64,000 nucleotides of DNA from Paludibacteraceae bacterium (GTDB taxonomy: Bacteria; Bacteroidota; Bacteroidia; Bacteroidales; Paludibacteraceae), in assembly GCA_017394705.1 (NCBI GenBank), contig JAFPXH010000006.1, positions 1-64,000 of the forward strand, given 5' to 3'. Position 1 is the stretch's first letter. Each line of letters starts with the position of its first letter. This document shows, piece by piece, positions 1 to 64,000 of the stretch. Below the pieces are notes generated by a model. That model did not search any database. It had not been told where the DNA came from and saw only the letters and a list, made by a program, of their open reading frames with translations. The position numbers were made by a program, and so were the translations under genes.

Positions 1-45
1 AAGTGAAAAGTGAAAAGTGAAAGGTGAAAGGTGAAAAGTGAAAGG
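1..45 (+). repeat. Heptamer tandem array leading into dapA
   Basis: Six units of AAGTGAA or AGGTGAA lie head to tail from the window edge, then the array decays at AGGATGA, which contains the dapA start codon. It may extend further left. The same kind of heptamer recurs around 7355, 31358 and 58200. Confidence 0.85.
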
Positions 46-954
46 ATGAGTATTATGGATAAATTGAAAGGATTAGGAACAGCCCTTGTCACGCCGTTTG
101 ACGCCAACGGCAAAGTGGATTACGAAGCTCTTGCACGGCTGTTAGACACTCAACTCTCCGGCCATGTGGATTACCTCGTTGTTCTCGGCACAACCGGCGA
201 AGCCGCCACGATGACAGCCGATGAGAAACGCGAAGTACGTACGTTCATTCGCAAGTACGTCAACGGACGCTTGCCTCTGGTTTTAGGCGTTGGAGGCAAT
301 AACACCGCGGCGGTATGCGAGAGTTTGCGGGCCATAGACCTCTCCGGTTTTGCAGCCATTCTTTCAGTTTGTCCGTACTACAATAAACCGAACCAGGAAG
401 GACTATTCCAACATTTCTGCGCAATCGCAAAAGCGAGTCCTATTCCCGTTATATTATATAATGTACCCGGGCGCACGGGCGTGAATCTCCTGCCGGAGAC
501 CGTTATGCGCATTTATAATGCCCATCCCGACAAGATCGTCGCTATCAAAGAAGCCTCCGGCAACCTGGAACAAATCAAAGATTTGATAAATCTTACAGCG
601 AACGCCAGTGAGCGGTCTTACAGCGATAGCGGTCTAACAGGCGAAGCCGGTCTTTTAGTCATCTCCGGCGACGACGCCCTTGCGTGTGAGGTTATGCAAG
701 CAGGCGGAGCAGGTCTTATTTCGGTAGCAAGTAACGCTTTCCCGGAAGATTTCTGGGATATCGTACATAAAAAGGACCAAGCAAAGCAGGCACAATACGC
801 AGAGATAATTCGCTTATTGTTTGCCGAAGGCAACCCGGTCGGCATCAAAGCCGTTTTGGCGCAAAAAGGCATCATACAAAACCATCTCCGCCTTCCGCTT
901 GTCCCCGCCAGCAAAGAATTGGAGGAGCAGTTCGCTAAACTCTTAAACTGTTAA
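46..954 (+). CDS. dapA: 4-hydroxy-tetrahydrodipicolinate synthase DapA
   Basis: Cytoplasmic aldolase-type TIM barrel that condenses pyruvate with aspartate semialdehyde on the route to diaminopimelate and lysine. Family motifs are present: GTTGE near residue 50, YNVPGRTG with Tyr138, the Schiff-base lysine K168 in AIKEASGN, and VISGDDA. ATG at 46 is preferred. ATG at 55 is equally plausible, and a GTG at 31 lies inside the upstream heptamer array and is unlikely. Against the family pattern, about 15-20 residues (roughly 183-202) are inserted just before VISGDDA. They are encoded by three imperfect TCTTACAGCGA-type repeats (591-644). The insertion lies between a helix and the next strand, so it is probably a surface loop. 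dtd follows after 3 nt, suggesting co-transcription. Confidence 0.95.
   Translation: MSIMDKLKGLGTALVTPFDANGKVDYEALARLLDTQLSGHVDYLVVLGTTGEAATMTADEKREVRTFIRKYVNGRLPLVLGVGGNNTAAVCESLRAIDLSGFAAILSVCPYYNKPNQEGLFQHFCAIAKASPIPVILYNVPGRTGVNLLPETVMRIYNAHPDKIVAIKEASGNLEQIKDLINLTANASERSYSDSGLTGEAGLLVISGDDALACEVMQAGGAGLISVASNAFPEDFWDIVHKKDQAKQAQYAEIIRLLFAEGNPVGIKAVLAQKGIIQNHLRLPLVPASKELEEQFAKLLNC
591..644 (+). repeat. Imperfect tandem repeat inside dapA
   Basis: TCTTACAGCGA at 591 and 616 and TCTAACAGGCGA at 633 form three imperfect units. The 13-mer GCGGTCTTACAGC (612-624) is identical to the unit of the 16-nt array in the trmH gene at 58535-58582. The array is in frame with dapA. Confidence 0.75.
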
Positions 955-957
955 ACC

Positions 958-1407
958 GTGCGGGTCGTTATTCAGCGTTGTTCGCGTGCAGAGGTGCGCA
1001 TAGACGGCAAAACCGTCGGACAGATAGGAAAAGGTTTCCTGCTGTTAGTAGGCGTAACGGACGGAGATACCGAAGTGCAAGCAGATCTGCTGGCCAAAAA
1101 AGTGGCTCAGATGCGGGTCTTTGAAGATGCCGAAGGCAAGATGAACTTGGGATTGAAAGATGTGGATGGTGCTATTCTATCTATCTCTCAGTTCACGCTC
1201 TATGCCGATTGTAAAAAGGGCAATCGTCCTTCTTTTATCCGCGCCGCGCGACCGGAAATAGCGGAACCGCTATATGATTATTTCAACGAAAAGTTACGCA
1301 CGGAATATGGTCTGCATGTCGAAACAGGCCGTTTCGGTGCGGATATGAAAGTCGATTTCATCAACGACGGTCCGGTAACGATTCTTCTCGATACTGAAGA
1401 GTTATGA
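958..1407 (+). CDS. dtd: D-aminoacyl-tRNA deacylase
   Basis: Hydrolyses D-aminoacyl-tRNAs, and glycine mischarged on tRNA-Ala, as a proofreading step in the cytoplasm. The 149-residue length is typical. Both family signatures are visible: SQFTLYAD near residue 80 and the Gly-cisPro motif in NDGPVT near residue 137, which build the chiral-selection pocket. The start is a GTG three bases after the dapA stop; no ATG gives the conserved N-terminus ([12 protein letters not shown]). Probably translationally coupled to dapA. A hairpin follows at 1412-1437. Confidence 0.95.
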
Positions 1408-1411
1408 CGAA

Positions 1412-1437
1412 AAGAGACGGCCGGATGGTCGTCTCTT
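1412..1437. terminator. Bidirectional terminator between dtd and rplT
   Basis: AAGAGACG pairs with CGTCTCTT across a 10-nt loop. Reading plus, GGTTTT follows; reading minus, TTTTCG follows. It sits between the convergent dtd and rplT genes and could serve both. Confidence 0.6.
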
Positions 1438-1484
1438 GGTTTTAGTAAGAACTAGTTTCTAATCGACTAGGATTGCTCGAATTG

Positions 1485-1509
1485 CTTCTTAGCCGCAAGG
1501 GCGCGATTA
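1485..1509. repeat. Dispersed 25-nt repeat, copy 1
   Basis: The 25 bases from CTTCTTAGCCGCAAGG onward recur at 61106-61130 with a single difference (G or A after AAGGGC). Here the element overlaps the stop codon of rplT; the other copy is intergenic. Confidence 0.7.
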
Positions 1510-1875
1510 CTTCGCCGCTTTTTCTGCTTTCTTCTTTGCTTGGTCAACGACAGCTTTGAAAGCTTTCGGTTGATTCATCGCAAGGTCAGCAAGCGCTTTG
1601 CGGTTGATAACGATACCAGCGTTCTTGAGTGCACCCATCAACTGGCTGTAGCTCAGACCTTCGAGGCGAGCAGCAGCGTTGATACGCTGAATCCACAGAG
1701 CGCGGAATGTACGTTTTTTGTTCTTACGATCGCGGTAAGCATACTGCAAACCTTTCTCCCATGTGTTCTTTGCTACGGTCCAAACATTAGCGCGGCCACC
1801 AAAGTTACCACGGGTAAGGCTCATGATCTTTTTACGACGGTTGCGCGAAGCAACGTGATTAACTGATCTTGGCAT
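1507..1875 (-). CDS. rplT: 50S ribosomal protein L20
   Basis: Basic 122-residue protein that binds 23S rRNA early in large-subunit assembly. It begins [17 protein letters not shown] and carries the family stretch [16 protein letters not shown]. It is the last gene of the infC-rpmI-rplT operon, 30 nt after rpmI. The stop codon lies in a 25-nt repeat shared with 61106-61130. Autoregulation by L20 binding to the operon leader is known in other bacteria; no leader homology could be tested here. Confidence 0.97.
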
Positions 1876-1905
1876 TTTCTTTTCCTTTCACTTTAATGGT
1901 TACAC

Positions 1906-2103
1906 TTAACGAAGCAACAACATCTCACGGATGGAGCGTGTGTTCGATTGATCAACGATAGCAACATGAGTCAAGTTGCGTTTTTGCTTTTTAGTCTTCT
2001 TCGTCAGAATGTGACTTTTGTAAGCGTGCTTACGCTTGATTTTACCGGTTCCGGTAAGCGTGAAACGCTTTTTTGCACCGGAGTTCGTTTTTACCTTTGG
2101 CAT
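1906..2103 (-). CDS. rpmI: 50S ribosomal protein L35
   Basis: Small basic ribosomal protein of 65 residues beginning [20 protein letters not shown], the normal L35 pattern and length. It lies between infC (about 178 nt upstream) and rplT. The unusually long spacer to infC holds an 11-nt tandem repeat and a GC-rich hairpin (2150-2166), so rpmI-rplT could have extra regulation separate from infC. Confidence 0.97.
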
Positions 2104-2149
2104 TTTGTAATAATAATTTAGTTGTTAATAATTCGTCCGACAGGCAGCC

Positions 2150-2166
2150 CGGCGCGCTCGGCGCCG
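2150..2166. promoter_or_regulatory. GC-rich hairpin between infC and rpmI
   Basis: CGGCGC, loop GCTCG, GCGCCG form a perfect 6-bp stem about 47 nt upstream of the rpmI start. It could be a ribosomal-protein leader element or an mRNA processing structure. Only the stem is seen; the role is inference. Confidence 0.4.
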
Positions 2167-2244
2167 ATTTAAAGGTAGGCCTTCGAACAGTTTATTTCAA
2201 AATCACGGAATATATACTATGTATATATAAGGTGATGCAGGATA

Positions 2245-2281
2245 CGATATTGGTCCGATGTTGGTTCGATATTGGTCCGAT
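2245..2281. repeat. 11-nt tandem repeat abutting the infC stop
   Basis: Three units CGATATTGGTC, CGATGTTGGTT, CGATATTGGTC plus CGAT run directly up to the infC stop codon at 2282-2284. They belong to the class of short tandem arrays at gene ends in this window. Confidence 0.8.
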
Positions 2282-2839
2282 TTACTTCTGGCTCTTCGGG
2301 CTGAAGTTGAGAATCATTCTCTTGCCCTCGAGATTCGGTACATTATCGGGTTTTCCGTACTCGGCGAGGTCGTTGGCGAAACGCGCGAGCAGGAGTTCGC
2401 CTTGCTCTTTGAAGACGATGGAGCGTCCGCGGAAGAAGACATAAGATTTCACCTTATTTCCATCTTTGAGGAACTCAATCGCGTGCTTGAGCTTGAAGTT
2501 ATAGTCATGGTCATCTGTCTGCGGTCCGAAACGGATTTCCTTGACTTCCTGCTTCTTGGCGTTAGCCTTCGCCTCTTTTTGCTTTTTCTTCTGGGCGTAG
2601 AGGAATTTCTGGTAGTCGATAACTCGGCACACTGGCGGGTTGGCCGTAGGTGCAATCTCGACGAGGTCGAGGTTCTGGTCATCGGCAATCTTCATTGCCT
2701 GTTGGAACGAGTAGATACCTTGCTCTACGTTGTCGCCTATAAGGCGCACTTGCAGGACGCCGCGAATCTTATCGTTGATACGATGCGGATCCTCTTTGAT
2801 TACTCGACCGCCACGCGGTCTGTTGGGAGTAGTTGCTAT
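2282..2839 (-). CDS. infC: Translation initiation factor IF-3, probable AUA start
   Basis: IF-3 keeps 30S subunits free and checks initiator tRNA and start-codon pairing. Both domains are present: N-terminal RINDKIR to CRVIDYQKF, then the C-terminal [19 protein letters not shown] region ending in the LEGKRM pattern. No ATG, GTG or TTG fits the family N-terminus. A strong AGGAGG (2848-2853, minus) sits 8 nt before an ATA at 2839-2837, giving a 185-residue protein starting (M)[11 protein letters not shown] rare start codon is typical of infC (AUU in E. coli) and lets IF-3 repress itself. The ATG further upstream would place the promoter at 2918-2948 inside the gene, so it is rejected. First gene of infC-rpmI-rplT; thrS, often adjacent in relatives, is at 58.8 kb. 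Confidence 0.93.
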
Positions 2840-2917
2840 AGTTTTATCCTCCTTGATTAAGTAAATAATATCTCGTTCTCGCGCGGGCACAAATTGCCCT
2901 ACCCACGAAAAAGCGGA

Positions 2918-2948
2918 CAAAATTACAACAATTTTTTGGAACACGCAA
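2918..2948 (-). promoter_or_regulatory. Promoter of infC operon
   Basis: On the minus strand the -7 element TAATTTTG (2925-2918) lies 20 nt from a TTGC -33 element (2948-2946 core). The leader contains a small GGGCA/TGCCC hairpin before the AGGAGG. Confidence 0.65.
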
Positions 2949-2984
2949 GAAAAAGTTATTTTTTTTCACTTTTTTCTGCAAATA

Positions 2985-3016
2985 TTTGCATGAGCAAAAT
3001 ATTTTTCGTACCTTTG
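2985..3016 (+). promoter_or_regulatory. Bacteroidetes-type promoter
   Basis: TTTG at 2985, 20 nt, then TACCTTTG at 3009-3016. It drives the lipoprotein gene at 3084. Confidence 0.75.
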
Positions 3017-3083
3017 TGCGCTATTTTGAAGTAGTGTGCATACGTGTGCACGCACAGAGGTGAAAATCTTAAATAATACACAT

Positions 3084-3935
3084 ATGAAAAAGAACATTTT
3101 TGCATTAGTAGCGTTCTTGGCGCTGGTACTGGTAAGTTGTAATGAATCTCCTTATATGCCGGCTCCAGGCGACAATCGGTTTAATCTGGATTCCATTCCG
3201 GTAGTAATGCCGGATACGAACGGTATAGAGATCAGCGTGGACGAGGCGATAGCTATTTGTCGGTCCATGACGCCGGGTGCAGAGACAGCAGAGATGTATA
3301 AACTATCGGGTGTTCTGACGAAAAACACAACCACTCCGATTAGTGTGCCGGGTTCGTATAAGAACATCAATTTCAATCTCTCGGACAACGGCAACAAGAC
3401 TTCGATTGCCTGCTACTACACGAATAACTTGTATAACCGTCAGTTCTACCGCAGCAGCGATGTGCCGCGTGTGGGATCCAAATTAACGGTAATCGGCGCG
3501 CTGACTAATTACAATGGAACTCCGGAGATGACGAAGGGCTTTATTGTGCGCATTGACTCGATGGTAGCTCCTCCGCCCTTCCCAGGTTGTCCGGAACCGG
3601 GAGAAGACGAAATCAGCGTAAGCAAGGCCGTCGAGATAGCGCTGGCTCTGCCAAGCCGCAAAGCGAGTGCAGAGGCGTATAACATTATGGGTGTTGTAAC
3701 GGAAATCCTGGAGTTCAGCGTTAGTAACGGTAACGCGACATACATCATTTCCGATGGTAAGTCTTACTTCGAGATTTATCGTGGTGCAGGTCTGAACGGT
3801 GCCAAACTGACCTCTGAAGAGCAGATTCAACCGAACGACACCGTTACCATCAATGCCAAAGTGCAGAACTATAGTGGTCTGCCGGAGACCTCCGGTACTT
3901 GTAAGATTCTCAGATCCACGAATCCGGAATTGTGA
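3084..3935 (+). CDS. Lipoprotein with two OB-fold-like repeats
   Basis: Secreted 283-residue protein, function unknown. An N-terminal signal MKKNIFALVAFLALVLVSC ends in a lipobox, so it is probably lipidated at Cys19. The mature part has two similar halves of about 105 residues. Each starts ISVDEAIAI or ISVSKAVEI, runs through a Y-x-(L/I)-x-GV(L/V)T strand, and ends with a G..P...G strand, a pattern like the OB-fold repeats of Bacteroidetes surface proteins. ATG at 3084 is chosen because it begins the signal peptide; an in-frame start at 3036 lacks one. The promoter is at 2985-3016. OB folds often bind nucleic acid or sugar, but nothing here shows the ligand. Confidence 0.8.
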   Translation: MKKNIFALVAFLALVLVSCNESPYMPAPGDNRFNLDSIPVVMPDTNGIEISVDEAIAICRSMTPGAETAEMYKLSGVLTKNTTTPISVPGSYKNINFNLSDNGNKTSIACYYTNNLYNRQFYRSSDVPRVGSKLTVIGALTNYNGTPEMTKGFIVRIDSMVAPPPFPGCPEPGEDEISVSKAVEIALALPSRKASAEAYNIMGVVTEILEFSVSNGNATYIISDGKSYFEIYRGAGLNGAKLTSEEQIQPNDTVTINAKVQNYSGLPETSGTCKILRSTNPEL

Positions 3936-3970
3936 TTGAACGTTAAAAAATTAAAAGTTTAATATAAAAA

Positions 3971-5971
3971 ATGGCAAGTTTACAAAAAATCAGAAACCAT
4001 GGCGCCCTGCTGATAGCAATCGTGGGTTTGGCCATGTTGGCATTTATTCTCGGAGACTTTTTGAACTCCGGTAGTAGTTTCTTCCACCGCAACCGCGAAA
4101 ACGTAGGTGTTATTGAAGGTCAGAAGATTCACTATACGGAGTATGAGGCCGCCAAAGAGCAGTTGACCGAAGTGTACAAGATCGAGAGCGGTCGTTCGGA
4201 TTTTGACGAAGAGATGAGTACTCAGATCCGCAATCAGGTATGGAACATGATGTTGATGGACTATACGCTGCGTGCACAGGCAAAGAAAATCGGTATGGAC
4301 ATCACGCAGGACGAGTTGAGTGAACTCTGTATCGGCGAAAATGTTCACCAGTTGATTAGTGGTCGCCGCGCTTTTGCGGACGAGAACGGTCAATTTAGTC
4401 GTGACATCGTTATCAATCTGCTGCAAGCCATCAATCAGGAAGGCGAAGATGCAGAGCAGAACGCCAACCTCAAGCAGGCCAAGACCTATTGGCTGTACTG
4501 GGAGAAAGCTGTTCGCATCAGTTATATGCAGGAGAAATACATGGCATTGATGCAGCATTTATTCAAAGCCAATTCGCTGGAGGCAGAGTTCGCATTTGAC
4601 GCTCGTCAGAAAGGTGTAAGTGCCGAGTATGTGATGCAACCGTATTTCGCTGTTGCTGACAGTTTGGTAAAAGTGAGCGAGGGTGATATCAAGAAACTCT
4701 ACAAGCAGCACAAACCGGAGTACAAGCAGACTCCGAACCGCGCTATCAAATATATCGCATTTGACATCGTTCCTTCGGAGGACGATTTCAAAGCTGCAGA
4801 GGAATTGCTGACAAGACTGCAGGACGAGTTCAAGACGGCTGAAGACGTCAGTCTGGTAGTCAACACCAATTCGGACATCATGTACGATGGCCGTGACTAC
4901 TCGGAGGAGACCGTTCCGGCGCAGTTTAAAGACTTCGCATTTGCCAAGGGCGCCAAAGCCGGACAATGCACGGATATCCTGTTTGAAAACAACACCTATG
5001 CGATGGCTCGTATCATGCAAGCGGGCTACTCGCTTCCTGATTCCGTTGAACTGAAGGCAATCGTAGAAGGCGGCGAAGACCAAGAGTTAGGTTGGTTCAA
5101 AGCAGATGATCTGCCGAAGAACATCGCTGAGCCTGCATTTGCCGGCAAACGCGGCGGTCGCTTCACCGTAGCACAGGGAATGGGTGAGCAGACATACGAG
5201 ATTATGGAACTCGGCAAACCGACCCCGAAAGTAAAACTGGCTATTCTCGCACGTGAGGTAACCCCGTCGAGCAAGACTTATTCGGCTATCTATAATCAGG
5301 CCAAGCAGTTCATCGTAACCAACAACAATGCAGAGGCATTGGAGACAGCTGCCCAAGAGGCAGGAATGGCCGTTGTACCGCAGTATAACCTGACTGCCAC
5401 GACCGATAAAATTGGTCAGTTGAAAGCCAGCCGTCCTATCGTTCGCTGGGCTTTTGATGCCAAAGAGGGCCAAGTGAGCGACGTTTTCGAGTGTGGTCAG
5501 CAGTTTGTAATTGCTGCTTTGACAGAGGTTAACGACGGCGAGTATCGTCCGTTGGATGCTGTTCGCGCTGAGTTGACATACGAAGCGACAAATAATGCGA
5601 AAGCCGCTTACGTAGCAAAACAGTTGAAAGGCATAGAGAAGATTGAGGACGCCGTAGAGATCTTGAATCAACCTCTCCAGAGCGTTGAGCGCGTGAGTCT
5701 GGCAGACAGCCGTTTCGGCAATGCCGGTATGGAACCTGCCGTTATTGGTAAGACGCTGACCCTGGCCGAGAATGAGTTGAGCGAGCCTATCCAAGGTAAT
5801 ATGGGTGTGTTCGTTGTAAAAGCCGGAGCCGCAAACAACACAGCCGAAGAAATGAACGTGGAGGCTGAGAAAGCACAGTTGGCAAGCCGCTTCGCGTACG
5901 TTCCTTATCAGGCAGTTCAGTTGATGGAAACCAACGCAAAAGTGGAAGACAACCGCGCTAACTTCCAATAA
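3971..5971 (+). CDS. PpiD/SurA-like periplasmic folding factor with shortened parvulin domain
   Basis: Inner-membrane-anchored chaperone of the PpiD type. One N-terminal membrane helix (about residues 13-31, ALLIAIVGLAMLAFILGDF) is followed by a SurA-N-like helical region (40-210), a middle domain, and a parvulin-like segment around 356-432 (SVELKAIV, then GGEDQELGWF, then PAFAGKRGG). In the usual parvulin domain about 40-50 residues separate the first strand from the GG.LGWF strand. Here only a few remain, so the catalytic helices seem absent and isomerase activity is doubtful. At 666 residues it is somewhat shorter than remembered relatives of about 700. It may act purely as a holdase. It follows the lipoprotein gene by 35 nt. 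Confidence 0.85.
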   Translation: MASLQKIRNHGALLIAIVGLAMLAFILGDFLNSGSSFFHRNRENVGVIEGQKIHYTEYEAAKEQLTEVYKIESGRSDFDEEMSTQIRNQVWNMMLMDYTLRAQAKKIGMDITQDELSELCIGENVHQLISGRRAFADENGQFSRDIVINLLQAINQEGEDAEQNANLKQAKTYWLYWEKAVRISYMQEKYMALMQHLFKANSLEAEFAFDARQKGVSAEYVMQPYFAVADSLVKVSEGDIKKLYKQHKPEYKQTPNRAIKYIAFDIVPSEDDFKAAEELLTRLQDEFKTAEDVSLVVNTNSDIMYDGRDYSEETVPAQFKDFAFAKGAKAGQCTDILFENNTYAMARIMQAGYSLPDSVELKAIVEGGEDQELGWFKADDLPKNIAEPAFAGKRGGRFTVAQGMGEQTYEIMELGKPTPKVKLAILAREVTPSSKTYSAIYNQAKQFIVTNNNAEALETAAQEAGMAVVPQYNLTATTDKIGQLKASRPIVRWAFDAKEGQVSDVFECGQQFVIAALTEVNDGEYRPLDAVRAELTYEATNNAKAAYVAKQLKGIEKIEDAVEILNQPLQSVERVSLADSRFGNAGMEPAVIGKTLTLAENELSEPIQGNMGVFVVKAGAANNTAEEMNVEAEKAQLASRFAYVPYQAVQLMETNAKVEDNRANFQ

Positions 5972-6025
5972 GCAAGCGCGCGCACACGCGTTATATATAA
6001 TATAAGGTGAAACGTAAAAGTTGAG

Positions 6026-7378
6026 GTGAAAGGCGAAAATCGTATATCACCTTGGGTGTGGGTACCGACGTTGTACTTCACAGAAGGCATACCCTATTTT
6101 TTAGTAAACAGCATCTCCGTGATGCTGTTTGCTAAAATGGGCGTACCTAATGACCAGTTGGCTTTCTTCACCACCCTCCTCTATTTCCCTTGGTTCTTGA
6201 AGGGTTTATGGAGTCCGTTCGTGGATATCATCCGTACAAAGCGCTGGTGGATTATCGCGATGCAAGCGCTGATGACGATACTGTGTATCGTGCTGACGCT
6301 TACTCTGCCCCACCCTGCGGCGGAAACGATTGCAGCCAAAGCAACCAGCGCAGGAACCTTCCGCTTCACTCTCATCCTATTTATTATTGCGGCCTTTGCC
6401 TCAGCGACTCATGACATCGCAGCGGACGGCTATTACATGCTGGCGCACGACAGTAAGAGTCAGGCGGCGTTCGTTGGCATCCGATCCACTTTCTACCGTA
6501 TTGCGGCGGTGTTTTCGCAAGGCGTGCTGGTTTATATCGCCGGACAGATAGAGAACAGGACGGGCGATATACCCTTCTCGTGGCAAGTGACTTTAGGCGC
6601 AACGAGTGTGCTGATGTTACTGGTGACGCTATACCATAGTTTCTTCCTTCCTCGTGCTGCGGAAGACCAACCGCGCAAAATGGCAAACGGCGAAAGAGCA
6701 AAAGGCAAAGAGGTATGGAAAGAGTTGGGCGAAGCGTTCGCGACATTCTTTACCAAACCGGGAGTTGGTTTGGCCATAGCCTTTATGTTATTGTACCGCT
6801 TGAGCGAAGGCTTTTTAGTCAAGTTAAGCCAACCCTTCCTGGTGGACGCGCGCGCAACGATGCTTCGTGAGGGGCAGATTTTTGGCGGAGGACTTGGATT
6901 GAGTACCGATACCGTGGGATTGCTGTACGGCACGATAGGTGTTGTATGCCTGCTGATAGGAGGCATTTTAGGCGGCATCTATATCTCGCGCAGAGGGCTG
7001 AAAAGGTCTATATGGCTGATGGCCGCTGCATTGACATTACCCAGTTTTGTGTACTGTTATCTAAGTATGGCGCAACCGGATTCGCTATGGCTCATTGGCA
7101 CGGCTGTCAGTTTTGAGCAGTTCGGCTACGGTTTCGGCTTTACGGCTTATATGATGTATATGATGCATTATTCCGAAGGTGCCTATAAAACGTCACATTA
7201 TGCCATTTGTACTGCATTCATGGCGCTTAGTATGATGATACCTGGGTTTGTAGCGGGCTCCATCGAACTGGCGGTAGGCTATTCGACATTTTTCTGGATT
7301 GCCAATGCTTGCAGTATAACGACCTTTATAATCACCTATTTTGTGTGGAGGAACTTGAAAGTTGAAAATGAAAATTGA
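6026..7378 (+). CDS. AmpG-like MFS transporter
   Basis: Twelve-helix inner-membrane carrier of 450 residues. It resembles the AmpG/PAT branch of the major facilitator superfamily, with WVPTLYFTEGIPYFLV at the N-terminus and SATHDIAADGYYML in helix 4. AmpG relatives import anhydro-muropeptides for wall recycling; the substrate here is not proven. The start is GTG at 6026 in a heptamer-like stretch (GTGAAAGGCGAAAAT). The hydrophilic loop after helix 6 (PRKMANGERAKGKEV) is encoded by repeat-like GGCAAAC/GGCGAAAG/AGCAAAAG units. The last residues and the stop codon also lie in a heptamer array (7355-7381). pssA follows closely. Confidence 0.85.
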   Translation: MKGENRISPWVWVPTLYFTEGIPYFLVNSISVMLFAKMGVPNDQLAFFTTLLYFPWFLKGLWSPFVDIIRTKRWWIIAMQALMTILCIVLTLTLPHPAAETIAAKATSAGTFRFTLILFIIAAFASATHDIAADGYYMLAHDSKSQAAFVGIRSTFYRIAAVFSQGVLVYIAGQIENRTGDIPFSWQVTLGATSVLMLLVTLYHSFFLPRAAEDQPRKMANGERAKGKEVWKELGEAFATFFTKPGVGLAIAFMLLYRLSEGFLVKLSQPFLVDARATMLREGQIFGGGLGLSTDTVGLLYGTIGVVCLLIGGILGGIYISRRGLKRSIWLMAAALTLPSFVYCYLSMAQPDSLWLIGTAVSFEQFGYGFGFTAYMMYMMHYSEGAYKTSHYAICTAFMALSMMIPGFVAGSIELAVGYSTFFWIANACSITTFIITYFVWRNLKVENEN

Positions 7379-7381
7379 AAG
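7355..7381 (+). repeat. Heptamer array containing the transporter stop codon
   Basis: TTGAAAG, TTGAAAA, TGAAAA and TTGAAAG run in series. The TGA at 7376-7378 that ends the transporter gene is part of the repeat. Confidence 0.8.
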
Positions 7382-7391
7382 GATCAATCCT

Positions 7392-8093
7392 ATGAAAAGA
7401 CGAATCATCCCTGATGCCATTACCAGTTGCAATCTGCTCTGCGGCAGTATAGCCGTTTTTCTTGCTACGCAAGGAGCATTCATTTGGGCATTTGTGTTCA
7501 TTCTCGCCGGAGCTTTCTTTGATTTCTTCGACGGATTAAGTGCCCGTTTGCTGAAAGCGCCGAGTCCGATAGGTATTCAGTTGGACTCGTTAGCCGATGA
7601 TATCACCTTTGGTCTGGCACCATCGATGATGCTCTTCTGCTACTTGCGGCCGATAGTAGGTTGGTGGGCATTGATAGCTTTGCTCATGGCGGCTTTCTCG
7701 GCATTACGTCTCGCGAAATTCAATGTAGATGAGCGCCAGCATGATTCGTTTATCGGACTCGCAACACCGGCGAACGCTATCTTCTGGGGCGCATTGTGCT
7801 GTATGCCTATCTCGATTATTGCTTACGACTGGATAGCATGGGTACTAATCGGGTTATCGCTGTTTAGCTGTTACCTGCTGAACGCGGAGATTCCGTTCTT
7901 CAGTTTTAAGAGTTTCAAACGCGATAAGACAACCGTCATTCTATTCCTTGTCGGCTGTGTTATTCTGATTGCTTTTTGCGTAGCCAAAGCTATTGCAACC
8001 AAACATATTGAATTTGCACTCTTCAGCGGAACTGCTTGCATCCTTTGGTACGTCGTACTGAATCTGATGCTGCTTTGTCTGCCTAAGAAATAA
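7392..8093 (+). CDS. pssA: CDP-diacylglycerol-serine O-phosphatidyltransferase
   Basis: Integral membrane enzyme making phosphatidylserine, the precursor of phosphatidylethanolamine, from CDP-diacylglycerol and serine. The CDP-alcohol phosphatidyltransferase motif is complete: D-F-F-D-G-L-S-A-R, then G-I-Q-L-D-S-L-A-D, at about residues 44-71. Seven or eight hydrophobic helices fill the 233 residues. ATG at 7392 gives the conserved MKRRIIPDAITSCNLLCG start; an in-frame start at 7362 would overlap the transporter gene and add only repeat-encoded residues. Confidence 0.93.
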   Translation: MKRRIIPDAITSCNLLCGSIAVFLATQGAFIWAFVFILAGAFFDFFDGLSARLLKAPSPIGIQLDSLADDITFGLAPSMMLFCYLRPIVGWWALIALLMAAFSALRLAKFNVDERQHDSFIGLATPANAIFWGALCCMPISIIAYDWIAWVLIGLSLFSCYLLNAEIPFFSFKSFKRDKTTVILFLVGCVILIAFCVAKAIATKHIEFALFSGTACILWYVVLNLMLLCLPKK

Positions 8094-8124
8094 AAATATA
8101 CGAAAGATTTTAACCATTTATATC

Positions 8125-9933
8125 ATGAAACAGTTTTTTCTCACATTAACAGCCGTTTTGTTCTCTGTTAGTATTATGGCAGAGACGTACACCATCGTTT
8201 TCAAAAGTGGAAACGGCAGTAGTGACTCCGGTTCAAGAATCAGCGAGTTGACCAAGATTATCAACACAGCAACTGACAATTGTGTTACTAGTATTGCCGT
8301 AGCCAATAACATCTACAATGCCGGTAGCGGCAAAGGTATTAAGGGAGGAACTGGTAGTGCGAAAGGAGAGTTGACACTTGGCTTGAACACAAAATACAAC
8401 ATCACTTCAATGACTCTCTACGCCGCATCATACTCGCATAAAAGCGACACTACTGCAAATAAAGGTATTCTCGTTTGCGGGAAAACACTAACATGGAAAG
8501 ATGGTTCAAAAGCCCAAATAACGCCTTATCATTTAACTATCAATCAAGCTCTTAGCGACATTTCCATATCGGCAAAAGACGACAAGAACAACCGCTGGTA
8601 TGTTCAAAAGATTGAGTTTGAGGCCGAAGACCCATTCCCGACAAAAGCGATTTTTGAGACACCATACGTTTTAGATTTCGGGAGTGTTCCGGTAGAACCG
8701 GGTGAGCCGGCAGAAGATGTTATTACCTTTAATATAGTCGGCAAGCATATTGATGGCAATATTCAATTGTCGCTAGATAAAGAAAAAGTATTCTCACTTT
8801 CAACGGCATCTCTCCCTGCAGAAGGTGGCGAAGTTGTTTTGCTCTACCGGCTTGATGGCTTCTATACTGCCTATGACTCGTTGTTTATCAGCGCACGTGG
8901 TCTGGATAATAATATTGTGAAGAAATCAATGCCGCTTAAGATATCCGGCTATAAATATAATCCGCCTTCTTTTGATGTCGATTCCAGTTGTATGGCTATT
9001 GGTCCTATGCCGGGTCTGTACTACGAAAGCGCCCAAAACACAAAGGATTCTGTACTGAAATCGCGGCTAGGTGCGATTGTCTATTGCGGTGTGCGCTTGC
9101 GTTATGGTAGCGGCAAACTCCACACATGGGATGGGTTCTACAAGACTGACAGAGACCCGGAGACAAACCAAGTATTGGATATGTATTCGAATGAGGTACA
9201 CTACTTTGACCCGGAGAATCCTACCGGCGCTATAGCTGCATTTGATATCGAGCATATGCTACCGAAATCTTGGTGGGGTAGAACGGTCAACAAGGCCTAT
9301 TGTGATCTCTTCCACTTGGTACCGGGTAATGCATCCGCAAACCGCAGTAAAGGTAATCACGCTCCGGGTATTCCTTCAGATAGTACGTTCAATAACGGCT
9401 CGTTTGTCACGGGAAGTGGTTCGGCCTATGGTCTGCAACGTGTTTTCTGTCCTGCTGATGAATACAAGGGTGACTTTGCACGCGCATATTTCTATATTGC
9501 CACGTGCTATGGAGATTCTCTAGTTTGGGAGGAAGAAGGTGAGCCAGGGATGGCGATGACCAATAAACATTGGCAGGAATTCCAGCCATGGTTGCGAGAT
9601 TTGCTGTTAAATTGGCATCGTATGGATCCTGTGAGCGAGAAAGAGAAAACTCGCGCTATCGAGGTAAATAAGATTCAAGGCAACCGCAATCCGTTTATCG
9701 ACTATCCCGAATTAGTGGAATATATATGGGGAAATAAACAGGGTCAGAACGTAGATTTCCGTGAACTCCAACAGAGTTACGGAGATAAGTATGGTGACAA
9801 TCCGCAAGATATTCCTTCCGTCTGTAATACATCGGAAGAAATATTATCGACGCGTAAGGAAATCCGTGAGGGGCAGATTGTAATCGTCCGCGAAAACGCT
9901 TCTTATACCATCTTAGGACAACCGATACGATAA
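8125..9933 (+). CDS. Secreted endonuclease I family nuclease
   Basis: 602-residue secreted protein. A signal peptide (MKQFFLTLTAVLFSVSIMA) is followed by a beta-rich region (20-180), an immunoglobulin-like stretch (about 180-275), and a C-terminal endonuclease I domain (about 300-550). That domain has the beta-beta-alpha metal motif DIEHMLPKSWWG (D374, E376, H377), LFHLVPGNASANRSKGN and NRNPFIDYPELVEYIWG. Such enzymes cut DNA non-specifically outside the cytoplasm, perhaps for phosphate or nucleotide scavenging. The C-terminal tail IREGQIVIVRENASYTILGQ matches short tails on four other secreted proteins here and may be a sorting signal. Confidence 0.9.
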   Translation: MKQFFLTLTAVLFSVSIMAETYTIVFKSGNGSSDSGSRISELTKIINTATDNCVTSIAVANNIYNAGSGKGIKGGTGSAKGELTLGLNTKYNITSMTLYAASYSHKSDTTANKGILVCGKTLTWKDGSKAQITPYHLTINQALSDISISAKDDKNNRWYVQKIEFEAEDPFPTKAIFETPYVLDFGSVPVEPGEPAEDVITFNIVGKHIDGNIQLSLDKEKVFSLSTASLPAEGGEVVLLYRLDGFYTAYDSLFISARGLDNNIVKKSMPLKISGYKYNPPSFDVDSSCMAIGPMPGLYYESAQNTKDSVLKSRLGAIVYCGVRLRYGSGKLHTWDGFYKTDRDPETNQVLDMYSNEVHYFDPENPTGAIAAFDIEHMLPKSWWGRTVNKAYCDLFHLVPGNASANRSKGNHAPGIPSDSTFNNGSFVTGSGSAYGLQRVFCPADEYKGDFARAYFYIATCYGDSLVWEEEGEPGMAMTNKHWQEFQPWLRDLLLNWHRMDPVSEKEKTRAIEVNKIQGNRNPFIDYPELVEYIWGNKQGQNVDFRELQQSYGDKYGDNPQDIPSVCNTSEEILSTRKEIREGQIVIVRENASYTILGQPIR

Positions 9934-9941
9934 GTGTGTCA

Positions 9942-10001
9942 ATTTTTACACATTTATCGCGAATATCTGCACGCGCGCGTGTAAAAATATGCGTACCTTT
10001 G
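9942..10001 (+). promoter_or_regulatory. Promoter with inverted repeats upstream of the IgGFc-domain gene
   Basis: The -7 element TACCTTTG is at 9994-10001; the -33 element is weak. Just upstream, ATTTTTACAC (9942-9951) and GTGTAAAAAT (9979-9988) form a 10-bp inverted repeat, and CACGCGCGCGTG (9970-9981) is a perfect 12-bp palindrome. The first could terminate the endonuclease transcript or act as an operator. Confidence 0.6.
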
Positions 10002-10042
10002 CGCCGTATTTGGTTTTACGCATATTTAACACATCAAATCAT

Positions 10043-12733
10043 ATGAAAAAACAATTACTTTTAGGAATGGTGCTGGCTGCGATGAGCTTGCTGCCGAGCA
10101 CTCTGTTTGCGCAATCCACACAAGGTACCGACTTTTGGGTAACATTTATGCGTGGCGACAGAGGAAAATCCGGAACAGACAACGGCTATGACAAATTGTT
10201 ATTAAAATTCTCTGCGCAAGAAGCCACAACCGTGTACATTAAAAATGAGTACACAGAGTATGAAGACTCGGTAAAATTGGGGGATAATGACATTCAAGAG
10301 TTATTGCTCAATAACTATGCGTCCTCTTGTTACGTAACTGACGATGATGAAGAAACTCCTTCAAATCATGCAATACACGTTACATCAGATAAACCCATTT
10401 CGCTCATCGCTGCTAACTATAAAAACAAATCTTTCGATGTGGCAGCTATTCTGCCAACCAAGGCATTATTGAGCGAATATCGCATCCAATGCTATTCTCC
10501 TTCCGCTCACAAGGAGGACGCCGGACATTTCCCTCATGGTTCACATTTTGCAATCGTAGCCGCAGAAGATAATGTGGTAGTTGATATCACTCCGACTGCG
10601 CGTACTCACGGAAAGGGCAGAGCTATCGGTGAAACATTTGCGACTGATACACTCCAAAAAGGACAAGTGTATTACGTATGGAGTGGTCCAAATGAAGGAC
10701 CCGAATACGACTTTACAGGAACAGTTATTAAGGCTCGTGGGAATAAGAAAATTGCGGTATTTAATGGTAACTCACACACTAATATCCCTATACGTATAAA
10801 AGATCGTGATCATATTTATTCACAGGCCATGCCTGTTAACTATTGGGGAAAACGATTTGCTATCACGTCTTCCTTAACCACGATTGACAACCAAAAAGAG
10901 AAAACATCCAGCGACTATAAAAAGTTGAATGGTTATTATGAACGCATTGACAAAATTCGCGTACAGGCTTTAGTGGATAGTACTGTAGTTTGGATTGATG
11001 GGCAAATAGCTGATACTATTGCTTTTAACGATCCCAATTCTCTGGATCATCAACATCATTTCTTCGAGTTTGATTTTGGGAAACAGGAAACAGGAAAAAC
11101 AGCTGGATACAATGGAGATGGACATGATTTCTATGACGGAGTGAGTCACTATATCGAAACTTCATGTCCTTCGGCCGTGCATCTCTTTTTGACAAGTAAC
11201 CAATATGATCATAATAAGACATATAAGGAAGATGGAGTTGAGTACAAATATTGCAACGGTGATCCGTCAGAGATTTGGGTGAACCCGATTGAGCAAAAGA
11301 TTAAGACACTTACTTTTGGTACATTTGAAACTCAGCAAGTAACAGACCACTTCCTTAACATTGTAACCACCAAAGATAATGTGGCATCGGTTCGCTTAGA
11401 TGGAAATGATATTTCAGGACAATTCCAAGACTTGCTGGGCAATTCGGAATATATGTTTACACGTGTTACAGGTCTGGAAAACGGCACACATACCCTCTCC
11501 TCTGACTCTGGTTTCATTGCACATGTGTATGGTTTTGGTCAACGCGAGAGTTACGGGTATCCGGCTGGTGGTGAAACGAAAGACTTAACGGCTTTCATTA
11601 CCATCAACGGGAAAGTGTATAGAGCGGATGGAGACAATAAAATCTGCGGTGATGACAAAGTGACGTTCGGTTGCGAGCTGAACTACGAATACGATAGTAT
11701 CTACTGGTACTTCGGAGACGGCAAGGACAGTCTCATGGTTGAGGAAGCCGACTCCGTAGAGCATTTCTATGACCAAGCATCGGTTTACAACGCGTATGTG
11801 CTCATCTACCGTCATATGGGAGAAGACGACGGATGTATCAATTTCTCCAATACGGATAGTATTGCTTTCAAAGTAAATATCGGTAACTACCAGATTAATA
11901 TCAAGGACATTGAACTGCCGTATTGCAGCAAAGAGGGCGATGAGGTGGATATGACTATTATTCTGGAAAATCCGGCAGAGGTTGAATTGAGCGGCGACAG
12001 CGTAACGCTGCAGTTCAATGCCGATGCGATTGCAGCGGGCTTCAAAGAAGACCAGATACGTACACAAGGCGACACCGCGCTGATTGTTAAAGTGCCAAGC
12101 GGAGCCAAGAACAGAACGGAATACGGACTCCATATGCATATCGGTTCCGAGTGCCCGAACAGCGTCTTTGATAAAGATTTGAACTTCACGTTGACCTTCG
12201 ATATTCCTGTCCTTGAGCAACGTTACAATAATGTGCTGGGCGTGCGCCAGGATTCCTTCCCAACACAGGATTTGAGTGATTTCGTGTGGATTCATGATGG
12301 CGACACTCTGTATGATCAGCGGACATCGGTACTCTATTTGGATGAGACAAATCCGGAGAACAAGGGTGAGTACTACGTTTGCTTCACTATCAAAGAGCAA
12401 GGGCAACCGGATTCACGTTATTGCACGTGTCCTATTGCCTTTAAGACGGATGGTGCAAAGCACTCATTTGACACAGCTGATCCTAAGATTACAGCCGTTT
12501 ACGAAGTGAGCGGTGACAAAGTATTTGTGAATGCACAGTTTGACGAAGAGAATAAAGATATCGAGTGCTACGCACAATGGTACGATGTGAGCGGACGTGC
12601 TTTGGAGGGCGGACGATTCGATTTGCCTAACGGAGGACGCACGATTGAAGCACCGCGACGCAACGGACTCTATCTATTGCGTGTCGTCACTGGAAAAGCT
12701 GCACGTAGTTTCAAATTCATCATTAACCATTAA
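10043..12733 (+). CDS. IgGFc-binding-domain surface protein with PKD domain and T9SS C-terminal domain
   Basis: 896-residue secreted protein. Signal peptide (MKKQLLLGMVLAAMSLLPSTLFA), then an N-terminal region starting QGTDFWVTFMRG that fits the IgGFc-binding N-terminal family (about 28-500). A PKD-like domain follows with IYWYFGDGKDS (about 545-610), then Ig-like strands. It ends in a classical type A T9SS domain: WYDVSGRALEGG, NGLYLLRVVTG, SFKFIINH. It is therefore probably exported by T9SS and surface-attached. ATG at 10043 begins the signal peptide. A paralogue lies at 15125, with an OmpA-family gene between them. The IgGFc name reflects similarity to a human mucus protein domain; ligand unknown. 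Confidence 0.85.
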   Translation: MKKQLLLGMVLAAMSLLPSTLFAQSTQGTDFWVTFMRGDRGKSGTDNGYDKLLLKFSAQEATTVYIKNEYTEYEDSVKLGDNDIQELLLNNYASSCYVTDDDEETPSNHAIHVTSDKPISLIAANYKNKSFDVAAILPTKALLSEYRIQCYSPSAHKEDAGHFPHGSHFAIVAAEDNVVVDITPTARTHGKGRAIGETFATDTLQKGQVYYVWSGPNEGPEYDFTGTVIKARGNKKIAVFNGNSHTNIPIRIKDRDHIYSQAMPVNYWGKRFAITSSLTTIDNQKEKTSSDYKKLNGYYERIDKIRVQALVDSTVVWIDGQIADTIAFNDPNSLDHQHHFFEFDFGKQETGKTAGYNGDGHDFYDGVSHYIETSCPSAVHLFLTSNQYDHNKTYKEDGVEYKYCNGDPSEIWVNPIEQKIKTLTFGTFETQQVTDHFLNIVTTKDNVASVRLDGNDISGQFQDLLGNSEYMFTRVTGLENGTHTLSSDSGFIAHVYGFGQRESYGYPAGGETKDLTAFITINGKVYRADGDNKICGDDKVTFGCELNYEYDSIYWYFGDGKDSLMVEEADSVEHFYDQASVYNAYVLIYRHMGEDDGCINFSNTDSIAFKVNIGNYQINIKDIELPYCSKEGDEVDMTIILENPAEVELSGDSVTLQFNADAIAAGFKEDQIRTQGDTALIVKVPSGAKNRTEYGLHMHIGSECPNSVFDKDLNFTLTFDIPVLEQRYNNVLGVRQDSFPTQDLSDFVWIHDGDTLYDQRTSVLYLDETNPENKGEYYVCFTIKEQGQPDSRYCTCPIAFKTDGAKHSFDTADPKITAVYEVSGDKVFVNAQFDEENKDIECYAQWYDVSGRALEGGRFDLPNGGRTIEAPRRNGLYLLRVVTGKAARSFKFIINH

Positions 12734-12753
12734 TCGCATAGGAGGACACAGAT

Positions 12754-14997
12754 ATGACAAACATACTTCGTAACATACTGATTGTAAGTGTTATCCTGAG
12801 TTTGACCAGCGTTCCGGTTATCGTTTCCGCTATGCCGGAACCTGTTCCTGCCACGCAGACTGACAGACAAAAAGCAGCGGCTCAACGCCAGAAAGAGGCA
12901 GAGAAGCGCAAGAAAGAGCAAGAGAAAGCCAAAGCGGCTCGTGAGAAACAGAAAGCAGCTGACGCCAAGAAACGCGAGGCTGAGAAGAAAAAAGCCATAG
13001 CTGCCAAAGCGGCTGCAGACAAACGAGCAGCTGCCGCTAAAGCCGCTGAGGAAAAGAAAGCCGAACAGGCAAAAGCTAATGCCAAGGCACAGGTTCAACG
13101 CGACAAAGAGGCTGCAGAACGCGCGAAAGCGGCTGCTCAACGCGAAGAAGCAAGAGCTAAGAAAGAAGCAGAAACAAAGGCTAAAGAGGAAAAAGCCATC
13201 CGCGATTATGAGAAATATCAGGAAAGTCTCGCTAACCCGAAAACCGAAGTAATCTCTTATTTCAACCTCGGTTTGCGTTTGGGCTATGCCGCCATGATGG
13301 ATAAAATCCAGCCCATGCAGGATGGTTCGTTGTGGGGAGCCGGTACGCTCAACCAGAGCAATGCATATCAGCAACTGAAAGGTGGCCCTGGTGTAGGGTT
13401 GGATCTGACCTATAATCTCGAGTATGGTCATTTCCTCTTTGAGACAGGCTTGGACTTCCGTTTCCTGAACTCGACATCCGCCTATGGTTTTACTGCAACC
13501 CGTCAAGACGCCACATACGGAGCGGAGTACCGCTACCTATTTGACAACCTGCGTGAGACACGAAACATGTTAGAAATCGGGCTTCCGCTTATGTTCGGTG
13601 CCCAGTTCAGTAGATATTATTTCCTGCTCGGTGCAAAAATTCATTATGGGCTTCCTATGGGCTATAGCCAGAAAGGTCAATACGATATCACGGTTAACGA
13701 CCCTGTTTTCACGGAGCCTTATGGTATGGGTATTCATGATTTGAACGGTCGTACCAACTCTGCAATCAAGTTCGCGCAACCTGACGTCAGCGTAGCTGCT
13801 GAGGTGGGTCTGGACTTGGACGAGTGGCTGCAAAAACAGCCGAGTGACAGCAAAGAGGCAAAGAAAAAACGTCAAGCCGTCAAGCCCGGTCAACGCCAGC
13901 CGTTCGGGCAGGAGCATATCCATTATCGCGTGGCGCTGTTCGCAGAATACGGTGTGCTCAATACCAATGCAACGCCAGCTGCGCTGCCTGTAGAATTTGC
14001 AGCAGATGCTGTTCCCGTACAGAGCACCAATACAATGCTCGCTATGAACGGCGATACAAAGCTGAACAACCTCTTTGTGGGTGCTAAATTCACCGTGCAG
14101 TTTGAGGTGCCGGGTAAGAAAGCACGTCCTGTTCCACCGCCTTCATCCTACGCAATATACAGCGTCGTGAACGCGGAAACACAAGAGCCGCTGAAGGTTG
14201 CTTTTGTTGAGACGCGCGGCACAGAGAGCGGCAAGATTGCTATGCGTGAGAAACAAATCGGTCCGAAGGGCTTCAAACAGAAACACGCCGTCGGTTCATT
14301 CACCGCAGAAGCTAAAGCAGACGGATTCTACCCGGCTACGCAGGTGTTTGAGATTGAAAAAGTGGGTAGTACCAATTATGTTACTATTGCCCTCAAGCCT
14401 TGTCCTGTTCTGCGCGTACGTGTATATAATAAGGAAACAGGACTCGCCGTTCCTGCTACGGTACAGATTCTTCGCAGCGATAAAGAGGAACCGGCTTATA
14501 ATTTGGCTACAGACACCACCACAGGAACGGTGCGCCAGATGTTAGAGCAAGGTCCGAAATACCGCCTGCATATAGCGCAGTTAGGTTACGACACACTGGA
14601 TATGGACATCGCTTCTATCGGCGACTCCATGAACGTAGCCCTCTCGCCAATTAAGAAAGGTGAAGTGTTTGTAGTCAAGAACCTTTTCTTCGCTACCAAC
14701 AAGACACGTATCCTCTCGCGTTCGGAAGAGGCACTCAATGACCTCTATATGTATCTGGCACGCAACCCGAAGATCCGCGTGAAGATTGTCGGCCACACCG
14801 ATAGCGTCGGTAAAGACGAGGCGAACCAGAAATTGTCTGATGGACGTGCTAATGCCGTTATGCAAGATCTTATCGAACGCGGTATAGCGCCGGAGCGTCT
14901 GCAAGCAGAAGGACGTGGTGAAACCCAACCGGTGGATACCAACGATACCGAAGAAGGTCGTCAGAATAATAGACGTGTAGAAATCGAGATACTTTAG
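12754..14997 (+). CDS. OmpA-family outer-membrane protein with Ala/Lys-rich coiled coil
   Basis: 747-residue envelope protein. Signal peptide (about 1-26), then a long Ala/Lys/Glu coiled coil (about 35-160, TolA-like in composition), an outer-membrane barrel-like region (about 165-455), a carboxypeptidase-regulatory-like domain (about 465-550) and a C-terminal OmpA peptidoglycan-binding domain (about 635-747). The last has GHTDSVGKDEANQKLSDGRA and NNRRVEIEIL. A strong AGGAGG precedes the ATG, unusual in this lineage. It sits between two paralogous IgGFc-domain genes (20 nt after the first), so it could anchor or help display them. That role is inference. Confidence 0.85.
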   Translation: MTNILRNILIVSVILSLTSVPVIVSAMPEPVPATQTDRQKAAAQRQKEAEKRKKEQEKAKAAREKQKAADAKKREAEKKKAIAAKAAADKRAAAAKAAEEKKAEQAKANAKAQVQRDKEAAERAKAAAQREEARAKKEAETKAKEEKAIRDYEKYQESLANPKTEVISYFNLGLRLGYAAMMDKIQPMQDGSLWGAGTLNQSNAYQQLKGGPGVGLDLTYNLEYGHFLFETGLDFRFLNSTSAYGFTATRQDATYGAEYRYLFDNLRETRNMLEIGLPLMFGAQFSRYYFLLGAKIHYGLPMGYSQKGQYDITVNDPVFTEPYGMGIHDLNGRTNSAIKFAQPDVSVAAEVGLDLDEWLQKQPSDSKEAKKKRQAVKPGQRQPFGQEHIHYRVALFAEYGVLNTNATPAALPVEFAADAVPVQSTNTMLAMNGDTKLNNLFVGAKFTVQFEVPGKKARPVPPPSSYAIYSVVNAETQEPLKVAFVETRGTESGKIAMREKQIGPKGFKQKHAVGSFTAEAKADGFYPATQVFEIEKVGSTNYVTIALKPCPVLRVRVYNKETGLAVPATVQILRSDKEEPAYNLATDTTTGTVRQMLEQGPKYRLHIAQLGYDTLDMDIASIGDSMNVALSPIKKGEVFVVKNLFFATNKTRILSRSEEALNDLYMYLARNPKIRVKIVGHTDSVGKDEANQKLSDGRANAVMQDLIERGIAPERLQAEGRGETQPVDTNDTEEGRQNNRRVEIEIL

Positions 14998-15124
14998 TAT
15001 TGAGAACCGCTTTAAAGCAGATTGAGATTATATAGGACGAAATACAACATTTCAATAGGACCATCACGGGACCATGTCCCGAGGAAGTTCCAATATAGAA
15101 CATTTGACAAATAACACAATCTAT

Positions 15125-17890
15125 ATGAAAAAGTATTTTAAATTAGTATTGCTTGTAGCGTTCCTTATCGGAGGAAATGTACATTCTTGGGCGCAAGCTC
15201 CTTCTACAGAAGGTCAGGACTTCTGGGTAACGTTCTTACGTGCGAGTGAGAACGACGGAGGTCCGGATACACTTAAACTGACCATCTCGGCGAAAGAGGC
15301 TTGTACTATAACGATTCAGCAACCCGGTGTGGCAAGAGACATTACGTTTAACGTGGGAGACAATAGTAGTACCGAAATCAGTACGAACGGAGGTCCTGGT
15401 AACCAAAAAATACAAGAGGCTAAGTGCTATAGTATGAACAACGAGACTGTTACACAAACAGCCCTTCATGTGACAGCCACCAAAGACATCTCGCTTTTCG
15501 CCGGTAACTTCCGAGAGATGTCTTTCGATGCAGCAAATATTCTTCCTACATCAGCACTATTGGATGATTACTTGATTCAAACATACCCACCATCTGACCA
15601 CGAGAACAAGCCGCAAGGTAGCCACTTTGCTATTGTCGCTGTAGAAGACAATACCGTTGTTGATTATACACTGACAGCGGCTACCAATGGAGGAAAAATC
15701 GGAAGGCAGACAACCCCTACGCTTAAAAAAGGAGACGTGTGGTACGTTTGGACAGGTAACACGGCAGGAAACGAAGCAGACTTGAGTGGCACCACCGTTA
15801 CAGCCCGTGATAAAAAGAAAATTGCGGTCTTCCAAGGTTGCCCGCATACCAACATCCCGAATAAAGTGCGTGACCGTGACCATATTTATTCGCAAGCCAT
15901 GCCTATTGCGTATTGGGGAACGGAGTTCGGTATCACTGCTTCACGCAAGCATCGTCGTGACATCGTAGCCGTTATGGCTATCAATGATGGTACGCAAGTA
16001 TATATCAATAGCGAGGATGGCGAACCTCAGCTGGTGCATACCTTTGATTTCAATGTGGACAAGAAACACTATTGGACGTTTGAAATAGGAGAAAGTTTGG
16101 CCTATTGTGCAGATAAAGACCAGATGAAGACATTAGATCCTCCCTTGGTAGCAGATTCATCTTGTTTCCTAACGACGTCGTGCCCCGCCGGAGTGCACCT
16201 ATTTATGGTATCTAACCGCTATGACAATGTGACGGAAACTGTTGAGGATGACTCGCTGGTCAGCGACCCTGCGATGCTATGGATTAGTCCTATTGAACAA
16301 GTAATCAAGGAGATTAACTTTGCTACTTATCATACAGAATATATTCATAAAGGCAAACCTGCCGGTACAAAATTCCATTTTATGAATATCCTTACCACAA
16401 CTGAAAATGTTAAAACGATGACGTGGAACGGGACGAATATCAAGCAATATTTTTCCCCACTAAGAGGAAATGAAGATTATTCATTTGCACGCATACAGAT
16501 TCCGAGAGGCAACCATAATTTGAAAGGCAAGACAGGATTCCTTGCTCATGTGTATGGTTATGGTTGGAAAGAGTCGTACGCTTATTCTTGTGGTTCTTCT
16601 ACGGTGCAACGCAGTATTGCCTTTAATGACGAGCCCTTGGATATTGATAGCGTCACCAATACGCATTTCTGTTTGGGCGACACCATTAACATGAAACTCA
16701 ATATCGGTAATAACAATTACGAAAGTGTGCTTTGGGACTTCGGTGATGGTATCACCTACTCGTCCCGTCCGGGTGCATCCAACAATGAGAAGAAAACTGC
16801 CCAACACGCGTACAGTACACCCGGATGGTATGACCTGTTGGTGACAGCCAAATATGTCAATGCTTGTACCGGCAAGGAGTACACAGAAAATTTGGGGCTC
16901 TCCTTCTGCGTTGTTCGCGCCGATACCGTTTGGCATGTCAAAGATACTTGTGTTTCTGAGGACTATCAAGGCGATGCCAAAACCCTTATGGACACCGTGG
17001 ACTATGATTGCGACTCTGTGGTCGTAACGCAGAATTTTGTCCATCGTGTAATACCTAACCGCTTTGATGCAACGGCATTCAATGACACAACCATCAATGG
17101 TGTTTACTACGATGAGACACCGGCAGAGCCGATTACGTGGACGATTGAGAAAGGCAACTACAATGGTCGCTGCGACTCTATCTTTGTTTGCAACCTGACC
17201 ATCAAGAAATGTCTCAATTTGGAGATTAGTAACGATTCAGCGGCGCAGTTCGCTTGCTATGGAGACACATATGACCTACCCTTCTCAATGCATAAGGATG
17301 GCGATTATGGAGCAGTGTACTTCGCATTAGAAGGCAAACGGGCGGAGGTCCTGAGTCCGGATGCCATCAAGGTATTAGAGACAGTGGACGGACGGAATAT
17401 TGGTATTATCACCTTGCCGATAGAAAGCCTGCAACCGGGTAGATATAAAGCTACCGTTGAGGTAGAAGATAATAACTGCGGAGGTAAAGCCGTTTCTCCG
17501 GTTCTCGACATCGCGGTACGCTATCCGGATAATGTATTCAACTTCAAGTTCAACAACGTACTGGCTGTTTACAAAACCAACCATGGTGGTAATGAAGGTT
17601 GGGAGTTCAGAGAGTACCAATGGTATCTCAATGGTGAAAAGATTGAAAACGCCATAGAGTCCGTCTATCATACCGAAGAAATCTTCAAGCCGGGCGATGT
17701 ATATTTTGTAGAGTTGACCGACGCAAAGGGTATGAAGCTCCGTTCTTGCGAATTCACAGTGCCGGAAGATATTGATCACTACGAGCAGGAGGAAAGTGAA
17801 CCCGCAGCTGTCAAAACCTTCGTCAACCGTCGTCTGTATATCCAGAAGGGCAACGTGCTCTATGATATGTACGGACAAAGAGTAAAGTAA
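15125..17890 (+). CDS. IgGFc-binding-domain surface protein, paralogue
   Basis: 921-residue secreted paralogue of the protein at 10043. Signal peptide MKKYFKLVLLVAFLIGGNVHSWA, then EGQDFWVTFLRASEND and matching blocks such as RDRDHIYSQAMPIAYWG, which is nearly the same in both. A PKD-like WDFGDGITYS region (about 540-590) and further Ig-like strands follow. Instead of the full T9SS type A domain it ends with the short tail NRRLYIQKGNVLYDMYGQRVK. ATG at 15125 starts the signal peptide. The preceding 127-nt spacer has a small GGGAC-CAT-GTCCC hairpin. Divergence of the sorting ends suggests different export or anchoring. Confidence 0.83.
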   Translation: MKKYFKLVLLVAFLIGGNVHSWAQAPSTEGQDFWVTFLRASENDGGPDTLKLTISAKEACTITIQQPGVARDITFNVGDNSSTEISTNGGPGNQKIQEAKCYSMNNETVTQTALHVTATKDISLFAGNFREMSFDAANILPTSALLDDYLIQTYPPSDHENKPQGSHFAIVAVEDNTVVDYTLTAATNGGKIGRQTTPTLKKGDVWYVWTGNTAGNEADLSGTTVTARDKKKIAVFQGCPHTNIPNKVRDRDHIYSQAMPIAYWGTEFGITASRKHRRDIVAVMAINDGTQVYINSEDGEPQLVHTFDFNVDKKHYWTFEIGESLAYCADKDQMKTLDPPLVADSSCFLTTSCPAGVHLFMVSNRYDNVTETVEDDSLVSDPAMLWISPIEQVIKEINFATYHTEYIHKGKPAGTKFHFMNILTTTENVKTMTWNGTNIKQYFSPLRGNEDYSFARIQIPRGNHNLKGKTGFLAHVYGYGWKESYAYSCGSSTVQRSIAFNDEPLDIDSVTNTHFCLGDTINMKLNIGNNNYESVLWDFGDGITYSSRPGASNNEKKTAQHAYSTPGWYDLLVTAKYVNACTGKEYTENLGLSFCVVRADTVWHVKDTCVSEDYQGDAKTLMDTVDYDCDSVVVTQNFVHRVIPNRFDATAFNDTTINGVYYDETPAEPITWTIEKGNYNGRCDSIFVCNLTIKKCLNLEISNDSAAQFACYGDTYDLPFSMHKDGDYGAVYFALEGKRAEVLSPDAIKVLETVDGRNIGIITLPIESLQPGRYKATVEVEDNNCGGKAVSPVLDIAVRYPDNVFNFKFNNVLAVYKTNHGGNEGWEFREYQWYLNGEKIENAIESVYHTEEIFKPGDVYFVELTDAKGMKLRSCEFTVPEDIDHYEQEESEPAAVKTFVNRRLYIQKGNVLYDMYGQRVK

Positions 17891-17893
17891 AAA

Positions 17894-18595
17894 GTGAAAG
17901 AGTTTTTAAAGAATAACGCTATCTTTTTATCGCTAAGCCTGGTGCTGATTGTAGCACTGGGCTTAGCCCTTTTATTCATCCCTAAAGGCGAGTTACACTT
18001 GCTACTCTGTGACCGTCACACGCCCGCGCGCGATATATTTTATAGGTATTACACGCACGTAGCGGAGTGGTTTCCGTATGTGTTATGCGTATGTCTGTTG
18101 CTCTTCAGTCGTATAGGAGACGGCGTTTTTGCTGCCGCTTGCCAAACGCTATCTGCGCTTACAACGCAATTTATCAAGCATATTATCGTGGCACCGCGGC
18201 CTCTAACATGGTTCGCAGAGCATATGCCGGAAATACAACTACCTCTGGCAGAAGGCGTACAGATGAACTATTGGCTCTCTTTTCCTTCCGGTCATACTAC
18301 GTCATTCTTCGCCCTCGCAGGCGCATTATGCGTTATTATCTCGCAACGTACTGCCAAACGAGGATTCACAACCGGTTCAACACCGTTTATTTTATCGTTG
18401 ATTATACTGCAAGTTCTTCTTTTCCTTTTAGCTGCGTTAGGCGGCTATAGTCGTATTTACCTTAGCCAGCATTTCGCGGCCGACGTCCTTGGAGGCATGG
18501 CGGTGGGACTATGCATCACTACTATCTGCTACGCTATTTTCCATCGCTACGAGTACGTCAAGTGGTACAATTACCGCCTTATCAAAAGAAAATAG
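17894..18595 (+). CDS. PAP2-family membrane phosphatase
   Basis: 233-residue multi-pass inner-membrane enzyme of the phosphatidic acid phosphatase type 2 family. All three catalytic motifs are present: KHIIVAPRP (about 95-103), FPSGHTTS (about 135) and SRIYLSQHFAADVLGG (about 190-205). Candidate substrates are undecaprenyl diphosphate, phosphatidylglycerophosphate or lipid A phosphates. The start is a GTG three bases after the previous stop, within a GTAAAGTAAAAAGTGAAAG repeat-like stretch. A bidirectional terminator follows at 18618. Confidence 0.9.
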   Translation: MKEFLKNNAIFLSLSLVLIVALGLALLFIPKGELHLLLCDRHTPARDIFYRYYTHVAEWFPYVLCVCLLLFSRIGDGVFAAACQTLSALTTQFIKHIIVAPRPLTWFAEHMPEIQLPLAEGVQMNYWLSFPSGHTTSFFALAGALCVIISQRTAKRGFTTGSTPFILSLIILQVLLFLLAALGGYSRIYLSQHFAADVLGGMAVGLCITTICYAIFHRYEYVKWYNYRLIKRK

Positions 18596-18617
18596 TTTAC
18601 GGAATTTATAGAAAAAC

Positions 18618-18646
18618 AAAGAGGGCACCAATTGGTGTCCTCTTTT
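18618..18646. terminator. Bidirectional terminator
   Basis: AAAGAGG.CACC pairs with GGTG.CCTCTTT around AATT, with T-runs both ways. It separates the PAP2 gene from the convergent tRNA-Val gene. Confidence 0.85.
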
Positions 18647-18647
18647 G

Positions 18648-18722
18648 TGGGCGTTTACGGATTCGAACCGCAGACCCTCTGCTTGTAGGGCAGATGCTCT
18701 AAACCAGCTGAGCTAAACGCCC
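18648..18722 (-). tRNA. tRNA-Val (anticodon UAC)
   Basis: On the minus strand, acceptor GGGCGTT pairs with AACGCCC, the D-arm is GCTC..GAGC, the anticodon stem is TCTGC/GCAGA with loop CCTACAA, and the T-arm is TGCGG-TTCGAAT-CCGTA. The discriminator is A and CCA is not encoded. Confidence 0.95.
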
Positions 18723-18742
18723 GTGCTTCTCGAAAGCGGGTG

Positions 18743-18774
18743 CAAAAGTACTGCTTTTTTTTGACATGTGCAAA
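18743..18774 (-). promoter_or_regulatory. Promoter of tRNA-Val
   Basis: Minus-strand TTTG (18774-18771), 20 nt, TACTTTTG (18750-18743). Confidence 0.75.
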
Positions 18775-18864
18775 TATTTTTGCATTTTTTTTACATTTTC
18801 ATGTATTTTTCTCTTTTTATGTCTCTCCAAATAGTCTTTGGCGGCATAAAAATTATTATTCCTC

Positions 18865-18895
18865 TTGCACATATCAGAAAAAAGTTGTAATTTTG
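18865..18895 (+). promoter_or_regulatory. Promoter of the Macro-TIR-TPR operon
   Basis: TTGCACAT at 18865, then TAATTTTG at 18888-18895, 20 nt after the TTG core. The start codon follows at 18922. Confidence 0.72.
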
Positions 18896-18921
18896 CGAGC
18901 AAAATTGAACACCCATAATCC

Positions 18922-19833
18922 ATGACCTATTTCGGCAGTCATAAATATGTTGCGCAGCACTGGAAAAAATTAGCGCGCTGGAGTGCAAAGAGTTTTATTT
19001 CCTGGAGTTTGATGCTCTTCACTATTAATGGTTCATTTATTGCTTTTCTTCCTCCTGAAGACTCTGCGAGGTTGAAATCACATATCCATTATTTATGGTT
19101 TCATCCCTGGCTGTTAGTATTGCTTATCCTGCTGATAGCGTGTTTGGCGGTATTGTATAACTGGCCCTTGACACGCGCGGAGTATAAGGATAAGAATACA
19201 GATATCCGCGTGATTATAGAGTGCTGCGACATCCTGGCCCAGCACGGGCTGAAAGTAATTCATGTAGTGGATACGTTTGATGCCGAATTAGGAAGAATCA
19301 TCACCCCTCGTTCGTTACACGGTGCATTCTTGAGGATGTGCCAACAGGAGCATTTCGACGTGGATGCGGCGATAGACGGAGCATTAGAGGGAGTGAAGCC
19401 TGCAGCGACAATAAAATCTTTACCCGGTCGTAAGGTCCGTTATGCGTTAGGCACTTTGTGTCCGGTGAATCTTAACGAGGAGCATTTCTGCATGGCGGCT
19501 TTCACTCACCTGCAGACAAACGGTTCCATTGCCATCACCAAAGATGAGTATATCGCGTGTCTGAAGCAGTTATGGCACAATTTAGCCAATCCGCGGATAC
19601 GCGAGGAAGTAGTTAATGTAGCAGTGATGGGTAATCGTTTTGTAGATTTGCCGGCAGAGTTTTCCACGGAGCAGAAGATAGACCTGATGATACAGACTTT
19701 CTTCGCCGCCGCGCGAGAGAAAGCCTGTTGCCGCACGCTCCGTATCTGTATCCACCCGGATAACGTGACGGATATCGACTTTGGCAATTATCCGGTTATT
19801 ATCGAGCACCTGGCCAAACGTCCTATCATCTAA
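18922..19833 (+). CDS. Membrane-anchored Macro-domain protein (DUF6430/ThsA-Macro type)
   Basis: 303 residues. Two N-terminal membrane helices (about 24-43 and 62-81) precede a cytoplasmic domain (about 95-297) that follows the DUF6430/ThsA-Macro pattern: VVDTFDAE, ITPRSLHGAF, LPGRKVRYALGTL, FCMAAFTHLQTNGSIAITKDEYIACLKQLW (split here from a longer block), then AVMGNRF and TLRICIHPDNV. In type II Thoeris, a two-helix Macro effector senses a TIR-made ADP-ribose derivative. Here the phosphate loop, usually LLGSGxxR, reads VMGNRFVD (about 235-242), so ligand binding may be altered or lost. It is 10 nt upstream of a TIR gene, fitting a Thoeris-like pair. Defence function is not established. Confidence 0.78.
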   Translation: MTYFGSHKYVAQHWKKLARWSAKSFISWSLMLFTINGSFIAFLPPEDSARLKSHIHYLWFHPWLLVLLILLIACLAVLYNWPLTRAEYKDKNTDIRVIIECCDILAQHGLKVIHVVDTFDAELGRIITPRSLHGAFLRMCQQEHFDVDAAIDGALEGVKPAATIKSLPGRKVRYALGTLCPVNLNEEHFCMAAFTHLQTNGSIAITKDEYIACLKQLWHNLANPRIREEVVNVAVMGNRFVDLPAEFSTEQKIDLMIQTFFAAAREKACCRTLRICIHPDNVTDIDFGNYPVIIEHLAKRPII

Positions 19834-19843
19834 TCCCATAGGC

Positions 19844-20989
19844 ATGCAGAAAGAGTACAAATATTTTGCGTTTATCAGTTTCCAGAGCGGCGATGCCCGT
19901 GAGGCCGTTCGTTTGCAGCATGCGATAGAGCGTTATCGGTTGCCGGCGGTGTTATGCAAGCAGGACAAGTCGCTTCCGCGGCGCATCAAGCCTCTGTATT
20001 GCTACCTGAATGATATCCATGCCGGGGAAGAGTTGATGCAGGAACTGAAGAGCCGCATGGAGCAATCACGCTATCTGATAGTTGTCTGTTCGCCCCGCGC
20101 AGCACAGTCCACTTATATTAATAGCGGCATTGATTATTTTGTCTCTTTGGGGCATCGGGACAGTATCATTCCAATTATTATTGACGGCGTACCTTATAGC
20201 GGTGATACTCACACAGAGTGTTTTCCGGAGGCCTTGAGACGTCATTTTCCGCGACACGCGGATCCGTTACAGGACCGCTCTATCTTAGGCGTCAACACCC
20301 ATGAGGCGGGTATCCGTTCACGTCGCAAGGCCTACGACCGCGCGATGTTGATGGTGGTAGCCCGCATGCTGCAGTTAGACTTCGACGGACTGCTGTTACG
20401 CGAGAAACAACGTCGTCGCAAACGTGCAGTACTCTGGTCGCTGTTGGCGCTGGTAGTCTCCGCTGCACTGAGTCTCACTTGGCATTTTGCGCAGACAGTG
20501 GATGTCGGTATCCGTGTAGAGGAAGGGAGTGCTGTAAATAATATGTTGCCGCCTTGCAAACAGATAGCTATACAGTTGCAGTTGGATAACGAGATAAAGA
20601 GTGATACGTTAGCAGAGGTCGGGCAGACGTTGCTCTTCCGCAATATTCCGCCACAGTTTATCGGGAAAGACGTGCAAATATGTCTCCGTGCTGCAGGCTT
20701 TAAGCCTTGCGATACGACGGTAGTGTTAGAGCGGCAAATGACGCTGCCTCTCTACCGCGATGAAGATTTATACGGTAATGTTCACTTCCGTCTGGTAGGT
20801 ATTGCTCACCCTGAGCGACAGAAATTGTCTATCGGCGGACACGAAACGACACCGGACAGCGAAGGACTTATTAACTTGCATATTCCCGTCGAAAACCAGC
20901 AGACAGTTTATGCCGTAACGGTCAATGGGATAACGGATTCGATTTATATGCCCTGCGGCGAAGATGATATCATTGTAGTAGCGCCATGA
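19844..20989 (+). CDS. Membrane-anchored TIR-domain protein lacking the catalytic glutamate
   Basis: 381 residues. An N-terminal TIR domain (about 5-115) starts KYFAFISFQSGDARE and continues with CYLNDIHAGEELMQELKSRM and YLIVVCSPRAA. In this bacterial TIR group the next segment normally reads S-x-W-V-N-x-E, where Glu is the NAD-cleaving residue. Here it is STYINSG (89-95), so Trp is Tyr and Glu is Gly95. The conserved ECFPEALRRHF and ILGVN blocks follow. A membrane helix (about 195-214) leads to a beta-rich extracytoplasmic half (215-381). ATG at 19844 fits the TIR start. It overlaps the next gene by ATGA. Likely a pseudoenzyme or altered-activity signalling protein. Confidence 0.88.
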   Translation: MQKEYKYFAFISFQSGDAREAVRLQHAIERYRLPAVLCKQDKSLPRRIKPLYCYLNDIHAGEELMQELKSRMEQSRYLIVVCSPRAAQSTYINSGIDYFVSLGHRDSIIPIIIDGVPYSGDTHTECFPEALRRHFPRHADPLQDRSILGVNTHEAGIRSRRKAYDRAMLMVVARMLQLDFDGLLLREKQRRRKRAVLWSLLALVVSAALSLTWHFAQTVDVGIRVEEGSAVNNMLPPCKQIAIQLQLDNEIKSDTLAEVGQTLLFRNIPPQFIGKDVQICLRAAGFKPCDTTVVLERQMTLPLYRDEDLYGNVHFRLVGIAHPERQKLSIGGHETTPDSEGLINLHIPVENQQTVYAVTVNGITDSIYMPCGEDDIIVVAP

Positions 20990-22545
20990 AAAGAATAATA
21001 CTATGGATCATATGCGCGTTATGCGCGTGGGACGCGAGCGCAGTGATGCAAGAAGGTAACGTTCGCAGCCTCGCCCGCAAAGGACGTCCGGGGACGCCTA
21101 TCGAAGGCGCCATCGTTCGTGTACGGGGCTCGCATAATGCCGTGCAGAGCCGTCCGAACGGTGATTTCTCGTTATTGCTGCAAAACCTGCAGAACGGCGA
21201 CCCGTATACCATCGCGAGTATTACCAAGAGCGGCTACGAGCCCGCCGAGCAAGGCTTGATAGGCAAACGTATCCCTTGCTCCGAGAGTGTGCCATTAGAG
21301 ATTATACTGGCCAACACCGGAGAGTTACAGGCCGAGAAAGAAGCCATCGCCGCCAAGGCGCGGGAGAACGTAGAGATATACTATCAGACGCGTCTGGCGG
21401 CTCTGGAAAAACAGTTGGCAGCCAAGCAGATGACAGAGCAGGAGTATAGTCGTCGCTTGGAAGAGTTGGAAGGCCAGTACGAACGCTTTGAGCCGTTGTT
21501 ACAGACAATGTCTGACCGGTTCGCACGCACGGACTACGGTCGGTTGGATTCTCTGACCGCGCTTATACAAGAGTCTATTGAAAACGGTAATCCCGAGGAG
21601 GCGGAGCGGTTAGTGCGGGAAAAAGGCGATTTGGAGCAACGGGAGAATGCCATCCGCGCGCAGGAAGAGCAGATCTCCCGGGCACAGCAAACGCTGGACG
21701 AGTCGCAGGCACAATTAGACCAGCAACGGGCGCTTACTACACAGCAGAAACGGGAATTGGGGGATGATTACTATCGCATGTATAGTGCTTTTCTCTCCCG
21801 TTTCCAGAATGATAGCGCCGCTACGTACATTCTCCGCCGCGCGGCATTGGACACTACCGATGTGGACTATCAATTACAAGCAGGACAGTTCGTTAAGGAG
21901 ATCATGGCAGACTATCCTCAGGCACAGCGTTTCTTTGAACGTGCATACCGGATATGCGAAACACAATATGGCGAAATGAGCGGACAGATGGCCACCACGT
22001 GCCATGAGTTAGGTTCGGTCCATAAGGCGCAAGGTGATTTGGACGGTGCGGCACTTTGGTACGAGCGCGCGTTGCGGATTAAAGAGAAAGTGCGGGGGAA
22101 AGATGCACCTGCGGTGGCTGAGACGCTGAATAATATCGGCGAACTATACCGTGCGAAGAAAGACCTCAAGCAAGCCATGAACTGCCATAAGCGGGCATTG
22201 AAGATCCGTGAGAAAGCGTTTGATGCCAAGCATCTGGCGGTGGCCGAGAGTAAAAATAATATTGCTGGAGTGCTGTACCAGCAGGGACAAATCGCGAAGG
22301 CCGAGAAACTGTTCCGTGAGGTAAGGGAAGTGTATGCCCAAAATCCAAAGACTCCACCGATGCAGGTTGCGGGCAATTATAACAACTTGGGCGCCATCTC
22401 TTATCAGTACGGCCGATATGCGGAGGCAGCGGACTATTTCCGCATGGCGTTAGAGATATATACCAAGGTTCTGGGCGAAGCCCATCCGCGCACACGCGCC
22501 ACAGTCAATAATATGCAAATCTGCCAACAGAAAACAGACAAATAA
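20986..22545 (+). CDS. Secreted TPR protein with carboxypeptidase-regulatory-like domain
   Basis: 519 residues. Signal peptide (about 1-19), a carboxypeptidase-regulatory/Ig-like domain (about 25-105, TPIEGAIVRVRG..NGDFSLLLQNL), a long glutamine-rich coiled coil (about 110-260), and at least four TPR units (about 310-515) such as ATCHELGSVHKAQGDLDGAA and ETLNNIGELYRAKKDLKQAM. It probably faces the periplasm, the same side as the C-terminal half of the TIR protein. Its start overlaps the TIR stop (ATGA), so expression is coupled. TPRs bind protein partners; a sensor or scaffold for the TIR-Macro pair is a reasonable but untested guess. Confidence 0.85.
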   Translation: MKRIILWIICALCAWDASAVMQEGNVRSLARKGRPGTPIEGAIVRVRGSHNAVQSRPNGDFSLLLQNLQNGDPYTIASITKSGYEPAEQGLIGKRIPCSESVPLEIILANTGELQAEKEAIAAKARENVEIYYQTRLAALEKQLAAKQMTEQEYSRRLEELEGQYERFEPLLQTMSDRFARTDYGRLDSLTALIQESIENGNPEEAERLVREKGDLEQRENAIRAQEEQISRAQQTLDESQAQLDQQRALTTQQKRELGDDYYRMYSAFLSRFQNDSAATYILRRAALDTTDVDYQLQAGQFVKEIMADYPQAQRFFERAYRICETQYGEMSGQMATTCHELGSVHKAQGDLDGAALWYERALRIKEKVRGKDAPAVAETLNNIGELYRAKKDLKQAMNCHKRALKIREKAFDAKHLAVAESKNNIAGVLYQQGQIAKAEKLFREVREVYAQNPKTPPMQVAGNYNNLGAISYQYGRYAEAADYFRMALEIYTKVLGEAHPRTRATVNNMQICQQKTDK

Positions 22546-22553
22546 CAGTAATT

Positions 22554-24026
22554 ATGAAAAAGATATATGTAATATTGGCAACATTATTGCTTGCCCCATC
22601 TACTTTTGCTTACGATTTCACAGCATTGGATATAAATGGAAACACTATTTATTACAACAAATTAGGAGGTGATAGTGTGGAAGTTACTAACAATGGTAGC
22701 CAAAATACCTATTCGGGAAACATTGTAGTGCCGAATAACGTCAAAAACAACGAATTAATCTATCGGGTAACTACCATCGGTGCCAGTGCTTTCCAAGCGT
22801 GTACACTTTCTTCTTTGTCGCTGCCAATAGGTATTCAAGAGATTAAAAGTAATGCCTTTAATACCGCGAAATTAAACACGGATTTATTATACCTTCCAAA
22901 TCTTAAAAAAATAGGCAGTAGCGCATTTAGTATATGCTGGAATCTACGAAAATTGCAGATGCCCAAACTTCAGCAAATAATTGGTGGAGGAACGATGTTT
23001 CGGGATTGTTATGAATTGGAAGAAATAGTATTTCCAGATGAATTGAAAAAATCCGATCAATTATCAATGCATTTTTTTGACAGCGATGTAAAGTTAAAAG
23101 GGATAAAACTTCCATCTAATCTAAAAACAATTCCAATAAGTTGTTTTAGTGCATGTTGGAGTTTGAAATACGTTATTTTGCCTGACAGCACAGAAAGTAT
23201 TGGCGAAAATGCTTTCCTTGGATGTATATGGTTAAAGTCCATCACCATTCCTGCGAATGTCAAGACAATTGGAGATACATTTATCTGCGGTAAAGCATGG
23301 ACTTATTGGGGAGGAGCTCCTTATGACGACACACGTTTCACTGGAGGAAAAGTAGATGGTTTATTACCTAATGATGCAAATAATAATCAGTTGAATAGCA
23401 TTTATTTTGAAGGCTTAACCCCTCCGCAAGTAACCACTAAGACTTTTGCAAATATTACCAAAGACAAAGTCACTTGTTATGTACCGGAAGAGGCTTTAAC
23501 CACTTACAAAGCAGATAGTTTATACGTAAAGGCCTTTGCTGCCATTAAAGGCTACCACCTTGGAGATTCCAAGGTCGAGAATATCACATCTTATACTGCT
23601 CAAATCAAATGGTTACCGGATAGTGCAGTAACGCAATATACAATAGACCTTTATATTTCCGGAACAAAAATTGCACAATATATCGTGGATGGCGAGGGCA
23701 ACCTACAATCCTCGCAACGCTATGCACCTTCAGTTAATCGCCACAAAAATGATACTACAGTCAACACTACGGATTATTTTGTCATTACACTTGATGGTTT
23801 GAACGCCAGCACGACATATTCATATACCATATCCGGTATCAATGCTGCCAGACAACACATCTACCACGAAGAAGGAGTTTTCGAAACAAAAGAATCCAGT
23901 GAAGGTTTGTTTGATATCATAGCACCCGAGCCAAACAAGGCGCGGAAAGTGCTTATTGACGGACAGATATATATTCTGCGATATAATAAAATATACACTT
24001 TACACGGGAAAGAAATTACGAATTGA
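22554..24026 (+). CDS. BspA-like leucine-rich repeat surface protein
   Basis: 490 residues. Signal peptide MKKIYVILATLLLAPSTFA; BspA-type LRR_5 repeats (about 75-330) with pattern IG.SAF..C..L..L.LP; a fibronectin-like domain (about 340-450); and the short C-terminal tail RKVLIDGQIYILRYNKIYTL ending GKEITN. It is probably secreted and surface-exposed. The gene starts 8 nt after the TPR gene, so it may share the upstream transcript. The next gene is a shuffled paralogue with the same C-terminal half, suggesting tandem duplication. Confidence 0.85.
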   Translation: MKKIYVILATLLLAPSTFAYDFTALDINGNTIYYNKLGGDSVEVTNNGSQNTYSGNIVVPNNVKNNELIYRVTTIGASAFQACTLSSLSLPIGIQEIKSNAFNTAKLNTDLLYLPNLKKIGSSAFSICWNLRKLQMPKLQQIIGGGTMFRDCYELEEIVFPDELKKSDQLSMHFFDSDVKLKGIKLPSNLKTIPISCFSACWSLKYVILPDSTESIGENAFLGCIWLKSITIPANVKTIGDTFICGKAWTYWGGAPYDDTRFTGGKVDGLLPNDANNNQLNSIYFEGLTPPQVTTKTFANITKDKVTCYVPEEALTTYKADSLYVKAFAAIKGYHLGDSKVENITSYTAQIKWLPDSAVTQYTIDLYISGTKIAQYIVDGEGNLQSSQRYAPSVNRHKNDTTVNTTDYFVITLDGLNASTTYSYTISGINAARQHIYHEEGVFETKESSEGLFDIIAPEPNKARKVLIDGQIYILRYNKIYTLHGKEITN

Positions 24027-24030
24027 CAAT

Positions 24031-25665
24031 ATGAAAAAAATCTATTCTCTTACACTATTGTTGATGGCAGTTATGTACTCTTCTGCAGAGGAGTATCATG
24101 GATACTGCGGTGCCGATAACGAGGGGACTAATCTGGAATGGTTCTTAAACACTGCCGATAGTTCATTGATTATTTCCGGATCCGGACAGATGGAAAATTA
24201 TGACAATGCTTCCAATGTGCCATGGTATGCATACCGCGCAGAAATTAAAACCGTTAACATTGCCGATGGTGTGACATCAATCGGAGACAATGTCTTTGAT
24301 ACATATCCCAACATTACGACTGCCACCATAGCAAACAGTGTCTTATCCATTGGTGCATACGCATTTACTTCTTGCCCAAAACTGTCAATCGTTACTTTGC
24401 CTGAAAATCTCATCACTATTCACCAATGTGCTTTTAATAGTTGTACCGCATTGCAGACTCCCACGCTACCAGAGACTCTCACAACCATCGGTGGTCAAGT
24501 TTTTTATCAATGTCATCAATTCTCATCCATTGAGATTCCTCGTAACGTTTCATCAATCGGAGAGCAAGCCTTTTCCAATTGTTCCCAACTCACAGCCATC
24601 CATGTTGCAGAACAAAATACTGCCTATGTGGATATAGACGGTGTACTCTATACCAAAGACACCTCTACCCTTGTAGTATGTCCTGCCGGAATTCCTCTAA
24701 TGAATTATGAAATCCCAACAGAAGTAGCCGCCATAGCAAGCGGTGCATTCTATGGCTGTAAACAATTCACAAGCATTAGTATTCCTCACACTGTCACTTC
24801 CATCGGCAGTGATGCCTTTCATTATTGTCAGCAATTAGTTTCCATTACTTTCCCTGATAATTTGACCACCATATGGCCCAACACCTGTAGTAACTGTACA
24901 AATCTAAAAAGTGTCCATCTTCCGACCAATGCCACTTCCATTAAGGATGCGGCTTTTAATGTCTGCAGCAGTTTGACAGAAATTCATATTCCCGAGAAGG
25001 TGACTTCGTTAGGATGGTTTTCTTTTGGCAACTGTCCGGATCTTGACACTGTGTACTGCGATGCACCTACACCACCAACCCTTGATGTTCAGGCTTTTGA
25101 AGGAATTTCCGAGCAAGCGGTTCTTGTCGTGCGATTTGCGTGTCTGGCATCATATCAAGCAGATGAGACATTTACAAATTCTTTTGCAGAAATAACCAGT
25201 TATTCTATTCCTTCAGAAATTTCAGCCGCAACAGCGTCTATCAAATGGTTGCCGGATACAGCGGCGGCAGAGTACATTATCAGTGTTTATACTGCGGATA
25301 CGCTGTATCAGCAATATCAAGTAGATTCAACAGGAGATGTTGTCACACAATTAAAATTGCCGGCATTGCGACCGATGCCGCAGAAGAAAGACACAACTAT
25401 TAGCAGTACCGACTATTTCGTTATCACACTTGGCGGATTGACAGCCTCCACGTTGTACACCTACACCATCGAAGGCAAGAATCGCATGAACGAACTTGTC
25501 TATTTAGAGCAAGGCTCTTTCCAGACGAAGGATATTGGAGAGGGAGTGTCGGATGCCACGGCAGAAGAGCCTCGGCGGGCACGGAAGACGGTCCGCAACG
25601 GGCAACTGCTCATTCTGAGAGAGGAAAAGACATATACCGTCCAGGGACAGGAAGTAAAATACTAA
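24031..25665 (+). CDS. BspA-like leucine-rich repeat surface protein, paralogue
   Basis: 544 residues. Signal peptide MKKIYSLTLLLMAVMYSSA; an N-terminal WYAY-containing beta segment; about ten LRR_5 repeats (about 75-400), for example SIGAYAFTSCPKLSIVTLPE; the same fibronectin-like domain as the previous gene (IKWLPDTAAAEYIISVY); and the tail RKTVRNGQLLILREEKTYTV ending GQEVKY. ATG at 24031 begins the signal, 4 nt after the previous stop. Such proteins often bind host or bacterial surfaces in oral and gut Bacteroidales. Ligand unknown. Confidence 0.85.
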   Translation: MKKIYSLTLLLMAVMYSSAEEYHGYCGADNEGTNLEWFLNTADSSLIISGSGQMENYDNASNVPWYAYRAEIKTVNIADGVTSIGDNVFDTYPNITTATIANSVLSIGAYAFTSCPKLSIVTLPENLITIHQCAFNSCTALQTPTLPETLTTIGGQVFYQCHQFSSIEIPRNVSSIGEQAFSNCSQLTAIHVAEQNTAYVDIDGVLYTKDTSTLVVCPAGIPLMNYEIPTEVAAIASGAFYGCKQFTSISIPHTVTSIGSDAFHYCQQLVSITFPDNLTTIWPNTCSNCTNLKSVHLPTNATSIKDAAFNVCSSLTEIHIPEKVTSLGWFSFGNCPDLDTVYCDAPTPPTLDVQAFEGISEQAVLVVRFACLASYQADETFTNSFAEITSYSIPSEISAATASIKWLPDTAAAEYIISVYTADTLYQQYQVDSTGDVVTQLKLPALRPMPQKKDTTISSTDYFVITLGGLTASTLYTYTIEGKNRMNELVYLEQGSFQTKDIGEGVSDATAEEPRRARKTVRNGQLLILREEKTYTVQGQEVKY

Positions 25666-25687
25666 AGAATCACTAAAATTAGATACA

Positions 25688-26959
25688 ATGAAAAAGATTT
25701 TTATCATGGCTGTCGCGGCGGTAGTGCTCGCGATGCCGAGCATGGCTCAAGAAGATGAGTGGCGTTGGTCGCAGGACCGCATCGCCCATGATTTATCGTA
25801 TGTAAACATTCCGACTGTGGAGGATGTTCGTGCCGCACGTACGCCGCAGACTTTCGCCGAAGCGGTAGCTGCGTTCCCGCAAGTACCGCGCGTAGAGGAT
25901 ATCCTCTCGCCGGAGGCCAAAGAGCAAGCGTTGCGCAAGACATACAAGCCCTATGAGTTGGCGCTGCAGAACGCTATGACTCGTGCGATGGGCGAAGAGA
26001 CGCAGCTGCAGAAGCGTTTAGATGCCGTCCGCAGCCAACAGGCACAACGTGGCCAACAGGCCATGGCGCAGTACCAGAGTAATGTGAATGCGGGTCTGAT
26101 GCCTTCGCAACAGGAGATGATGGAGCTCTATATGTCCGGTGCTATCAAAGAGAATATGAGCGAAGCGCAGATGATGGACGTCATGGCCGGTAAGTTTGCA
26201 GAGAAATGGGGCATCAGTAAGGAGGAATACTTGAAGATCATCAACATGGCGCAGCGTAACCCGAAAGGGACGGAAGCCTACCTCAAGTCGAATCATCCGC
26301 AGCTCTATAAACGTCTCTATGCCGCCAATGCCGGCTTTGACACCCAAGAGGTGGCCGATGATCCACGTGACGCGCGTCTGGGCGAGATCACCGAAGAGTT
26401 GATGGACCTGCAAACGCAACTGAGCGAAGCGATTAACATGTACCGCTACGACGATCCTGTAGCACCGAAAAGTGTTATTTTGAAGGATGATAAGCTGTTC
26501 GAAGAGGCGCGTGCAGACTGGAAGAACTGCTCCGAAGCCAAGCAGGTAGATGCCATCGAGGACGCGCTGCAGAAACGTATAGAAAGCTGGATCGCCACAC
26601 TCAATGGCAATAATGGTGAAGTACCATACCCCGCGTGGTTTACGACCGAGCGTAAGAAAGAGAATGCACTCATCGACCAATGGAACAAACGTTGGGCGCA
26701 GAAATGGGTAAAGGTGGCACAGGATGGCGATGCGAAGATTCGTCCGATCTTGGAGAAACTCGCGGCGTTAGAGACCGAGAACGAGCAACTAGGCCAACAA
26801 GGCGATACCGAGAATGCAATTTATCTGACCAATAAGCTTACCTGCAATAAGTTGTGGGCATACCTACTGCTCGCCGGACAGCCAAGTAACGACGCGTTTA
26901 TGTTCCCCTGCCTCGAGCATGTAGAGACGGACGGCGCGGCTATTCTGGGTAAGGGTTAA
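25688..26959 (+). CDS. Secreted helical protein of unknown function, paralogue of the 61280 gene
   Basis: 423 residues with a signal peptide (MKKIFIMAVAAVVLAMPSMA). The rest is largely helical and Gln/Glu/Lys-rich, with no recognised domain. It shares blocks with the protein at 61280-62674: LLSPEAK or ILSPEAK, GLMPSQQE.M, the AxKW.I..E block, P.W(F/W)T..RK.ENA.I..WNK..AQKW, and the end GKG. Conserved Trp and Cys residues in the C-terminal third suggest a common fold. The stop codon lies in an 8-nt repeat array (26956-26979). It follows the LRR gene by 22 nt. Confidence 0.75.
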   Translation: MKKIFIMAVAAVVLAMPSMAQEDEWRWSQDRIAHDLSYVNIPTVEDVRAARTPQTFAEAVAAFPQVPRVEDILSPEAKEQALRKTYKPYELALQNAMTRAMGEETQLQKRLDAVRSQQAQRGQQAMAQYQSNVNAGLMPSQQEMMELYMSGAIKENMSEAQMMDVMAGKFAEKWGISKEEYLKIINMAQRNPKGTEAYLKSNHPQLYKRLYAANAGFDTQEVADDPRDARLGEITEELMDLQTQLSEAINMYRYDDPVAPKSVILKDDKLFEEARADWKNCSEAKQVDAIEDALQKRIESWIATLNGNNGEVPYPAWFTTERKKENALIDQWNKRWAQKWVKVAQDGDAKIRPILEKLAALETENEQLGQQGDTENAIYLTNKLTCNKLWAYLLLAGQPSNDAFMFPCLEHVETDGAAILGKG

Positions 26960-26979
26960 TGAGTTAGTGAGTTAGTGGT
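26956..26979 (+). repeat. 8-nt array containing a stop codon
   Basis: TTAATGAG, TTAGTGAG, TTAGTGGT. The TAA ending the gene at 25688 is within the first unit, and the cstA-type gene starts at 26980 right after. Confidence 0.75.
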
Positions 26980-28509
26980 ATGATTACATTTATTATTGCG
27001 CTGATAGTGCTGGTGGTGGGTTTCTTCACTTACGGCGTATTAGTGGAGAATATCTTCGGCATTGAACCAGAGCGTAAGACCCCTGCATTGACGAAAACGG
27101 ACGGTGTGGATTTTGTGCCGATGGCGCCATGGCGTATCTTCTTAGTACAGTTTCTGAATATTGCCGGTTTAGGTCCTATTTTCGGTGCTATCATGGGTAT
27201 CTTCTATGGTCCGGCAGCTTTTCTATGGATCGTATTTGGTACGATTTTCGCCGGCGGTGTGCATGATTACCTGAGTGGTATGCTTTCTATCCGCAAGGGC
27301 GGTGTATCGCTGCCGAATATCATCGGAGACGAGTTGGGTAAGGGAACAGGTCTGAAGATGGTTATCCGCCTGCTGACCTTGGTACTACTGATACTACTGA
27401 CCACCACTTTCCTTAGCGGTCCGGCGACCTTGCTTCAAGGGCTGTGCAGCTTAGGTTCTCTTGAGTTTAGCGGCCATGTGATACCTATTGTGTGGGTGTT
27501 GATTATTTTCGGCTATTATTCTCTGGCAACTGTTCTGCCTGTAGATAAACTGATTGGCCGTTTCTACCCTATTTTCGGCGGTATATTGCTGTTCATGGGT
27601 ATGGGTATCATGGTGGTGATGCTTGGTTGGCATGCCAGTGAGATGCCTGAGGTTTTTGACGGCTTGCACAACCGCCAGACGAACGGTTTACCGCTCTTTC
27701 CGATGATGTTCGTGAGTATCGCCTGCGGTGCTATCTCGGGTTTCCATGGCACGCAAAGTCCTATCATGGCGCGTTGCGTGACGAATGAGCGTCAAGGTCG
27801 TTGGATTTTCTACGGTGCAATGGTGGCGGAAGGTATATTGGCACTTATCTGGGCAGCCGCAGCAGGCACTTTCTTTGCGGACCCGGAAACAGGTCTGTAT
27901 GGCATTGACGGCTTGCAGGCCTACGCAGCGCAGCACCCGGGTGCTAATATCGCAGCGCTGGTAATTGACAAGGTAAGCCGCAGTTGGTTAGGCACGATAG
28001 GTGGTTTGTTGGCTATCATCGGGGTTATTGCCGCGCCAATCACCAGTGGTGATACTGCTTTGCGGAGCGCACGACTGATTGTAGCCGATTATTTCAATCT
28101 GGACCAACGACCGATTTCGAAGCGACTAATCATTGCCATACCGCTGTTCCTCTGCGTTTTTGGAATGGTGTTTGTGGATTTTAATGTTGTATGGCGTTAT
28201 TTCGCTTGGACTAACCAAACACTGGCGGTCTTCACGCTTTGGGCAGGAACGATCTGGCTTTACAGGCAAGAAACAACCCCTGCCCTCTCTCAAGGACAGG
28301 AGCGTTTCCGATTCGGTTATCTTATTGCGTTGATACCGGCACTGTTTATGACAATGGTATGCAGCAGTTACATTCTCATCGCGCCGGAAGGATTAAATAT
28401 AACTCCTGACAAACGCTGGCTTGGTTATCTGATTGCCGGCATAGTAACCTTAGGATGCATCATCGGTTTTATCAGTTGGACGCGTAAACAGCATTCAAAA
28501 GCCAACTAA
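26980..28509 (+). CDS. CstA-family peptide/pyruvate carrier
   Basis: 509-residue, roughly 13-helix inner-membrane protein of the carbon starvation CstA family, whose members import peptides or pyruvate. Family stretches include MAPWRIFLVQFLNIAGLGPIFGA (read as two overlapping blocks), FAGGVHDYLSGM, GFHGTQSPIMARC and ITSGDTALRSARL. It is at the short end of the family, lacking the long C-terminal region of E. coli CstA (about 700). Its end overlaps the convergent amylase gene by 15 bp. Confidence 0.9.
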   Translation: MITFIIALIVLVVGFFTYGVLVENIFGIEPERKTPALTKTDGVDFVPMAPWRIFLVQFLNIAGLGPIFGAIMGIFYGPAAFLWIVFGTIFAGGVHDYLSGMLSIRKGGVSLPNIIGDELGKGTGLKMVIRLLTLVLLILLTTTFLSGPATLLQGLCSLGSLEFSGHVIPIVWVLIIFGYYSLATVLPVDKLIGRFYPIFGGILLFMGMGIMVVMLGWHASEMPEVFDGLHNRQTNGLPLFPMMFVSIACGAISGFHGTQSPIMARCVTNERQGRWIFYGAMVAEGILALIWAAAAGTFFADPETGLYGIDGLQAYAAQHPGANIAALVIDKVSRSWLGTIGGLLAIIGVIAAPITSGDTALRSARLIVADYFNLDQRPISKRLIIAIPLFLCVFGMVFVDFNVVWRYFAWTNQTLAVFTLWAGTIWLYRQETTPALSQGQERFRFGYLIALIPALFMTMVCSSYILIAPEGLNITPDKRWLGYLIAGIVTLGCIIGFISWTRKQHSKAN

Positions 28510-31038
28510 TGTGCCCTGCGCATTGAATGTACGGCCGTCACGAATGATAAGCAGCTGACCGTCGCGAAGGATTTTTTTTGCGTGACACGGAGCTTCCACT
28601 TCGTCGATGGCCGTGCTATTCTCACAAATGGTAGTGACAAGTGAAGATGGCTGGATGAGGCCTTTATTTGCACCTGTATAGAGGTACTGATTGCGATAAG
28701 TAAGGTCCTGCGTTTGGTTTCCAGAGCCGTCATTCCAAATAATCTTCCATGTATTGTCAATAGGAGCCGCCTCATCGGGAATTACGAACTTGTAGTTGTT
28801 ATTGCCGAGTGAGGTAGCTTTCTTTCCCGGCCATGCGCCGCAGACCTGCGTATTACTCGGTCCGTACCATATGTAGCAATAAATGCTTGAGCCGAAATCA
28901 CTCGACTTGGTGAAGAATACCGCGCGTTCATTGACATCAGAGAGACAAGGCTCAACCGGGTCTGTGTCACCACCTCCTTGCTGGCCGGGTTCATCGGTCT
29001 TCTCCATCTCTGTGCCGTCCCATGTAGGATTCGGAATATTTTTCGCAGTCGATGAATAAATATACTTGCCATCCTCTCCTATTTTGCCCGGAGCAGGTGT
29101 TTTGGTGGTCGAAAGGACATAGACACGGAGATTGCCTTTACCGGAACAAGAGACAGAAAGCGAACCATTGGTGACGGTTTTTGTATCACCCGTTACGCAG
29201 TCGGTGTAAGTACCATTAAGAATGCCGGAGAAGGTTGCACCGCCACTGATGCAGACGAGTGCATAACTATCGGTCGTTGCGTCTGTATAACGCCGTTTGA
29301 AAGCGAAGGAACCGGAACATCCTTCCACCGAGTATTGTCCTTTGCGAAGCGCAGGTACCGCCATACGGATTTTGCTGAGCCGCTGTATATGTTGCGCTAA
29401 CGGGTGCGAGAGCGAAGCAGCGAGATTGCCGGTTGCATTGTTGTATTCTGCAAAGTCAGTAGTGTTGACCGAGCCTTTGATATATCCGCCGAAATAAGCA
29501 CGACCGGACTCAATGAGCGCTATCTCCGTACCTTTGTCAATCAGTTTACCTTTCTGGAACTCTACCTCCGAGCCGTAGTACAAACATGGAATACCGCGGT
29601 GTGTAAACATAAGACTGAGGTTCTCTGCCCATGTGTCCTGCGAACCACTAAAACGTTTTTCTTGCGGCGCATGATCAGGAGCATAGTCATGTGAATCAAC
29701 ATACACCACATTCCATGTGGCATCATTATAATACTTATCATTGCCCGGATTCGCAATACTCCAAGCCTCACCTGCTGTGGTAAAGTTCCAATGTTCCGTA
29801 AAATCTATGACGTTTAGTCCTGAAGCTTGTGAGTAGTCAGGCGTGTGGTAGTTGTTTCCACTGAGAAGCGCATTTTGAGAAGTCCGCTGGGTACTTAAGC
29901 CACCCTTGTCATCTTGCCCTTGCTGCCAGCAAGAATTCCAGTTGGTGTGTGAAGTGCAGACGGAACCTTCCATTTCAACAAGGTTGTACCATGAGGATGC
30001 ATCATTATCCCACGGGTAGGATTTGCTTTCCGCCCAGGTATAGTAGAACGGACTAAGGCAAGCCTGGTCACGATAAAGGATGGAACTATAGCGCGCACAT
30101 ACCTCCGCGAACATATAAAAAGGAGTACCGCCTCGTTTGTCTTTAGCGGCTTCGCCAGCAGTCTGAAAGGCCTGGACGAAAGCCTTATTGAATGATAAAC
30201 GGGGAATATGTCCGCCGGTGTCGATACGAAAACCATCCACGCCCATGTTAATGAAAGTGGTGTAACACTGAATGAGGTAGTTATATACTTCCGGGTTTTC
30301 CGTATTGAGATCCACGCAGTCACCGGCAATCTGCGCGAACCACCGATTGGGTTCATCCCAGTTGAAGTTACCATAATGATGCCAGAGATTATGTGTATCA
30401 TAGTTAACTCCAGTGGTGTTTTTCATTTGAGACAACCGTGCAGAGTACTGCTGATTACCTGGTAACGAAGCATAATCATCCGGAAGTTTTCCGCCCTCCT
30501 TCTTTGTAAAAGGAATCATACATTCGTCAAGAACACTTTGATCTGCGTTGGGGTCTCGGGTGAAGAGTTTGCACAAGTTCGCCTCTCCAAAGTTACCGGT
30601 GTGGTTGAGGACTATATCAAGGATAATTTTCATTCCGCGCTTATGCGCTTCATCGATAACTGTTTGGAATGAGACTCCTTCAGACTCATGACGATGGTCC
30701 ACTTTCGAGAAATCATGCGCATGGTAGCCGTGATAGTCATAACCGGAAGCGTTTTCGACGATTGGCGTAATCCAGATGGCCGTAAATCCGAGCGCTTTGA
30801 TGTAATCCATTTTTTCTATAAGTCCCTTGAAATCACCTCTCCAAGCGGGATCACCGGCATTCTTGGCCTGATTATCCCAACACTGCGTGTTGTTCGATGG
30901 GTCTCCGTCATAAAACCGTGTAGGCAGAAGGAAATAGATTTGCTCGTCTCGGAAATCAGTACGGGAAGGGAAGAATGTAGCCGCAGAGAGGCTGACTGTC
31001 ATCAAAAGCGTGAGGCATAGAAAGAAGGTCTTTTTCAT
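28495..31038 (-). CDS. Secreted GH13 alpha-amylase with CBM26-like starch-binding domain
   Basis: 847 residues. Signal peptide (MKKTFFLCLTLLMTVSLSA); GH13 barrel (about 25-580) with nucleophile D273 in DGFRIDTGG, acid/base E312 in FAEVCA and transition-state D451 in VDSHDY. A linker and CBM26-like module (about 700-800, YCYIWYGPSNTQVCGAWPG) follow, then the tail AKKILRDGQLLIIRDGRTFN ending GTLVGF. It should hydrolyse alpha-1,4 glucans outside the cell. No SusC/D genes are nearby. The promoter is at 31062-31093. The final 15 bp overlap the convergent CstA-family gene. Confidence 0.93.
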   Translation of the reverse strand: MKKTFFLCLTLLMTVSLSAATFFPSRTDFRDEQIYFLLPTRFYDGDPSNNTQCWDNQAKNAGDPAWRGDFKGLIEKMDYIKALGFTAIWITPIVENASGYDYHGYHAHDFSKVDHRHESEGVSFQTVIDEAHKRGMKIILDIVLNHTGNFGEANLCKLFTRDPNADQSVLDECMIPFTKKEGGKLPDDYASLPGNQQYSARLSQMKNTTGVNYDTHNLWHHYGNFNWDEPNRWFAQIAGDCVDLNTENPEVYNYLIQCYTTFINMGVDGFRIDTGGHIPRLSFNKAFVQAFQTAGEAAKDKRGGTPFYMFAEVCARYSSILYRDQACLSPFYYTWAESKSYPWDNDASSWYNLVEMEGSVCTSHTNWNSCWQQGQDDKGGLSTQRTSQNALLSGNNYHTPDYSQASGLNVIDFTEHWNFTTAGEAWSIANPGNDKYYNDATWNVVYVDSHDYAPDHAPQEKRFSGSQDTWAENLSLMFTHRGIPCLYYGSEVEFQKGKLIDKGTEIALIESGRAYFGGYIKGSVNTTDFAEYNNATGNLAASLSHPLAQHIQRLSKIRMAVPALRKGQYSVEGCSGSFAFKRRYTDATTDSYALVCISGGATFSGILNGTYTDCVTGDTKTVTNGSLSVSCSGKGNLRVYVLSTTKTPAPGKIGEDGKYIYSSTAKNIPNPTWDGTEMEKTDEPGQQGGGDTDPVEPCLSDVNERAVFFTKSSDFGSSIYCYIWYGPSNTQVCGAWPGKKATSLGNNNYKFVIPDEAAPIDNTWKIIWNDGSGNQTQDLTYRNQYLYTGANKGLIQPSSLVTTICENSTAIDEVEAPCHAKKILRDGQLLIIRDGRTFNAQGTLVGF

Positions 31039-31061
31039 GATAGTACTTTTAATTTACGGTG

Positions 31062-31093
31062 CAAAGATACAAATAAATTTGCATGCGTGCAAA
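31062..31093 (-). promoter_or_regulatory. Promoter of the amylase gene
   Basis: Minus-strand TTTG (31093-31090), 20 nt, TATCTTTG (31069-31062). Confidence 0.75.
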
Positions 31094-31111
31094 TAATAGT
31101 TTCATTTTTGC

Positions 31112-31142
31112 TTGCATATGTCAAAAAAAAGCAGTAATTTTG
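31112..31142 (+). promoter_or_regulatory. Promoter of ysxC
   Basis: TTGCATAT at 31112, 20 nt from the TTG core to TAATTTTG at 31135-31142. Confidence 0.75.
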
Positions 31143-31161
31143 CACCGCAAAATTGTGTGCA

Positions 31162-31800
31162 ATGATTAAAAACGCCACCTATATTATCTCCAGTCCGGAC
31201 GTGAAGGATTGTCCGCAGAGCACATTGCCGGAGTACGCGTTTATCGGCCGCAGCAATGTTGGTAAATCGAGTCTAATCAATATGCTGTGCCATAATCCCA
31301 AGTTGGCCAAAACGAGTCAAAAACCGGGGAAGACGCTGTTGATTAACCATTTTTTAGTCGAAAGTCAAAAGACAAAAGACCGCGACAATGCAGCTCAAAG
31401 ACAAGAGTGGCATTTGGTGGATCTGCCGGGTTACGGGTACGCGCAGGCGAGTCAGAAACAGCGTGAAGCCCTACGACGGATGATTGAGCGTTATTGCCTT
31501 CTGCGCGAGCAGTTGGTATGCCTCTTTGTGCTGATTGATTGCCGTCACGAGGCGCAGAAGATAGATATTGAGTTCATCAACTGGCTCGGAGAGAACGGCG
31601 TGCCGTTTGCGTTGGTGTTCACCAAAGGTGACAAATTAGGCAAAATGGTGCTGAAGGACAAAGTGACGAAGTATAAAGAACGACTGTTAGAGGAATGGGA
31701 AGAGTTACCTCCCATATTTGTAACTTCATCCGAGACAGGTCTTGGTGGCGAAGAATTGACGAGCTATATAGAGGAGTTGAACGAAAGTGTAAAATCTTAA
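31162..31800 (+). CDS. ysxC: Ribosome biogenesis GTP-binding protein YsxC/EngB
   Basis: Cytoplasmic GTPase needed for large-subunit assembly, 212 residues. G1 is [12 protein letters not shown], the switch region TSQKPGKT, G3 [10 protein letters not shown]4 TKGDK and G5 TSSETG. Between INHFLV and [11 protein letters not shown] the usual short turn is expanded by about 12-15 residues (near 66-80). These are encoded by three NCAAAAG/TCGAAAG heptamers (31358-31378) plus adjoining repeat-like sequence. ATG at 31162 is preferred over a TTG three codons upstream because it gives the family start. Confidence 0.95.
31358..31378 (+). repeat. Heptamer array inside ysxC
   Basis: TCGAAAG, TCAAAAG, ACAAAAG in series, in frame, encoding part of an extra loop before the G3 motif. 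Confidence 0.75.
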
Positions 31801-31827
31801 TAATCGTACATTTTTTGAGTAGGTCCA

Positions 31828-31871
31828 AAGTGCGTAATTACTCCGATAAAAGTGCGATTACACCCCGATAA
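31828..31871 (+). repeat. 22-nt tandem repeat before the TonB-receptor gene
   Basis: Two contiguous 22-nt units. The first begins AAGTGCGTAATTACTCCG and the second AAGTGCGATTACACCCCG; both end GATAA. They lie 8 nt before the start codon at 31879, in what should be the ribosome-binding region. Confidence 0.75.
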
Positions 31872-31878
31872 ACCGATT

Positions 31879-34362
31879 ATGGGCAAAATCTTAAAAATAG
31901 TAAACTTTTTGTTGCTGTGTGCGTGCAGTATTTTTGCGTACGCGCGCAATGCCCGTGTATATGGTTATGTGGTGGACGACAATAATATCGGAATCGAGTT
32001 GGCGAACGTAGCGGTACTGAATAGCGACAAGCCGCTTGGTACAGCGACAAACAAAAACGGCTACTACGAACTACTGCTGGATGAAGCGGACACTGTGGTG
32101 CTGGCCTTTTCAATGGTCGGTTACACGACCGTTCAGCAACGCGTGATTGATTTGCATGACGTACTGAATATCAATGTGCAGTTATTGACCGACGAGCAGT
32201 TATTGACCGAAATCGAAGTGCGCGGTATCAAGCATACGCAGGGCACAATGGATCATATCGATGCAGCGACGACACGTGTAATGCCAGACGCGACAGGCGG
32301 AAGTATCGAAAGTCTGTTAATCACTTTTGCCGGCGTGAGTCAGACGAATGAACTCAGCAGTCAGTATAATGTGCGCGGAGGTGCTTTTGATGAAAACTCG
32401 GTTTATGTGAACGGCATTGAGGTGCATCGTCCTTTGCTGATACGTAGCGGACAACAAGAAGGTCTGAGTTTTGTGAATCCGGAGATGGTCAAGAACGTTG
32501 CCTTCTCTGCAGGCGGCTTTAGTGCGCAATACGGTGACAAGATGTCGTCCGTACTGGATATTACGTATAAGCGTCCTGACAAGTTTGAGGCGAGTATCAG
32601 CGCGAGTCTGTTAGGCGCACAGTTGTACGTTGGCCACGGAGACAGTACGTACAGCCAGATGCATGGATTGCGGTACAAGACCAGCAAATATATGTTGGGC
32701 GGCTTGGCAACAGCCGGCAATTATCAGCCAACCTACATTGATTATCAGACATATATCACGTGGAAGTTACAAAAAGAGCCAAGTGCAAGGGGTTGGACAA
32801 TGTCTTTTCTTGGCAATGTGAGTCAGAACGACTACCGTTTCACGCCGGACTCTCTGAGTGAGTCATTTGGAGGCCAGGAAGCGAAGAACTTGAGCATTTA
32901 TTATGACGGTCAGGAGAAAGACCGTTTCCTTACGGCATTTGCTGCCTTGAGTGCCAAAGGGCACGTAAGCAATGAAGTAGAGATAGGTTTTGACCTGAGT
33001 GGTTTTTATACCAACGAGCGCGAGAATTTCGACATCACCGGTCAATACGTTCTATCCAATGCCCCTATGGGCAATGCGTCTTCGGCGGGCAATCCGCATT
33101 CAGAGCAAGTTGATCCAAGTGCCGGTCAATCGGAAGTGTTGGGCATAGGCACTTATCATGAGCACGCGCGGAATTCGTTGGAGGCAGGCGTTATAACGCT
33201 GGCGCATAACGGTGCATGGACCCGCGGAGACAATGTGCTCAGTTGGGGAGTAAGCGGTCAAGCAGAACTGATACACGACCGTATCAGCGAGTGGACTTGG
33301 CGCGATAGTGCCGGTTATTCGCTGCCTAACGACGGTCATTCGATGGAATTATACTATACATTGCGTGGTGAGGCGGAGATGCGTTCAGCTCGCGTGCAAG
33401 CGTATATCCAGAACCAACATAAATGGCACACCCATTCGGGTCAATGGATTCTGACGGTAGGCGGTCGCCTTCAGTGGTGGAGTTGGAACAACGAGGTGCT
33501 CCCTTCGCCACGTGCGAGTATTGAATGGATTCCCGGATGGAAACGTGATTTCTGTTTCCGTCTGGCAACAGGCTTATATTATCAAGCTCCGTTCTACAAG
33601 GAGTTACGCGATACGGTGACCGATGCATTTGGTGTGACACGTATACAACTAAACAAGGACCTTCGGGCTCAACGTTCAGCCCATGTTGTGTTGGGTGGCG
33701 ACTATTATTTCCGCGCATGGGGACGGCCGTTTAAGTTTACCGCTGAGGCATATTACAAATACATAGACCGGATGGAAAGCTACACAGTAGATAATGTACG
33801 CGTGCGCTACTCGGGCAAGAACGACTCAAAGGGCTATGCAACCGGTCTGGACTTGAAGTTATACGGAGAGTTAGTGTCTGGCGCGGATAGTTGGATATCC
33901 TTCTCAACAATGGTTGCACGGCAACAATTTGTGGAAGGCGGCGTAGCGTCGAGCGGTTGGATTCCCAGCCCCACGGAACAACGATGGAATTTCTCTATGC
34001 TGTTTCAGGACTATATTCCTCAGTTGCCGCAGTTGAAATTCCACCTCAAGATGCAGTTTGCAGAAGGTTTGCCTTTCTATGCTCCGCGCAACAATCAGAG
34101 TTGGGGACGTATGCCTATGTACAAACGTATAGACTTGGGTGCAACCTATGTATTTAATGCCCAGACAGCAAAGTTCATGCGCGCAGCCAGTGCCAAGCAT
34201 GTGAAGCAATGGGCGATACAATTCGAGGTTTTCAACCTTGTAGGCTGGAAGAACGTGAACTCGTATTTCTGGGTAAGTGATGCTTACGGCGCACAATGGG
34301 CGAGTCCGAATTACCTGACAGGCAGACGATATAATTTGAAAATCACAGTAGACTTGAGATAA
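31879..34362 (+). CDS. TonB-dependent receptor with carboxypeptidase-regulatory N-terminal domain
   Basis: 827-residue outer-membrane receptor. Signal peptide (about 1-24), carboxypeptidase-regulatory-like domain (about 25-110, [24 protein letters not shown]), a plug domain (about 115-240, [21 protein letters not shown]) and a 22-strand-type barrel ending [10 protein letters not shown]. It is smaller than SusC proteins and has no SusD partner, so it more likely takes up a metal chelate, cofactor or peptide; the substrate is unknown. ATG at 31879 begins the signal. The stop overlaps mutS by one base. Confidence 0.9.
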
Positions 34363-36974
34363 TGAAAGAAGAGATTACACCGATGATGAAGCAGTTCCGC
34401 GACATCAAGACGCAATATCCGGATGCGATGTTGCTGTTCCGTTGCGGTGACTTCTATGAGACGTATGCAGAGGACGCGGTGAAAGCGAGTAAGATTTTGA
34501 ATATCACGCTGACTCACCGTTCCAATGGTGGCAGCACCTCAACGCAACCCATGGAAATGGCCGGTTTCCCTTTCCACGCATTGGATACATATCTGCCCAA
34601 GTTAGTGCGGGCAGGCTTGCGCGTGGCTATCTGCGATCAGTTGGAGGATCCGAAGTTAACGAAAAAACTGGTAAAGCGTGGTGTGACTGAACTAGTGACA
34701 CCCGGCGTGAGTTATTCGGATACCACACTAACGCAAAAAGAGAATAACTGGGTAGCCTGTCTGCATTTCGACAAGCACCAGGTAGGTGTCGCTTTTCTGG
34801 ATATCTCTACCGGAGAGTTCCAAGCTGCTCAAGGCGACAGCGAGTATATTGACAAACTGCTGACCAATTTTGCGCCGAAAGAGGTATTGTTTCTTCGCGG
34901 TCGCAAGGCAGAGGTGGAAAATCTATTCGGCAGCAAGTATTTCACGTTTGAGTTAGAGGACTGGCAGTTGGTAGAAAGTACGGCACGTGAACGTTTGCAG
35001 AAGTTATGGGGTGTTAGTTCTCTCAAGGGATTTGGCCTGGAAAAGATGCCAGCCGGCGTGACTGCAGCCGGAGGTATATTGATGTACCTCGATATGACCC
35101 AACACCTGCAAACAGGGCATATACAACACTTGAGCCGTATTGAAGAAGACAAATATGTTTGGTTGGACCGTTTTACTATTCGCAACCTTGAGTTGACGGG
35201 AGGTCAAACGGAAGAGAGCAAAACGCTATACGATGTGATTGACCGGACCATTACACCTATGGGAGGTCGTATGTTACATCGCTGGTTGGCGTTCCCCTTG
35301 AAGGAGGTACGGCCCATACGCAACCGTCAGACGGTCGTAGAACATCTGTTCAAAAATCCGGAAGCACGGGAAACTTTGCGCGAAGCATTACAACAAGTAG
35401 GAGATCTGGAACGTATCGTGAGCAAAGTCAGCACGGGTCGTATCGGTCCCCGTGAGATGGTACAGTTAGGTCGCGCCTTACGCGCTGTAACCCCCATCAA
35501 GCGCATTTGTGAAGAAGCCCGTGAGAATGCCTATTTAAGTTTGTTAGGCGAAGAACTGGACCCCTGCAGCGAGATGCGAAGCCGCATTGAACGGGAGATA
35601 GTACCCGATCCTCCTTTAGCACAAGGGCGTCCCAACGTTATTGCCCGCGGTGTCGATACGGAACTGGATGAATTGCGTGCCATCCAATCGGATGGTAAGG
35701 ACTATCTCTTGCAGATTCAACAACGCGAGATTGAACGCACAGGCATTCAGAGCCTGAAGATTGGATTTAACAATGTATTCGGATATTATCTGGAGGTTAG
35801 AAACACCTACAAGGACCTAGTTCCTCCGGAGTGGATACGCAAGCAGACGCTGGTAGGCGCAGAGCGGTATATCACTGAGGAGCTAAAGACTTATGAGGAA
35901 AAAATCACTACTGCAGAGGATAAAATCCAAATCATTGAAAACAGATTGTACCAGGAGTTGATGCTGGCGTTGGGTGAGTATGTACCTCAGATGCAGTTGG
36001 ATGCCAACGTATTGGCACAACTGGACTGCTTGTTAAGTTTTGCGGATGTTGCAGCAGAATACAGATATGTCTGTCCGGAAGTGAATGACAGTTTGGTGAT
36101 TGATATTCATCAAGGTCGTCACCCTGTAATCGAACATCAGTTACCACCGGGCGAGCAATATATCGCCAATGATGTATTGCTGGATAATAATAGCCAGCAA
36201 ATTATTATCATCACAGGTCCCAACATGGCCGGTAAGTCTGCATTGCTGCGTCAAACTGCATTGATTGTCCTGCTGGCGCAGATGGGATCGTTTGTACCGG
36301 CAGAGAGCGCATCGATTGGTATTGTGGATAAGATTTTCACCCGCGTCGGTGCTAGCGATAACATCTCTCTGGGAGAGTCAACGTTTATGGTAGAGATGAA
36401 CGAAGCAGCATCTATTTTGAATAACTTAAGCGAGCGCAGTCTGGTACTGTTTGATGAATTAGGTAGAGGCACGAGCACTTATGACGGTATTTCCATTGCA
36501 TGGGCGATTGTTGAGTATATCCATGAGAATAAAGGTCACGCCAAGACGCTTTTTGCTACGCATTACCACGAACTTAACGAGATGGAGAAGACTTTCGAAC
36601 GTATTCGGAATTACAATGTATCAGTGCGGGAGGTGAATGGTAAGGTTATATTCCTGCGCAAGTTGGTTCGTGGCGGCAGTGAACATAGTTTCGGTATTCA
36701 CGTAGCCAAGTTAGCCGGAATGCCGGCATCCATTGTAGAGCGTGCTAATCAGATTTTGGCAGACCTTGAGTGCGCCTCCAAGAATGGAGACATCGCGAAA
36801 CCGACCGAACATATCGGCGAGAGCCGCGAAGGACTACAATTGAGTTTCTTCCAATTGGATGACCCGGTGCTTGAACAAATTCGCGATGAGGTAAAATCAC
36901 TGGACATCAACAACTTAACTCCTCTGGAAGCGCTAAATAAATTATCAGAAATAAAGAAATTAGTCGGCAAATGA
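34362..36974 (+). CDS. mutS: DNA mismatch repair protein MutS
   Basis: 870-residue mismatch sensor. The N-terminal mismatch-binding domain has the Phe-x-Glu motif in [11 protein letters not shown]. Connector, lever and clamp regions follow. The C-terminal ATPase (about 590-780) has Walker [14 protein letters not shown], the [12 protein letters not shown] segment, Walker [17 protein letters not shown] and the ATHYHEL switch. The length is normal and no repeat array was seen, so mismatch repair looks intact. The start overlaps the preceding stop (TAATG) and the end overlaps mltG by 4 nt. Confidence 0.97.
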
Positions 36975-38086
36975 AAAAGCGTAAAATCTTATATTGGGCC
37001 TTAGGTCTCATCGGTGGTTTTCTATTGCTGGCAGGTGCTTTTGTTACAGAGCAATATTACCGTTGGGAGGTATGCAATTTCGTATCGCGTGACGGCGAAG
37101 CGCATAGTTATCTTGTGCACGAAGGAACCAGTTTGGATAGCGTACTGAATATGCTGCGCGAAGACTATGATATCAGTGCCGAAACGGACTTAAAGATGCA
37201 CCGTCGTATTATGTTTGTGCTTTCTCCCGAACCCGGTCATTATCGTTTTCCATCGCAAATAGGCGACCGAGAGTTGTTGGAACGCCTCAAATACGGCTAT
37301 CAAACACCCGTACGTATCACTTGGAACCACTACGTGCGCACACGAGAAGAATTAGCCGGAAAAGTAACACGCCACCTGCTAATGGATAGTATAACTCTGC
37401 TCCAATTACTGGATAGCGATGCTTACTTGGCACCGATGGGATTTAACCGTGAGACCAGTCGATGTCTATTCATCCCTAATACGTACGAAGTCTATTGGAA
37501 TATTTCTCCGGATGGACTATTCAAACGAATGCAGAAAGAATACAACACATTTTGGAACGAAGAGCGTCGTCACAAAGCCGATTCGCTTGGTTTGACTCCT
37601 ATTGAGATAGCTATCGTTGCATCTATAGTGGAAAGCGAAAGCAATAATAAGAGAGAACTTCCCATCATTGCCAGTTTATACCTTAACCGCGTGCATAGAG
37701 GAATGCTGTTACAAGCTTGCCCAACCGTCAAATATGCCGTGGGAGACTTCAAACTGCGCCGCGTGCTGAATCGTCATCTGGCGGTGGATAATCCATACAA
37801 TACGTACAAATACCCTGGCTTACCTCCCGGTCCTATTCGCTGCCCATCTCCAGAAACAATGGATATTGTACTCAATGCGCCAAAGACGGATTTCCTATTT
37901 ATGTGCGCCAATCCGGAATTAAACAATACCCATATTTTCTCGTCCTCCTATGGCGGGCATGCCGCAGCTGCCGCGCAGTACCGACATACAATGGATACAA
38001 TCAATTGGGAGCGCTTTGATGAAATGCGCAAACAGCAACGCGAACAGGCCCAACAACAAGCAGAGTCACAAACAACATCACAATGA
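36971..38086 (+). CDS. mltG: Endolytic murein transglycosylase MltG
   Basis: 371-residue inner-membrane lytic transglycosylase that cuts nascent glycan strands. One N-terminal membrane helix (about 8-27), a LysM-like region, then the YceG catalytic domain (about 150-345) with E221 in ASIVESES (E218 in E. coli), [17 protein letters not shown] and [13 protein letters not shown]. The C-terminus is Gln-rich. It starts at ATGA with mutS and ends at ATGA with the next gene, so the three are coupled. Confidence 0.94.
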
Positions 38087-38643
38087 TTTGGGACAATAAC
38101 GAAGATATACGACTGATTGAGTGCACCAATAACCGTCGCGCCATCCAACATCATCTTAACGAATGTCGTGAAGAACGGCGTCCGTATGTGTTTGTTACGA
38201 ATACGATGACCGTCAAACCTTTAAATCGGTTGCTTGTGCCGGTTAGTATGCTGGAAGAGGAGACATACAAAGCAGAAATATGCACTTATCTGGCACGCAA
38301 AACAGGCGCACATATTATTTTGCTCAAGGCGCATGACTATGGTACTCATGCACAACAGAACGTCAACCGTATCGTTACACATATCAAAGCAATTGCTGAA
38401 CGCAGCGGAGAAAACATCTCATACGAAATCGTGGAAGCGCACAAAGATTCATTCTCCCTCATTAAAGAAGCCAGCGAACGCCAACGGGATTTTCGCCATG
38501 ACTTGTTAATCCTTACCGCTAGCCGCGACTATGGATTGGATGATATTATATTTGGTCCTCCAGAGCAACATGCTATTCGTCGTGCATTGGTACCGGTAAT
38601 GCTTGTTAATCCACGAGAAGATCTATTTTCTCTTTGCGACTAA
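38083..38643 (+). CDS. UspA-like universal stress family protein
   Basis: 186-residue cytoplasmic alpha/beta protein. RLLVPVSMLEEETYKAEICT and HIILLKAH fit the first Rossmann-like strands, and LLILTAS...IFGPPEQHAIRRALVPVMLVNPR fits the C-terminal strand-helix-strand of Bacteroidetes universal stress proteins. The nucleotide-binding glycine motif is replaced by IIFGPPEQ, so ATP binding is doubtful. Coupled to mltG by a 4-nt overlap. Exact role unknown. Confidence 0.7.
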   Translation: MIWDNNEDIRLIECTNNRRAIQHHLNECREERRPYVFVTNTMTVKPLNRLLVPVSMLEEETYKAEICTYLARKTGAHIILLKAHDYGTHAQQNVNRIVTHIKAIAERSGENISYEIVEAHKDSFSLIKEASERQRDFRHDLLILTASRDYGLDDIIFGPPEQHAIRRALVPVMLVNPREDLFSLCD

Positions 38644-38770
38644 CAAAATGAAACATCATATGCAGAGTGTATAACAAAATGATACATTCATAGCAAAATT
38701 ATACAAAATGTGTTATTTTGCAAAGTACATTTAGCATTTTTGTCTTTTTCGGCACTTTTTTACGAAAATA

Positions 38771-38802
38771 TTTGGAAGGTTGATGAAAAAGCAGTACTTT
38801 TG
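38771..38802 (+). promoter_or_regulatory. Promoter of candidate small RNA
   Basis: TTTG at 38771, 20 nt, TACTTTTG at 38795-38802. Confidence 0.65.
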
Positions 38803-38807
38803 CACCG

Positions 38808-38880
38808 TGTTTTTCATGGTATTAGATTTAAGGTTAAATGAAAAGGTTGGGTTGTCGTGAGACAACCTTCTTTTTTTTTT
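38808..38880 (+). ncRNA. Candidate ~73-nt small RNA or attenuator
   Basis: A consensus promoter is followed within about 75 nt by a strong intrinsic terminator: GGTTGTC, loop GTGA, GACAACC, then TTC and ten Ts (38850-38880). No conserved ORF lies between. A second promoter (38938-38968) serves the next gene, so this transcript seems self-contained. An alternative pairing AAGGTTG/CAACCTT overlaps the terminator stem. The upstream spacer (38644-38770) holds repeated ACAAAATG motifs and no gene. Confidence 0.5.
38850..38880 (+). terminator. Intrinsic terminator of the candidate RNA
   Basis: 7-bp stem with a GTGA tetraloop followed by a ten-base T-run. Confidence 0.8.
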
Positions 38881-38937
38881 ACGTAGTTATAATACTACAC
38901 TTAATCGAAAAAAAGAAGGATACCCTTCTTTATTTTC

Positions 38938-38968
38938 TTGCATATGTCAAAAAAATGTTGTACCTTTG
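38938..38968 (+). promoter_or_regulatory. Promoter of acyltransferase gene
   Basis: TTGCATAT at 38938, TACCTTTG at 38961-38968, 20 nt after the TTG core. Confidence 0.75.
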
Positions 38969-38999
38969 CCCCCGATTTTGTGTGCATAGGATAGAGAGA

Positions 39000-40004
39000 A
39001 TGGCTAAGATACAAGATAGGAATCGATTATACGCCTTTTTGCGGCCGTATGTAGATTGGATGTTCCGGCATTCGTACCGGCATATTCAGTATGTTGGTCG
39101 CGAGAATATTCCTACCGACGGAGCAATTATATTTGCCCCCAATCACACCAATGCGCTGTGCGATGCGATGGCTGTTTTAGGTATAGATCACCGGCAAAAA
39201 GTGTTCGTAGCTCGCGCAGATATATTCCGAAATCCAAGGCAAGCAAAAATTCTTCGATGGCTGAAGATTATGCCAATCCGTCGCGTGCGTGACGGATTGG
39301 ATGAGGTGCGGCATAACGACGAAACTATTGATAATGCAGTCGATTCTCTGCGTGACGGTGTACCGTTCTGCATTTTACCGGAAGGCACACATCGTCCAAT
39401 GCATTCACTGTTGCCATTAGGTAAAGGAATTTTCCGCATCGCTTTGCGCGCCAACGATGAATTCGGAAAAGATAAACCCATCTACATTGTGCCGATAGGA
39501 TTGGAATACGGAGATTACTTCCATCTTTGGGACAGTTTGACTGTGAACATCGGCAAACCAATCAATGTGACGCAGTTTGCAAAAGAGCATGCAGAATTAG
39601 ACCGCCCGCAGATGATTATGTTGCTGCGAGAGGAACTTACACAGCGCATGCGCGAGCAGATTCTATGGGTTCCCGATGATGATCATTACGAGGAGAACTT
39701 AGCCAAGTTGCAAGCCAACCCTCCGGCACCATTTGACAAATTCAAGCATCATCGTATGCCACATTGGTTGCTTCTGATTATTTTAATCTTGCTTTCACCG
39801 CTTTTCCTTATCAGCGCAGTCATAACTATTCCGCTATGGGGCATGTGGCTACTCATACGATGGAAAGTGAAAGACCCCGCTTTCCATAATTCAGTACAAT
39901 ATGTTTGGCAGGTAATTATTATTCCGCTGAATTTCTTTATTACGTTGCCTTTTTGGATGTTTTTACAGGAATATCTGTATCAAGTGAGAATGTTAAAACA
40001 ATAA
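39000..40004 (+). CDS. PlsC-like lysophospholipid/glycerol acyltransferase
   Basis: 334-residue membrane-associated acyltransferase. The active-site motif is PNHTNALCDAM (about residue 43; HX5D spacing, usual for this Bacteroidetes group rather than HX4D). The second motif ILPEGTHRP replaces the classical FPEGTR. Two C-terminal membrane helices (about 257-285 and 300-325) follow. It probably acylates lysophosphatidate or a related lipid. ATG at 39000 follows the promoter at 38961; an in-frame extension back to 38838 would span the promoter and terminator and is rejected. Confidence 0.85.
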   Translation: MAKIQDRNRLYAFLRPYVDWMFRHSYRHIQYVGRENIPTDGAIIFAPNHTNALCDAMAVLGIDHRQKVFVARADIFRNPRQAKILRWLKIMPIRRVRDGLDEVRHNDETIDNAVDSLRDGVPFCILPEGTHRPMHSLLPLGKGIFRIALRANDEFGKDKPIYIVPIGLEYGDYFHLWDSLTVNIGKPINVTQFAKEHAELDRPQMIMLLREELTQRMREQILWVPDDDHYEENLAKLQANPPAPFDKFKHHRMPHWLLLIILILLSPLFLISAVITIPLWGMWLLIRWKVKDPAFHNSVQYVWQVIIIPLNFFITLPFWMFLQEYLYQVRMLKQ

Positions 40005-40007
40005 TAT

Positions 40008-41180
40008 ATGATTCGTGTTTACGTTGTTATTGCCTTGTATATCTTGGTTCCGATGTTGATTATTGAGTGCTTCAAGCGCTGGACATGGATGCAGAAAATC
40101 GGGACAGTGGTTGCGGCTTACGCAGTAGGTATTCTCTTTGCATTAACCGGCTTCGTCCATTTTGAGCCCGGAACCGCAGTTGCATTGTCGTTCAGCAAGT
40201 TACAGTCGACTATCATGTCTGTTGCGGTACCATTAGCCATCCCACTGATGCTCTTCAACTGTGACTTTAAGTTATGGACCAAAGCGTTGCCCAAGACTAT
40301 CTGGTCATTGATTGGCGGGATTGTAGCAGTACTGATCGCCGTGGTCAGTGGATATTTCATCTTCCGCACGACCGATATACCAGAACTTAATAAAGTAGCT
40401 GCAATGATGACCGGTATTTATACCGGAGGCACAATGAATTTCAATGCGTTAGGAGCCTCTTTGGGTGTTGACAAAACGGTGATGGCAATTGTGTTGGCTT
40501 TTGAGATGGTACTTACCACTCCGTATATCTTTTTTATCATCGGGGGCGGGTATAAAGTATTCCGAAAAGTGTTACCTTATGAAGATGTAACGCGCAAGGG
40601 GCGAAAGGACGAAAACGTGGAGTCAAAAGATATAGAAAATTATCGTGGTATGTTTGACCGCAAGAATGTAGGCGGCATGTTCGCGGGACTAGGGCTGAGT
40701 TTATTGTTCCTCGCTATCGGTGCTGGGCTGGCATTGCTCATCACCGGCACATTGAACGAGTTAGTGGTGATTCTCACTATCACGACCTTGTCTATCATCG
40801 CCTCGTTCTTCAAGAAAGTGCGCGAGTTACCCAAAACCTTTGAATTGGGCATGTTCTTCATTCTCATTTTTTCCGTCATAGTTGCTTCTCTCTTCGATAT
40901 TCATAGTGTGAATGGAGGATCACTGATGATTGGGCTGTTTGTACTATGGGTTATGCTTTGTGCTGCCGCTTTACACTTAATTTTCTGCCGTATCGCAAAA
41001 GTAAGCGGGGACCTTTTCTGCGTCAGCCAAATAGCATTACTTTGCTCCCCACCTTTCGTGCCGCCTGTCGTAGGAGCCATGAAAAATAAGAAGGTACTGA
41101 TCTCCGGTATCGTCATCGGTTTAGTAGGTTATGCGATAGGTACTTATTTAGGTGTATTAATAGCGTTTATTCTGCCATAA
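40008..41180 (+). CDS. DUF819-family membrane protein
   Basis: 390-residue protein with about ten membrane helices. The stretches PLMLFNCDFKLW, MMTGIYTGGTMNFNALG and LCSPPFVPPVVGAMKNK match the DUF819 (YjcL-like) pattern; transport function is suspected but unknown. The hydrophilic loop near residues 185-215 is encoded partly by repeat-like GGGCGAAA/GGACGAAA units. It starts 4 nt after the acyltransferase gene, forming an operon that continues to 43695. Confidence 0.85.
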   Translation: MIRVYVVIALYILVPMLIIECFKRWTWMQKIGTVVAAYAVGILFALTGFVHFEPGTAVALSFSKLQSTIMSVAVPLAIPLMLFNCDFKLWTKALPKTIWSLIGGIVAVLIAVVSGYFIFRTTDIPELNKVAAMMTGIYTGGTMNFNALGASLGVDKTVMAIVLAFEMVLTTPYIFFIIGGGYKVFRKVLPYEDVTRKGRKDENVESKDIENYRGMFDRKNVGGMFAGLGLSLLFLAIGAGLALLITGTLNELVVILTITTLSIIASFFKKVRELPKTFELGMFFILIFSVIVASLFDIHSVNGGSLMIGLFVLWVMLCAAALHLIFCRIAKVSGDLFCVSQIALLCSPPFVPPVVGAMKNKKVLISGIVIGLVGYAIGTYLGVLIAFILP

Positions 41181-41190
41181 ATATTGGATT

Positions 41191-42744
41191 ATGAAAAGAT
41201 TTCTCTATATTATTCTTGCTGCGCTGGTGGTAATGCCGATGACAGCGCAGGAATCAGTAGTTGATTCAACCGTTGTTGACACTACTGCGATTGTTGTTAA
41301 GAAGCACAAGCGGAAACAGAAACCGCAGGAAGTGGATTCGCTTGGTCGCAAAATCAAAACTGGTTGGAACTTCGGTATTCTGCCGTCTATCGCCTACGAT
41401 GCCGATTATGGTTTTCAAGGTGGTGTACTTACGAATGTCTATTATTACGGAGATGGCAAACAATATCCGGAATATATCCATTCACTTTATTTTGAGGCAG
41501 CATACACAACCAAGCACCACGGTATATTCCGTTTTAATTATGACTCTAAATATCTGATTCCCGGCTATCGTTTGACCTTAGACGCCACTTATCTGCCGGA
41601 CGCGATGTGCGATTTTTATGGTTTTAACGGTTTCCAATCCAAGTATAACTCCACATGGCATAGTTGGAATAAGAATCCGGATAAAATGCCATTTAAAGAG
41701 GACTATCGCACACGCGTATTTTATAAGTACAAACGTGACCTTATTCGCGTAGCCGGAGATATAGAGGGGACCATATACAAGGACCTCAAGTGGAACGCAG
41801 GATTGGGTGTTGTGGGCTATTTGATTGATGATTGCGACATCAATATGCTCAACGGAAAGAACACTTACACAGACACACTGCCACGATGGGGACAGAAAGC
41901 CCTTAATCCAAATGAAGAATTACTCTATGACAAGTACAAAACTTGGGGGTTGATTGGCGATGACGAAAAGAATGGCGGTTGGCATCCGTATGTGCGTGTC
42001 GGGCTCACATACGACACGCGTGATAAGCGACAGGGACCCAACAAAGGAATCTACACAGATTTGTTTTTTACCTATTCGGCAGCGTTCAATGCGGCCTATG
42101 GTCAGCAGGCTTCGGCGGGGTATAACCACTTGCAGTTTAATTTCACCTTCCGTCATTATGTGCCTTGTTATTACGACAAAAACGGTATTAACCGCGTGAC
42201 GTTTGCTTACCGTCTTGGGCTACAAAATAATATTGCCGGGCGTTCGCCGTTCTACATGAACAACTACCTGAATACCCTCTTTATCCAGCGTGTGTATTAT
42301 GAAGGATTAGGCGGAGGCAACTCGGTACGTGGTATGATGGCTAACCGTATATTGGCAGACGGCTTTGCATTTGTCAATATTGAATTCCGGTTCCGCATAG
42401 TGGATTTCGATATTAAACATCAGCATTTTTATATCGGCTTGAATCCCTTCTTCGACATGGGTGTAATCACTCAACCGTACAACCTTGATAAGTTAGTAGA
42501 ATATCATACGCATGGCAATTACTCCACCCTCCGCGAGAGTGTGGCTGCAGCTGGAGATAATTATGACGATTATTTCACCACTGACCCTAAACGGATTTAT
42601 TATCCGCACATGACTGCGGGTGTGGGATTGAAAATAGGCATGAACGAAAATTTTGTGCTCTCTGCTGATTGGGGTATGCCTATCGACAAGCAAGACAATG
42701 CTAAATATGCCAATTTTTATGTAAAGATGGGATATTTATTCTAA
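41191..42744 (+). CDS. Omp85-like outer-membrane barrel protein
   Basis: 517 residues. Signal peptide (about 1-20), a short Lys-rich stretch, then a beta barrel. GGGNSVRGMM resembles the loop-6 RG motif of Omp85 barrels, and the C-terminus (YANFYVKMGYLF) ends in Phe as outer-membrane proteins do. No POTRA domains are visible, so it is a BamA/TamA-family barrel without them. Function unknown; outer-membrane insertion or lipid export are possibilities. It lies 11 nt after the DUF819 gene. Confidence 0.8.
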   Translation: MKRFLYIILAALVVMPMTAQESVVDSTVVDTTAIVVKKHKRKQKPQEVDSLGRKIKTGWNFGILPSIAYDADYGFQGGVLTNVYYYGDGKQYPEYIHSLYFEAAYTTKHHGIFRFNYDSKYLIPGYRLTLDATYLPDAMCDFYGFNGFQSKYNSTWHSWNKNPDKMPFKEDYRTRVFYKYKRDLIRVAGDIEGTIYKDLKWNAGLGVVGYLIDDCDINMLNGKNTYTDTLPRWGQKALNPNEELLYDKYKTWGLIGDDEKNGGWHPYVRVGLTYDTRDKRQGPNKGIYTDLFFTYSAAFNAAYGQQASAGYNHLQFNFTFRHYVPCYYDKNGINRVTFAYRLGLQNNIAGRSPFYMNNYLNTLFIQRVYYEGLGGGNSVRGMMANRILADGFAFVNIEFRFRIVDFDIKHQHFYIGLNPFFDMGVITQPYNLDKLVEYHTHGNYSTLRESVAAAGDNYDDYFTTDPKRIYYPHMTAGVGLKIGMNENFVLSADWGMPIDKQDNAKYANFYVKMGYLF

Positions 42745-42756
42745 CCCATAAACGAC

Positions 42757-43695
42757 ATGGTTATGAAACCTGTTTTTATTACACTACTGCTTACATTAAC
42801 GTTCTGTGCGAGCGCTTTGGCCCGGCAGACGTATGCATTTGTTGAGCGCGACTCAACTATTTATCTGGACGTTTACCCTCCTACAACAGAACCGAACGGA
42901 TATACCTATGTGCACATGTTTGGCGGAGGGTTTCTCTTCGGCTCTCGCCAACGCCCGTGGGACATGGATTACTGTCGCAAGTTGGCGGAACGGGGTTATA
43001 CAGCTGTTGCCATAGACTATCGCCTTGGGCTGAAAGGGGAAACGAACGTAGGAATTCATGCCGTCGGAGCTTTGGAAAAAGCGGTGTATATGGCTTCTGC
43101 CGACTGCGCTGCTGCTGTAGCGTTTTTGGTAAAACACGCTGAAGAGTTGGGCATTAATCCGGATAAAATTATCCTTAGCGGCTCTTCAGCCGGGGCAATC
43201 ACAGCACTAATGACAGACTACGGTCGATGCAATGCACTATCATACGTAGACGAGCTGCCTAAAGGCTGGAAACCTGCTGGTGTCGTGGCTTATAGCGGAG
43301 CTATTTATTCCGTTTTGGGAGGACTCAAATGGGCTGAGCCACCCGCGCCGACACTTCTCTGGCATGGTACAGTAGACAAACTAGTGACATATAAGAAGAT
43401 TGAGTTTGGTAAACGCGGGTTCTATGGAGCCAATGCCATTGCTGCCAAAATGGAGAAAAATGGATATCGGTACGCTATTTATCGTTACAAAGGATTGGGA
43501 CACGAAGTCAGTATGGGTGGTCCGATGACTATGGATGAATTAGACTTGTTTGTCAAGCAGTACATCACGGACGCTAGAGCACTGCACACAGATATAACCG
43601 TCATAGATGATTCTATCAAGCCCAGTGCATGGACATATATAACGGTAAAGGATCTGTATAAGAAAAAGCAATCATCACCCATTGCCAACCAATAA
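42757..43695 (+). CDS. Secreted alpha/beta-hydrolase (esterase/lipase-like)
   Basis: 312 residues with a signal peptide (about 1-22). Alpha/beta-hydrolase fold: the oxyanion segment HMFGGGFLFG replaces the usual HGGGF, the nucleophile serine is in ILSGSSAGAITA (about residue 146), and a likely catalytic His is in GLGHEVSMGG (about 249). It probably hydrolyses a carboxylic ester in the periplasm or outside. ATG at 42763 is an alternative start. It is last in the 39000-43695 operon. Confidence 0.82.
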   Translation: MVMKPVFITLLLTLTFCASALARQTYAFVERDSTIYLDVYPPTTEPNGYTYVHMFGGGFLFGSRQRPWDMDYCRKLAERGYTAVAIDYRLGLKGETNVGIHAVGALEKAVYMASADCAAAVAFLVKHAEELGINPDKIILSGSSAGAITALMTDYGRCNALSYVDELPKGWKPAGVVAYSGAIYSVLGGLKWAEPPAPTLLWHGTVDKLVTYKKIEFGKRGFYGANAIAAKMEKNGYRYAIYRYKGLGHEVSMGGPMTMDELDLFVKQYITDARALHTDITVIDDSIKPSAWTYITVKDLYKKKQSSPIANQ

Positions 43696-43722
43696 GGCGA
43701 GAATATACCCTCCTATTACGCG

Positions 43723-43748
43723 AAAAAGGCACCGTCCGGTGCCTTTTT
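43723..43748. terminator. Bidirectional terminator
   Basis: AAAAAGGCACC, loop GTCC, GGTGCCTTTTT: an 11-bp perfect stem with a T-run on either strand. It lies between the esterase gene and the convergent tRNA-Ser. Confidence 0.9.
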
Positions 43749-43751
43749 CTG

Positions 43752-43838
<87 letters not shown>

Positions 43839-43877
43839 GGTTGATAACTGAAATCTGCTTTCATCCAAAAGCGGGTG

Positions 43878-43909
43878 CAAAAGTAATACATTTTTTTGAT
43901 ATGAGCAAA
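43878..43909 (-). promoter_or_regulatory. Promoter of tRNA-Ser
   Basis: Minus-strand TTTG (43909-43906), 20 nt, TACTTTTG (43885-43878). Confidence 0.75.
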
Positions 43910-43924
43910 TAATTTTACTTTTTT

Positions 43925-43956
43925 TTTGTCTATGTCGTAAAAAAAGAGTACTTTTG
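43925..43956 (+). promoter_or_regulatory. Promoter of CYTH gene
   Basis: TTTG at 43925, 20 nt, TACTTTTG at 43949-43956. Confidence 0.7.
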
Positions 43957-43976
43957 CAGTCTAAAACTTATAAACC

Positions 43977-44444
43977 ATGCCCCACAATACTGAAATTGAG
44001 CGGAAATTTTTAGTTTGCTCAGATGCTTTTAAGTTACAAGCCGTAGCGCTACAGCATATCGAGCAGGGTTATCTATGCAAAGACAAAGAGCGCACTATTC
44101 GCGTACGCATAAGCGACACGCGCGCGTTCATTACTATTAAATCATCCTCGTTACGCGAAGGTATCGCACGATTTGAGTGGGAGAAGGAAATTGATGTACA
44201 TGACGCACAAGAATTGATGCAGCTATGCTTGCCTGGCGTAATCAGTAAAACGCGATACATCGTACCTGCTGCTGGTACGAATGGAGAGAATCGTTGCTGG
44301 GAGATTGACGTATTCCATGGGCGTTTGGAAGGACGCGTACTGGCGGAGATTGAATTAGAAAGTGATCACGAGACCTTCGAAAAACCGGATTGGTTAGGAG
44401 AAGAAGTAACGGGGTTGCCGCAATATTACAACGCAAATATGTAA
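43977..44444 (+). CDS. CYTH-domain phosphohydrolase (triphosphate tunnel enzyme)
   Basis: 155-residue cytoplasmic protein. The signature ExExK appears as EIERKFLV at residues 5-12. Further basic and acidic tunnel residues follow: RTIRVRI, ITIKS, FEWEKEI and LAEIELES. The family binds triphosphates with divalent metal; small stand-alone members usually split inorganic tripolyphosphate. It has its own promoter, which nearly abuts the divergent tRNA-Ser promoter. Confidence 0.9.
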   Translation: MPHNTEIERKFLVCSDAFKLQAVALQHIEQGYLCKDKERTIRVRISDTRAFITIKSSSLREGIARFEWEKEIDVHDAQELMQLCLPGVISKTRYIVPAAGTNGENRCWEIDVFHGRLEGRVLAEIELESDHETFEKPDWLGEEVTGLPQYYNANM

Positions 44445-44490
44445 GGAAAAGGTATTTCTTTCCACTTTTTACAAAAAAGTTGCCTAAATA

Positions 44491-44522
44491 TTTGCGTATG
44501 TAAAAAAAAAGCAGTACCTTTG
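44491..44522 (+). promoter_or_regulatory. Promoter of tRNA-Lys
   Basis: TTTG at 44491, 20 nt, TACCTTTG at 44515-44522. Confidence 0.75.
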
Positions 44523-44552
44523 CACCCGCTTTCAAAAAAGAGCTTTTGAATT

Positions 44553-44625
44553 GTCTTCCTAGCTCAGTTGGTAGAGCAACTGACTCTTAATCAGTGGGTC
44601 GAGGGTTCGAGCCCCTCGGAGGACA
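44553..44625 (+). tRNA. tRNA-Lys (anticodon CUU)
   Basis: Acceptor GTCTTCC/GGAGGAC, D-arm GCTC..GAGC, anticodon stem ACTGA/TCAGT with loop CTCTTAA, T-arm GAGGG-TTCGAGC-CCCTC, discriminator A. CCA is not encoded. Confidence 0.95.
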
Positions 44626-44630
44626 CAAAA

Positions 44631-44658
44631 GGACATCCATTCGGGTGTTCTTTTTTTT
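44631..44658 (+). terminator. Terminator of tRNA-Lys
   Basis: GGACATCC, loop ATTC, GGGTGTTC (8 bp with wobbles), then eight Ts. Confidence 0.8.
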
Positions 44659-44659
44659 G

Positions 44660-45370
44660 CTACAAACTCTCCGCAAAGCGTTCTGCTTCGACCAACTGCT
44701 CTATTTTGCCGACATCCATCATACTATAGTTTGCAGGCACATAGGCGCGCAAAGGTATCGTATCCATAATGTCAAGATAAAAGGAGATTAGGGAAAACTT
44801 GTCCTCTGTTTTTTGCCGCAATAACGCCAACGTTGCCGGATTAAGTATCTGAAGTCCGCTAAACGCCAAATGCCGACCGTCTGCGCCTTTCTGCTCACCG
44901 GTAGCAATATTGGTCCACCCTTGCAATAATCCTTGTTCATTAAAACAAAGGTAACGTTGCGTAGTACGTTCGCTCACCACCAAAAGACTTGTACCTGTTT
45001 GCTTGTAAGCGTTAATAAGATCACGAAGATTGATATTAGAGAGAATATCCACATTACATGCTAAAACAGGCTCATTTTCAAACCATTTCATCGCTTTTCG
45101 CAGCCCACCACCCGTTTCTAATAAAGCATCTCGTTCATCGGAAACGATAATATTACAACCCCATCCGTTATTCGTACGAATTGCGTCAATTATCTGATCA
45201 GGGAAATGGTGCACATTGACCACTATGTCGGTAATTCCGGCATTATGCAGCTGCTCCACTTGCCATTGCAGCAAAGGCTTGCCGGCTAACGGGACCAGCG
45301 CTTTGGGCATTGTTTCAGTCAGGGGTTTGAGGCGTGTGCCCAAACCCGCAGCAAAAATCATCGCACGCAT
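44660..45370 (-). CDS. MurU-like sugar-1-phosphate nucleotidyltransferase
   Basis: 236-residue cytoplasmic nucleotidyltransferase. The GT-A nucleotide-binding signature is IFAAGLGTRLKPLTETMPKA (residues 5-24); the catalytic Asp is probably in CNVDI. The nearest functional analogue is MurU, which makes UDP-N-acetylmuramic acid from MurNAc-1-phosphate in the recycling bypass. It is the third gene in a cluster with an AmgK-like kinase and a RapZ-C protein and overlaps the latter by 13 nt. Substrate assignment rests on context. Confidence 0.8.
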   Translation of the reverse strand: MRAMIFAAGLGTRLKPLTETMPKALVPLAGKPLLQWQVEQLHNAGITDIVVNVHHFPDQIIDAIRTNNGWGCNIIVSDERDALLETGGGLRKAMKWFENEPVLACNVDILSNINLRDLINAYKQTGTSLLVVSERTTQRYLCFNEQGLLQGWTNIATGEQKGADGRHLAFSGLQILNPATLALLRQKTEDKFSLISFYLDIMDTIPLRAYVPANYSMMDVGKIEQLVEAERFAESL

Positions 45371-45750
45371 AACTCTCTATGAATTAATTCGATGTGCACT
45401 GCGTATTTCTCCTGTAAATGACGGGCCATATGCTCTGCACAATAGACAGAACGGTGCTGACCGCCTGTACATCCGAATGAGACCTGAAGATGAGTAAATC
45501 CACGCTCAAGGAAGCGCTCTACATGATGGTCAACAAGTTTATCTACTGACGCCAGAAACGTCAGTATCTCACCATCGTTCTCCAGGAAATCAATCACCGG
45601 CTGATCAAGACCCGTCATTGTTTTGAACTGCTCGTATTTACCGGGGTTGTGGGTGGAGCGGCAGTCAAAGACATAACCTCCACCATTACCGGATTCATCA
45701 GCGGGGATGCCTCGCTTAAAAGAGAAGGAGTAAATCGTTACTGAGAGCAT
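45358..45750 (-). CDS. Stand-alone RapZ C-terminal domain protein
   Basis: 130 residues corresponding to only the C-terminal half of RapZ: VFDCRSTHNPG, FKTMTGLD and HLQVSFGCTGGQHRSVYCAE. The N-terminal P-loop kinase half is absent. In E. coli the C-terminal domain binds glucosamine-6-phosphate and small RNAs to control GlmS. Here it lies between an AmgK-like kinase (35-nt overlap) and a MurU-like gene (13-nt overlap), which points to amino-sugar or wall-precursor sensing. ATG at 45750 is needed to include the first strand (VTIYSFSFKRGIP). Confidence 0.85.
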   Translation of the reverse strand: MLSVTIYSFSFKRGIPADESGNGGGYVFDCRSTHNPGKYEQFKTMTGLDQPVIDFLENDGEILTFLASVDKLVDHHVERFLERGFTHLQVSFGCTGGQHRSVYCAEHMARHLQEKYAVHIELIHRELCVR

Positions 45751-46651
45751 ATAAATATGGGTATTCGTCTTTTAATTGCTGAAGAATCGAGTGCAAATTC
45801 CTCAGTGCGTGAGGAATAGATTCCAGAAAATGAGGTTTGCGTTCAAAATAGCCCCTGTATCCGTAAGCACCAAGCACTTGAAGTGTTCTGAGTAACACAA
45901 AATGCGGGAGTGCCGCTCGCCAGTCACTTTCTTTCAAACTGGGCTGAAGAGTATGCAATTCGTTCAGATAGGAATCAATGAGTTCGGTGCGCAGAGCCGC
46001 GGGAATATTCGCTTTCGCTTGCCATAGGAACGAAGCCACGTCATATGGCGTAGGCCCACGACGACCGCCCTGAAAATCTATAAAATAAGGATGACCGTCT
46101 TTGAGCATCACATTACGACTTTGAAAGTCGCGATACAAAAACGCATCTGACGGTTGTGCCAAAATCATATGAACAATCCTATCAAACTCATCTTCCAGAG
46201 CAGGCTCAGAGAATTCAATCTTAGTACCTTTGAGAAAGCAATATTTAAAATAATTGAGATCCCAGCGAATAGAACGCTCATCCATAGCCGGTACTGGAAA
46301 ACATACAGACCAGTCAAAATCACGAGCCCCTTCGATTTGTATATGGGCCAATGTACGGATTGTGGCTTCTAATAAGGTACGTTCCTCCGGAAGAAAACAA
46401 CCTGTCTCGCGACCATGACGAATAGCATCAAAAAGAAGAGTATCACCTAAATCCTCTTGAGTATAACTCATCTCATCGGCGCTAACGGATAATACACGCG
46501 GTACCGGCAAACCCAAGGCCACGAAATGACGGGACATATAAATGAACGCGCGGTTCTCGTCGCGGTTCGTTCCTTCTACACGAATAACCGTCTGACCATC
46601 GGCTGACAACAGACGAGTATAGATTCTATTGCTGCCTTGCTGCGCAATCAT
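45716..46651 (-). CDS. AmgK-like amino-sugar kinase (aminoglycoside phosphotransferase fold)
   Basis: 311 residues of the APH/choline-kinase fold. The N-lobe contains GSNRIYTRLL and VIRVEGTN; the catalytic loop is FLYRDFQSRNVML (D as base) and the metal site is FIDFQGGRRGP. AmgK phosphorylates MurNAc and GlcNAc at C1, feeding MurU. The order kinase, RapZ-C, nucleotidyltransferase is consistent with a cell-wall recycling operon. The start overlaps the DAG-kinase-family stop by ATGA. Confidence 0.82.
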   Translation of the reverse strand: MIAQQGSNRIYTRLLSADGQTVIRVEGTNRDENRAFIYMSRHFVALGLPVPRVLSVSADEMSYTQEDLGDTLLFDAIRHGRETGCFLPEERTLLEATIRTLAHIQIEGARDFDWSVCFPVPAMDERSIRWDLNYFKYCFLKGTKIEFSEPALEDEFDRIVHMILAQPSDAFLYRDFQSRNVMLKDGHPYFIDFQGGRRGPTPYDVASFLWQAKANIPAALRTELIDSYLNELHTLQPSLKESDWRAALPHFVLLRTLQVLGAYGYRGYFERKPHFLESIPHALRNLHSILQQLKDEYPYLYALSNDLLLLF

Positions 46652-47571
46652 GATCTAAACTGCAACGCGTGGTGAATACAAGTCACTTTACACGGACCGA
46701 TAATATTCTCAAGGATACCATCGGCCTCGAATAGAATATGCTTGCGGTAACTGATTTCTATCTCTTTACCAACTATCGGATAGACAAACGGCAGTTCTGT
46801 CAGGCGACCGTTATACAATTTCGGAAGTGCTGCGAGAACTTGCTTGAAAGTCGGTTTGCGGATGAACATCGAGTTGAAAATACCGTCTTGCGGATCGGCC
46901 TCAGGATTCTGACGAATACCGCCGCCAGAGAACGGACCATTACCGATATTCATCGTAAAGAGCCTGTCATCTACGGCAACCTTTCCATCTACCGTCAATA
47001 CCATGTGCTGCGATTTATGTTGAACAATAGCTGCGATGAGGCCAAACAGGTAATTCACGTGATGAGAACCGATATAATATTTCAACGCCTCGGCTTTCTT
47101 GCAGCATAATGGATCGACTCCAAAACCTACGGAGTTGATGAAATAACGATGGTGTTCGATGTTATTACGCCAGTAGGTTACACAGCCAATATCTATCGGA
47201 TGACCCGTACCTTCAAAGAAACGGCGGAGACTCTCTTTATGGTTTTTGGTTAGATTCCAATAACGCGCCCAGTCATTCCCCGTTCCACGAGGCATCAGAC
47301 CGACTTGTATCTGCGCTTTCTGGGCCGGGGTTAGGGTGGAACGCATAATGCCGTTGATGGCTTCTGACAGCGTTCCATCGCCTCCTAAAATCAGTATCTC
47401 GTCGTAGCCCTTCTCCACCAATTCACGAGCCAACTCTATTGCATGACCGGCATATTTCGTTACACGGTAAGCAAATGGTTGATGACGCTTACGCAATAGA
47501 TGCCATAGATAAATACGTTGGGCGCGGAAATAGTTCTTGCCTGACTTCGGATTAATGATTATTCCTAACAT
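46648..47571 (-). CDS. Diacylglycerol kinase-family lipid kinase
   Basis: 307 residues of the DAGK catalytic family (YegS/DgkB-like). Motifs: IIINPKSGKN at the N-terminus, ILGGDGTLSEAINGI (about residue 75) and LMPRGTGNDWAR (about 105). It phosphorylates a lipid or sphingoid base using ATP at the inner membrane; substrate not decided. First gene of the four-gene cluster to 44660. An 8-nt repeat-like stretch (GGATTAGC, GGGTTAAT, GGATTGAA at about 47572-47596) lies directly upstream of its start. Confidence 0.88.
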   Translation of the reverse strand: MLGIIINPKSGKNYFRAQRIYLWHLLRKRHQPFAYRVTKYAGHAIELARELVEKGYDEILILGGDGTLSEAINGIMRSTLTPAQKAQIQVGLMPRGTGNDWARYWNLTKNHKESLRRFFEGTGHPIDIGCVTYWRNNIEHHRYFINSVGFGVDPLCCKKAEALKYYIGSHHVNYLFGLIAAIVQHKSQHMVLTVDGKVAVDDRLFTMNIGNGPFSGGGIRQNPEADPQDGIFNSMFIRKPTFKQVLAALPKLYNGRLTELPFVYPIVGKEIEISYRKHILFEADGILENIIGPCKVTCIHHALQFRS

Positions 47572-47613
47572 GGATTAGCGGGTTAATGGATTGAATTGGT
47601 TGCGATAAAACGA

Positions 47614-47644
47614 AAAGCGCACCATGAAAAACATAGTGCGCTTT
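47614..47644 (-). terminator. Terminator of rpmB-rpmG-DUF4295
   Basis: AAAGCGCAC pairs with GTGCGCTTT (9 bp) across a 13-nt loop; on the minus strand TTCGTTTT follows. Confidence 0.8.
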
Positions 47645-47655
47645 GGTTAGGTTGA

Positions 47656-47808
47656 TTACTTGAAGAACTCTTGAACTTTCTCGTTCAAAACAATTTCTTC
47701 CTGGAAGATGTAAGCCCCGGTCTTAGGAGACTTAACCATCTTAATGCACTTGCTATGTGCACGTCCGGAATTTCCGGTTTGAAGGGTTGCGACCGCTTTC
47801 TTTGCCAT
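47656..47808 (-). CDS. DUF4295 small ribosome-associated protein
   Basis: 50-residue basic protein starting MAKKAVATLQTGNSGRAHSK and ending KVQEFFK. This matches the small DUF4295 family encoded after rpmG in Bacteroidetes and thought to be ribosome-linked. It lies 30 nt after rpmG and before a strong terminator, so it is the last gene of the operon. Confidence 0.85.
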   Translation of the reverse strand: MAKKAVATLQTGNSGRAHSKCIKMVKSPKTGAYIFQEEIVLNEKVQEFFK

Positions 47809-47838
47809 AGTTCTAAGCCTTTCTAAAATGAGGGTTAA

Positions 47839-48027
47839 TTACTTAATCTCCTTGTGAAGAGTGTATTTCTTCAAGTAGGGATTGTACTTCATCAGTTCCA
47901 AACGATCCGGAGTGTTCTTGCGGTTCTTTGTCGTGATGTAACGAGACATTCCGGGAACGCCGCTGGCTTTTTGCTCTGTGCACTCAAGGATTACCTGAAC
48001 ACGTGCTTCTTTTACTTTCTTTGCCAT
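47839..48027 (-). CDS. rpmG: 50S ribosomal protein L33
   Basis: 62 residues: [49 protein letters not shown]. Only one Cys remains, so this is the zinc-free (C-) form. It is the middle gene of rpmB-rpmG-DUF4295. Confidence 0.96.
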
Positions 48028-48044
48028 TGTTTAGCTCCTTTCGT

Positions 48045-48281
48045 TTAATACAGATAGCCCTTCTCTGCAGCCTGTCTAAGCGCTGCATCCAAGCCTATCT
48101 TGTTAATTGTTCTCAGACCGGCTGCACTCACGTTCAGCTCGATCCATGCATCTTGTTCTACCCAGTAGAACTTGCGGCGGAAGAGGTTCACATCGAAACT
48201 GCGCTTCGTATGGCGCTTCGAATGTGAGACATTGCAGCCGACCATGGCTTTCTTGCCTGTAATTTGACAAATCTTTGACAT
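48045..48281 (-). CDS. rpmB: 50S ribosomal protein L28
   Basis: 78 residues: [27 protein letters not shown] is the usual L28 N-terminus (two adjoining motifs), followed by [10 protein letters not shown] and the [13 protein letters not shown] helix. First gene of the operon, with a promoter at 48350-48381. Confidence 0.96.
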
Positions 48282-48349
48282 TGTTGTATATATTTTATAT
48301 TTTTATTTCGAGTTTGGGGACTTTTCGCATATCTACACGAAAAATCGCG

Positions 48350-48381
48350 CAAAGGTACTGCTTTTTTTTGACATACGCAAA
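48350..48381 (-). promoter_or_regulatory. Promoter of rpmB operon
   Basis: Minus-strand TTTG (48381-48378), 20 nt, TACCTTTG (48357-48350). Confidence 0.75.
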
Positions 48382-48449
48382 TTTTAGGAGCATTTTTATT
48401 TAAAAATTTTTATTTTGTTCACGAAAGACGGATTTTTTACATATGAAAA

Positions 48450-48580
48450 TAGTACGATTATTAAGATTTTTCACTTACGGAGTGTGAACGCACTTTTTAC
48501 GTACTTTTTACGGAGTAATTACCTGCTTTGAGACACCTGATTTTAACAAAAAAAAATATACGATTATTAAGATTTGCAAA
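48450..48580. repeat. Direct repeat upstream of rubrerythrin
   Basis: TACGATTATTAAGATTT occurs near 48452 and again near 48559, about 107 nt apart, in the 380-nt AT-rich spacer between rpmB and the rubrerythrin gene. TTTTTACG repeats lie between them. No gene is seen in the spacer. The pair may be regulator sites. Confidence 0.6.
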
Positions 48581-48595
48581 AAAAATGCATAAATA

Positions 48596-48627
48596 TTTGC
48601 ACGTATGCAAAAAAAGCACTACCTTTG
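48596..48627 (+). promoter_or_regulatory. Promoter of rubrerythrin gene
   Basis: TTTG at 48596, 20 nt, TACCTTTG at 48620-48627. Confidence 0.78.
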
Positions 48628-48661
48628 TACCGAAATATATTAACCTATAAAACAAAACACT

Positions 48662-49213
48662 ATGGTAAAGAAATTTATTTGCCCGATTTGTGGTTATGTA
48701 CACGAGGGCACAGAGGCTCCGGAGCGTTGCCCGCAATGCAAACAAATTGTTGAGTGGAAAATCGTTGACGAGAACGCAGGTATCGCCTTTGCTTGCGAGC
48801 ACATCATCGGTGTAGCTAAGGACGAGCAGGATCCGATTATTCACGACGGTCTGCGTGCGCATTTCATGGGTGAGTGCACCGAAGTTGGCCAGTACCTGGC
48901 CATGGCTCGTCAAGCTGACCGCGAAGGTTATCCGGAGGTAGCAGAGGCATTCCGCCGTTATGCGTTTGAAGAGGCAGATCACGCTTCCCGTTTTGCAGAG
49001 CTGCTCGGTGAGGTTGTTTGGGACACGAAGACCAACCTGGAGAAACGTATGTTAGCCGAGGCAGGTGCGTGCGAAGACAAGCTGAAAATCGCTAAGCGTG
49101 CGAAAGAGCTGAACCTCGATGCTATTCATGACACCGTTCATGAGATGGCGAAAGACGAGGCACGCCACGGCAAAGGATTTGAAGGGCTCTTCAAACGCTA
49201 CTTTGGAAAGTAA
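48662..49213 (+). CDS. Reverse rubrerythrin
   Basis: 183-residue non-haem iron peroxidase protecting anaerobes from hydrogen peroxide. An N-terminal rubredoxin site (C7, C10, C23, C26) precedes the four-helix diiron domain with [21 protein letters not shown] and [10 protein letters not shown] ligands. Rubredoxin at the N-terminus is the reverse of classical rubrerythrin. It has its own promoter and a long AT-rich leader region with a 17-nt direct repeat, perhaps for redox control. Confidence 0.95.
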
Positions 49214-49226
49214 TTACGCCGCAAAA

Positions 49227-50285
49227 TTAGGCAATTAGCCCGCCGCCTATCACGAATCCGTCCTGATAAAGGACTACCGATTGGCCTGGCGTAACACCCC
49301 AGACGGGAGTTGCAAATGTAATGCAGCTCTCGTCTATTTTTGTCACAGGCACTGCTTGACTGCGATAACGGATTTTCGCCGTAATCACGCCTTCCGCTAA
49401 TTCTCTTACCGTTAACCCTTTAACCCGCAACTCTGTTGCGTACAAGTCGTCATTCGTACCCAAGGTCACACGGTTGGTGTTTGCATCTATATGGGTCACA
49501 AAAGCCGGATGCCCGAGCGCTATACCTAAGCCTTTGCGTTGACCAATGGTATAATTGACATAACCCTCGTGCTTTCCCAACACATGGCCTTGCGCGTCAA
49601 CGTACTCGCCCGCGCGCACACGTTCATTATAATCAGGCACGTTCGCGCGCAAGAAAGCACGGTAGTCATTGTCCGGTATAAAACAAATCTCCTGACTCTC
49701 ACGCTTCGTAGCCAGTTTCTCATACCCGTGCTCACGCGCTAAGGTGCGAACTTCGTCTTTGGTCAAATCTCCGAGAGGAAAAATAGTACGGCGTAATTGC
49801 TCCTCTGTCAGCATCCATAGAAAATAGGTCTGATCTTTTCGTTCGTCTGCCGCGGCTGCGAGATAGATTTTTCCCTCATGCTCTTTGGTCCGGGCATAAT
49901 GACCGGTAGCTATGTAATCGCAATGCAACTCATCCGCTACACGCATCAACTCGCCCCATTTGATATGACTGTTACACAACACACAGGGATTAGGTGTATG
50001 CCCGGACATATACTCATCGATGAAATTCTGAATGACACACTGCCGGAAGGTATCGCGAAAATCTACTATGTGATGTTCAAATCCCATGCGTTCGGCATTA
50101 TGCTTTGCCTCCATGATAGATTCAATAGAACAACAACCTTTCTCTTTCGCAATGCAAGATTCTTTTATACTGTCGAACGTACGGAATGTGACGCCTACAA
50201 CATCATAGCCCTGCTCTATTAGAAGCATGGCGCTGACGGTAGAATCAATTCCACCGGACATTCCAAGCAAAACACGCTTTTTCAT
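49227..50285 (-). CDS. mnmA: tRNA-specific 2-thiouridylase MnmA
   Basis: 352 residues. It transfers sulfur to U34 of tRNA-Lys, -Glu and -Gln. PP-loop GMSGGIDSTVSA (residues 8-19), catalytic Cys in NPCVLCN (about 100), second Cys in ESQEICFIPD (about 200) and GYVNYTIGQRKGLGI. An extra cysteine pair in KEKGCCS marks a variant that Bacteroidetes often carry. It overlaps the ABC exporter gene by 4 nt. Confidence 0.95.
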   Translation of the reverse strand: MKKRVLLGMSGGIDSTVSAMLLIEQGYDVVGVTFRTFDSIKESCIAKEKGCCSIESIMEAKHNAERMGFEHHIVDFRDTFRQCVIQNFIDEYMSGHTPNPCVLCNSHIKWGELMRVADELHCDYIATGHYARTKEHEGKIYLAAAADERKDQTYFLWMLTEEQLRRTIFPLGDLTKDEVRTLAREHGYEKLATKRESQEICFIPDNDYRAFLRANVPDYNERVRAGEYVDAQGHVLGKHEGYVNYTIGQRKGLGIALGHPAFVTHIDANTNRVTLGTNDDLYATELRVKGLTVRELAEGVITAKIRYRSQAVPVTKIDESCITFATPVWGVTPGQSVVLYQDGFVIGGGLIA

Positions 50286-52138
50286 TGCTGCATATCTACC
50301 AGTTTTGTATAGTAACCTCCGCGTGCGTACAACTCGTCATGGGTGCCGCGTTCCACAATCCGTCCTTCATGCACCACGCAGATCAAGTCTGCATGTTTAA
50401 TCGTAGATAATCGATGTGCCACAACAAGCGTGGTGCGCTCTTTCATCACATTGGCAAGCGCCTCTTGGACTAACCGCTCCGATTCACTATCCAAAGCCGA
50501 GGTAGCCTCATCCAATATCAGTATCGGGGGATTCTTTAGAATAGCACGCGCTATACTTAGCCGTTGACGCTGACCTCCGGACAAACGACTTCCGCGATCT
50601 CCTATCATGGTGTTATACCCTTCCGGCATCTGTTCTATAAAATGATGCGCATTCGCAACACGCGCAGCCTGCTCTACCGCTTGTTCCCATGTAAGACCAT
50701 TCGGTGCCGGAAGAGACGTATCCACACCAAAAGTAATGTTATTATAAACCGTGTCGTTGAATAAAATAGGCTCTTGGCATACGATGCCCATCAGCGAACG
50801 CAAATCGTGTGTTAAAAACTCACGTATGTCCGTTCCGTCAATCGTCACAGTTCCTTGTTGCGGGTCATAGAAACGCGGTAAAAGGTCTGTGATGGTTGTC
50901 TTGCCGCCACCCGATTGCCCCACCAACGCGACTGTTTGACCTTTCTGGATAGACAGAGATATATCCGTCAGAACCTCACGCTCTGCCTGATAAGCAAAAG
51001 ACACATGATTGAACGCAATCGCTTTGTCAAATAGAACCGGTTTCGGCTCTTGAGGCTCATGGATATTTGATTGAGTCTCCAGCACAGCATCGATGCGCTC
51101 CAACGATGCCATGCCACGACGAATGCCGTACGATGCTTTGCTAAGGTCCTTTGCGGGGTTGATAATCGAATAGAAAATAACCAGATAATAGATGAATGTC
51201 GCTGCGTCTATCGTCGCATGGTCACCCAGGATAAGCAGTCCTCCAAACCACAGGATAATCGCGATAAGCACCGTACCCAGAAACTCCGATAACGGATGAG
51301 CCAGATAATACCGACGGTTGATGCGGTTGAATGTGGCACGCGCAGCATTGGTTAGTGCCGTGAATCGTGCTTGCAGTTTATGCTGCGCATTAAAACCTTT
51401 CACCACACGCAAACCCAATAAGGTCTCGTCAACGGCAGACAAGATCTCTGTGTTCTGCTCCTGACCAACTTTGGATGCACGTTTCAGAGAACGCCCCAAA
51501 CGACCAATTAGGAAAATCGCCATCGGCATCAACAGCAATACAAAAAGCGTCAACTGCCAGGAGATAACAAACAGCGTCAGCAAGTACACAAGGATCATCA
51601 AAGGGTCTTTGAACAAAATATCCAAGGCCGACATAATAGATGCCTCCACTTCACCTACATCATTCGTCATACGTGAAATCACATCACCGCGCCGAGCTTC
51701 AGTAAAATAACCCATCGGCAGCGACAAAACCTTGCTGTATAACTGTTGCCTCAAATCGCGCAACACACCCGTGCGGATAGGAACCATGAAATAGTTCGCC
51801 AACCATGCAGCGCCGCATTTGAGACCTGTCATCACAATAAGGAACAGACCCAAACCTAACAGCACATAACCCGAGCCATGCAACGCTATCTGCTCGTTGA
51901 ACAGACAATACATGTTTGTCCGCAGTGCTGCAATCATCTCCTGCAGGCCACTCACCTCAGATAAGGCCACGCGCTCCACATCGCTAGCACTCAGACCAAA
52001 CAAAATCCGAAGCACAGGTATGATCGCTGCGAAAGAGAAAAGCGACAGAATGGTCGATAATAGGTTGAATACGATATTCAACACCATGTATCCGCGGTAA
52101 GGCGGTACAAAACGTCGTATAAGCGATATAAAATTCAT
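50282..52138 (-). CDS. MsbA-like ABC exporter
   Basis: 618-residue half-transporter with fused membrane and ATPase domains. Six membrane helices (about 15-330) are followed by the ATPase (about 365-615): Walker A GQSGGGKTTI, signature LSGGQRQRL, Walker B ILILDEATSALD and a switch His in VVAHRLSTI. The location directly before lpxK suggests a lipid A flippase like MsbA, though drug exporters look similar. The stop overlaps mnmA and the start abuts lpxK. Confidence 0.9.
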   Translation of the reverse strand: MNFISLIRRFVPPYRGYMVLNIVFNLLSTILSLFSFAAIIPVLRILFGLSASDVERVALSEVSGLQEMIAALRTNMYCLFNEQIALHGSGYVLLGLGLFLIVMTGLKCGAAWLANYFMVPIRTGVLRDLRQQLYSKVLSLPMGYFTEARRGDVISRMTNDVGEVEASIMSALDILFKDPLMILVYLLTLFVISWQLTLFVLLLMPMAIFLIGRLGRSLKRASKVGQEQNTEILSAVDETLLGLRVVKGFNAQHKLQARFTALTNAARATFNRINRRYYLAHPLSEFLGTVLIAIILWFGGLLILGDHATIDAATFIYYLVIFYSIINPAKDLSKASYGIRRGMASLERIDAVLETQSNIHEPQEPKPVLFDKAIAFNHVSFAYQAEREVLTDISLSIQKGQTVALVGQSGGGKTTITDLLPRFYDPQQGTVTIDGTDIREFLTHDLRSLMGIVCQEPILFNDTVYNNITFGVDTSLPAPNGLTWEQAVEQAARVANAHHFIEQMPEGYNTMIGDRGSRLSGGQRQRLSIARAILKNPPILILDEATSALDSESERLVQEALANVMKERTTLVVAHRLSTIKHADLICVVHEGRIVERGTHDELYARGGYYTKLVDMQQ

Positions 52139-53155
52139 CTATCTGCGGCTGTTTTCACGTACATACGTAATAATCTGGCGGTCGAAAACCGATTGATCGG
52201 TAAAGAACTTCATCGTGATTGGAAGTGCAATCAATCGCTTACCCTGCGCTTGTAGGCGTTCCACCAAGGGTGTTGTTCTCTGGCGCTGAAGATCTTTCTC
52301 GGTCGTCAGCACAAAATCAAAATTTTTCGCCTTAGCCAGCACATCCTCTATATCTTGGGGTGTGTACTTATGATGATCAGGATAAGCCATTAGTTGAGCC
52401 TGAGGATAATGTTGCTGCACGTAATCGAACATATACTGCGGTTGCGCGATTCCGCAAAGCACTAACGGCGTTCCCTCTTGCTCCATCTGCGCGTAGTTCA
52501 AACCAGCGAAATGTAATTGCTGATAGGTCGGTAGATGCAAACGATTATCCACCACCCGCATATCTATCGGACGAATCGAATCAGGGCATTTAGTGATCAC
52601 TACTGCGTCCGCTTTAAGCGCCCGGTGGGGCAGGTCACGCAAGGTTCCCCACGGTAACATATGATCGTCAATATACAACTTGTCGTACGGAGTGAGTAAA
52701 ATCGTCAAACCGCAATGAATAGCGCGGTGTTGCAAAGCATCGTCTAATATCACCACATCCAACTGTTGTAACTGACGCTTGAGTTGCTTCACGCCACGCA
52801 CGCGGCTCTCACACACAGCGATGGGCACTTCCGGATACTTACGGTGCAGCCACATGGCCTCATCGCCGATAGTAGAAACGGTAGAATTCATATCGGCCAT
52901 CACGAAACCGCGAGTACTACGTTTGTATCCGCGGGACAACACCGCCGGATGAAAACCGTTCGCCAGCAACAGATGTACCAGATAATCCACCATAGGCGTC
53001 TTGCCCGTACCTCCTGCTGCCAAGTTGCCTACGCATATCGTAGGCACCTCGACAGAGAAAGACGGCAATAAGTGCTGGTCGTACAGCAAATGCCGAAACG
53101 CTACACCCAGAGTGTACAGCCAACTAAGCGGTATATAGAGAATATTGCGCAACAC
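52139..53155 (-). CDS. lpxK: Tetraacyldisaccharide 4'-kinase
   Basis: 338 residues. Inner-membrane-associated kinase adding the 4'-phosphate of lipid A. The P-loop is NLAAGGTGKTPMVDYL (about 43-58), followed by LSRGYKRST and DDALQHRAI, the family metal and substrate residues. Its presence shows lipid A synthesis and a Gram-negative envelope. It abuts the MsbA-like gene (0 nt), supporting a common lipid A pathway. Confidence 0.95.
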   Translation of the reverse strand: MLRNILYIPLSWLYTLGVAFRHLLYDQHLLPSFSVEVPTICVGNLAAGGTGKTPMVDYLVHLLLANGFHPAVLSRGYKRSTRGFVMADMNSTVSTIGDEAMWLHRKYPEVPIAVCESRVRGVKQLKRQLQQLDVVILDDALQHRAIHCGLTILLTPYDKLYIDDHMLPWGTLRDLPHRALKADAVVITKCPDSIRPIDMRVVDNRLHLPTYQQLHFAGLNYAQMEQEGTPLVLCGIAQPQYMFDYVQQHYPQAQLMAYPDHHKYTPQDIEDVLAKAKNFDFVLTTEKDLQRQRTTPLVERLQAQGKRLIALPITMKFFTDQSVFDRQIITYVRENSRR

Positions 53156-53171
53156 CTCTAAACTCTAAACT

Positions 53172-54950
53172 TTACTTAATAGTAACTTCCGGCATAAGAG
53201 CCATGATACGCGGCTTGGAAACAAACTCACGCACTTTCATGATCAGTTTCTCTTCCTCCGTCGTGTTATCCAAGGACTTGAGGAGTTCAGTCAACGCATC
53301 TTCTTTCTCCGGATAATAAGCCAACTGGTAGGACTCCAATCCAGCAAGCGATACCGCTTTCTCTATGGCGTCATCAATATTACCGAGCTCATCCACGATA
53401 CCGATCTCTTTGCCTTTGTCGCCCAGCCATACACGGCCTTCGCCTATTGATTTGATGTAATCCTGACTCACGTGACGACCCTCGGCACAACGGCGGGTAA
53501 ACAAGTCATAACCGCGCTCTACCATCGTCTGCATTAACGCGTGTTCCTCGCTGTTCATTCCTTTGTAAAGCATGTTCGCCTCAAGTGCCGAATGCTTATT
53601 TGTAGAAACGCCATCGATATCCAGACCCACTTTGGTACGTAATTTAGATGCATTTGGCACCGTTCCGAAAATACCGATAGAGCCGGTCAAGGTCGTCGGC
53701 TCAGCGAAGATATAATCCGCTCCGCAAGAGATGTAATAGCCTCCGGATGCAGCGTAATCGCCCATGGATACTACAACCGGTATACTGTCTGCCTTCACAT
53801 TTTGAATAGCGTGCCAGATAGCTTCACTCGCGTCAGCCGATCCACCCGGACTGTTCACACGAAGAACCAACGCCTTCACGTTCTTGTCTTTGCGGATTTT
53901 CTTAATCGTCTTAATCACTTCTTTGCCTACTATGCCATCACCGTTGTCGTCCGTAATCGCGCCCTCCAGATACAACACGGCCACTTTGTCTTTCGCCTTC
54001 GAGGCAGGACGTTTAACAAGCGCTAACTTAGACGTAGTCAATGTGTTATAGTCTTTTGTGCCGGCATACACACGCAGCAAGGAATCTACGTCTTGCGTAT
54101 AAACGAGTGTATCTACCAAACCAGCGGCCAAGTTATCCTCTGCTGACTGAAGGTCCATATAGCGATCAGCCAACTTATCCAGTTGCTCTTCGCTCAGGTG
54201 ACGGGAGTTACCTACCGCTTTCTTGTATTCACTCCAGATGCCACCCAAATACTGCTCTGTCTGCAAACGGTCAGCATCTGACATCGATGTACGGAAATAC
54301 GGCTCCACGGCGGATTTGAAGGTACCTACTTTGAGAATCTGCATCTCTACGCCTATCTTCTCCAATACGCGCTTGTAGTACATTTTCTGCGCCGCCAAAC
54401 CATGCCAACCTACAGCACCCGTCGGGTCCAGACAAATACGGTCTGCTACCGAAGCTACGTAGTAATTCGTCTGACCATAACTCTTGGCGGAGGCAATAAT
54501 CCATTTACCACTGGTCTTGAAATCCAACAGCGCGTCACGGAGTGTTTTGGCGTTCGCCGGCGCCATAGACATCTCTGCGCCATCCAACCAGATACCTAAA
54601 ATCTTGTCGTCATTCTTCGCCAACCGAATATTACTCAACAGGTCATCCAGACCGACGCTTTCCGGCTTCGCATAATTACCTGCGTAAGGTACATTTCCCA
54701 TCAAGCCGGCAAAAGGATTTTCCTCCTGAGCCTGCTCAACCAGCATTCCTTTCATCTGCAAACGATAAACGGTTTTGTCTTGTAGGGTTACTGACGATGG
54801 AGACAACATATCGCCCATCAACCAGCCAAGAATGGCACTACAGATGAAATACACTGCGAAGAAAATGAGGCAGCCACCAAGGCAACCTACTCTGCGGCGG
54901 GGACGAGCCTGCTCGCCCTCCACAATCTCTCTACGAATAAAGAAACTCAT
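53172..54950 (-). CDS. sppA: Signal peptide peptidase SppA, 67K type
   Basis: 592-residue membrane-bound serine protease with two S49 domains that degrades cleaved signal peptides. Membrane helix at about 25-48; the general-base Lys is probably in IIASAKSYGQTNYY (about 156), and the nucleophile Ser in YAASGGYYIS (about 405) is followed by LTGSIGIFG. The length is typical for the long form. It follows rnhB's neighbourhood after a short repeat-containing spacer. Confidence 0.94.
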   Translation of the reverse strand: MSFFIRREIVEGEQARPRRRVGCLGGCLIFFAVYFICSAILGWLMGDMLSPSSVTLQDKTVYRLQMKGMLVEQAQEENPFAGLMGNVPYAGNYAKPESVGLDDLLSNIRLAKNDDKILGIWLDGAEMSMAPANAKTLRDALLDFKTSGKWIIASAKSYGQTNYYVASVADRICLDPTGAVGWHGLAAQKMYYKRVLEKIGVEMQILKVGTFKSAVEPYFRTSMSDADRLQTEQYLGGIWSEYKKAVGNSRHLSEEQLDKLADRYMDLQSAEDNLAAGLVDTLVYTQDVDSLLRVYAGTKDYNTLTTSKLALVKRPASKAKDKVAVLYLEGAITDDNGDGIVGKEVIKTIKKIRKDKNVKALVLRVNSPGGSADASEAIWHAIQNVKADSIPVVVSMGDYAASGGYYISCGADYIFAEPTTLTGSIGIFGTVPNASKLRTKVGLDIDGVSTNKHSALEANMLYKGMNSEEHALMQTMVERGYDLFTRRCAEGRHVSQDYIKSIGEGRVWLGDKGKEIGIVDELGNIDDAIEKAVSLAGLESYQLAYYPEKEDALTELLKSLDNTTEEEKLIMKVREFVSKPRIMALMPEVTIK

Positions 54951-54963
54951 AATTGTTGATGAT

Positions 54964-54991
54964 TTAGTGATTTGTAATTAGTGATTTGTTA
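54964..54991. repeat. 14-nt tandem repeat containing the rnhB stop
   Basis: TTAGTGATTTGTAA then TTAGTGATTTGTTA. The rnhB stop codon (54989-54991, minus) is in the second unit. Confidence 0.7.
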
Positions 54992-55600
54992 TATTTTCAA
55001 ATTAAATGTCATTCGGTGATAGGGTGTCGGGCCGTATTGCTTCAAAGCCGCATAATGCTCTGCGGTCGGATAGCCCTTATTAGTATCCCATCCGTAATGA
55101 GGATACTCCTCGTGTAACCGCAACATATAGGCATCCCTGTATGTCTTCGCCAGCACACTGGCCGCCGCGATGGACATATACGTTGCATCGCCGTGTACGA
55201 CAGTATGAGCAGGAATCTCCAGCAGTTCGCCTTCAGGCACGTAAGGCTTCCACTTGTTGCCATCTACTAATATATGTTGCGGTCGAACAGACAACCGGTC
55301 CAACGCGCGTTGCATGCCTATTATCGAGCATTGCAAAATATTCCGCTCGTCTATCTCCTGCGGGCTGACTTCTACTACGGCCCAAGAGACTGCTTCCCGT
55401 TCAATAATCGGACGTAAGATGTCCCGTTGTTTCTCTGTCAACTGCTTCGAGTCGTTCAGCCACTCGAACTCCGGTATATCGTTCACGCGCGCCGGGTCTA
55501 AGATCACAGCCGCGCAGAACACACTCCCTGCTAACGGACCTCTGCCCGCTTCGTCACAACCGGCTTCCATCAGCCCTGATATCATCTGTGTCTTTAACAT
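54989..55600 (-). CDS. rnhB: Ribonuclease HII
   Basis: 203 residues. It cleaves the RNA strand of RNA-DNA hybrids and single ribonucleotides in DNA. DEAGRGPLAGSV gives the first catalytic Asp-Glu and the GRG recognition motif; LVDGN supplies another Asp and AAASVLAKTYRD the downstream motif. The start at 55600 keeps the usual short lead before EAGCDEAGRG. The stop lies in a 14-nt tandem repeat. Confidence 0.95.
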   Translation of the reverse strand: MLKTQMISGLMEAGCDEAGRGPLAGSVFCAAVILDPARVNDIPEFEWLNDSKQLTEKQRDILRPIIEREAVSWAVVEVSPQEIDERNILQCSIIGMQRALDRLSVRPQHILVDGNKWKPYVPEGELLEIPAHTVVHGDATYMSIAAASVLAKTYRDAYMLRLHEEYPHYGWDTNKGYPTAEHYAALKQYGPTPYHRMTFNLKI

Positions 55601-55670
55601 ATTTTCTATGGGACTTCTGGTCCCTGGGCCCCCGAAAATTTTAATTTTTGGGGAGAGCCGAGCTGTTCCG

Positions 55671-55723
55671 AGTACTTACTGCAAAAACGAGGTTTTGGCA
55701 CATGTACGAGGAATTTGCCGGCG
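55671..55723. repeat. Dispersed element, copy 1
   Basis: About 53 nt ending TACGAGGAATTTGCC resemble 61021-61074 over their whole length, with GTACTTACTGC here and GTATTTACTAC there. It fills the space between rnhB and the BamA/TamA-like gene. Confidence 0.65.
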
Positions 55724-55724
55724 A

Positions 55725-57884
55725 CTAGAACGGATGTCCAATCGCGAAGTGGAACGTCATATCATCTTTCCAGCACAGTCCGTTCGGTGCTGTACGCCAT
55801 TGACGGCCGTCCGCTATACGGCTCGGGTCGTGTAACTTGACGCCGAAATCGATGCGGAAAATAAGAATCGACAGGTCAAGCCGAATGCCGACACCGTAAC
55901 TCCAGGCTATCTGCTTGTAGAACTGGTCCCAAAGGAAAACACCTCCGGGCTGCGACTCATAGTCTCGGATAGTCCATATATTTCCTGCGTCAAGGAACGC
56001 CGCCAGCTCAAGGAACTTCAGTACCTTGAAACGGTACTCGAGGTTCATATCTATATGTATATCTCCCGCCTGTAAATCATATACCAGCGCACTACCCGTG
56101 CCGCGGAAGGTTCCGGGACCTAATGTACGGGCTTGCCATCCGCGGACACCATTGGCGCCACCACCGAAATAACGTTTCTCAAACGGCAACGTCGTGGCAT
56201 TCAAATACGGCACGGCAACACCAATGCCCACGTGGTACAACAAGTGATGCTTGGGAGTGAGGATGCCATGGGCGGTAAAATTGAAATCCCCTTTCACGTA
56301 CTGAGCGAAAGGTATTTTCCATAGCACGTATGACCCTTCGTCATTCTTCGGCAAATTAGCCGCTAACGAAAGAGCATACAGCGCATTACCGGCGGTCTCT
56401 ACACGGAATGCCAACTGCACATACGAGCGGTTGGGAAAACGGGGATTAAACGAGGTGTACGAACCCAGATAGCTCCAGTCTAAAATAAAATGGTCCTCAT
56501 AACTGGCCTTCAGTACGGACGAGCGGTCGATAAACTCCCGCTTGAACTGCTCGGACATCCACGGCAGGTAGATATAATTGATATCAATCAGGTTGAACTG
56601 GTGTGTCCAGCCGGACCGGCGTCTGGGCGGAATAATATACGTCAGACCCGCGTTGGCGATAGTACGCGTGTACTCATCCGGGCGCTGCTGATAATTGTAC
56701 GCGATATTCAACTTAACCTGGGAGGGGAATAACAAACCCGCCTCGGCTTTGGCCTCTATGGCTCTACCGCCGTTGGCACGCCACTCGTACGACGCGCGCG
56801 CGCCAAGTGTCAGCACTTCTGCTCCGTGGAAAATATTCTTGTTACTGTAGTTCAATCCGGCGGCTATGCCCCAGTCTCCGGCGCTATAAGTGCCTTCCAG
56901 CTCCGCGGAAACGGAGTTCAGACGGCCACGCGAGACACTTACCATACAATCCAGCAATGAATCGCCCACTTGTGTAAATGCCACATCCACATATTTCACG
57001 GGCGGCAACGCGTTCATGCGAGCGTACGTAGCTTCTACACTCGCCTCCGAGTAGCGAACACCCTCGCGAATACGACAGGCACGCTGCAAAGCGCTCTTGC
57101 GTAGGAACGGATGGTCCAATTGATACTCCAGATTGCGCACATAGAACTGCGTGCGTAACTGTTTCAGTTCTGCTGAATCCATATGCAGCACAAACGGCGC
57201 CAAATGGAGTCGCACGTCCACCTCGTGGGAGTTCAACGAGCTGTCCGCCGTGTACTCTAACATCGATTTCTCGAAATAGAAATACCCCTGATTGCGCAAC
57301 ATAGTCGCTATGCGGTCTCGCTCTTCATCGAGCACGGACGTGGAGAATTGCTCATTCGTATGAACCTTACAGCCGTTGTTATTGGCTACCCGGTTCACTT
57401 CCTCCATCGGTATATCCACCGTATAACTGCGTATTTTATAGGGTTGATTGGCAGTTATCAGATACGTCAAGTTCACCTTCCTGTCTTTCACCGTTATCGC
57501 CGTATCCACCGTCGCATTGAAATACCCCATATTACTCATCTGTTGACGTAACTGTTGCACACTAACCTGGGTCAACTCGTCGTCGTAAATGACCGGCGCC
57601 TCACCCATCTTATGCGCATTGCGCGCAAGACGTTTGTTAGACTCCGTGGTTGTATCCGAAGGGGCGGTGTTGTAGATATGAAGCTGTAACTTCCAGAACC
57701 CGAAAATCTCCGTGTTCTGCTTCTGACGCAGATAATTACGCAAATCGCCGACAGGGACGCTTTTATCGTCCACACATTTCACGCGCGCTTTGTTCAACAG
57801 GCACTTATCCTGAGGCACAAATTTAGTTGTGTTGCAAGCACAGAAAAGCACCGCCAAAAGTAATATGTACAGCTTATTACGCAT
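55725..57884 (-). CDS. BamA/TamA-family outer-membrane lipoprotein
   Basis: 719 residues. A lipobox at the N-terminus (LLAVLFCAC) suggests lipidation, seen in TamA-like proteins of Bacteroidetes. POTRA-like repeats occupy about 25-330 (for example QVSVQQLRQQMSNMGYFNATV), then an Omp85 barrel (about 340-719) with YFGGGANGVRGWQ carrying the loop-6 VRG motif and a C-terminal FHFAIGHPF. It probably inserts proteins into, or moves them across, the outer membrane. The divergent promoter is shared with trmH. Confidence 0.9.
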   Translation of the reverse strand: MRNKLYILLLAVLFCACNTTKFVPQDKCLLNKARVKCVDDKSVPVGDLRNYLRQKQNTEIFGFWKLQLHIYNTAPSDTTTESNKRLARNAHKMGEAPVIYDDELTQVSVQQLRQQMSNMGYFNATVDTAITVKDRKVNLTYLITANQPYKIRSYTVDIPMEEVNRVANNNGCKVHTNEQFSTSVLDEERDRIATMLRNQGYFYFEKSMLEYTADSSLNSHEVDVRLHLAPFVLHMDSAELKQLRTQFYVRNLEYQLDHPFLRKSALQRACRIREGVRYSEASVEATYARMNALPPVKYVDVAFTQVGDSLLDCMVSVSRGRLNSVSAELEGTYSAGDWGIAAGLNYSNKNIFHGAEVLTLGARASYEWRANGGRAIEAKAEAGLLFPSQVKLNIAYNYQQRPDEYTRTIANAGLTYIIPPRRRSGWTHQFNLIDINYIYLPWMSEQFKREFIDRSSVLKASYEDHFILDWSYLGSYTSFNPRFPNRSYVQLAFRVETAGNALYALSLAANLPKNDEGSYVLWKIPFAQYVKGDFNFTAHGILTPKHHLLYHVGIGVAVPYLNATTLPFEKRYFGGGANGVRGWQARTLGPGTFRGTGSALVYDLQAGDIHIDMNLEYRFKVLKFLELAAFLDAGNIWTIRDYESQPGGVFLWDQFYKQIAWSYGVGIRLDLSILIFRIDFGVKLHDPSRIADGRQWRTAPNGLCWKDDMTFHFAIGHPF

Positions 57885-57894
57885 ATTTAGCGTG

Positions 57895-57942
57895 CAAAAG
57901 TAGTAAAAAATTTTGACATGTCAAAATATTTTAGTATTTTTG
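57895..57942. promoter_or_regulatory. Divergent promoter pair sharing a palindromic -33 region
   Basis: ATTTTGACATGTCAAAAT (57910-57927) is a perfect 18-bp palindrome. Its right half gives the minus-strand TTTG 19 nt from TACTTTTG (57902-57895) for the BamA/TamA-like gene. Its left half gives the plus-strand TTTG 19 nt from TATTTTTG (57935-57942) for trmH. Confidence 0.75.
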
Positions 57943-57959
57943 CGGCAGATTTTGAGATT

Positions 57960-58772
57960 ATGATGGAGAAAATCAGCAAATCGCAAGTCAAACTTGTAAA
58001 AAGTTTGCAACTTAAGAAGTTCCGCGACGAGTTAGGACTTTTTGTAGCTGAAGGCGAGAAATGTGTCTCTGAACTGAGCAAAAGATTCGAGTTGGTACAT
58101 TTGTTTCGCGAAGGTGAAAACGCCACACGGACGGAAATTGAGCAGATGTCCGGTTTACGTACGCCGCAAGGCGTCATCGGCGTCTTCAAGAAACGCGACC
58201 TTTCAACTTTCAACTTTCAACTTTCAACTGTAGTCCTTGCCCTTGACGGTATTCAGGACCCGGGGAATTTAGGCACGATCATACGGACTTGCGATTGGTT
58301 CGGAGTACACGATATTATCTGTTCGCTCGACACCGCTGATTGCTTTAATCCCAAGGTGGTGCAAGCCACGATGGGTGCGCTGGCACGCGTGCGAGTACAT
58401 TACGTCAACCTCCCCGAATGGCTGGAAGGAATCAAGCATCAGGAGTCAGGAATCAGGATTTACGGCACTCTGCTGGAAGGAAAAGACATGTACGAAGTCC
58501 TGTCCGCACAAAAGTCTGTCAGTCCGAAGGACGATCTTACAGCAACGCGGTCTTACAGCAACGCGGTCTTACAGCAACGCGGTCACGAAGTAATCATCAT
58601 GGGCAATGAGGGTAATGGCATTTCGCCGGAGGTACGTCCACTGGTCACCCACCCCATCCGCATACCTTCTTATCCGAACAAAAAGACCTCCGATGTAATC
58701 GAAAGTCTCAATGTTTCTATTGCGACGGGCATCGTCCTGGCGGAGTTCCGCCGACCTAAGACTAACAGCTAA
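57960..58772 (+). CDS. TrmH/SpoU-family RNA 2'-O-methyltransferase with repeat insertions
   Basis: 270 residues. N-terminal L30e-like RNA-binding region (KFRDELGLFVAEGEKCVSEL), then the knotted SPOUT domain: ALDGIQDPGNLGTIIRTCDWFG, VIIMGNEGNGISPEV and IPSYPNKKTSDVIESLNVSIA. It methylates a ribose in rRNA or tRNA; the target is unknown. Three repeat-encoded insertions interrupt the domain: STFNFQLST (58200-58227 heptamers), IKHQESGIR (58428-58455 heptamers) and LTATRSYSNAVLQQRG (58535-58582, three 16-nt units). The stop codon lies in a fourth array (58764-58791). ATG at 57960 or 57963 is used because the promoter ends at 57942. Confidence 0.9.
   Translation: MMEKISKSQVKLVKSLQLKKFRDELGLFVAEGEKCVSELSKRFELVHLFREGENATRTEIEQMSGLRTPQGVIGVFKKRDLSTFNFQLSTVVLALDGIQDPGNLGTIIRTCDWFGVHDIICSLDTADCFNPKVVQATMGALARVRVHYVNLPEWLEGIKHQESGIRIYGTLLEGKDMYEVLSAQKSVSPKDDLTATRSYSNAVLQQRGHEVIIMGNEGNGISPEVRPLVTHPIRIPSYPNKKTSDVIESLNVSIATGIVLAEFRRPKTNS
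58200..58227 (+). repeat. Heptamer array 1 in trmH
   Basis: CTTTCAA repeated four times exactly, followed by CTG. Each unit shifts frame, so the translation reads LSTFNFQLST. Confidence 0.9.
58428..58455 (+). repeat. Heptamer array 2 in trmH
   Basis: GGAATCA, AGCATCA, GGAGTCA, GGAATCA, then GGAT. In frame within the SPOUT domain. Confidence 0.85.
58535..58582 (+). repeat. Exact 3 x 16-nt array in trmH
   Basis: TCTTACAGCAACGCGG repeated three times without a mismatch (48 nt). Because 16 is not a multiple of three, the copies are read in three different frames and encode 16 residues; only copy numbers changing by three keep the frame. Confidence 0.95.
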
Positions 58773-58791
58773 CAACTAACAGCTAATAGCT
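58764..58791 (+). repeat. Heptamer array with the trmH stop codon
   Basis: AACAGCT, AACAACT, AACAGCT, AATAGCT. The TAA at 58770-58772 ends trmH. Confidence 0.85.
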
Positions 58792-58830
58792 AAAAACAAA
58801 TGAGCGCTTAGTAGGCGCTCATTTGTTTTT
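58792..58830. terminator. Bidirectional terminator overlapping the thrS stop
   Basis: AAAAACAAATGAGCGC (58792-58807) pairs perfectly with GCGCTCATTTGTTTTT (58815-58830) around a 7-nt loop. It ends in T-runs on both strands, serving trmH and thrS. The thrS stop codon (58808-58810) is in the loop, and the right arm encodes the last ThrRS residues. Confidence 0.9.
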
Positions 58831-60637
58831 GGACGTTCTCGTTGATAAAGTCCGCGAACTCTTGGATGGTCATCGAACCATCACCTTGCGGAGCGGGTTG
58901 GCCGCTGGCTTCACCGCCTTGCCGACGGACGCTCACTTTGCCTTCTTCCGCCTCTTTCTCGCCCACGATAAGCATGTACGGAATGCGTTTCAGTTCGTTG
59001 TCGCGGATCTTACGGCCGAGTTTCTCGTTACGGTCATCTACAATGACACGTACATCCTGCGCCTCGAGCATCTCCTGCACTTTGTGCGCATAGTCGTTGC
59101 TCTTCTCGGAGATAGGCAGTATAACGGCCTGGTCGGGCGTGAGCCACAACGGGAATTTACCGGCAGTGTGCTCTATGAGCACAGCGACGAAGCGCTCCAT
59201 CGAGCCGAACGGCGCACGGTGAATCATTACCGGACGGTGTTTCTGGTTGTCCTCACCCGTATATTCGAGTTCAAAGCGTTCGGGCAGGTTGTAATCCACT
59301 TGTATCGTGCCTAACTGCCAACGACGGCCGAGCGCATCTTTGACCATAAAGTCCAGTTTCGGGCCGTAGAAAGCCGCCTCGCCGGTCTCTTCGCGTGCCG
59401 GCAAGTTCATCTCCTTGCAAGCCTCGCGGATAGCGTTCTCTGCGTGCTCCCATATCTCGTCTGAACCCACATATTTCTCGTGGTTATTGGGGTCACGAAG
59501 CGATATCTGCGCCTCGTAGTTCTCGAAGTTCAAGGCCTTGAAAATGATGTTGATGATCTCCATGACGCGGATGAACTCCTGTTTCACCTGGTCCTGGCGG
59601 CAGAAGATATGCGCATCGTCTTGAGTGAACGAACGGACACGTGTCAATCCATGCAACTCACCGCTCTGCTCGTAGCGATAGACCGTACCGAACTCCGCGC
59701 AGCGGAACGGCAGATCTTTGTAGGAACGCGGACTGTTTTTGTAGATTGCACAGTGGTGCGGGCAGTTCATCGGTTTGAGCAGATAGACCTCCCCTTCCTC
59801 CGGCGTGGTGATAGGCTGGAAGGAGTCCTTGCCGTAATGGTCCCAGTGACCGGACGTGATATAGAGTTGTTTAGAACCGATATGCGGCGTGATAACCTGC
59901 TGATAACCATAGCGTTTCTGTATCTTCTTCAGGAAATCCTCGAGTCGCAGGCGGAGGGCCGTTCCCTTCGGCAGCCAGATAGGCAGTCCTTTGCCGACCA
60001 TGTCGGAGAACATGAACAACTCTAACTCCTTGCCTATCTTACGGTGGTCACGTTTCTTCGCTTCCTCGAGCAAGGCGAGGTACTCGTCAAGCATCGAGCG
60101 TTTGGGGAACGAGATACCGTATATACGCGTCATCATGGGGCGTTTCTCGTCGCCGCGCCAGTAAGCGGCGGCGCAACTGAGCACTTTGACGGCTTTGATA
60201 TCACTCGTGCTGAGTAAGTGCGGGCCTTTGCAGAGGTCGGTGAAAGCGCCCTGGGTGTAGGTCGTTATCTGACCGTCCTCCAGTTCGGATATCAACTCGC
60301 ATTTATAGGTCTGTCCCTTGTCGCCGAACGCTTTGAGGGCGTCGGCCTTGGATATCTCTGCGCGGACGATGGACTCTTTGCGTTTCTGAATCTCGGCTAT
60401 CTTCGCCTCTATGGCGGGGAAATCGGACTCCTTGATCACTTGCCCGTCGGCGGGCATCACATCGTAATAAAAACCATTCTCGATAGCCGGACCGATACCG
60501 AATTGGATGCCCGGATAGAGCTCTTGGAGCGCCTCTGCCATCAAGTGAGAGGAAGAATGCCAGAATGCATGTTTGGCTTCTGCGTCTTCCCATTCAAAAG
60601 ACTGAATACTGCCGTCTTGGTACTGTACTTTAATCAT
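58808..60637 (-). CDS. thrS: Threonyl-tRNA synthetase with truncated TGS domain
   Basis: 609-residue class II synthetase charging tRNA-Thr. The editing domain ([25 protein letters not shown]), class II motifs ([40 protein letters not shown] read as two blocks, [13 protein letters not shown]) and anticodon domain ([20 protein letters not shown]) are complete. The N-terminal TGS domain is not: only [14 protein letters not shown] remains before [13 protein letters not shown], about 40-45 residues fewer than usual. The promoter at 60669-60699 sits just upstream, so a longer N-terminus is not hidden. A small Gly/Pro/Gln insertion ([11 protein letters not shown]) lies near the C-terminus. It stands alone, away from infC-rpmI-rplT at 1.5-2.9 kb. 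Confidence 0.95.
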
Positions 60638-60668
60638 ATAATTGTGTTGTTAAATTCAAAAAATCGTG

Positions 60669-60699
60669 CAAAGGTACTACAAAAATTGCATATATGCAA
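60669..60699 (-). promoter_or_regulatory. Promoter of thrS
   Basis: Minus-strand TTGCATAT (core 60699-60697), 20 nt, TACCTTTG (60676-60669). Confidence 0.75.
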
Positions 60700-61020
60700 G
60701 TTTTGAGTGAGAAATTTTAACAAATAGAATAATTATTCTATTGTTCTGGGGGCGTTTATGCACTCGGGTGCTTGCACACGGAGGGTATAGACGGACTCGG
60801 GACATAGGGCTTTTGCCCTGTTAAAATTTATCACTCTGCTTGCATATATTCCGCAGGTGGAAAACTGCCTTGACTTGGCAGTTCGAACGGAAGGAGCAGT
60901 GGGGAACGTCGCTCCGACATAGATAGAACGTACTTTCGAAGCTGGTGAAGAAGCCAATTGACTTTTGGCTTCGAAAGGGAAGGCTGGCGGGGAGCCAAAG
61001 CCGACCGAGAACAAACATCC

Positions 61021-61074
61021 AAGTATTTACTACCTGAACGTAGTTTAGGTACATATACGAGGAATTTGCCCGCG
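61021..61074. repeat. Dispersed element, copy 2
   Basis: About 54 nt matching 55671-55723, ending TACGAGGAATTTGCC and followed by CGCG. Confidence 0.65.
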
Positions 61075-61105
61075 GAAAACAGTTCCCGAAAGAGGCAGAC
61101 GAGCT

Positions 61106-61130
61106 CTTCTTAGCCGCAAGGGCACGATTA
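61106..61130. repeat. Dispersed 25-nt repeat, copy 2
   Basis: Same 25-nt unit as 1485-1509 (CTTCTTAGCCGCAAGG and following), one mismatch. Confidence 0.7.
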
Positions 61131-61279
61131 TTTTCGTGTTACGCATTTTCCCCAACTGCTCCACAACGTTTCGATTGAGTATATACTATCGCCTACGGGA
61201 CGAGTTTATATAGTGAGAGCCGCACTCTCGCACGGCTCTTGCTTATTGCTACGATATGACTACTTGATTTCTGCGGCAG

Positions 61280-62674
61280 TTATCCCTTGCCGTACGTTTC
61301 GCAAGTCATGTATTTCGTTTCCTCCTGAGGCACAGCGCATGGGAATCCCAAAGCCACGGTAAACATAGAATAGTAATCTAACAAGAGTTGCTCGGCAATA
61401 TAGACTTGCATCTTGGCATCTAAGTACGCGAACGTTTCCGCATCGCCGCTACGTACCTGCTCCAACTGCTTATCCAGTACTTCCAAGCGCTCATACAATG
61501 CACGTAATTGTCCGTCATACTCAGCCACAGCAGTGAGCCATTTCTGCGCATTCTGCTTGTTCCAAGTAGCAATAACGGCATTCTCCTGTTTGCGTCCTTG
61601 TGTCCACCACGATGGAAAAGGAATGTCCTTCCCCATGTTTGATTCTACACATGGTTCCCATGAATTCAAGCGCTCCTGCAAACCTGTCTCAATCTGAATA
61701 ACCTGTTTGCACTCTGACGATGATTTCCAGCCATCGGCAATCTGCGTGTATAGGTCTTCTAATTTGTTTGTCGGCAAACCTGCTACGTGGAAGTTCCCCA
61801 GTGATGAGACATAGTTCACGTGCTTCATCATATCCATCATATTCTCTTTCAATACGCGTGCTTCTTCCGCTAAATCCGATATTTGTCCACCAAGTTTGCC
61901 GTACTCATTCTCTTTGGTATCTACATCCATGAACTCGCTTGAATTCGGCGCATTACCCGCCAGTTTCTTGTACAAATCAGGATGTTTTTGTGCGAGGAAT
62001 GCTTCGGCTTTACGGTCGTCGCTTTGCGCTAGCGTAAGGAATTGCTTGACATCCGCTTCGGGTATGTTCCATTTCTTGGAGTACGCCCCTGCTATGACAT
62101 TTATGGATTGCTCAGGAGTTATCTTCTCCAAATCATAGCTGGAAGCCACAAGTGCCTGCATGATTTCCTGCTGCGAAGGCATCAGTCCTTTGGCAGAAGC
62201 CTCATTGATGAAGTTCTGCTGACGAGCTTGTTGTTGGCGTTGCTTGTTACCTGCTGCTAAGATTTTGTTCTGCAACTCCATATACCGTGATTGCGAGGAA
62301 GCACGATAATTCATAGCTCCCTGTTCCCACGCCAAAGCACCTTTGTAGGCATACGCTTTCTTGGCTTCCGGCGATAAGAGATCATTGACCGTAGGCAACG
62401 CCGGGCGTTTGTTCAGTACATCACTTATCGAACTAATGGTCATCGGCGTAGCAGAATCCTCTGTGTCGTATTCCGGATTGACGATAGCCTGCAACTCTTC
62501 TGTGATATAATCCGTATTTACCGGATTGTCAGCAGGTTCTACTGCCTGTTTCAAACTTGTTTTCTCTTGCACTTTTTTCTCTATGGCTTTCTCTGCTAGG
62601 CCTTTGAGAAACTGTGCGTTCATCGGCATGGCGAACACTATGCCCGCCAGTGCCGTAAAGAGTATTTTTTTCAT
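61280..62674 (-). CDS. Secreted helical protein of unknown function, paralogue of the 25688 gene
   Basis: 464 residues with a signal peptide (MKKILFTALAGIVFAMPMNA). An N-terminal charged stretch is followed by the paralogous core: LLSPEAKKAY, GLMPSQQEIMQAL, WTQGRKQENAVIATWNKQ and a terminal GKG, all shared with the protein at 25688-26959. No enzyme motif is recognised. It is downstream of a similarly oriented lipoprotein gene (11-nt gap), suggesting a two-gene unit. Confidence 0.75.
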   Translation of the reverse strand: MKKILFTALAGIVFAMPMNAQFLKGLAEKAIEKKVQEKTSLKQAVEPADNPVNTDYITEELQAIVNPEYDTEDSATPMTISSISDVLNKRPALPTVNDLLSPEAKKAYAYKGALAWEQGAMNYRASSQSRYMELQNKILAAGNKQRQQQARQQNFINEASAKGLMPSQQEIMQALVASSYDLEKITPEQSINVIAGAYSKKWNIPEADVKQFLTLAQSDDRKAEAFLAQKHPDLYKKLAGNAPNSSEFMDVDTKENEYGKLGGQISDLAEEARVLKENMMDMMKHVNYVSSLGNFHVAGLPTNKLEDLYTQIADGWKSSSECKQVIQIETGLQERLNSWEPCVESNMGKDIPFPSWWTQGRKQENAVIATWNKQNAQKWLTAVAEYDGQLRALYERLEVLDKQLEQVRSGDAETFAYLDAKMQVYIAEQLLLDYYSMFTVALGFPCAVPQEETKYMTCETYGKG

Positions 62675-62685
62675 ACGTATCAGTT

Positions 62686-63660
62686 TTAGTCATTCAATGC
62701 GCTGCAAGCGTCTGGGTCATTGGCCGCTGCTTTAGTATAAGATGCCGTACCGACTCCTGTGCCGTTAATAGCATTTACTTGCGCCTGTGTTTCAGATTCT
62801 GTCCCCCAATAATAGGTAACGTTTATTTGTCCCACTATGTTGGATGTAATCTGCCAACAAGCTTCTTCTCCTTCTGTCGGATTAGAGTTCTCTTTGAGTT
62901 CGTTACATGCATCTTCATCTGCAGCATCAGCCTGCTCGTACGTATATGTCAAACCCATCTGGTCATAATATTCAACCAACTGACGTTCGGTCATCCATAC
63001 ATAATTGACAATATCCATACCATAAGCAGTCTGCGTGGTTTTCCAGCATTTGTAGGTTGTGTTGTCGTACTGGTCGTAATTTTTCGGCTCGTCCGGATTT
63101 TGCGGGTCATCGGGATTGTCCTGTGGGTTGAGTTTTTCACAAGCGTCTTGGTCTGCGGCATCAGCATGTTTATAAGTATGTGTAAGACCTTTGCTCTCAT
63201 AGTGATCGTGACGCTCTTTCATGTTAGCTTCCGGCATCCAGCCGAAGTTTGTTTCAGATTGCGAACCATTGTAACTAATTGTCTCTTCCCAACATACAGC
63301 TCCTTCCCAAACTTGAGCATGACAAGCATCTTCATCATTTGCGTCTGCTTCAGACCAGTTCACCTTCTTGGTTTGATGACCAAAAACTTGGTAATCCATT
63401 GTAAGGATTAATTTAGCAGCTGCAGCTACTGATGCTTCCGATCCCCACTCATACTGACGACCGATAGTTGTTCCGTCACACCAAATGTCAATTGCCCAAC
63501 ATTTGCTGTCTTTGTCGTCCAATGCGGTTACATCAATCTGTGATGCAGAAGTGTACCAACTGCCGTCTTTGTCTGGATTATTGTTCCCTTTTTCGTTACA
63601 AGCCGTGAAAGTTACCACGCTTGCGAGGCACACGAGTGCCAGATAAAAATACTTTTTCAT
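62686..63660 (-). CDS. Lipoprotein with four Cys-Trp repeats
   Basis: 324 residues. Lipoprotein signal MKKYFYLALVCLASVVTFTAC. Four repeats of about 55-65 residues follow. Each opens with CW (KCWAI, VCWEE, KCWKT, ACWQI), passes a W-x-x-E in three of four or a related aromatic segment (YEWGSE, FGWMPE, YVWMTE, YYWGTE), and closes with A-x-x-D-x-DAC (NDEDAC, ADQDAC, ADEDAC, NDPDAC). The two Cys per repeat may form disulphides. A Pro/Asn/Asp linker separates repeats 2 and 3. No known family was recognised. ATG at 63660 starts the signal; an in-frame start at 63690 is unlikely. Confidence 0.75.
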   Translation of the reverse strand: MKKYFYLALVCLASVVTFTACNEKGNNNPDKDGSWYTSASQIDVTALDDKDSKCWAIDIWCDGTTIGRQYEWGSEASVAAAAKLILTMDYQVFGHQTKKVNWSEADANDEDACHAQVWEGAVCWEETISYNGSQSETNFGWMPEANMKERHDHYESKGLTHTYKHADAADQDACEKLNPQDNPDDPQNPDEPKNYDQYDNTTYKCWKTTQTAYGMDIVNYVWMTERQLVEYYDQMGLTYTYEQADAADEDACNELKENSNPTEGEEACWQITSNIVGQINVTYYWGTESETQAQVNAINGTGVGTASYTKAAANDPDACSALND

Positions 63661-63787
63661 TTTGTCATACCCTGTGAGTATCGGGCGCACTTTTAAAAAT
63701 TATTGTTGGTTTTGTTATTATAGGTCGCAATAGATGCTTTAGGACCTAATAGGACACGAAAAACGTGAGGCTTGTTAGCTTCAATCT

Positions 63788-63915
63788 GGGTGCTTGAGGT
63801 TCTCGACTACCTATACCAACCAAATATCTACAAAACAAGGCTCACGTCATTGCGTGAGCATAAAAGCCTTGTTCTTGGTTGGTATTGTTTGAAACTGTCG
63901 AGATTTCAAGTACCC
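63788..63915. repeat. Long imperfect inverted repeat (128 nt)
   Basis: Nested complementary arms: GGGTGCTTGAGG.TCTCGAC (63788-63807) with GTCGAGATTTCAAGTACCC (63897-63915); TACCAACCAA (63814-63823) with TTGGTTGGTA (63875-63884); ACAAGGCT (63835-63842) with AGCCTTGT (63865-63872); GCTCACG (63840-63846) with CGTGAGC (63853-63859). It could be a MITE-like element or a structured RNA. The rest of 63661-64000 shows no gene. Confidence 0.75.
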
Positions 63916-64000
63916 AAGTTCTTAGCTGAATGCTTTATTATTTATGTATGTTGTTTGTCTGTTGTTTTATGCCATAGGCGGTAATGTTGTTATTTTATAT

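What the first reader, a model, noticed from the sequence alone, without database searches (positions are those of the whole stretch)
18922..22545. Thoeris-like Macro-TIR pair coupled to a secreted TPR protein
A two-helix membrane Macro-domain protein (DUF6430/ThsA-Macro pattern) is followed by a TIR protein, matching the gene content of type II Thoeris, where a TIR enzyme makes an ADP-ribose-based signal sensed by a Macro effector. Here the TIR protein is itself membrane-anchored with an extracytoplasmic half, and it overlaps (ATGA) a gene for a secreted CarboxypepD-like/coiled-coil/TPR protein. That would link an envelope-facing sensor to a cytoplasmic TIR-Macro module, an arrangement I do not know as a described system.
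Basis: partly seen in the sequence, partly recalled or inferred. Interest (0 to 1): 0.85.

Follow-up and report, generated by a model that had tools for sequence, protein, structure and literature searches.

The report
Membrane TIR–Macro operon, catalytic residue lost
In a gut-type Bacteroidales bacterium, a gene pair that resembles a known anti-virus alarm system (Thoeris) has lost the residue its TIR enzyme should need, has a changed signal-binding pocket in its partner, and sits in an operon with secreted sensor-like proteins, so it may relay a signal from the cell surface by protein contact, somewhat as animal Toll receptors do.

Summary
18922-19833 is a two-helix ThsA_Macro protein (PF20016, E 3e-34), 19844-20989 a TIR protein with one membrane helix and an extracytoplasmic half, 20986-22545 a secreted coiled-coil/TPR protein. 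(1) A secreted BspA-type LRR gene belongs to the cluster in 14 of 18 assessable loci. (2) The catalytic Glu of the TIR is Gly in all 22 Macro-coupled TIRs found (21 complete, 1 partial), but Glu in 19 of 19 relatives without a Macro. (3) The pyrophosphate loop of the Macro domain, with Gly in 15 of 16 comparison ThsA, has R, K or S there in 22 of 22. The changed TIR is under strong purifying selection. Sister membrane TIRs that keep the Glu lie near RyR or RCK genes in 5 of 12 loci by Pfam. So this looks like a branch of a wider envelope TIR-TPR(-LRR) module that took a ThsA-Macro while both active sites were re-tooled. An enzymatic TIR-to-Macro signal is doubtful. I favour a non-catalytic TIR relaying an envelope cue to the Macro protein by contact. 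Gene content is Thoeris-like, but a defining feature is not met. No function is shown.

The parts
18865..18895 (+). Bacteroidota-type promoter TTG-N20-TANNTTTG in front of the operon
   Evidence: 16 matches in window, 0.8 expected; this one 26 bp before the Macro ATG
18922..19833 (+). TM-Macro protein (ThsA_Macro family), 303 aa, two N-terminal membrane helices, Macro domain predicted cytoplasmic
19633..19644 (+). re-tooled pyrophosphate loop N238-R239-F240-V241
   Evidence: codons checked: 0 of 22 keep the glycine, 15 of 16 comparison ThsA do
19844..20989 (+). membrane TIR protein, 381 aa: TIR (about 4-177), helix 195-213, beta-rich half after the helix (216-381, extracytoplasmic by the positive-inside rule)
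20126..20128 (+). codon GGC of Gly95 at the place of the catalytic Glu (INSGIDYF against WVxxEI)
   Evidence: Gly in 21 of 21 complete Macro-coupled TIRs (and partial L057), Glu in 19 of 19 others
20986..22545 (+). secreted coiled-coil/TPR protein, 519 aa, overlaps the TIR gene by ATGA
22554..24026 (+). secreted BspA-type LRR plus fn3 protein with a C-terminal sorting-like tail, 8 bp after the TPR gene
   Evidence: LRR_5 2.4e-34; LRR_5 in 14 of 14 such genes tested in the clade
24031..25665 (+). second LRR_5 gene, same strand, 4 bp further on (possible accessory; conservation not tested)
   Evidence: LRR_5 5.5e-61; start codon chosen by eye

Best explanation
An envelope-spanning, Thoeris-derived sensor-effector operon in which the TIR no longer works as an NADase. 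Secreted LRR and TPR proteins detect or present a cue at the cell envelope and engage the extracytoplasmic half of the membrane TIR protein. Its cytoplasmic TIR domain, lacking the catalytic Glu, acts as an assembly platform (as the non-enzymatic TIRs of Toll-like receptors and MyD88 do; recalled) and clusters or switches the neighbouring two-helix TM-Macro protein by direct contact; clustering of its membrane helices damages the inner membrane or arrests growth, probably as abortive defence. Shown: anatomy, conserved gene order, Glu to Gly, altered Macro loop, purifying selection. Inferred: direct contact, what is sensed, membrane damage, defence.
For: Gly at the catalytic site in 22 of 22 Macro-coupled TIRs, Glu in 19 of 19 relatives without Macro; Macro-coupled TIRs are one clade, 100/100 support, with the catalytic columns left out of the tree. 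The TIR domain is nevertheless the best conserved part (mean pairwise identity 0.75 against 0.45 for the extracytoplasmic part; dN/dS 0.04-0.08 in three pairs), so it is functional. The Macro partner changed too: loop G to R/K/S and S to N in 22 of 22; position 116 is V in 22 of 22 and N in 16 of 16 comparison ThsA. Macro and TIR distances correlate, Spearman 0.81 over 21 loci. 5 of 6 near-complete Macro-coupled genomes hold no other PF13676 TIR that could make the signal in trans. TPR in 18 of 20, LRR in 14 of 18 assessable loci. A two-helix ThsA with nucleotide-induced Macro oligomers is described in PMC11204291 (abstract and sections read).
Against: No interaction, phage or toxicity data. 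A lost Glu does not prove lost catalysis; Glu63 is invariant in the 21 complete TIRs and by inference lies near the active-site loop, though L036-L038, which keep the catalytic Glu, also have it. The Macro keeps adenine-site residues (D103, H278 in 22 of 22), so it may still bind an adenine ligand. TPR and LRR are missing in L058 and L059, so the Macro-TIR core can do without them. In the wider TPR family 11 of 18 fetched regions have no TIR of this kind, so the TPR is not tied to TIR everywhere. No recognised defence island was seen around the loci, judged by eye from ORF lists.
Confidence: 0.42

Rival explanations
1. Ordinary type II Thoeris chemistry with a shifted active site: the TIR still makes an adenine dinucleotide, using another acidic residue (for example Glu63), and the re-tooled Macro reads a correspondingly changed signal.
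For: Gene content of type II Thoeris; Macro keeps D103 and H278 in 22 of 22; R/K in the loop could still hold a phosphate (inference); Macro and TIR changed together.
Against: Gly in place of the Glu that 19 of 19 relatives keep, in 22 of 22; Glu63 is not new to this branch; loss of the loop glycine.
Confidence: 0.2
2. Pseudoenzyme plus re-tooled sensor: the TIR only holds or guards the Macro, which senses a different adenine metabolite (NAD+ itself, or an ADPR product made by phage or host).
For: Adenine-site residues kept, pyrophosphate loop changed; many clade-specific Macro residues lie at 224-290.
Against: Does not by itself explain the extracytoplasmic TIR half and the secreted partners.
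Confidence: 0.18
3. Not a defence system: a surface-physiology or envelope-stress signalling module (LRR and TPR surface proteins, membrane TIR-Macro relay).
For: LRR with sorting-like tail and TPR as conserved partners; no defence-island context noticed; catalytic site lost.
Against: Patchy presence (P0001 matches 9 of 200 family genomes; 7 of the 9 are this pair, the window's own included), differing flanking genes in most loci (L047/L048 and L049/L055 share some), ThsA homology.
Confidence: 0.2

Closest known systems
Type II Thoeris (TM-Macro ThsA + TIR ThsB; PMC11204291)
   Different: TIR has Gly for the catalytic Glu, is membrane-anchored with an extracytoplasmic half; Macro loop glycine is R/K/S; secreted TPR and LRR partners
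Membrane TIR-TPR modules of Bacteroidales with the catalytic Glu (seen here: L036-L040, L096, L099-L101, L107, L108, L113)
   Same: Same TIR architecture (one helix, a domain after it) and same TPR family (33, 33 and 60% identity for L037, L038, L040); LRR gene in L037, L040, L108
   Different: Catalytic Glu kept in 12 of 12; no Macro; RyR genes by Pfam in L039, L040, L100, L101 and an RCK gene in L037, further similar genes in L036 and L108 only by my own profiles. The listings showed no description of such a module
Toll-like receptors / MyD88 (recalled)
   Same: Extracellular LRR, membrane helix, cytoplasmic TIR without the catalytic Glu, signalling by assembly (recalled)
   Different: Here LRR and TIR are separate chains, homology of the LRR parts is not implied, the presumed effector is a Macro protein

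Membership tests
Type II Thoeris | ThsA with two membrane helices and a ThsA-type Macro domain | tested here: met
Type II Thoeris | TIR protein encoded next to it | tested here: met
   22 of 22 loci (window +), 2.25 kb away in L060
Type II Thoeris | TIR active site with catalytic Glu | tested here: not met
   Gly in 22 of 22
Type II Thoeris | Macro ADPR pocket, glycine of the pyrophosphate loop | tested here: not met
   kept in 0 of 22; 15 of 16 comparison ThsA keep it
Type II Thoeris | signal nucleotide made on phage infection and bound by ThsA; phage protection | not testable with these tools
   needs biochemistry and phage challenge
Bacteroidales membrane TIR-TPR module (group defined here) | TIR with one helix and a domain beyond it, plus secreted TPR of the same family | tested here: met
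Bacteroidales membrane TIR-TPR module (group defined here) | RyR or RCK-type partner gene (not universal: 5 of 12 by Pfam, 7 of 12 with my own profiles) | tested here: not met
   0 of 22 Macro-coupled loci by my own profiles; several of these loci are short, 3.2-7.4 kb
Toll-like receptor | LRR and TIR on one chain across a membrane | tested here: not met
   LRR is a separate gene

The most novel reading that the evidence does not exclude
A split, Toll-receptor-like immune relay in bacteria: secreted LRR and TPR proteins, a membrane TIR that has given up NAD+ chemistry for assembly, and a TM-Macro effector that has given up reading an ADPR signal and answers to the TIR by contact; a route from enzymatic to scaffolding TIR reached independently of animals.
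Probability: 0.3. Interest if true: 0.92.

Novelty: new variant of a known kind. Interest (0 to 1): 0.72.

Why it matters
Bacterial TIR proteins in defence are generally described as NAD+ enzymes, animal Toll and MyD88 TIRs as scaffolds (recalled, and abstracts listed). A conserved bacterial TIR clade that lost the catalytic residue where it took on a new partner gives a natural case for how a signalling enzyme becomes a scaffold, and links a Thoeris-type pair to envelope sensing. The sister modules, with a catalytic-type TIR near RyR-domain proteins that keep the four ligand residues reported for a phage RyR enzyme that cleaves ADPR-based signals, suggest a further, untested class of NAD-signal systems with RyR effectors.

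Tried and rejected
Considered: catalytic Glu hidden by misalignment. Rejected: WVxxEI and YINSGI align without a gap among relatives, and the only solved TIR found by profile (3jrn, E 0.002) aligns its SSWCLDE to the same column. Considered: sequencing error. Rejected: Gly in 22 loci from separate genomes. Considered: degenerate gene. Rejected: dN/dS 0.04-0.08 for the TIR domain in three pairs (several comparisons with the window had saturated dS and gave no ratio). Considered: signal made in trans by another TIR; 1 of 6 near-complete genomes (G158) has one by PF13676; PF08937 found only the pair's own TIR in 7 of 7 genomes; other TIR profiles not tried. Viral contigs searched for the TIR: 3 pattern matches, no relative. 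DUF4062-type proteins guessed by eye beside TPRs in L109, L111, L112: no Pfam DUF4062 match at E 0.01, so not claimed. The sorting-tail regex was written after seeing such tails and missed the window's own LRR gene; it marks 12 of 201 ORFs in L045-L065 and 10 of the 14 LRR genes tested, so it is weak support. The half of the TIR protein beyond the helix was not folded or searched alone. A sigma-70 and terminator scan was no better than chance. The His-ADPR paper and a 2015 survey of nucleotide-centred conflict systems (both recalled) are not held.

Limits of counts: L045-L065 come from a scan keyed to EQKIDLM and [VI]NVAVMGN, so Macro proteins of this clade with another loop would be missed; this biases the Macro-loop count, not the Gly count. 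L096, L099-L101, L107, L108 and L113 were found through the TPR, so TPR presence is by construction in 7 of the 12 Glu-type membrane loci; of the five found through the TIR, four have a TPR (L036 has none). For the TPR survey I fetched 18 regions from 12 of the 14 non-own genomes with hits; 7 of 18 hold such a TIR, 11 do not. My RyR and channel profiles were built partly from L036, L037, L039 and L040 themselves, so their hits there are circular; the Pfam count is the firmer one: RyR in L039, L040, L100, L101 and RCK in L037, nothing by Pfam in L036 and L108. The 16 comparison ThsA were picked by profile similarity, without checking each for a ThsB neighbour.
Full report
What is there. The Macro to TIR gap is 10 bp, TIR and TPR overlap by ATGA, and a fourth gene, a BspA-type LRR plus fn3 protein, starts 8 bp after the TPR gene; a second LRR_5 gene follows. 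A promoter of the Bacteroidota type lies at 18865-18895; such sites number 16 in the window against 0.8 expected, and the next one on the + strand with this exact spacing is at 31112, so one transcript is plausible. A sigma-70 scan was no better than chance.

Where else. In 200 family genomes P0001 matches 9, the window's own included; 7 are this pair and 2 (G118, G139) are small type II Thoeris-like clusters with a ThsB_TIR gene, a Macro gene and a further TIR-like gene. A scan of 84,980 species genomes gave 21 loci, all titled as uncultured Bacteroidales or Paludibacteraceae, several from ruminant guts. A TIR of the same kind follows in 21 of 21 (after 2.25 kb in L060). The TPR follows in 17 of 21, or 18 of 20 when the window is added and two contig ends are removed; L058 and L059 lack it, L049 and L055 carry a divergent one (27-28% identity). 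The LRR gene of the cluster has LRR_5 in 14 of 14 tested (L064 just below the curated cut-off; in L052 it lies between TIR and TPR), that is in 14 of 18 assessable loci; by the ORF lists, not by Pfam, L049, L055, L058 and L059 lack it, and four contigs end too soon. LRR_5 stretches number 21 to 67 per genome in seven genomes, several per gene, so chance adjacency should be rare; the loci are related, so this is not a formal test.

The wider module. Membrane TIRs that keep the Glu also travel with the secreted TPR family: 4 of the 5 found by a TIR search (L036-L040) and, by construction, 7 found by a TPR search. Against a fixed bond, 11 of the 18 regions fetched through the TPR hold no such TIR. 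Near 5 of the 12 Glu-type loci lies a RyR gene (L039, L040, L100, L101) or RCK gene (L037) by Pfam; L036 and L108 add similar genes only by my own, partly circular profiles. Near none of 22 Macro-coupled loci did those profiles find one (some of these loci are short). Of 20 RyR-type ORFs examined, 8 carry the exact spacing H-x2-W-x21-H-x16-D, against 0 of 955 background ORFs; L041, L042 and L098 are among the 8 but not among the 12 loci, and the channel-type ORFs lack the exact spacing. The same four residues contact the ligand in a phage RyR protein that cleaves 2' and 3' cADPR (PMC13232231, abstract and one section read); the spacing comes from the residue numbers given there. The Glu-type modules therefore look like NAD-signal systems, and the window's branch like one that took a ThsA-Macro and dropped the chemistry. 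The L040 TPR is 60% identical to the window's while its TIR is 33% identical, a sign of module shuffling.

Could the signal come from elsewhere? Five of six near-complete Macro-coupled genomes have no second PF13676 TIR; the window's own genome shows one TIR by that profile but is 71% complete.

Mechanism and doubt. I favour contact signalling: envelope proteins to the extracytoplasmic half, a scaffolding TIR, a clustered TM-Macro. That the TIR is inactive, that TIR and Macro touch, and that the outcome is defence are inferences. Filing it as type II Thoeris fails on a tested defining feature, the catalytic Glu; it may still work in a Thoeris-like way at the effector end.

Literature. The listings showed no paper titled or summarised as describing a Macro-coupled TIR without the Glu or a TIR-TPR-LRR operon; one search returned no paper at all. 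Only three papers were opened (PMC11204291: outline with abstract, sections 7, 11, 12; PMC13232231: outline with abstract and section 4; PMC13174449: outline with abstract). Subscription papers are largely missing from that library.

Noticed in passing
L040 4666-5598 and 18411-18701, L041 6296-7273, L042 11400-12332: RyR-domain proteins beside sigma-factor-like genes (by eye) and Glu-type TIR genes; exact four-residue ligand motif of the phage RyR enzyme kept
   Followed up: partly
L101 3866-6373, L100 10325-12860, L108 7767-8987: In L101 a mechanosensitive-channel protein (PF00924) and a RyR gene, in L100 a RyR gene and a large gene like the RCK proteins by my own profile, in L108 such a gene alone: possible ion-channel effectors of an ADPR signal
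   Followed up: partly
L017 4866-7074 and L018 5237-7411: Three-gene type II Thoeris-like cluster in the same family: ThsB_TIR, Macro, and a further TIR-like gene whose WIYEE motif keeps Glu (by eye)
   Followed up: partly
L109 5908-7041, L111 4841-5932, L112 12805-13890: Proteins with an SSAELDxDK N-terminus and a weak CarboxypepD-like C-terminus before arrays of TPR proteins and a membrane gene; resemble TIR-like DUF4062 by eye only, no Pfam match
   Followed up: no
L039 808-2635: Membrane TIR followed by a PrsW-family intramembrane protease gene (PF13367), with a RyR gene further on
   Followed up: no
window 9989-12733 and 15074-17890: Two IgGFc_binding/PKD surface proteins flank an OmpA-family protein (12754-14997) upstream of the operon
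   Followed up: no
L012 8106-8753 and the like gene in L047, L048: A small secreted protein gene overlaps the Macro start in these loci; a PEPCK-like gene (by eye) lies nearby in L047, L048 and L063
   Followed up: no
window 18743-18773 (- strand), 18865-18895 and others: A very uniform promoter core resembling TTGCAYATRTCAAAAAAAAGCAGTACYTTTG recurs across the window (16 sites of the looser pattern)
   Followed up: no
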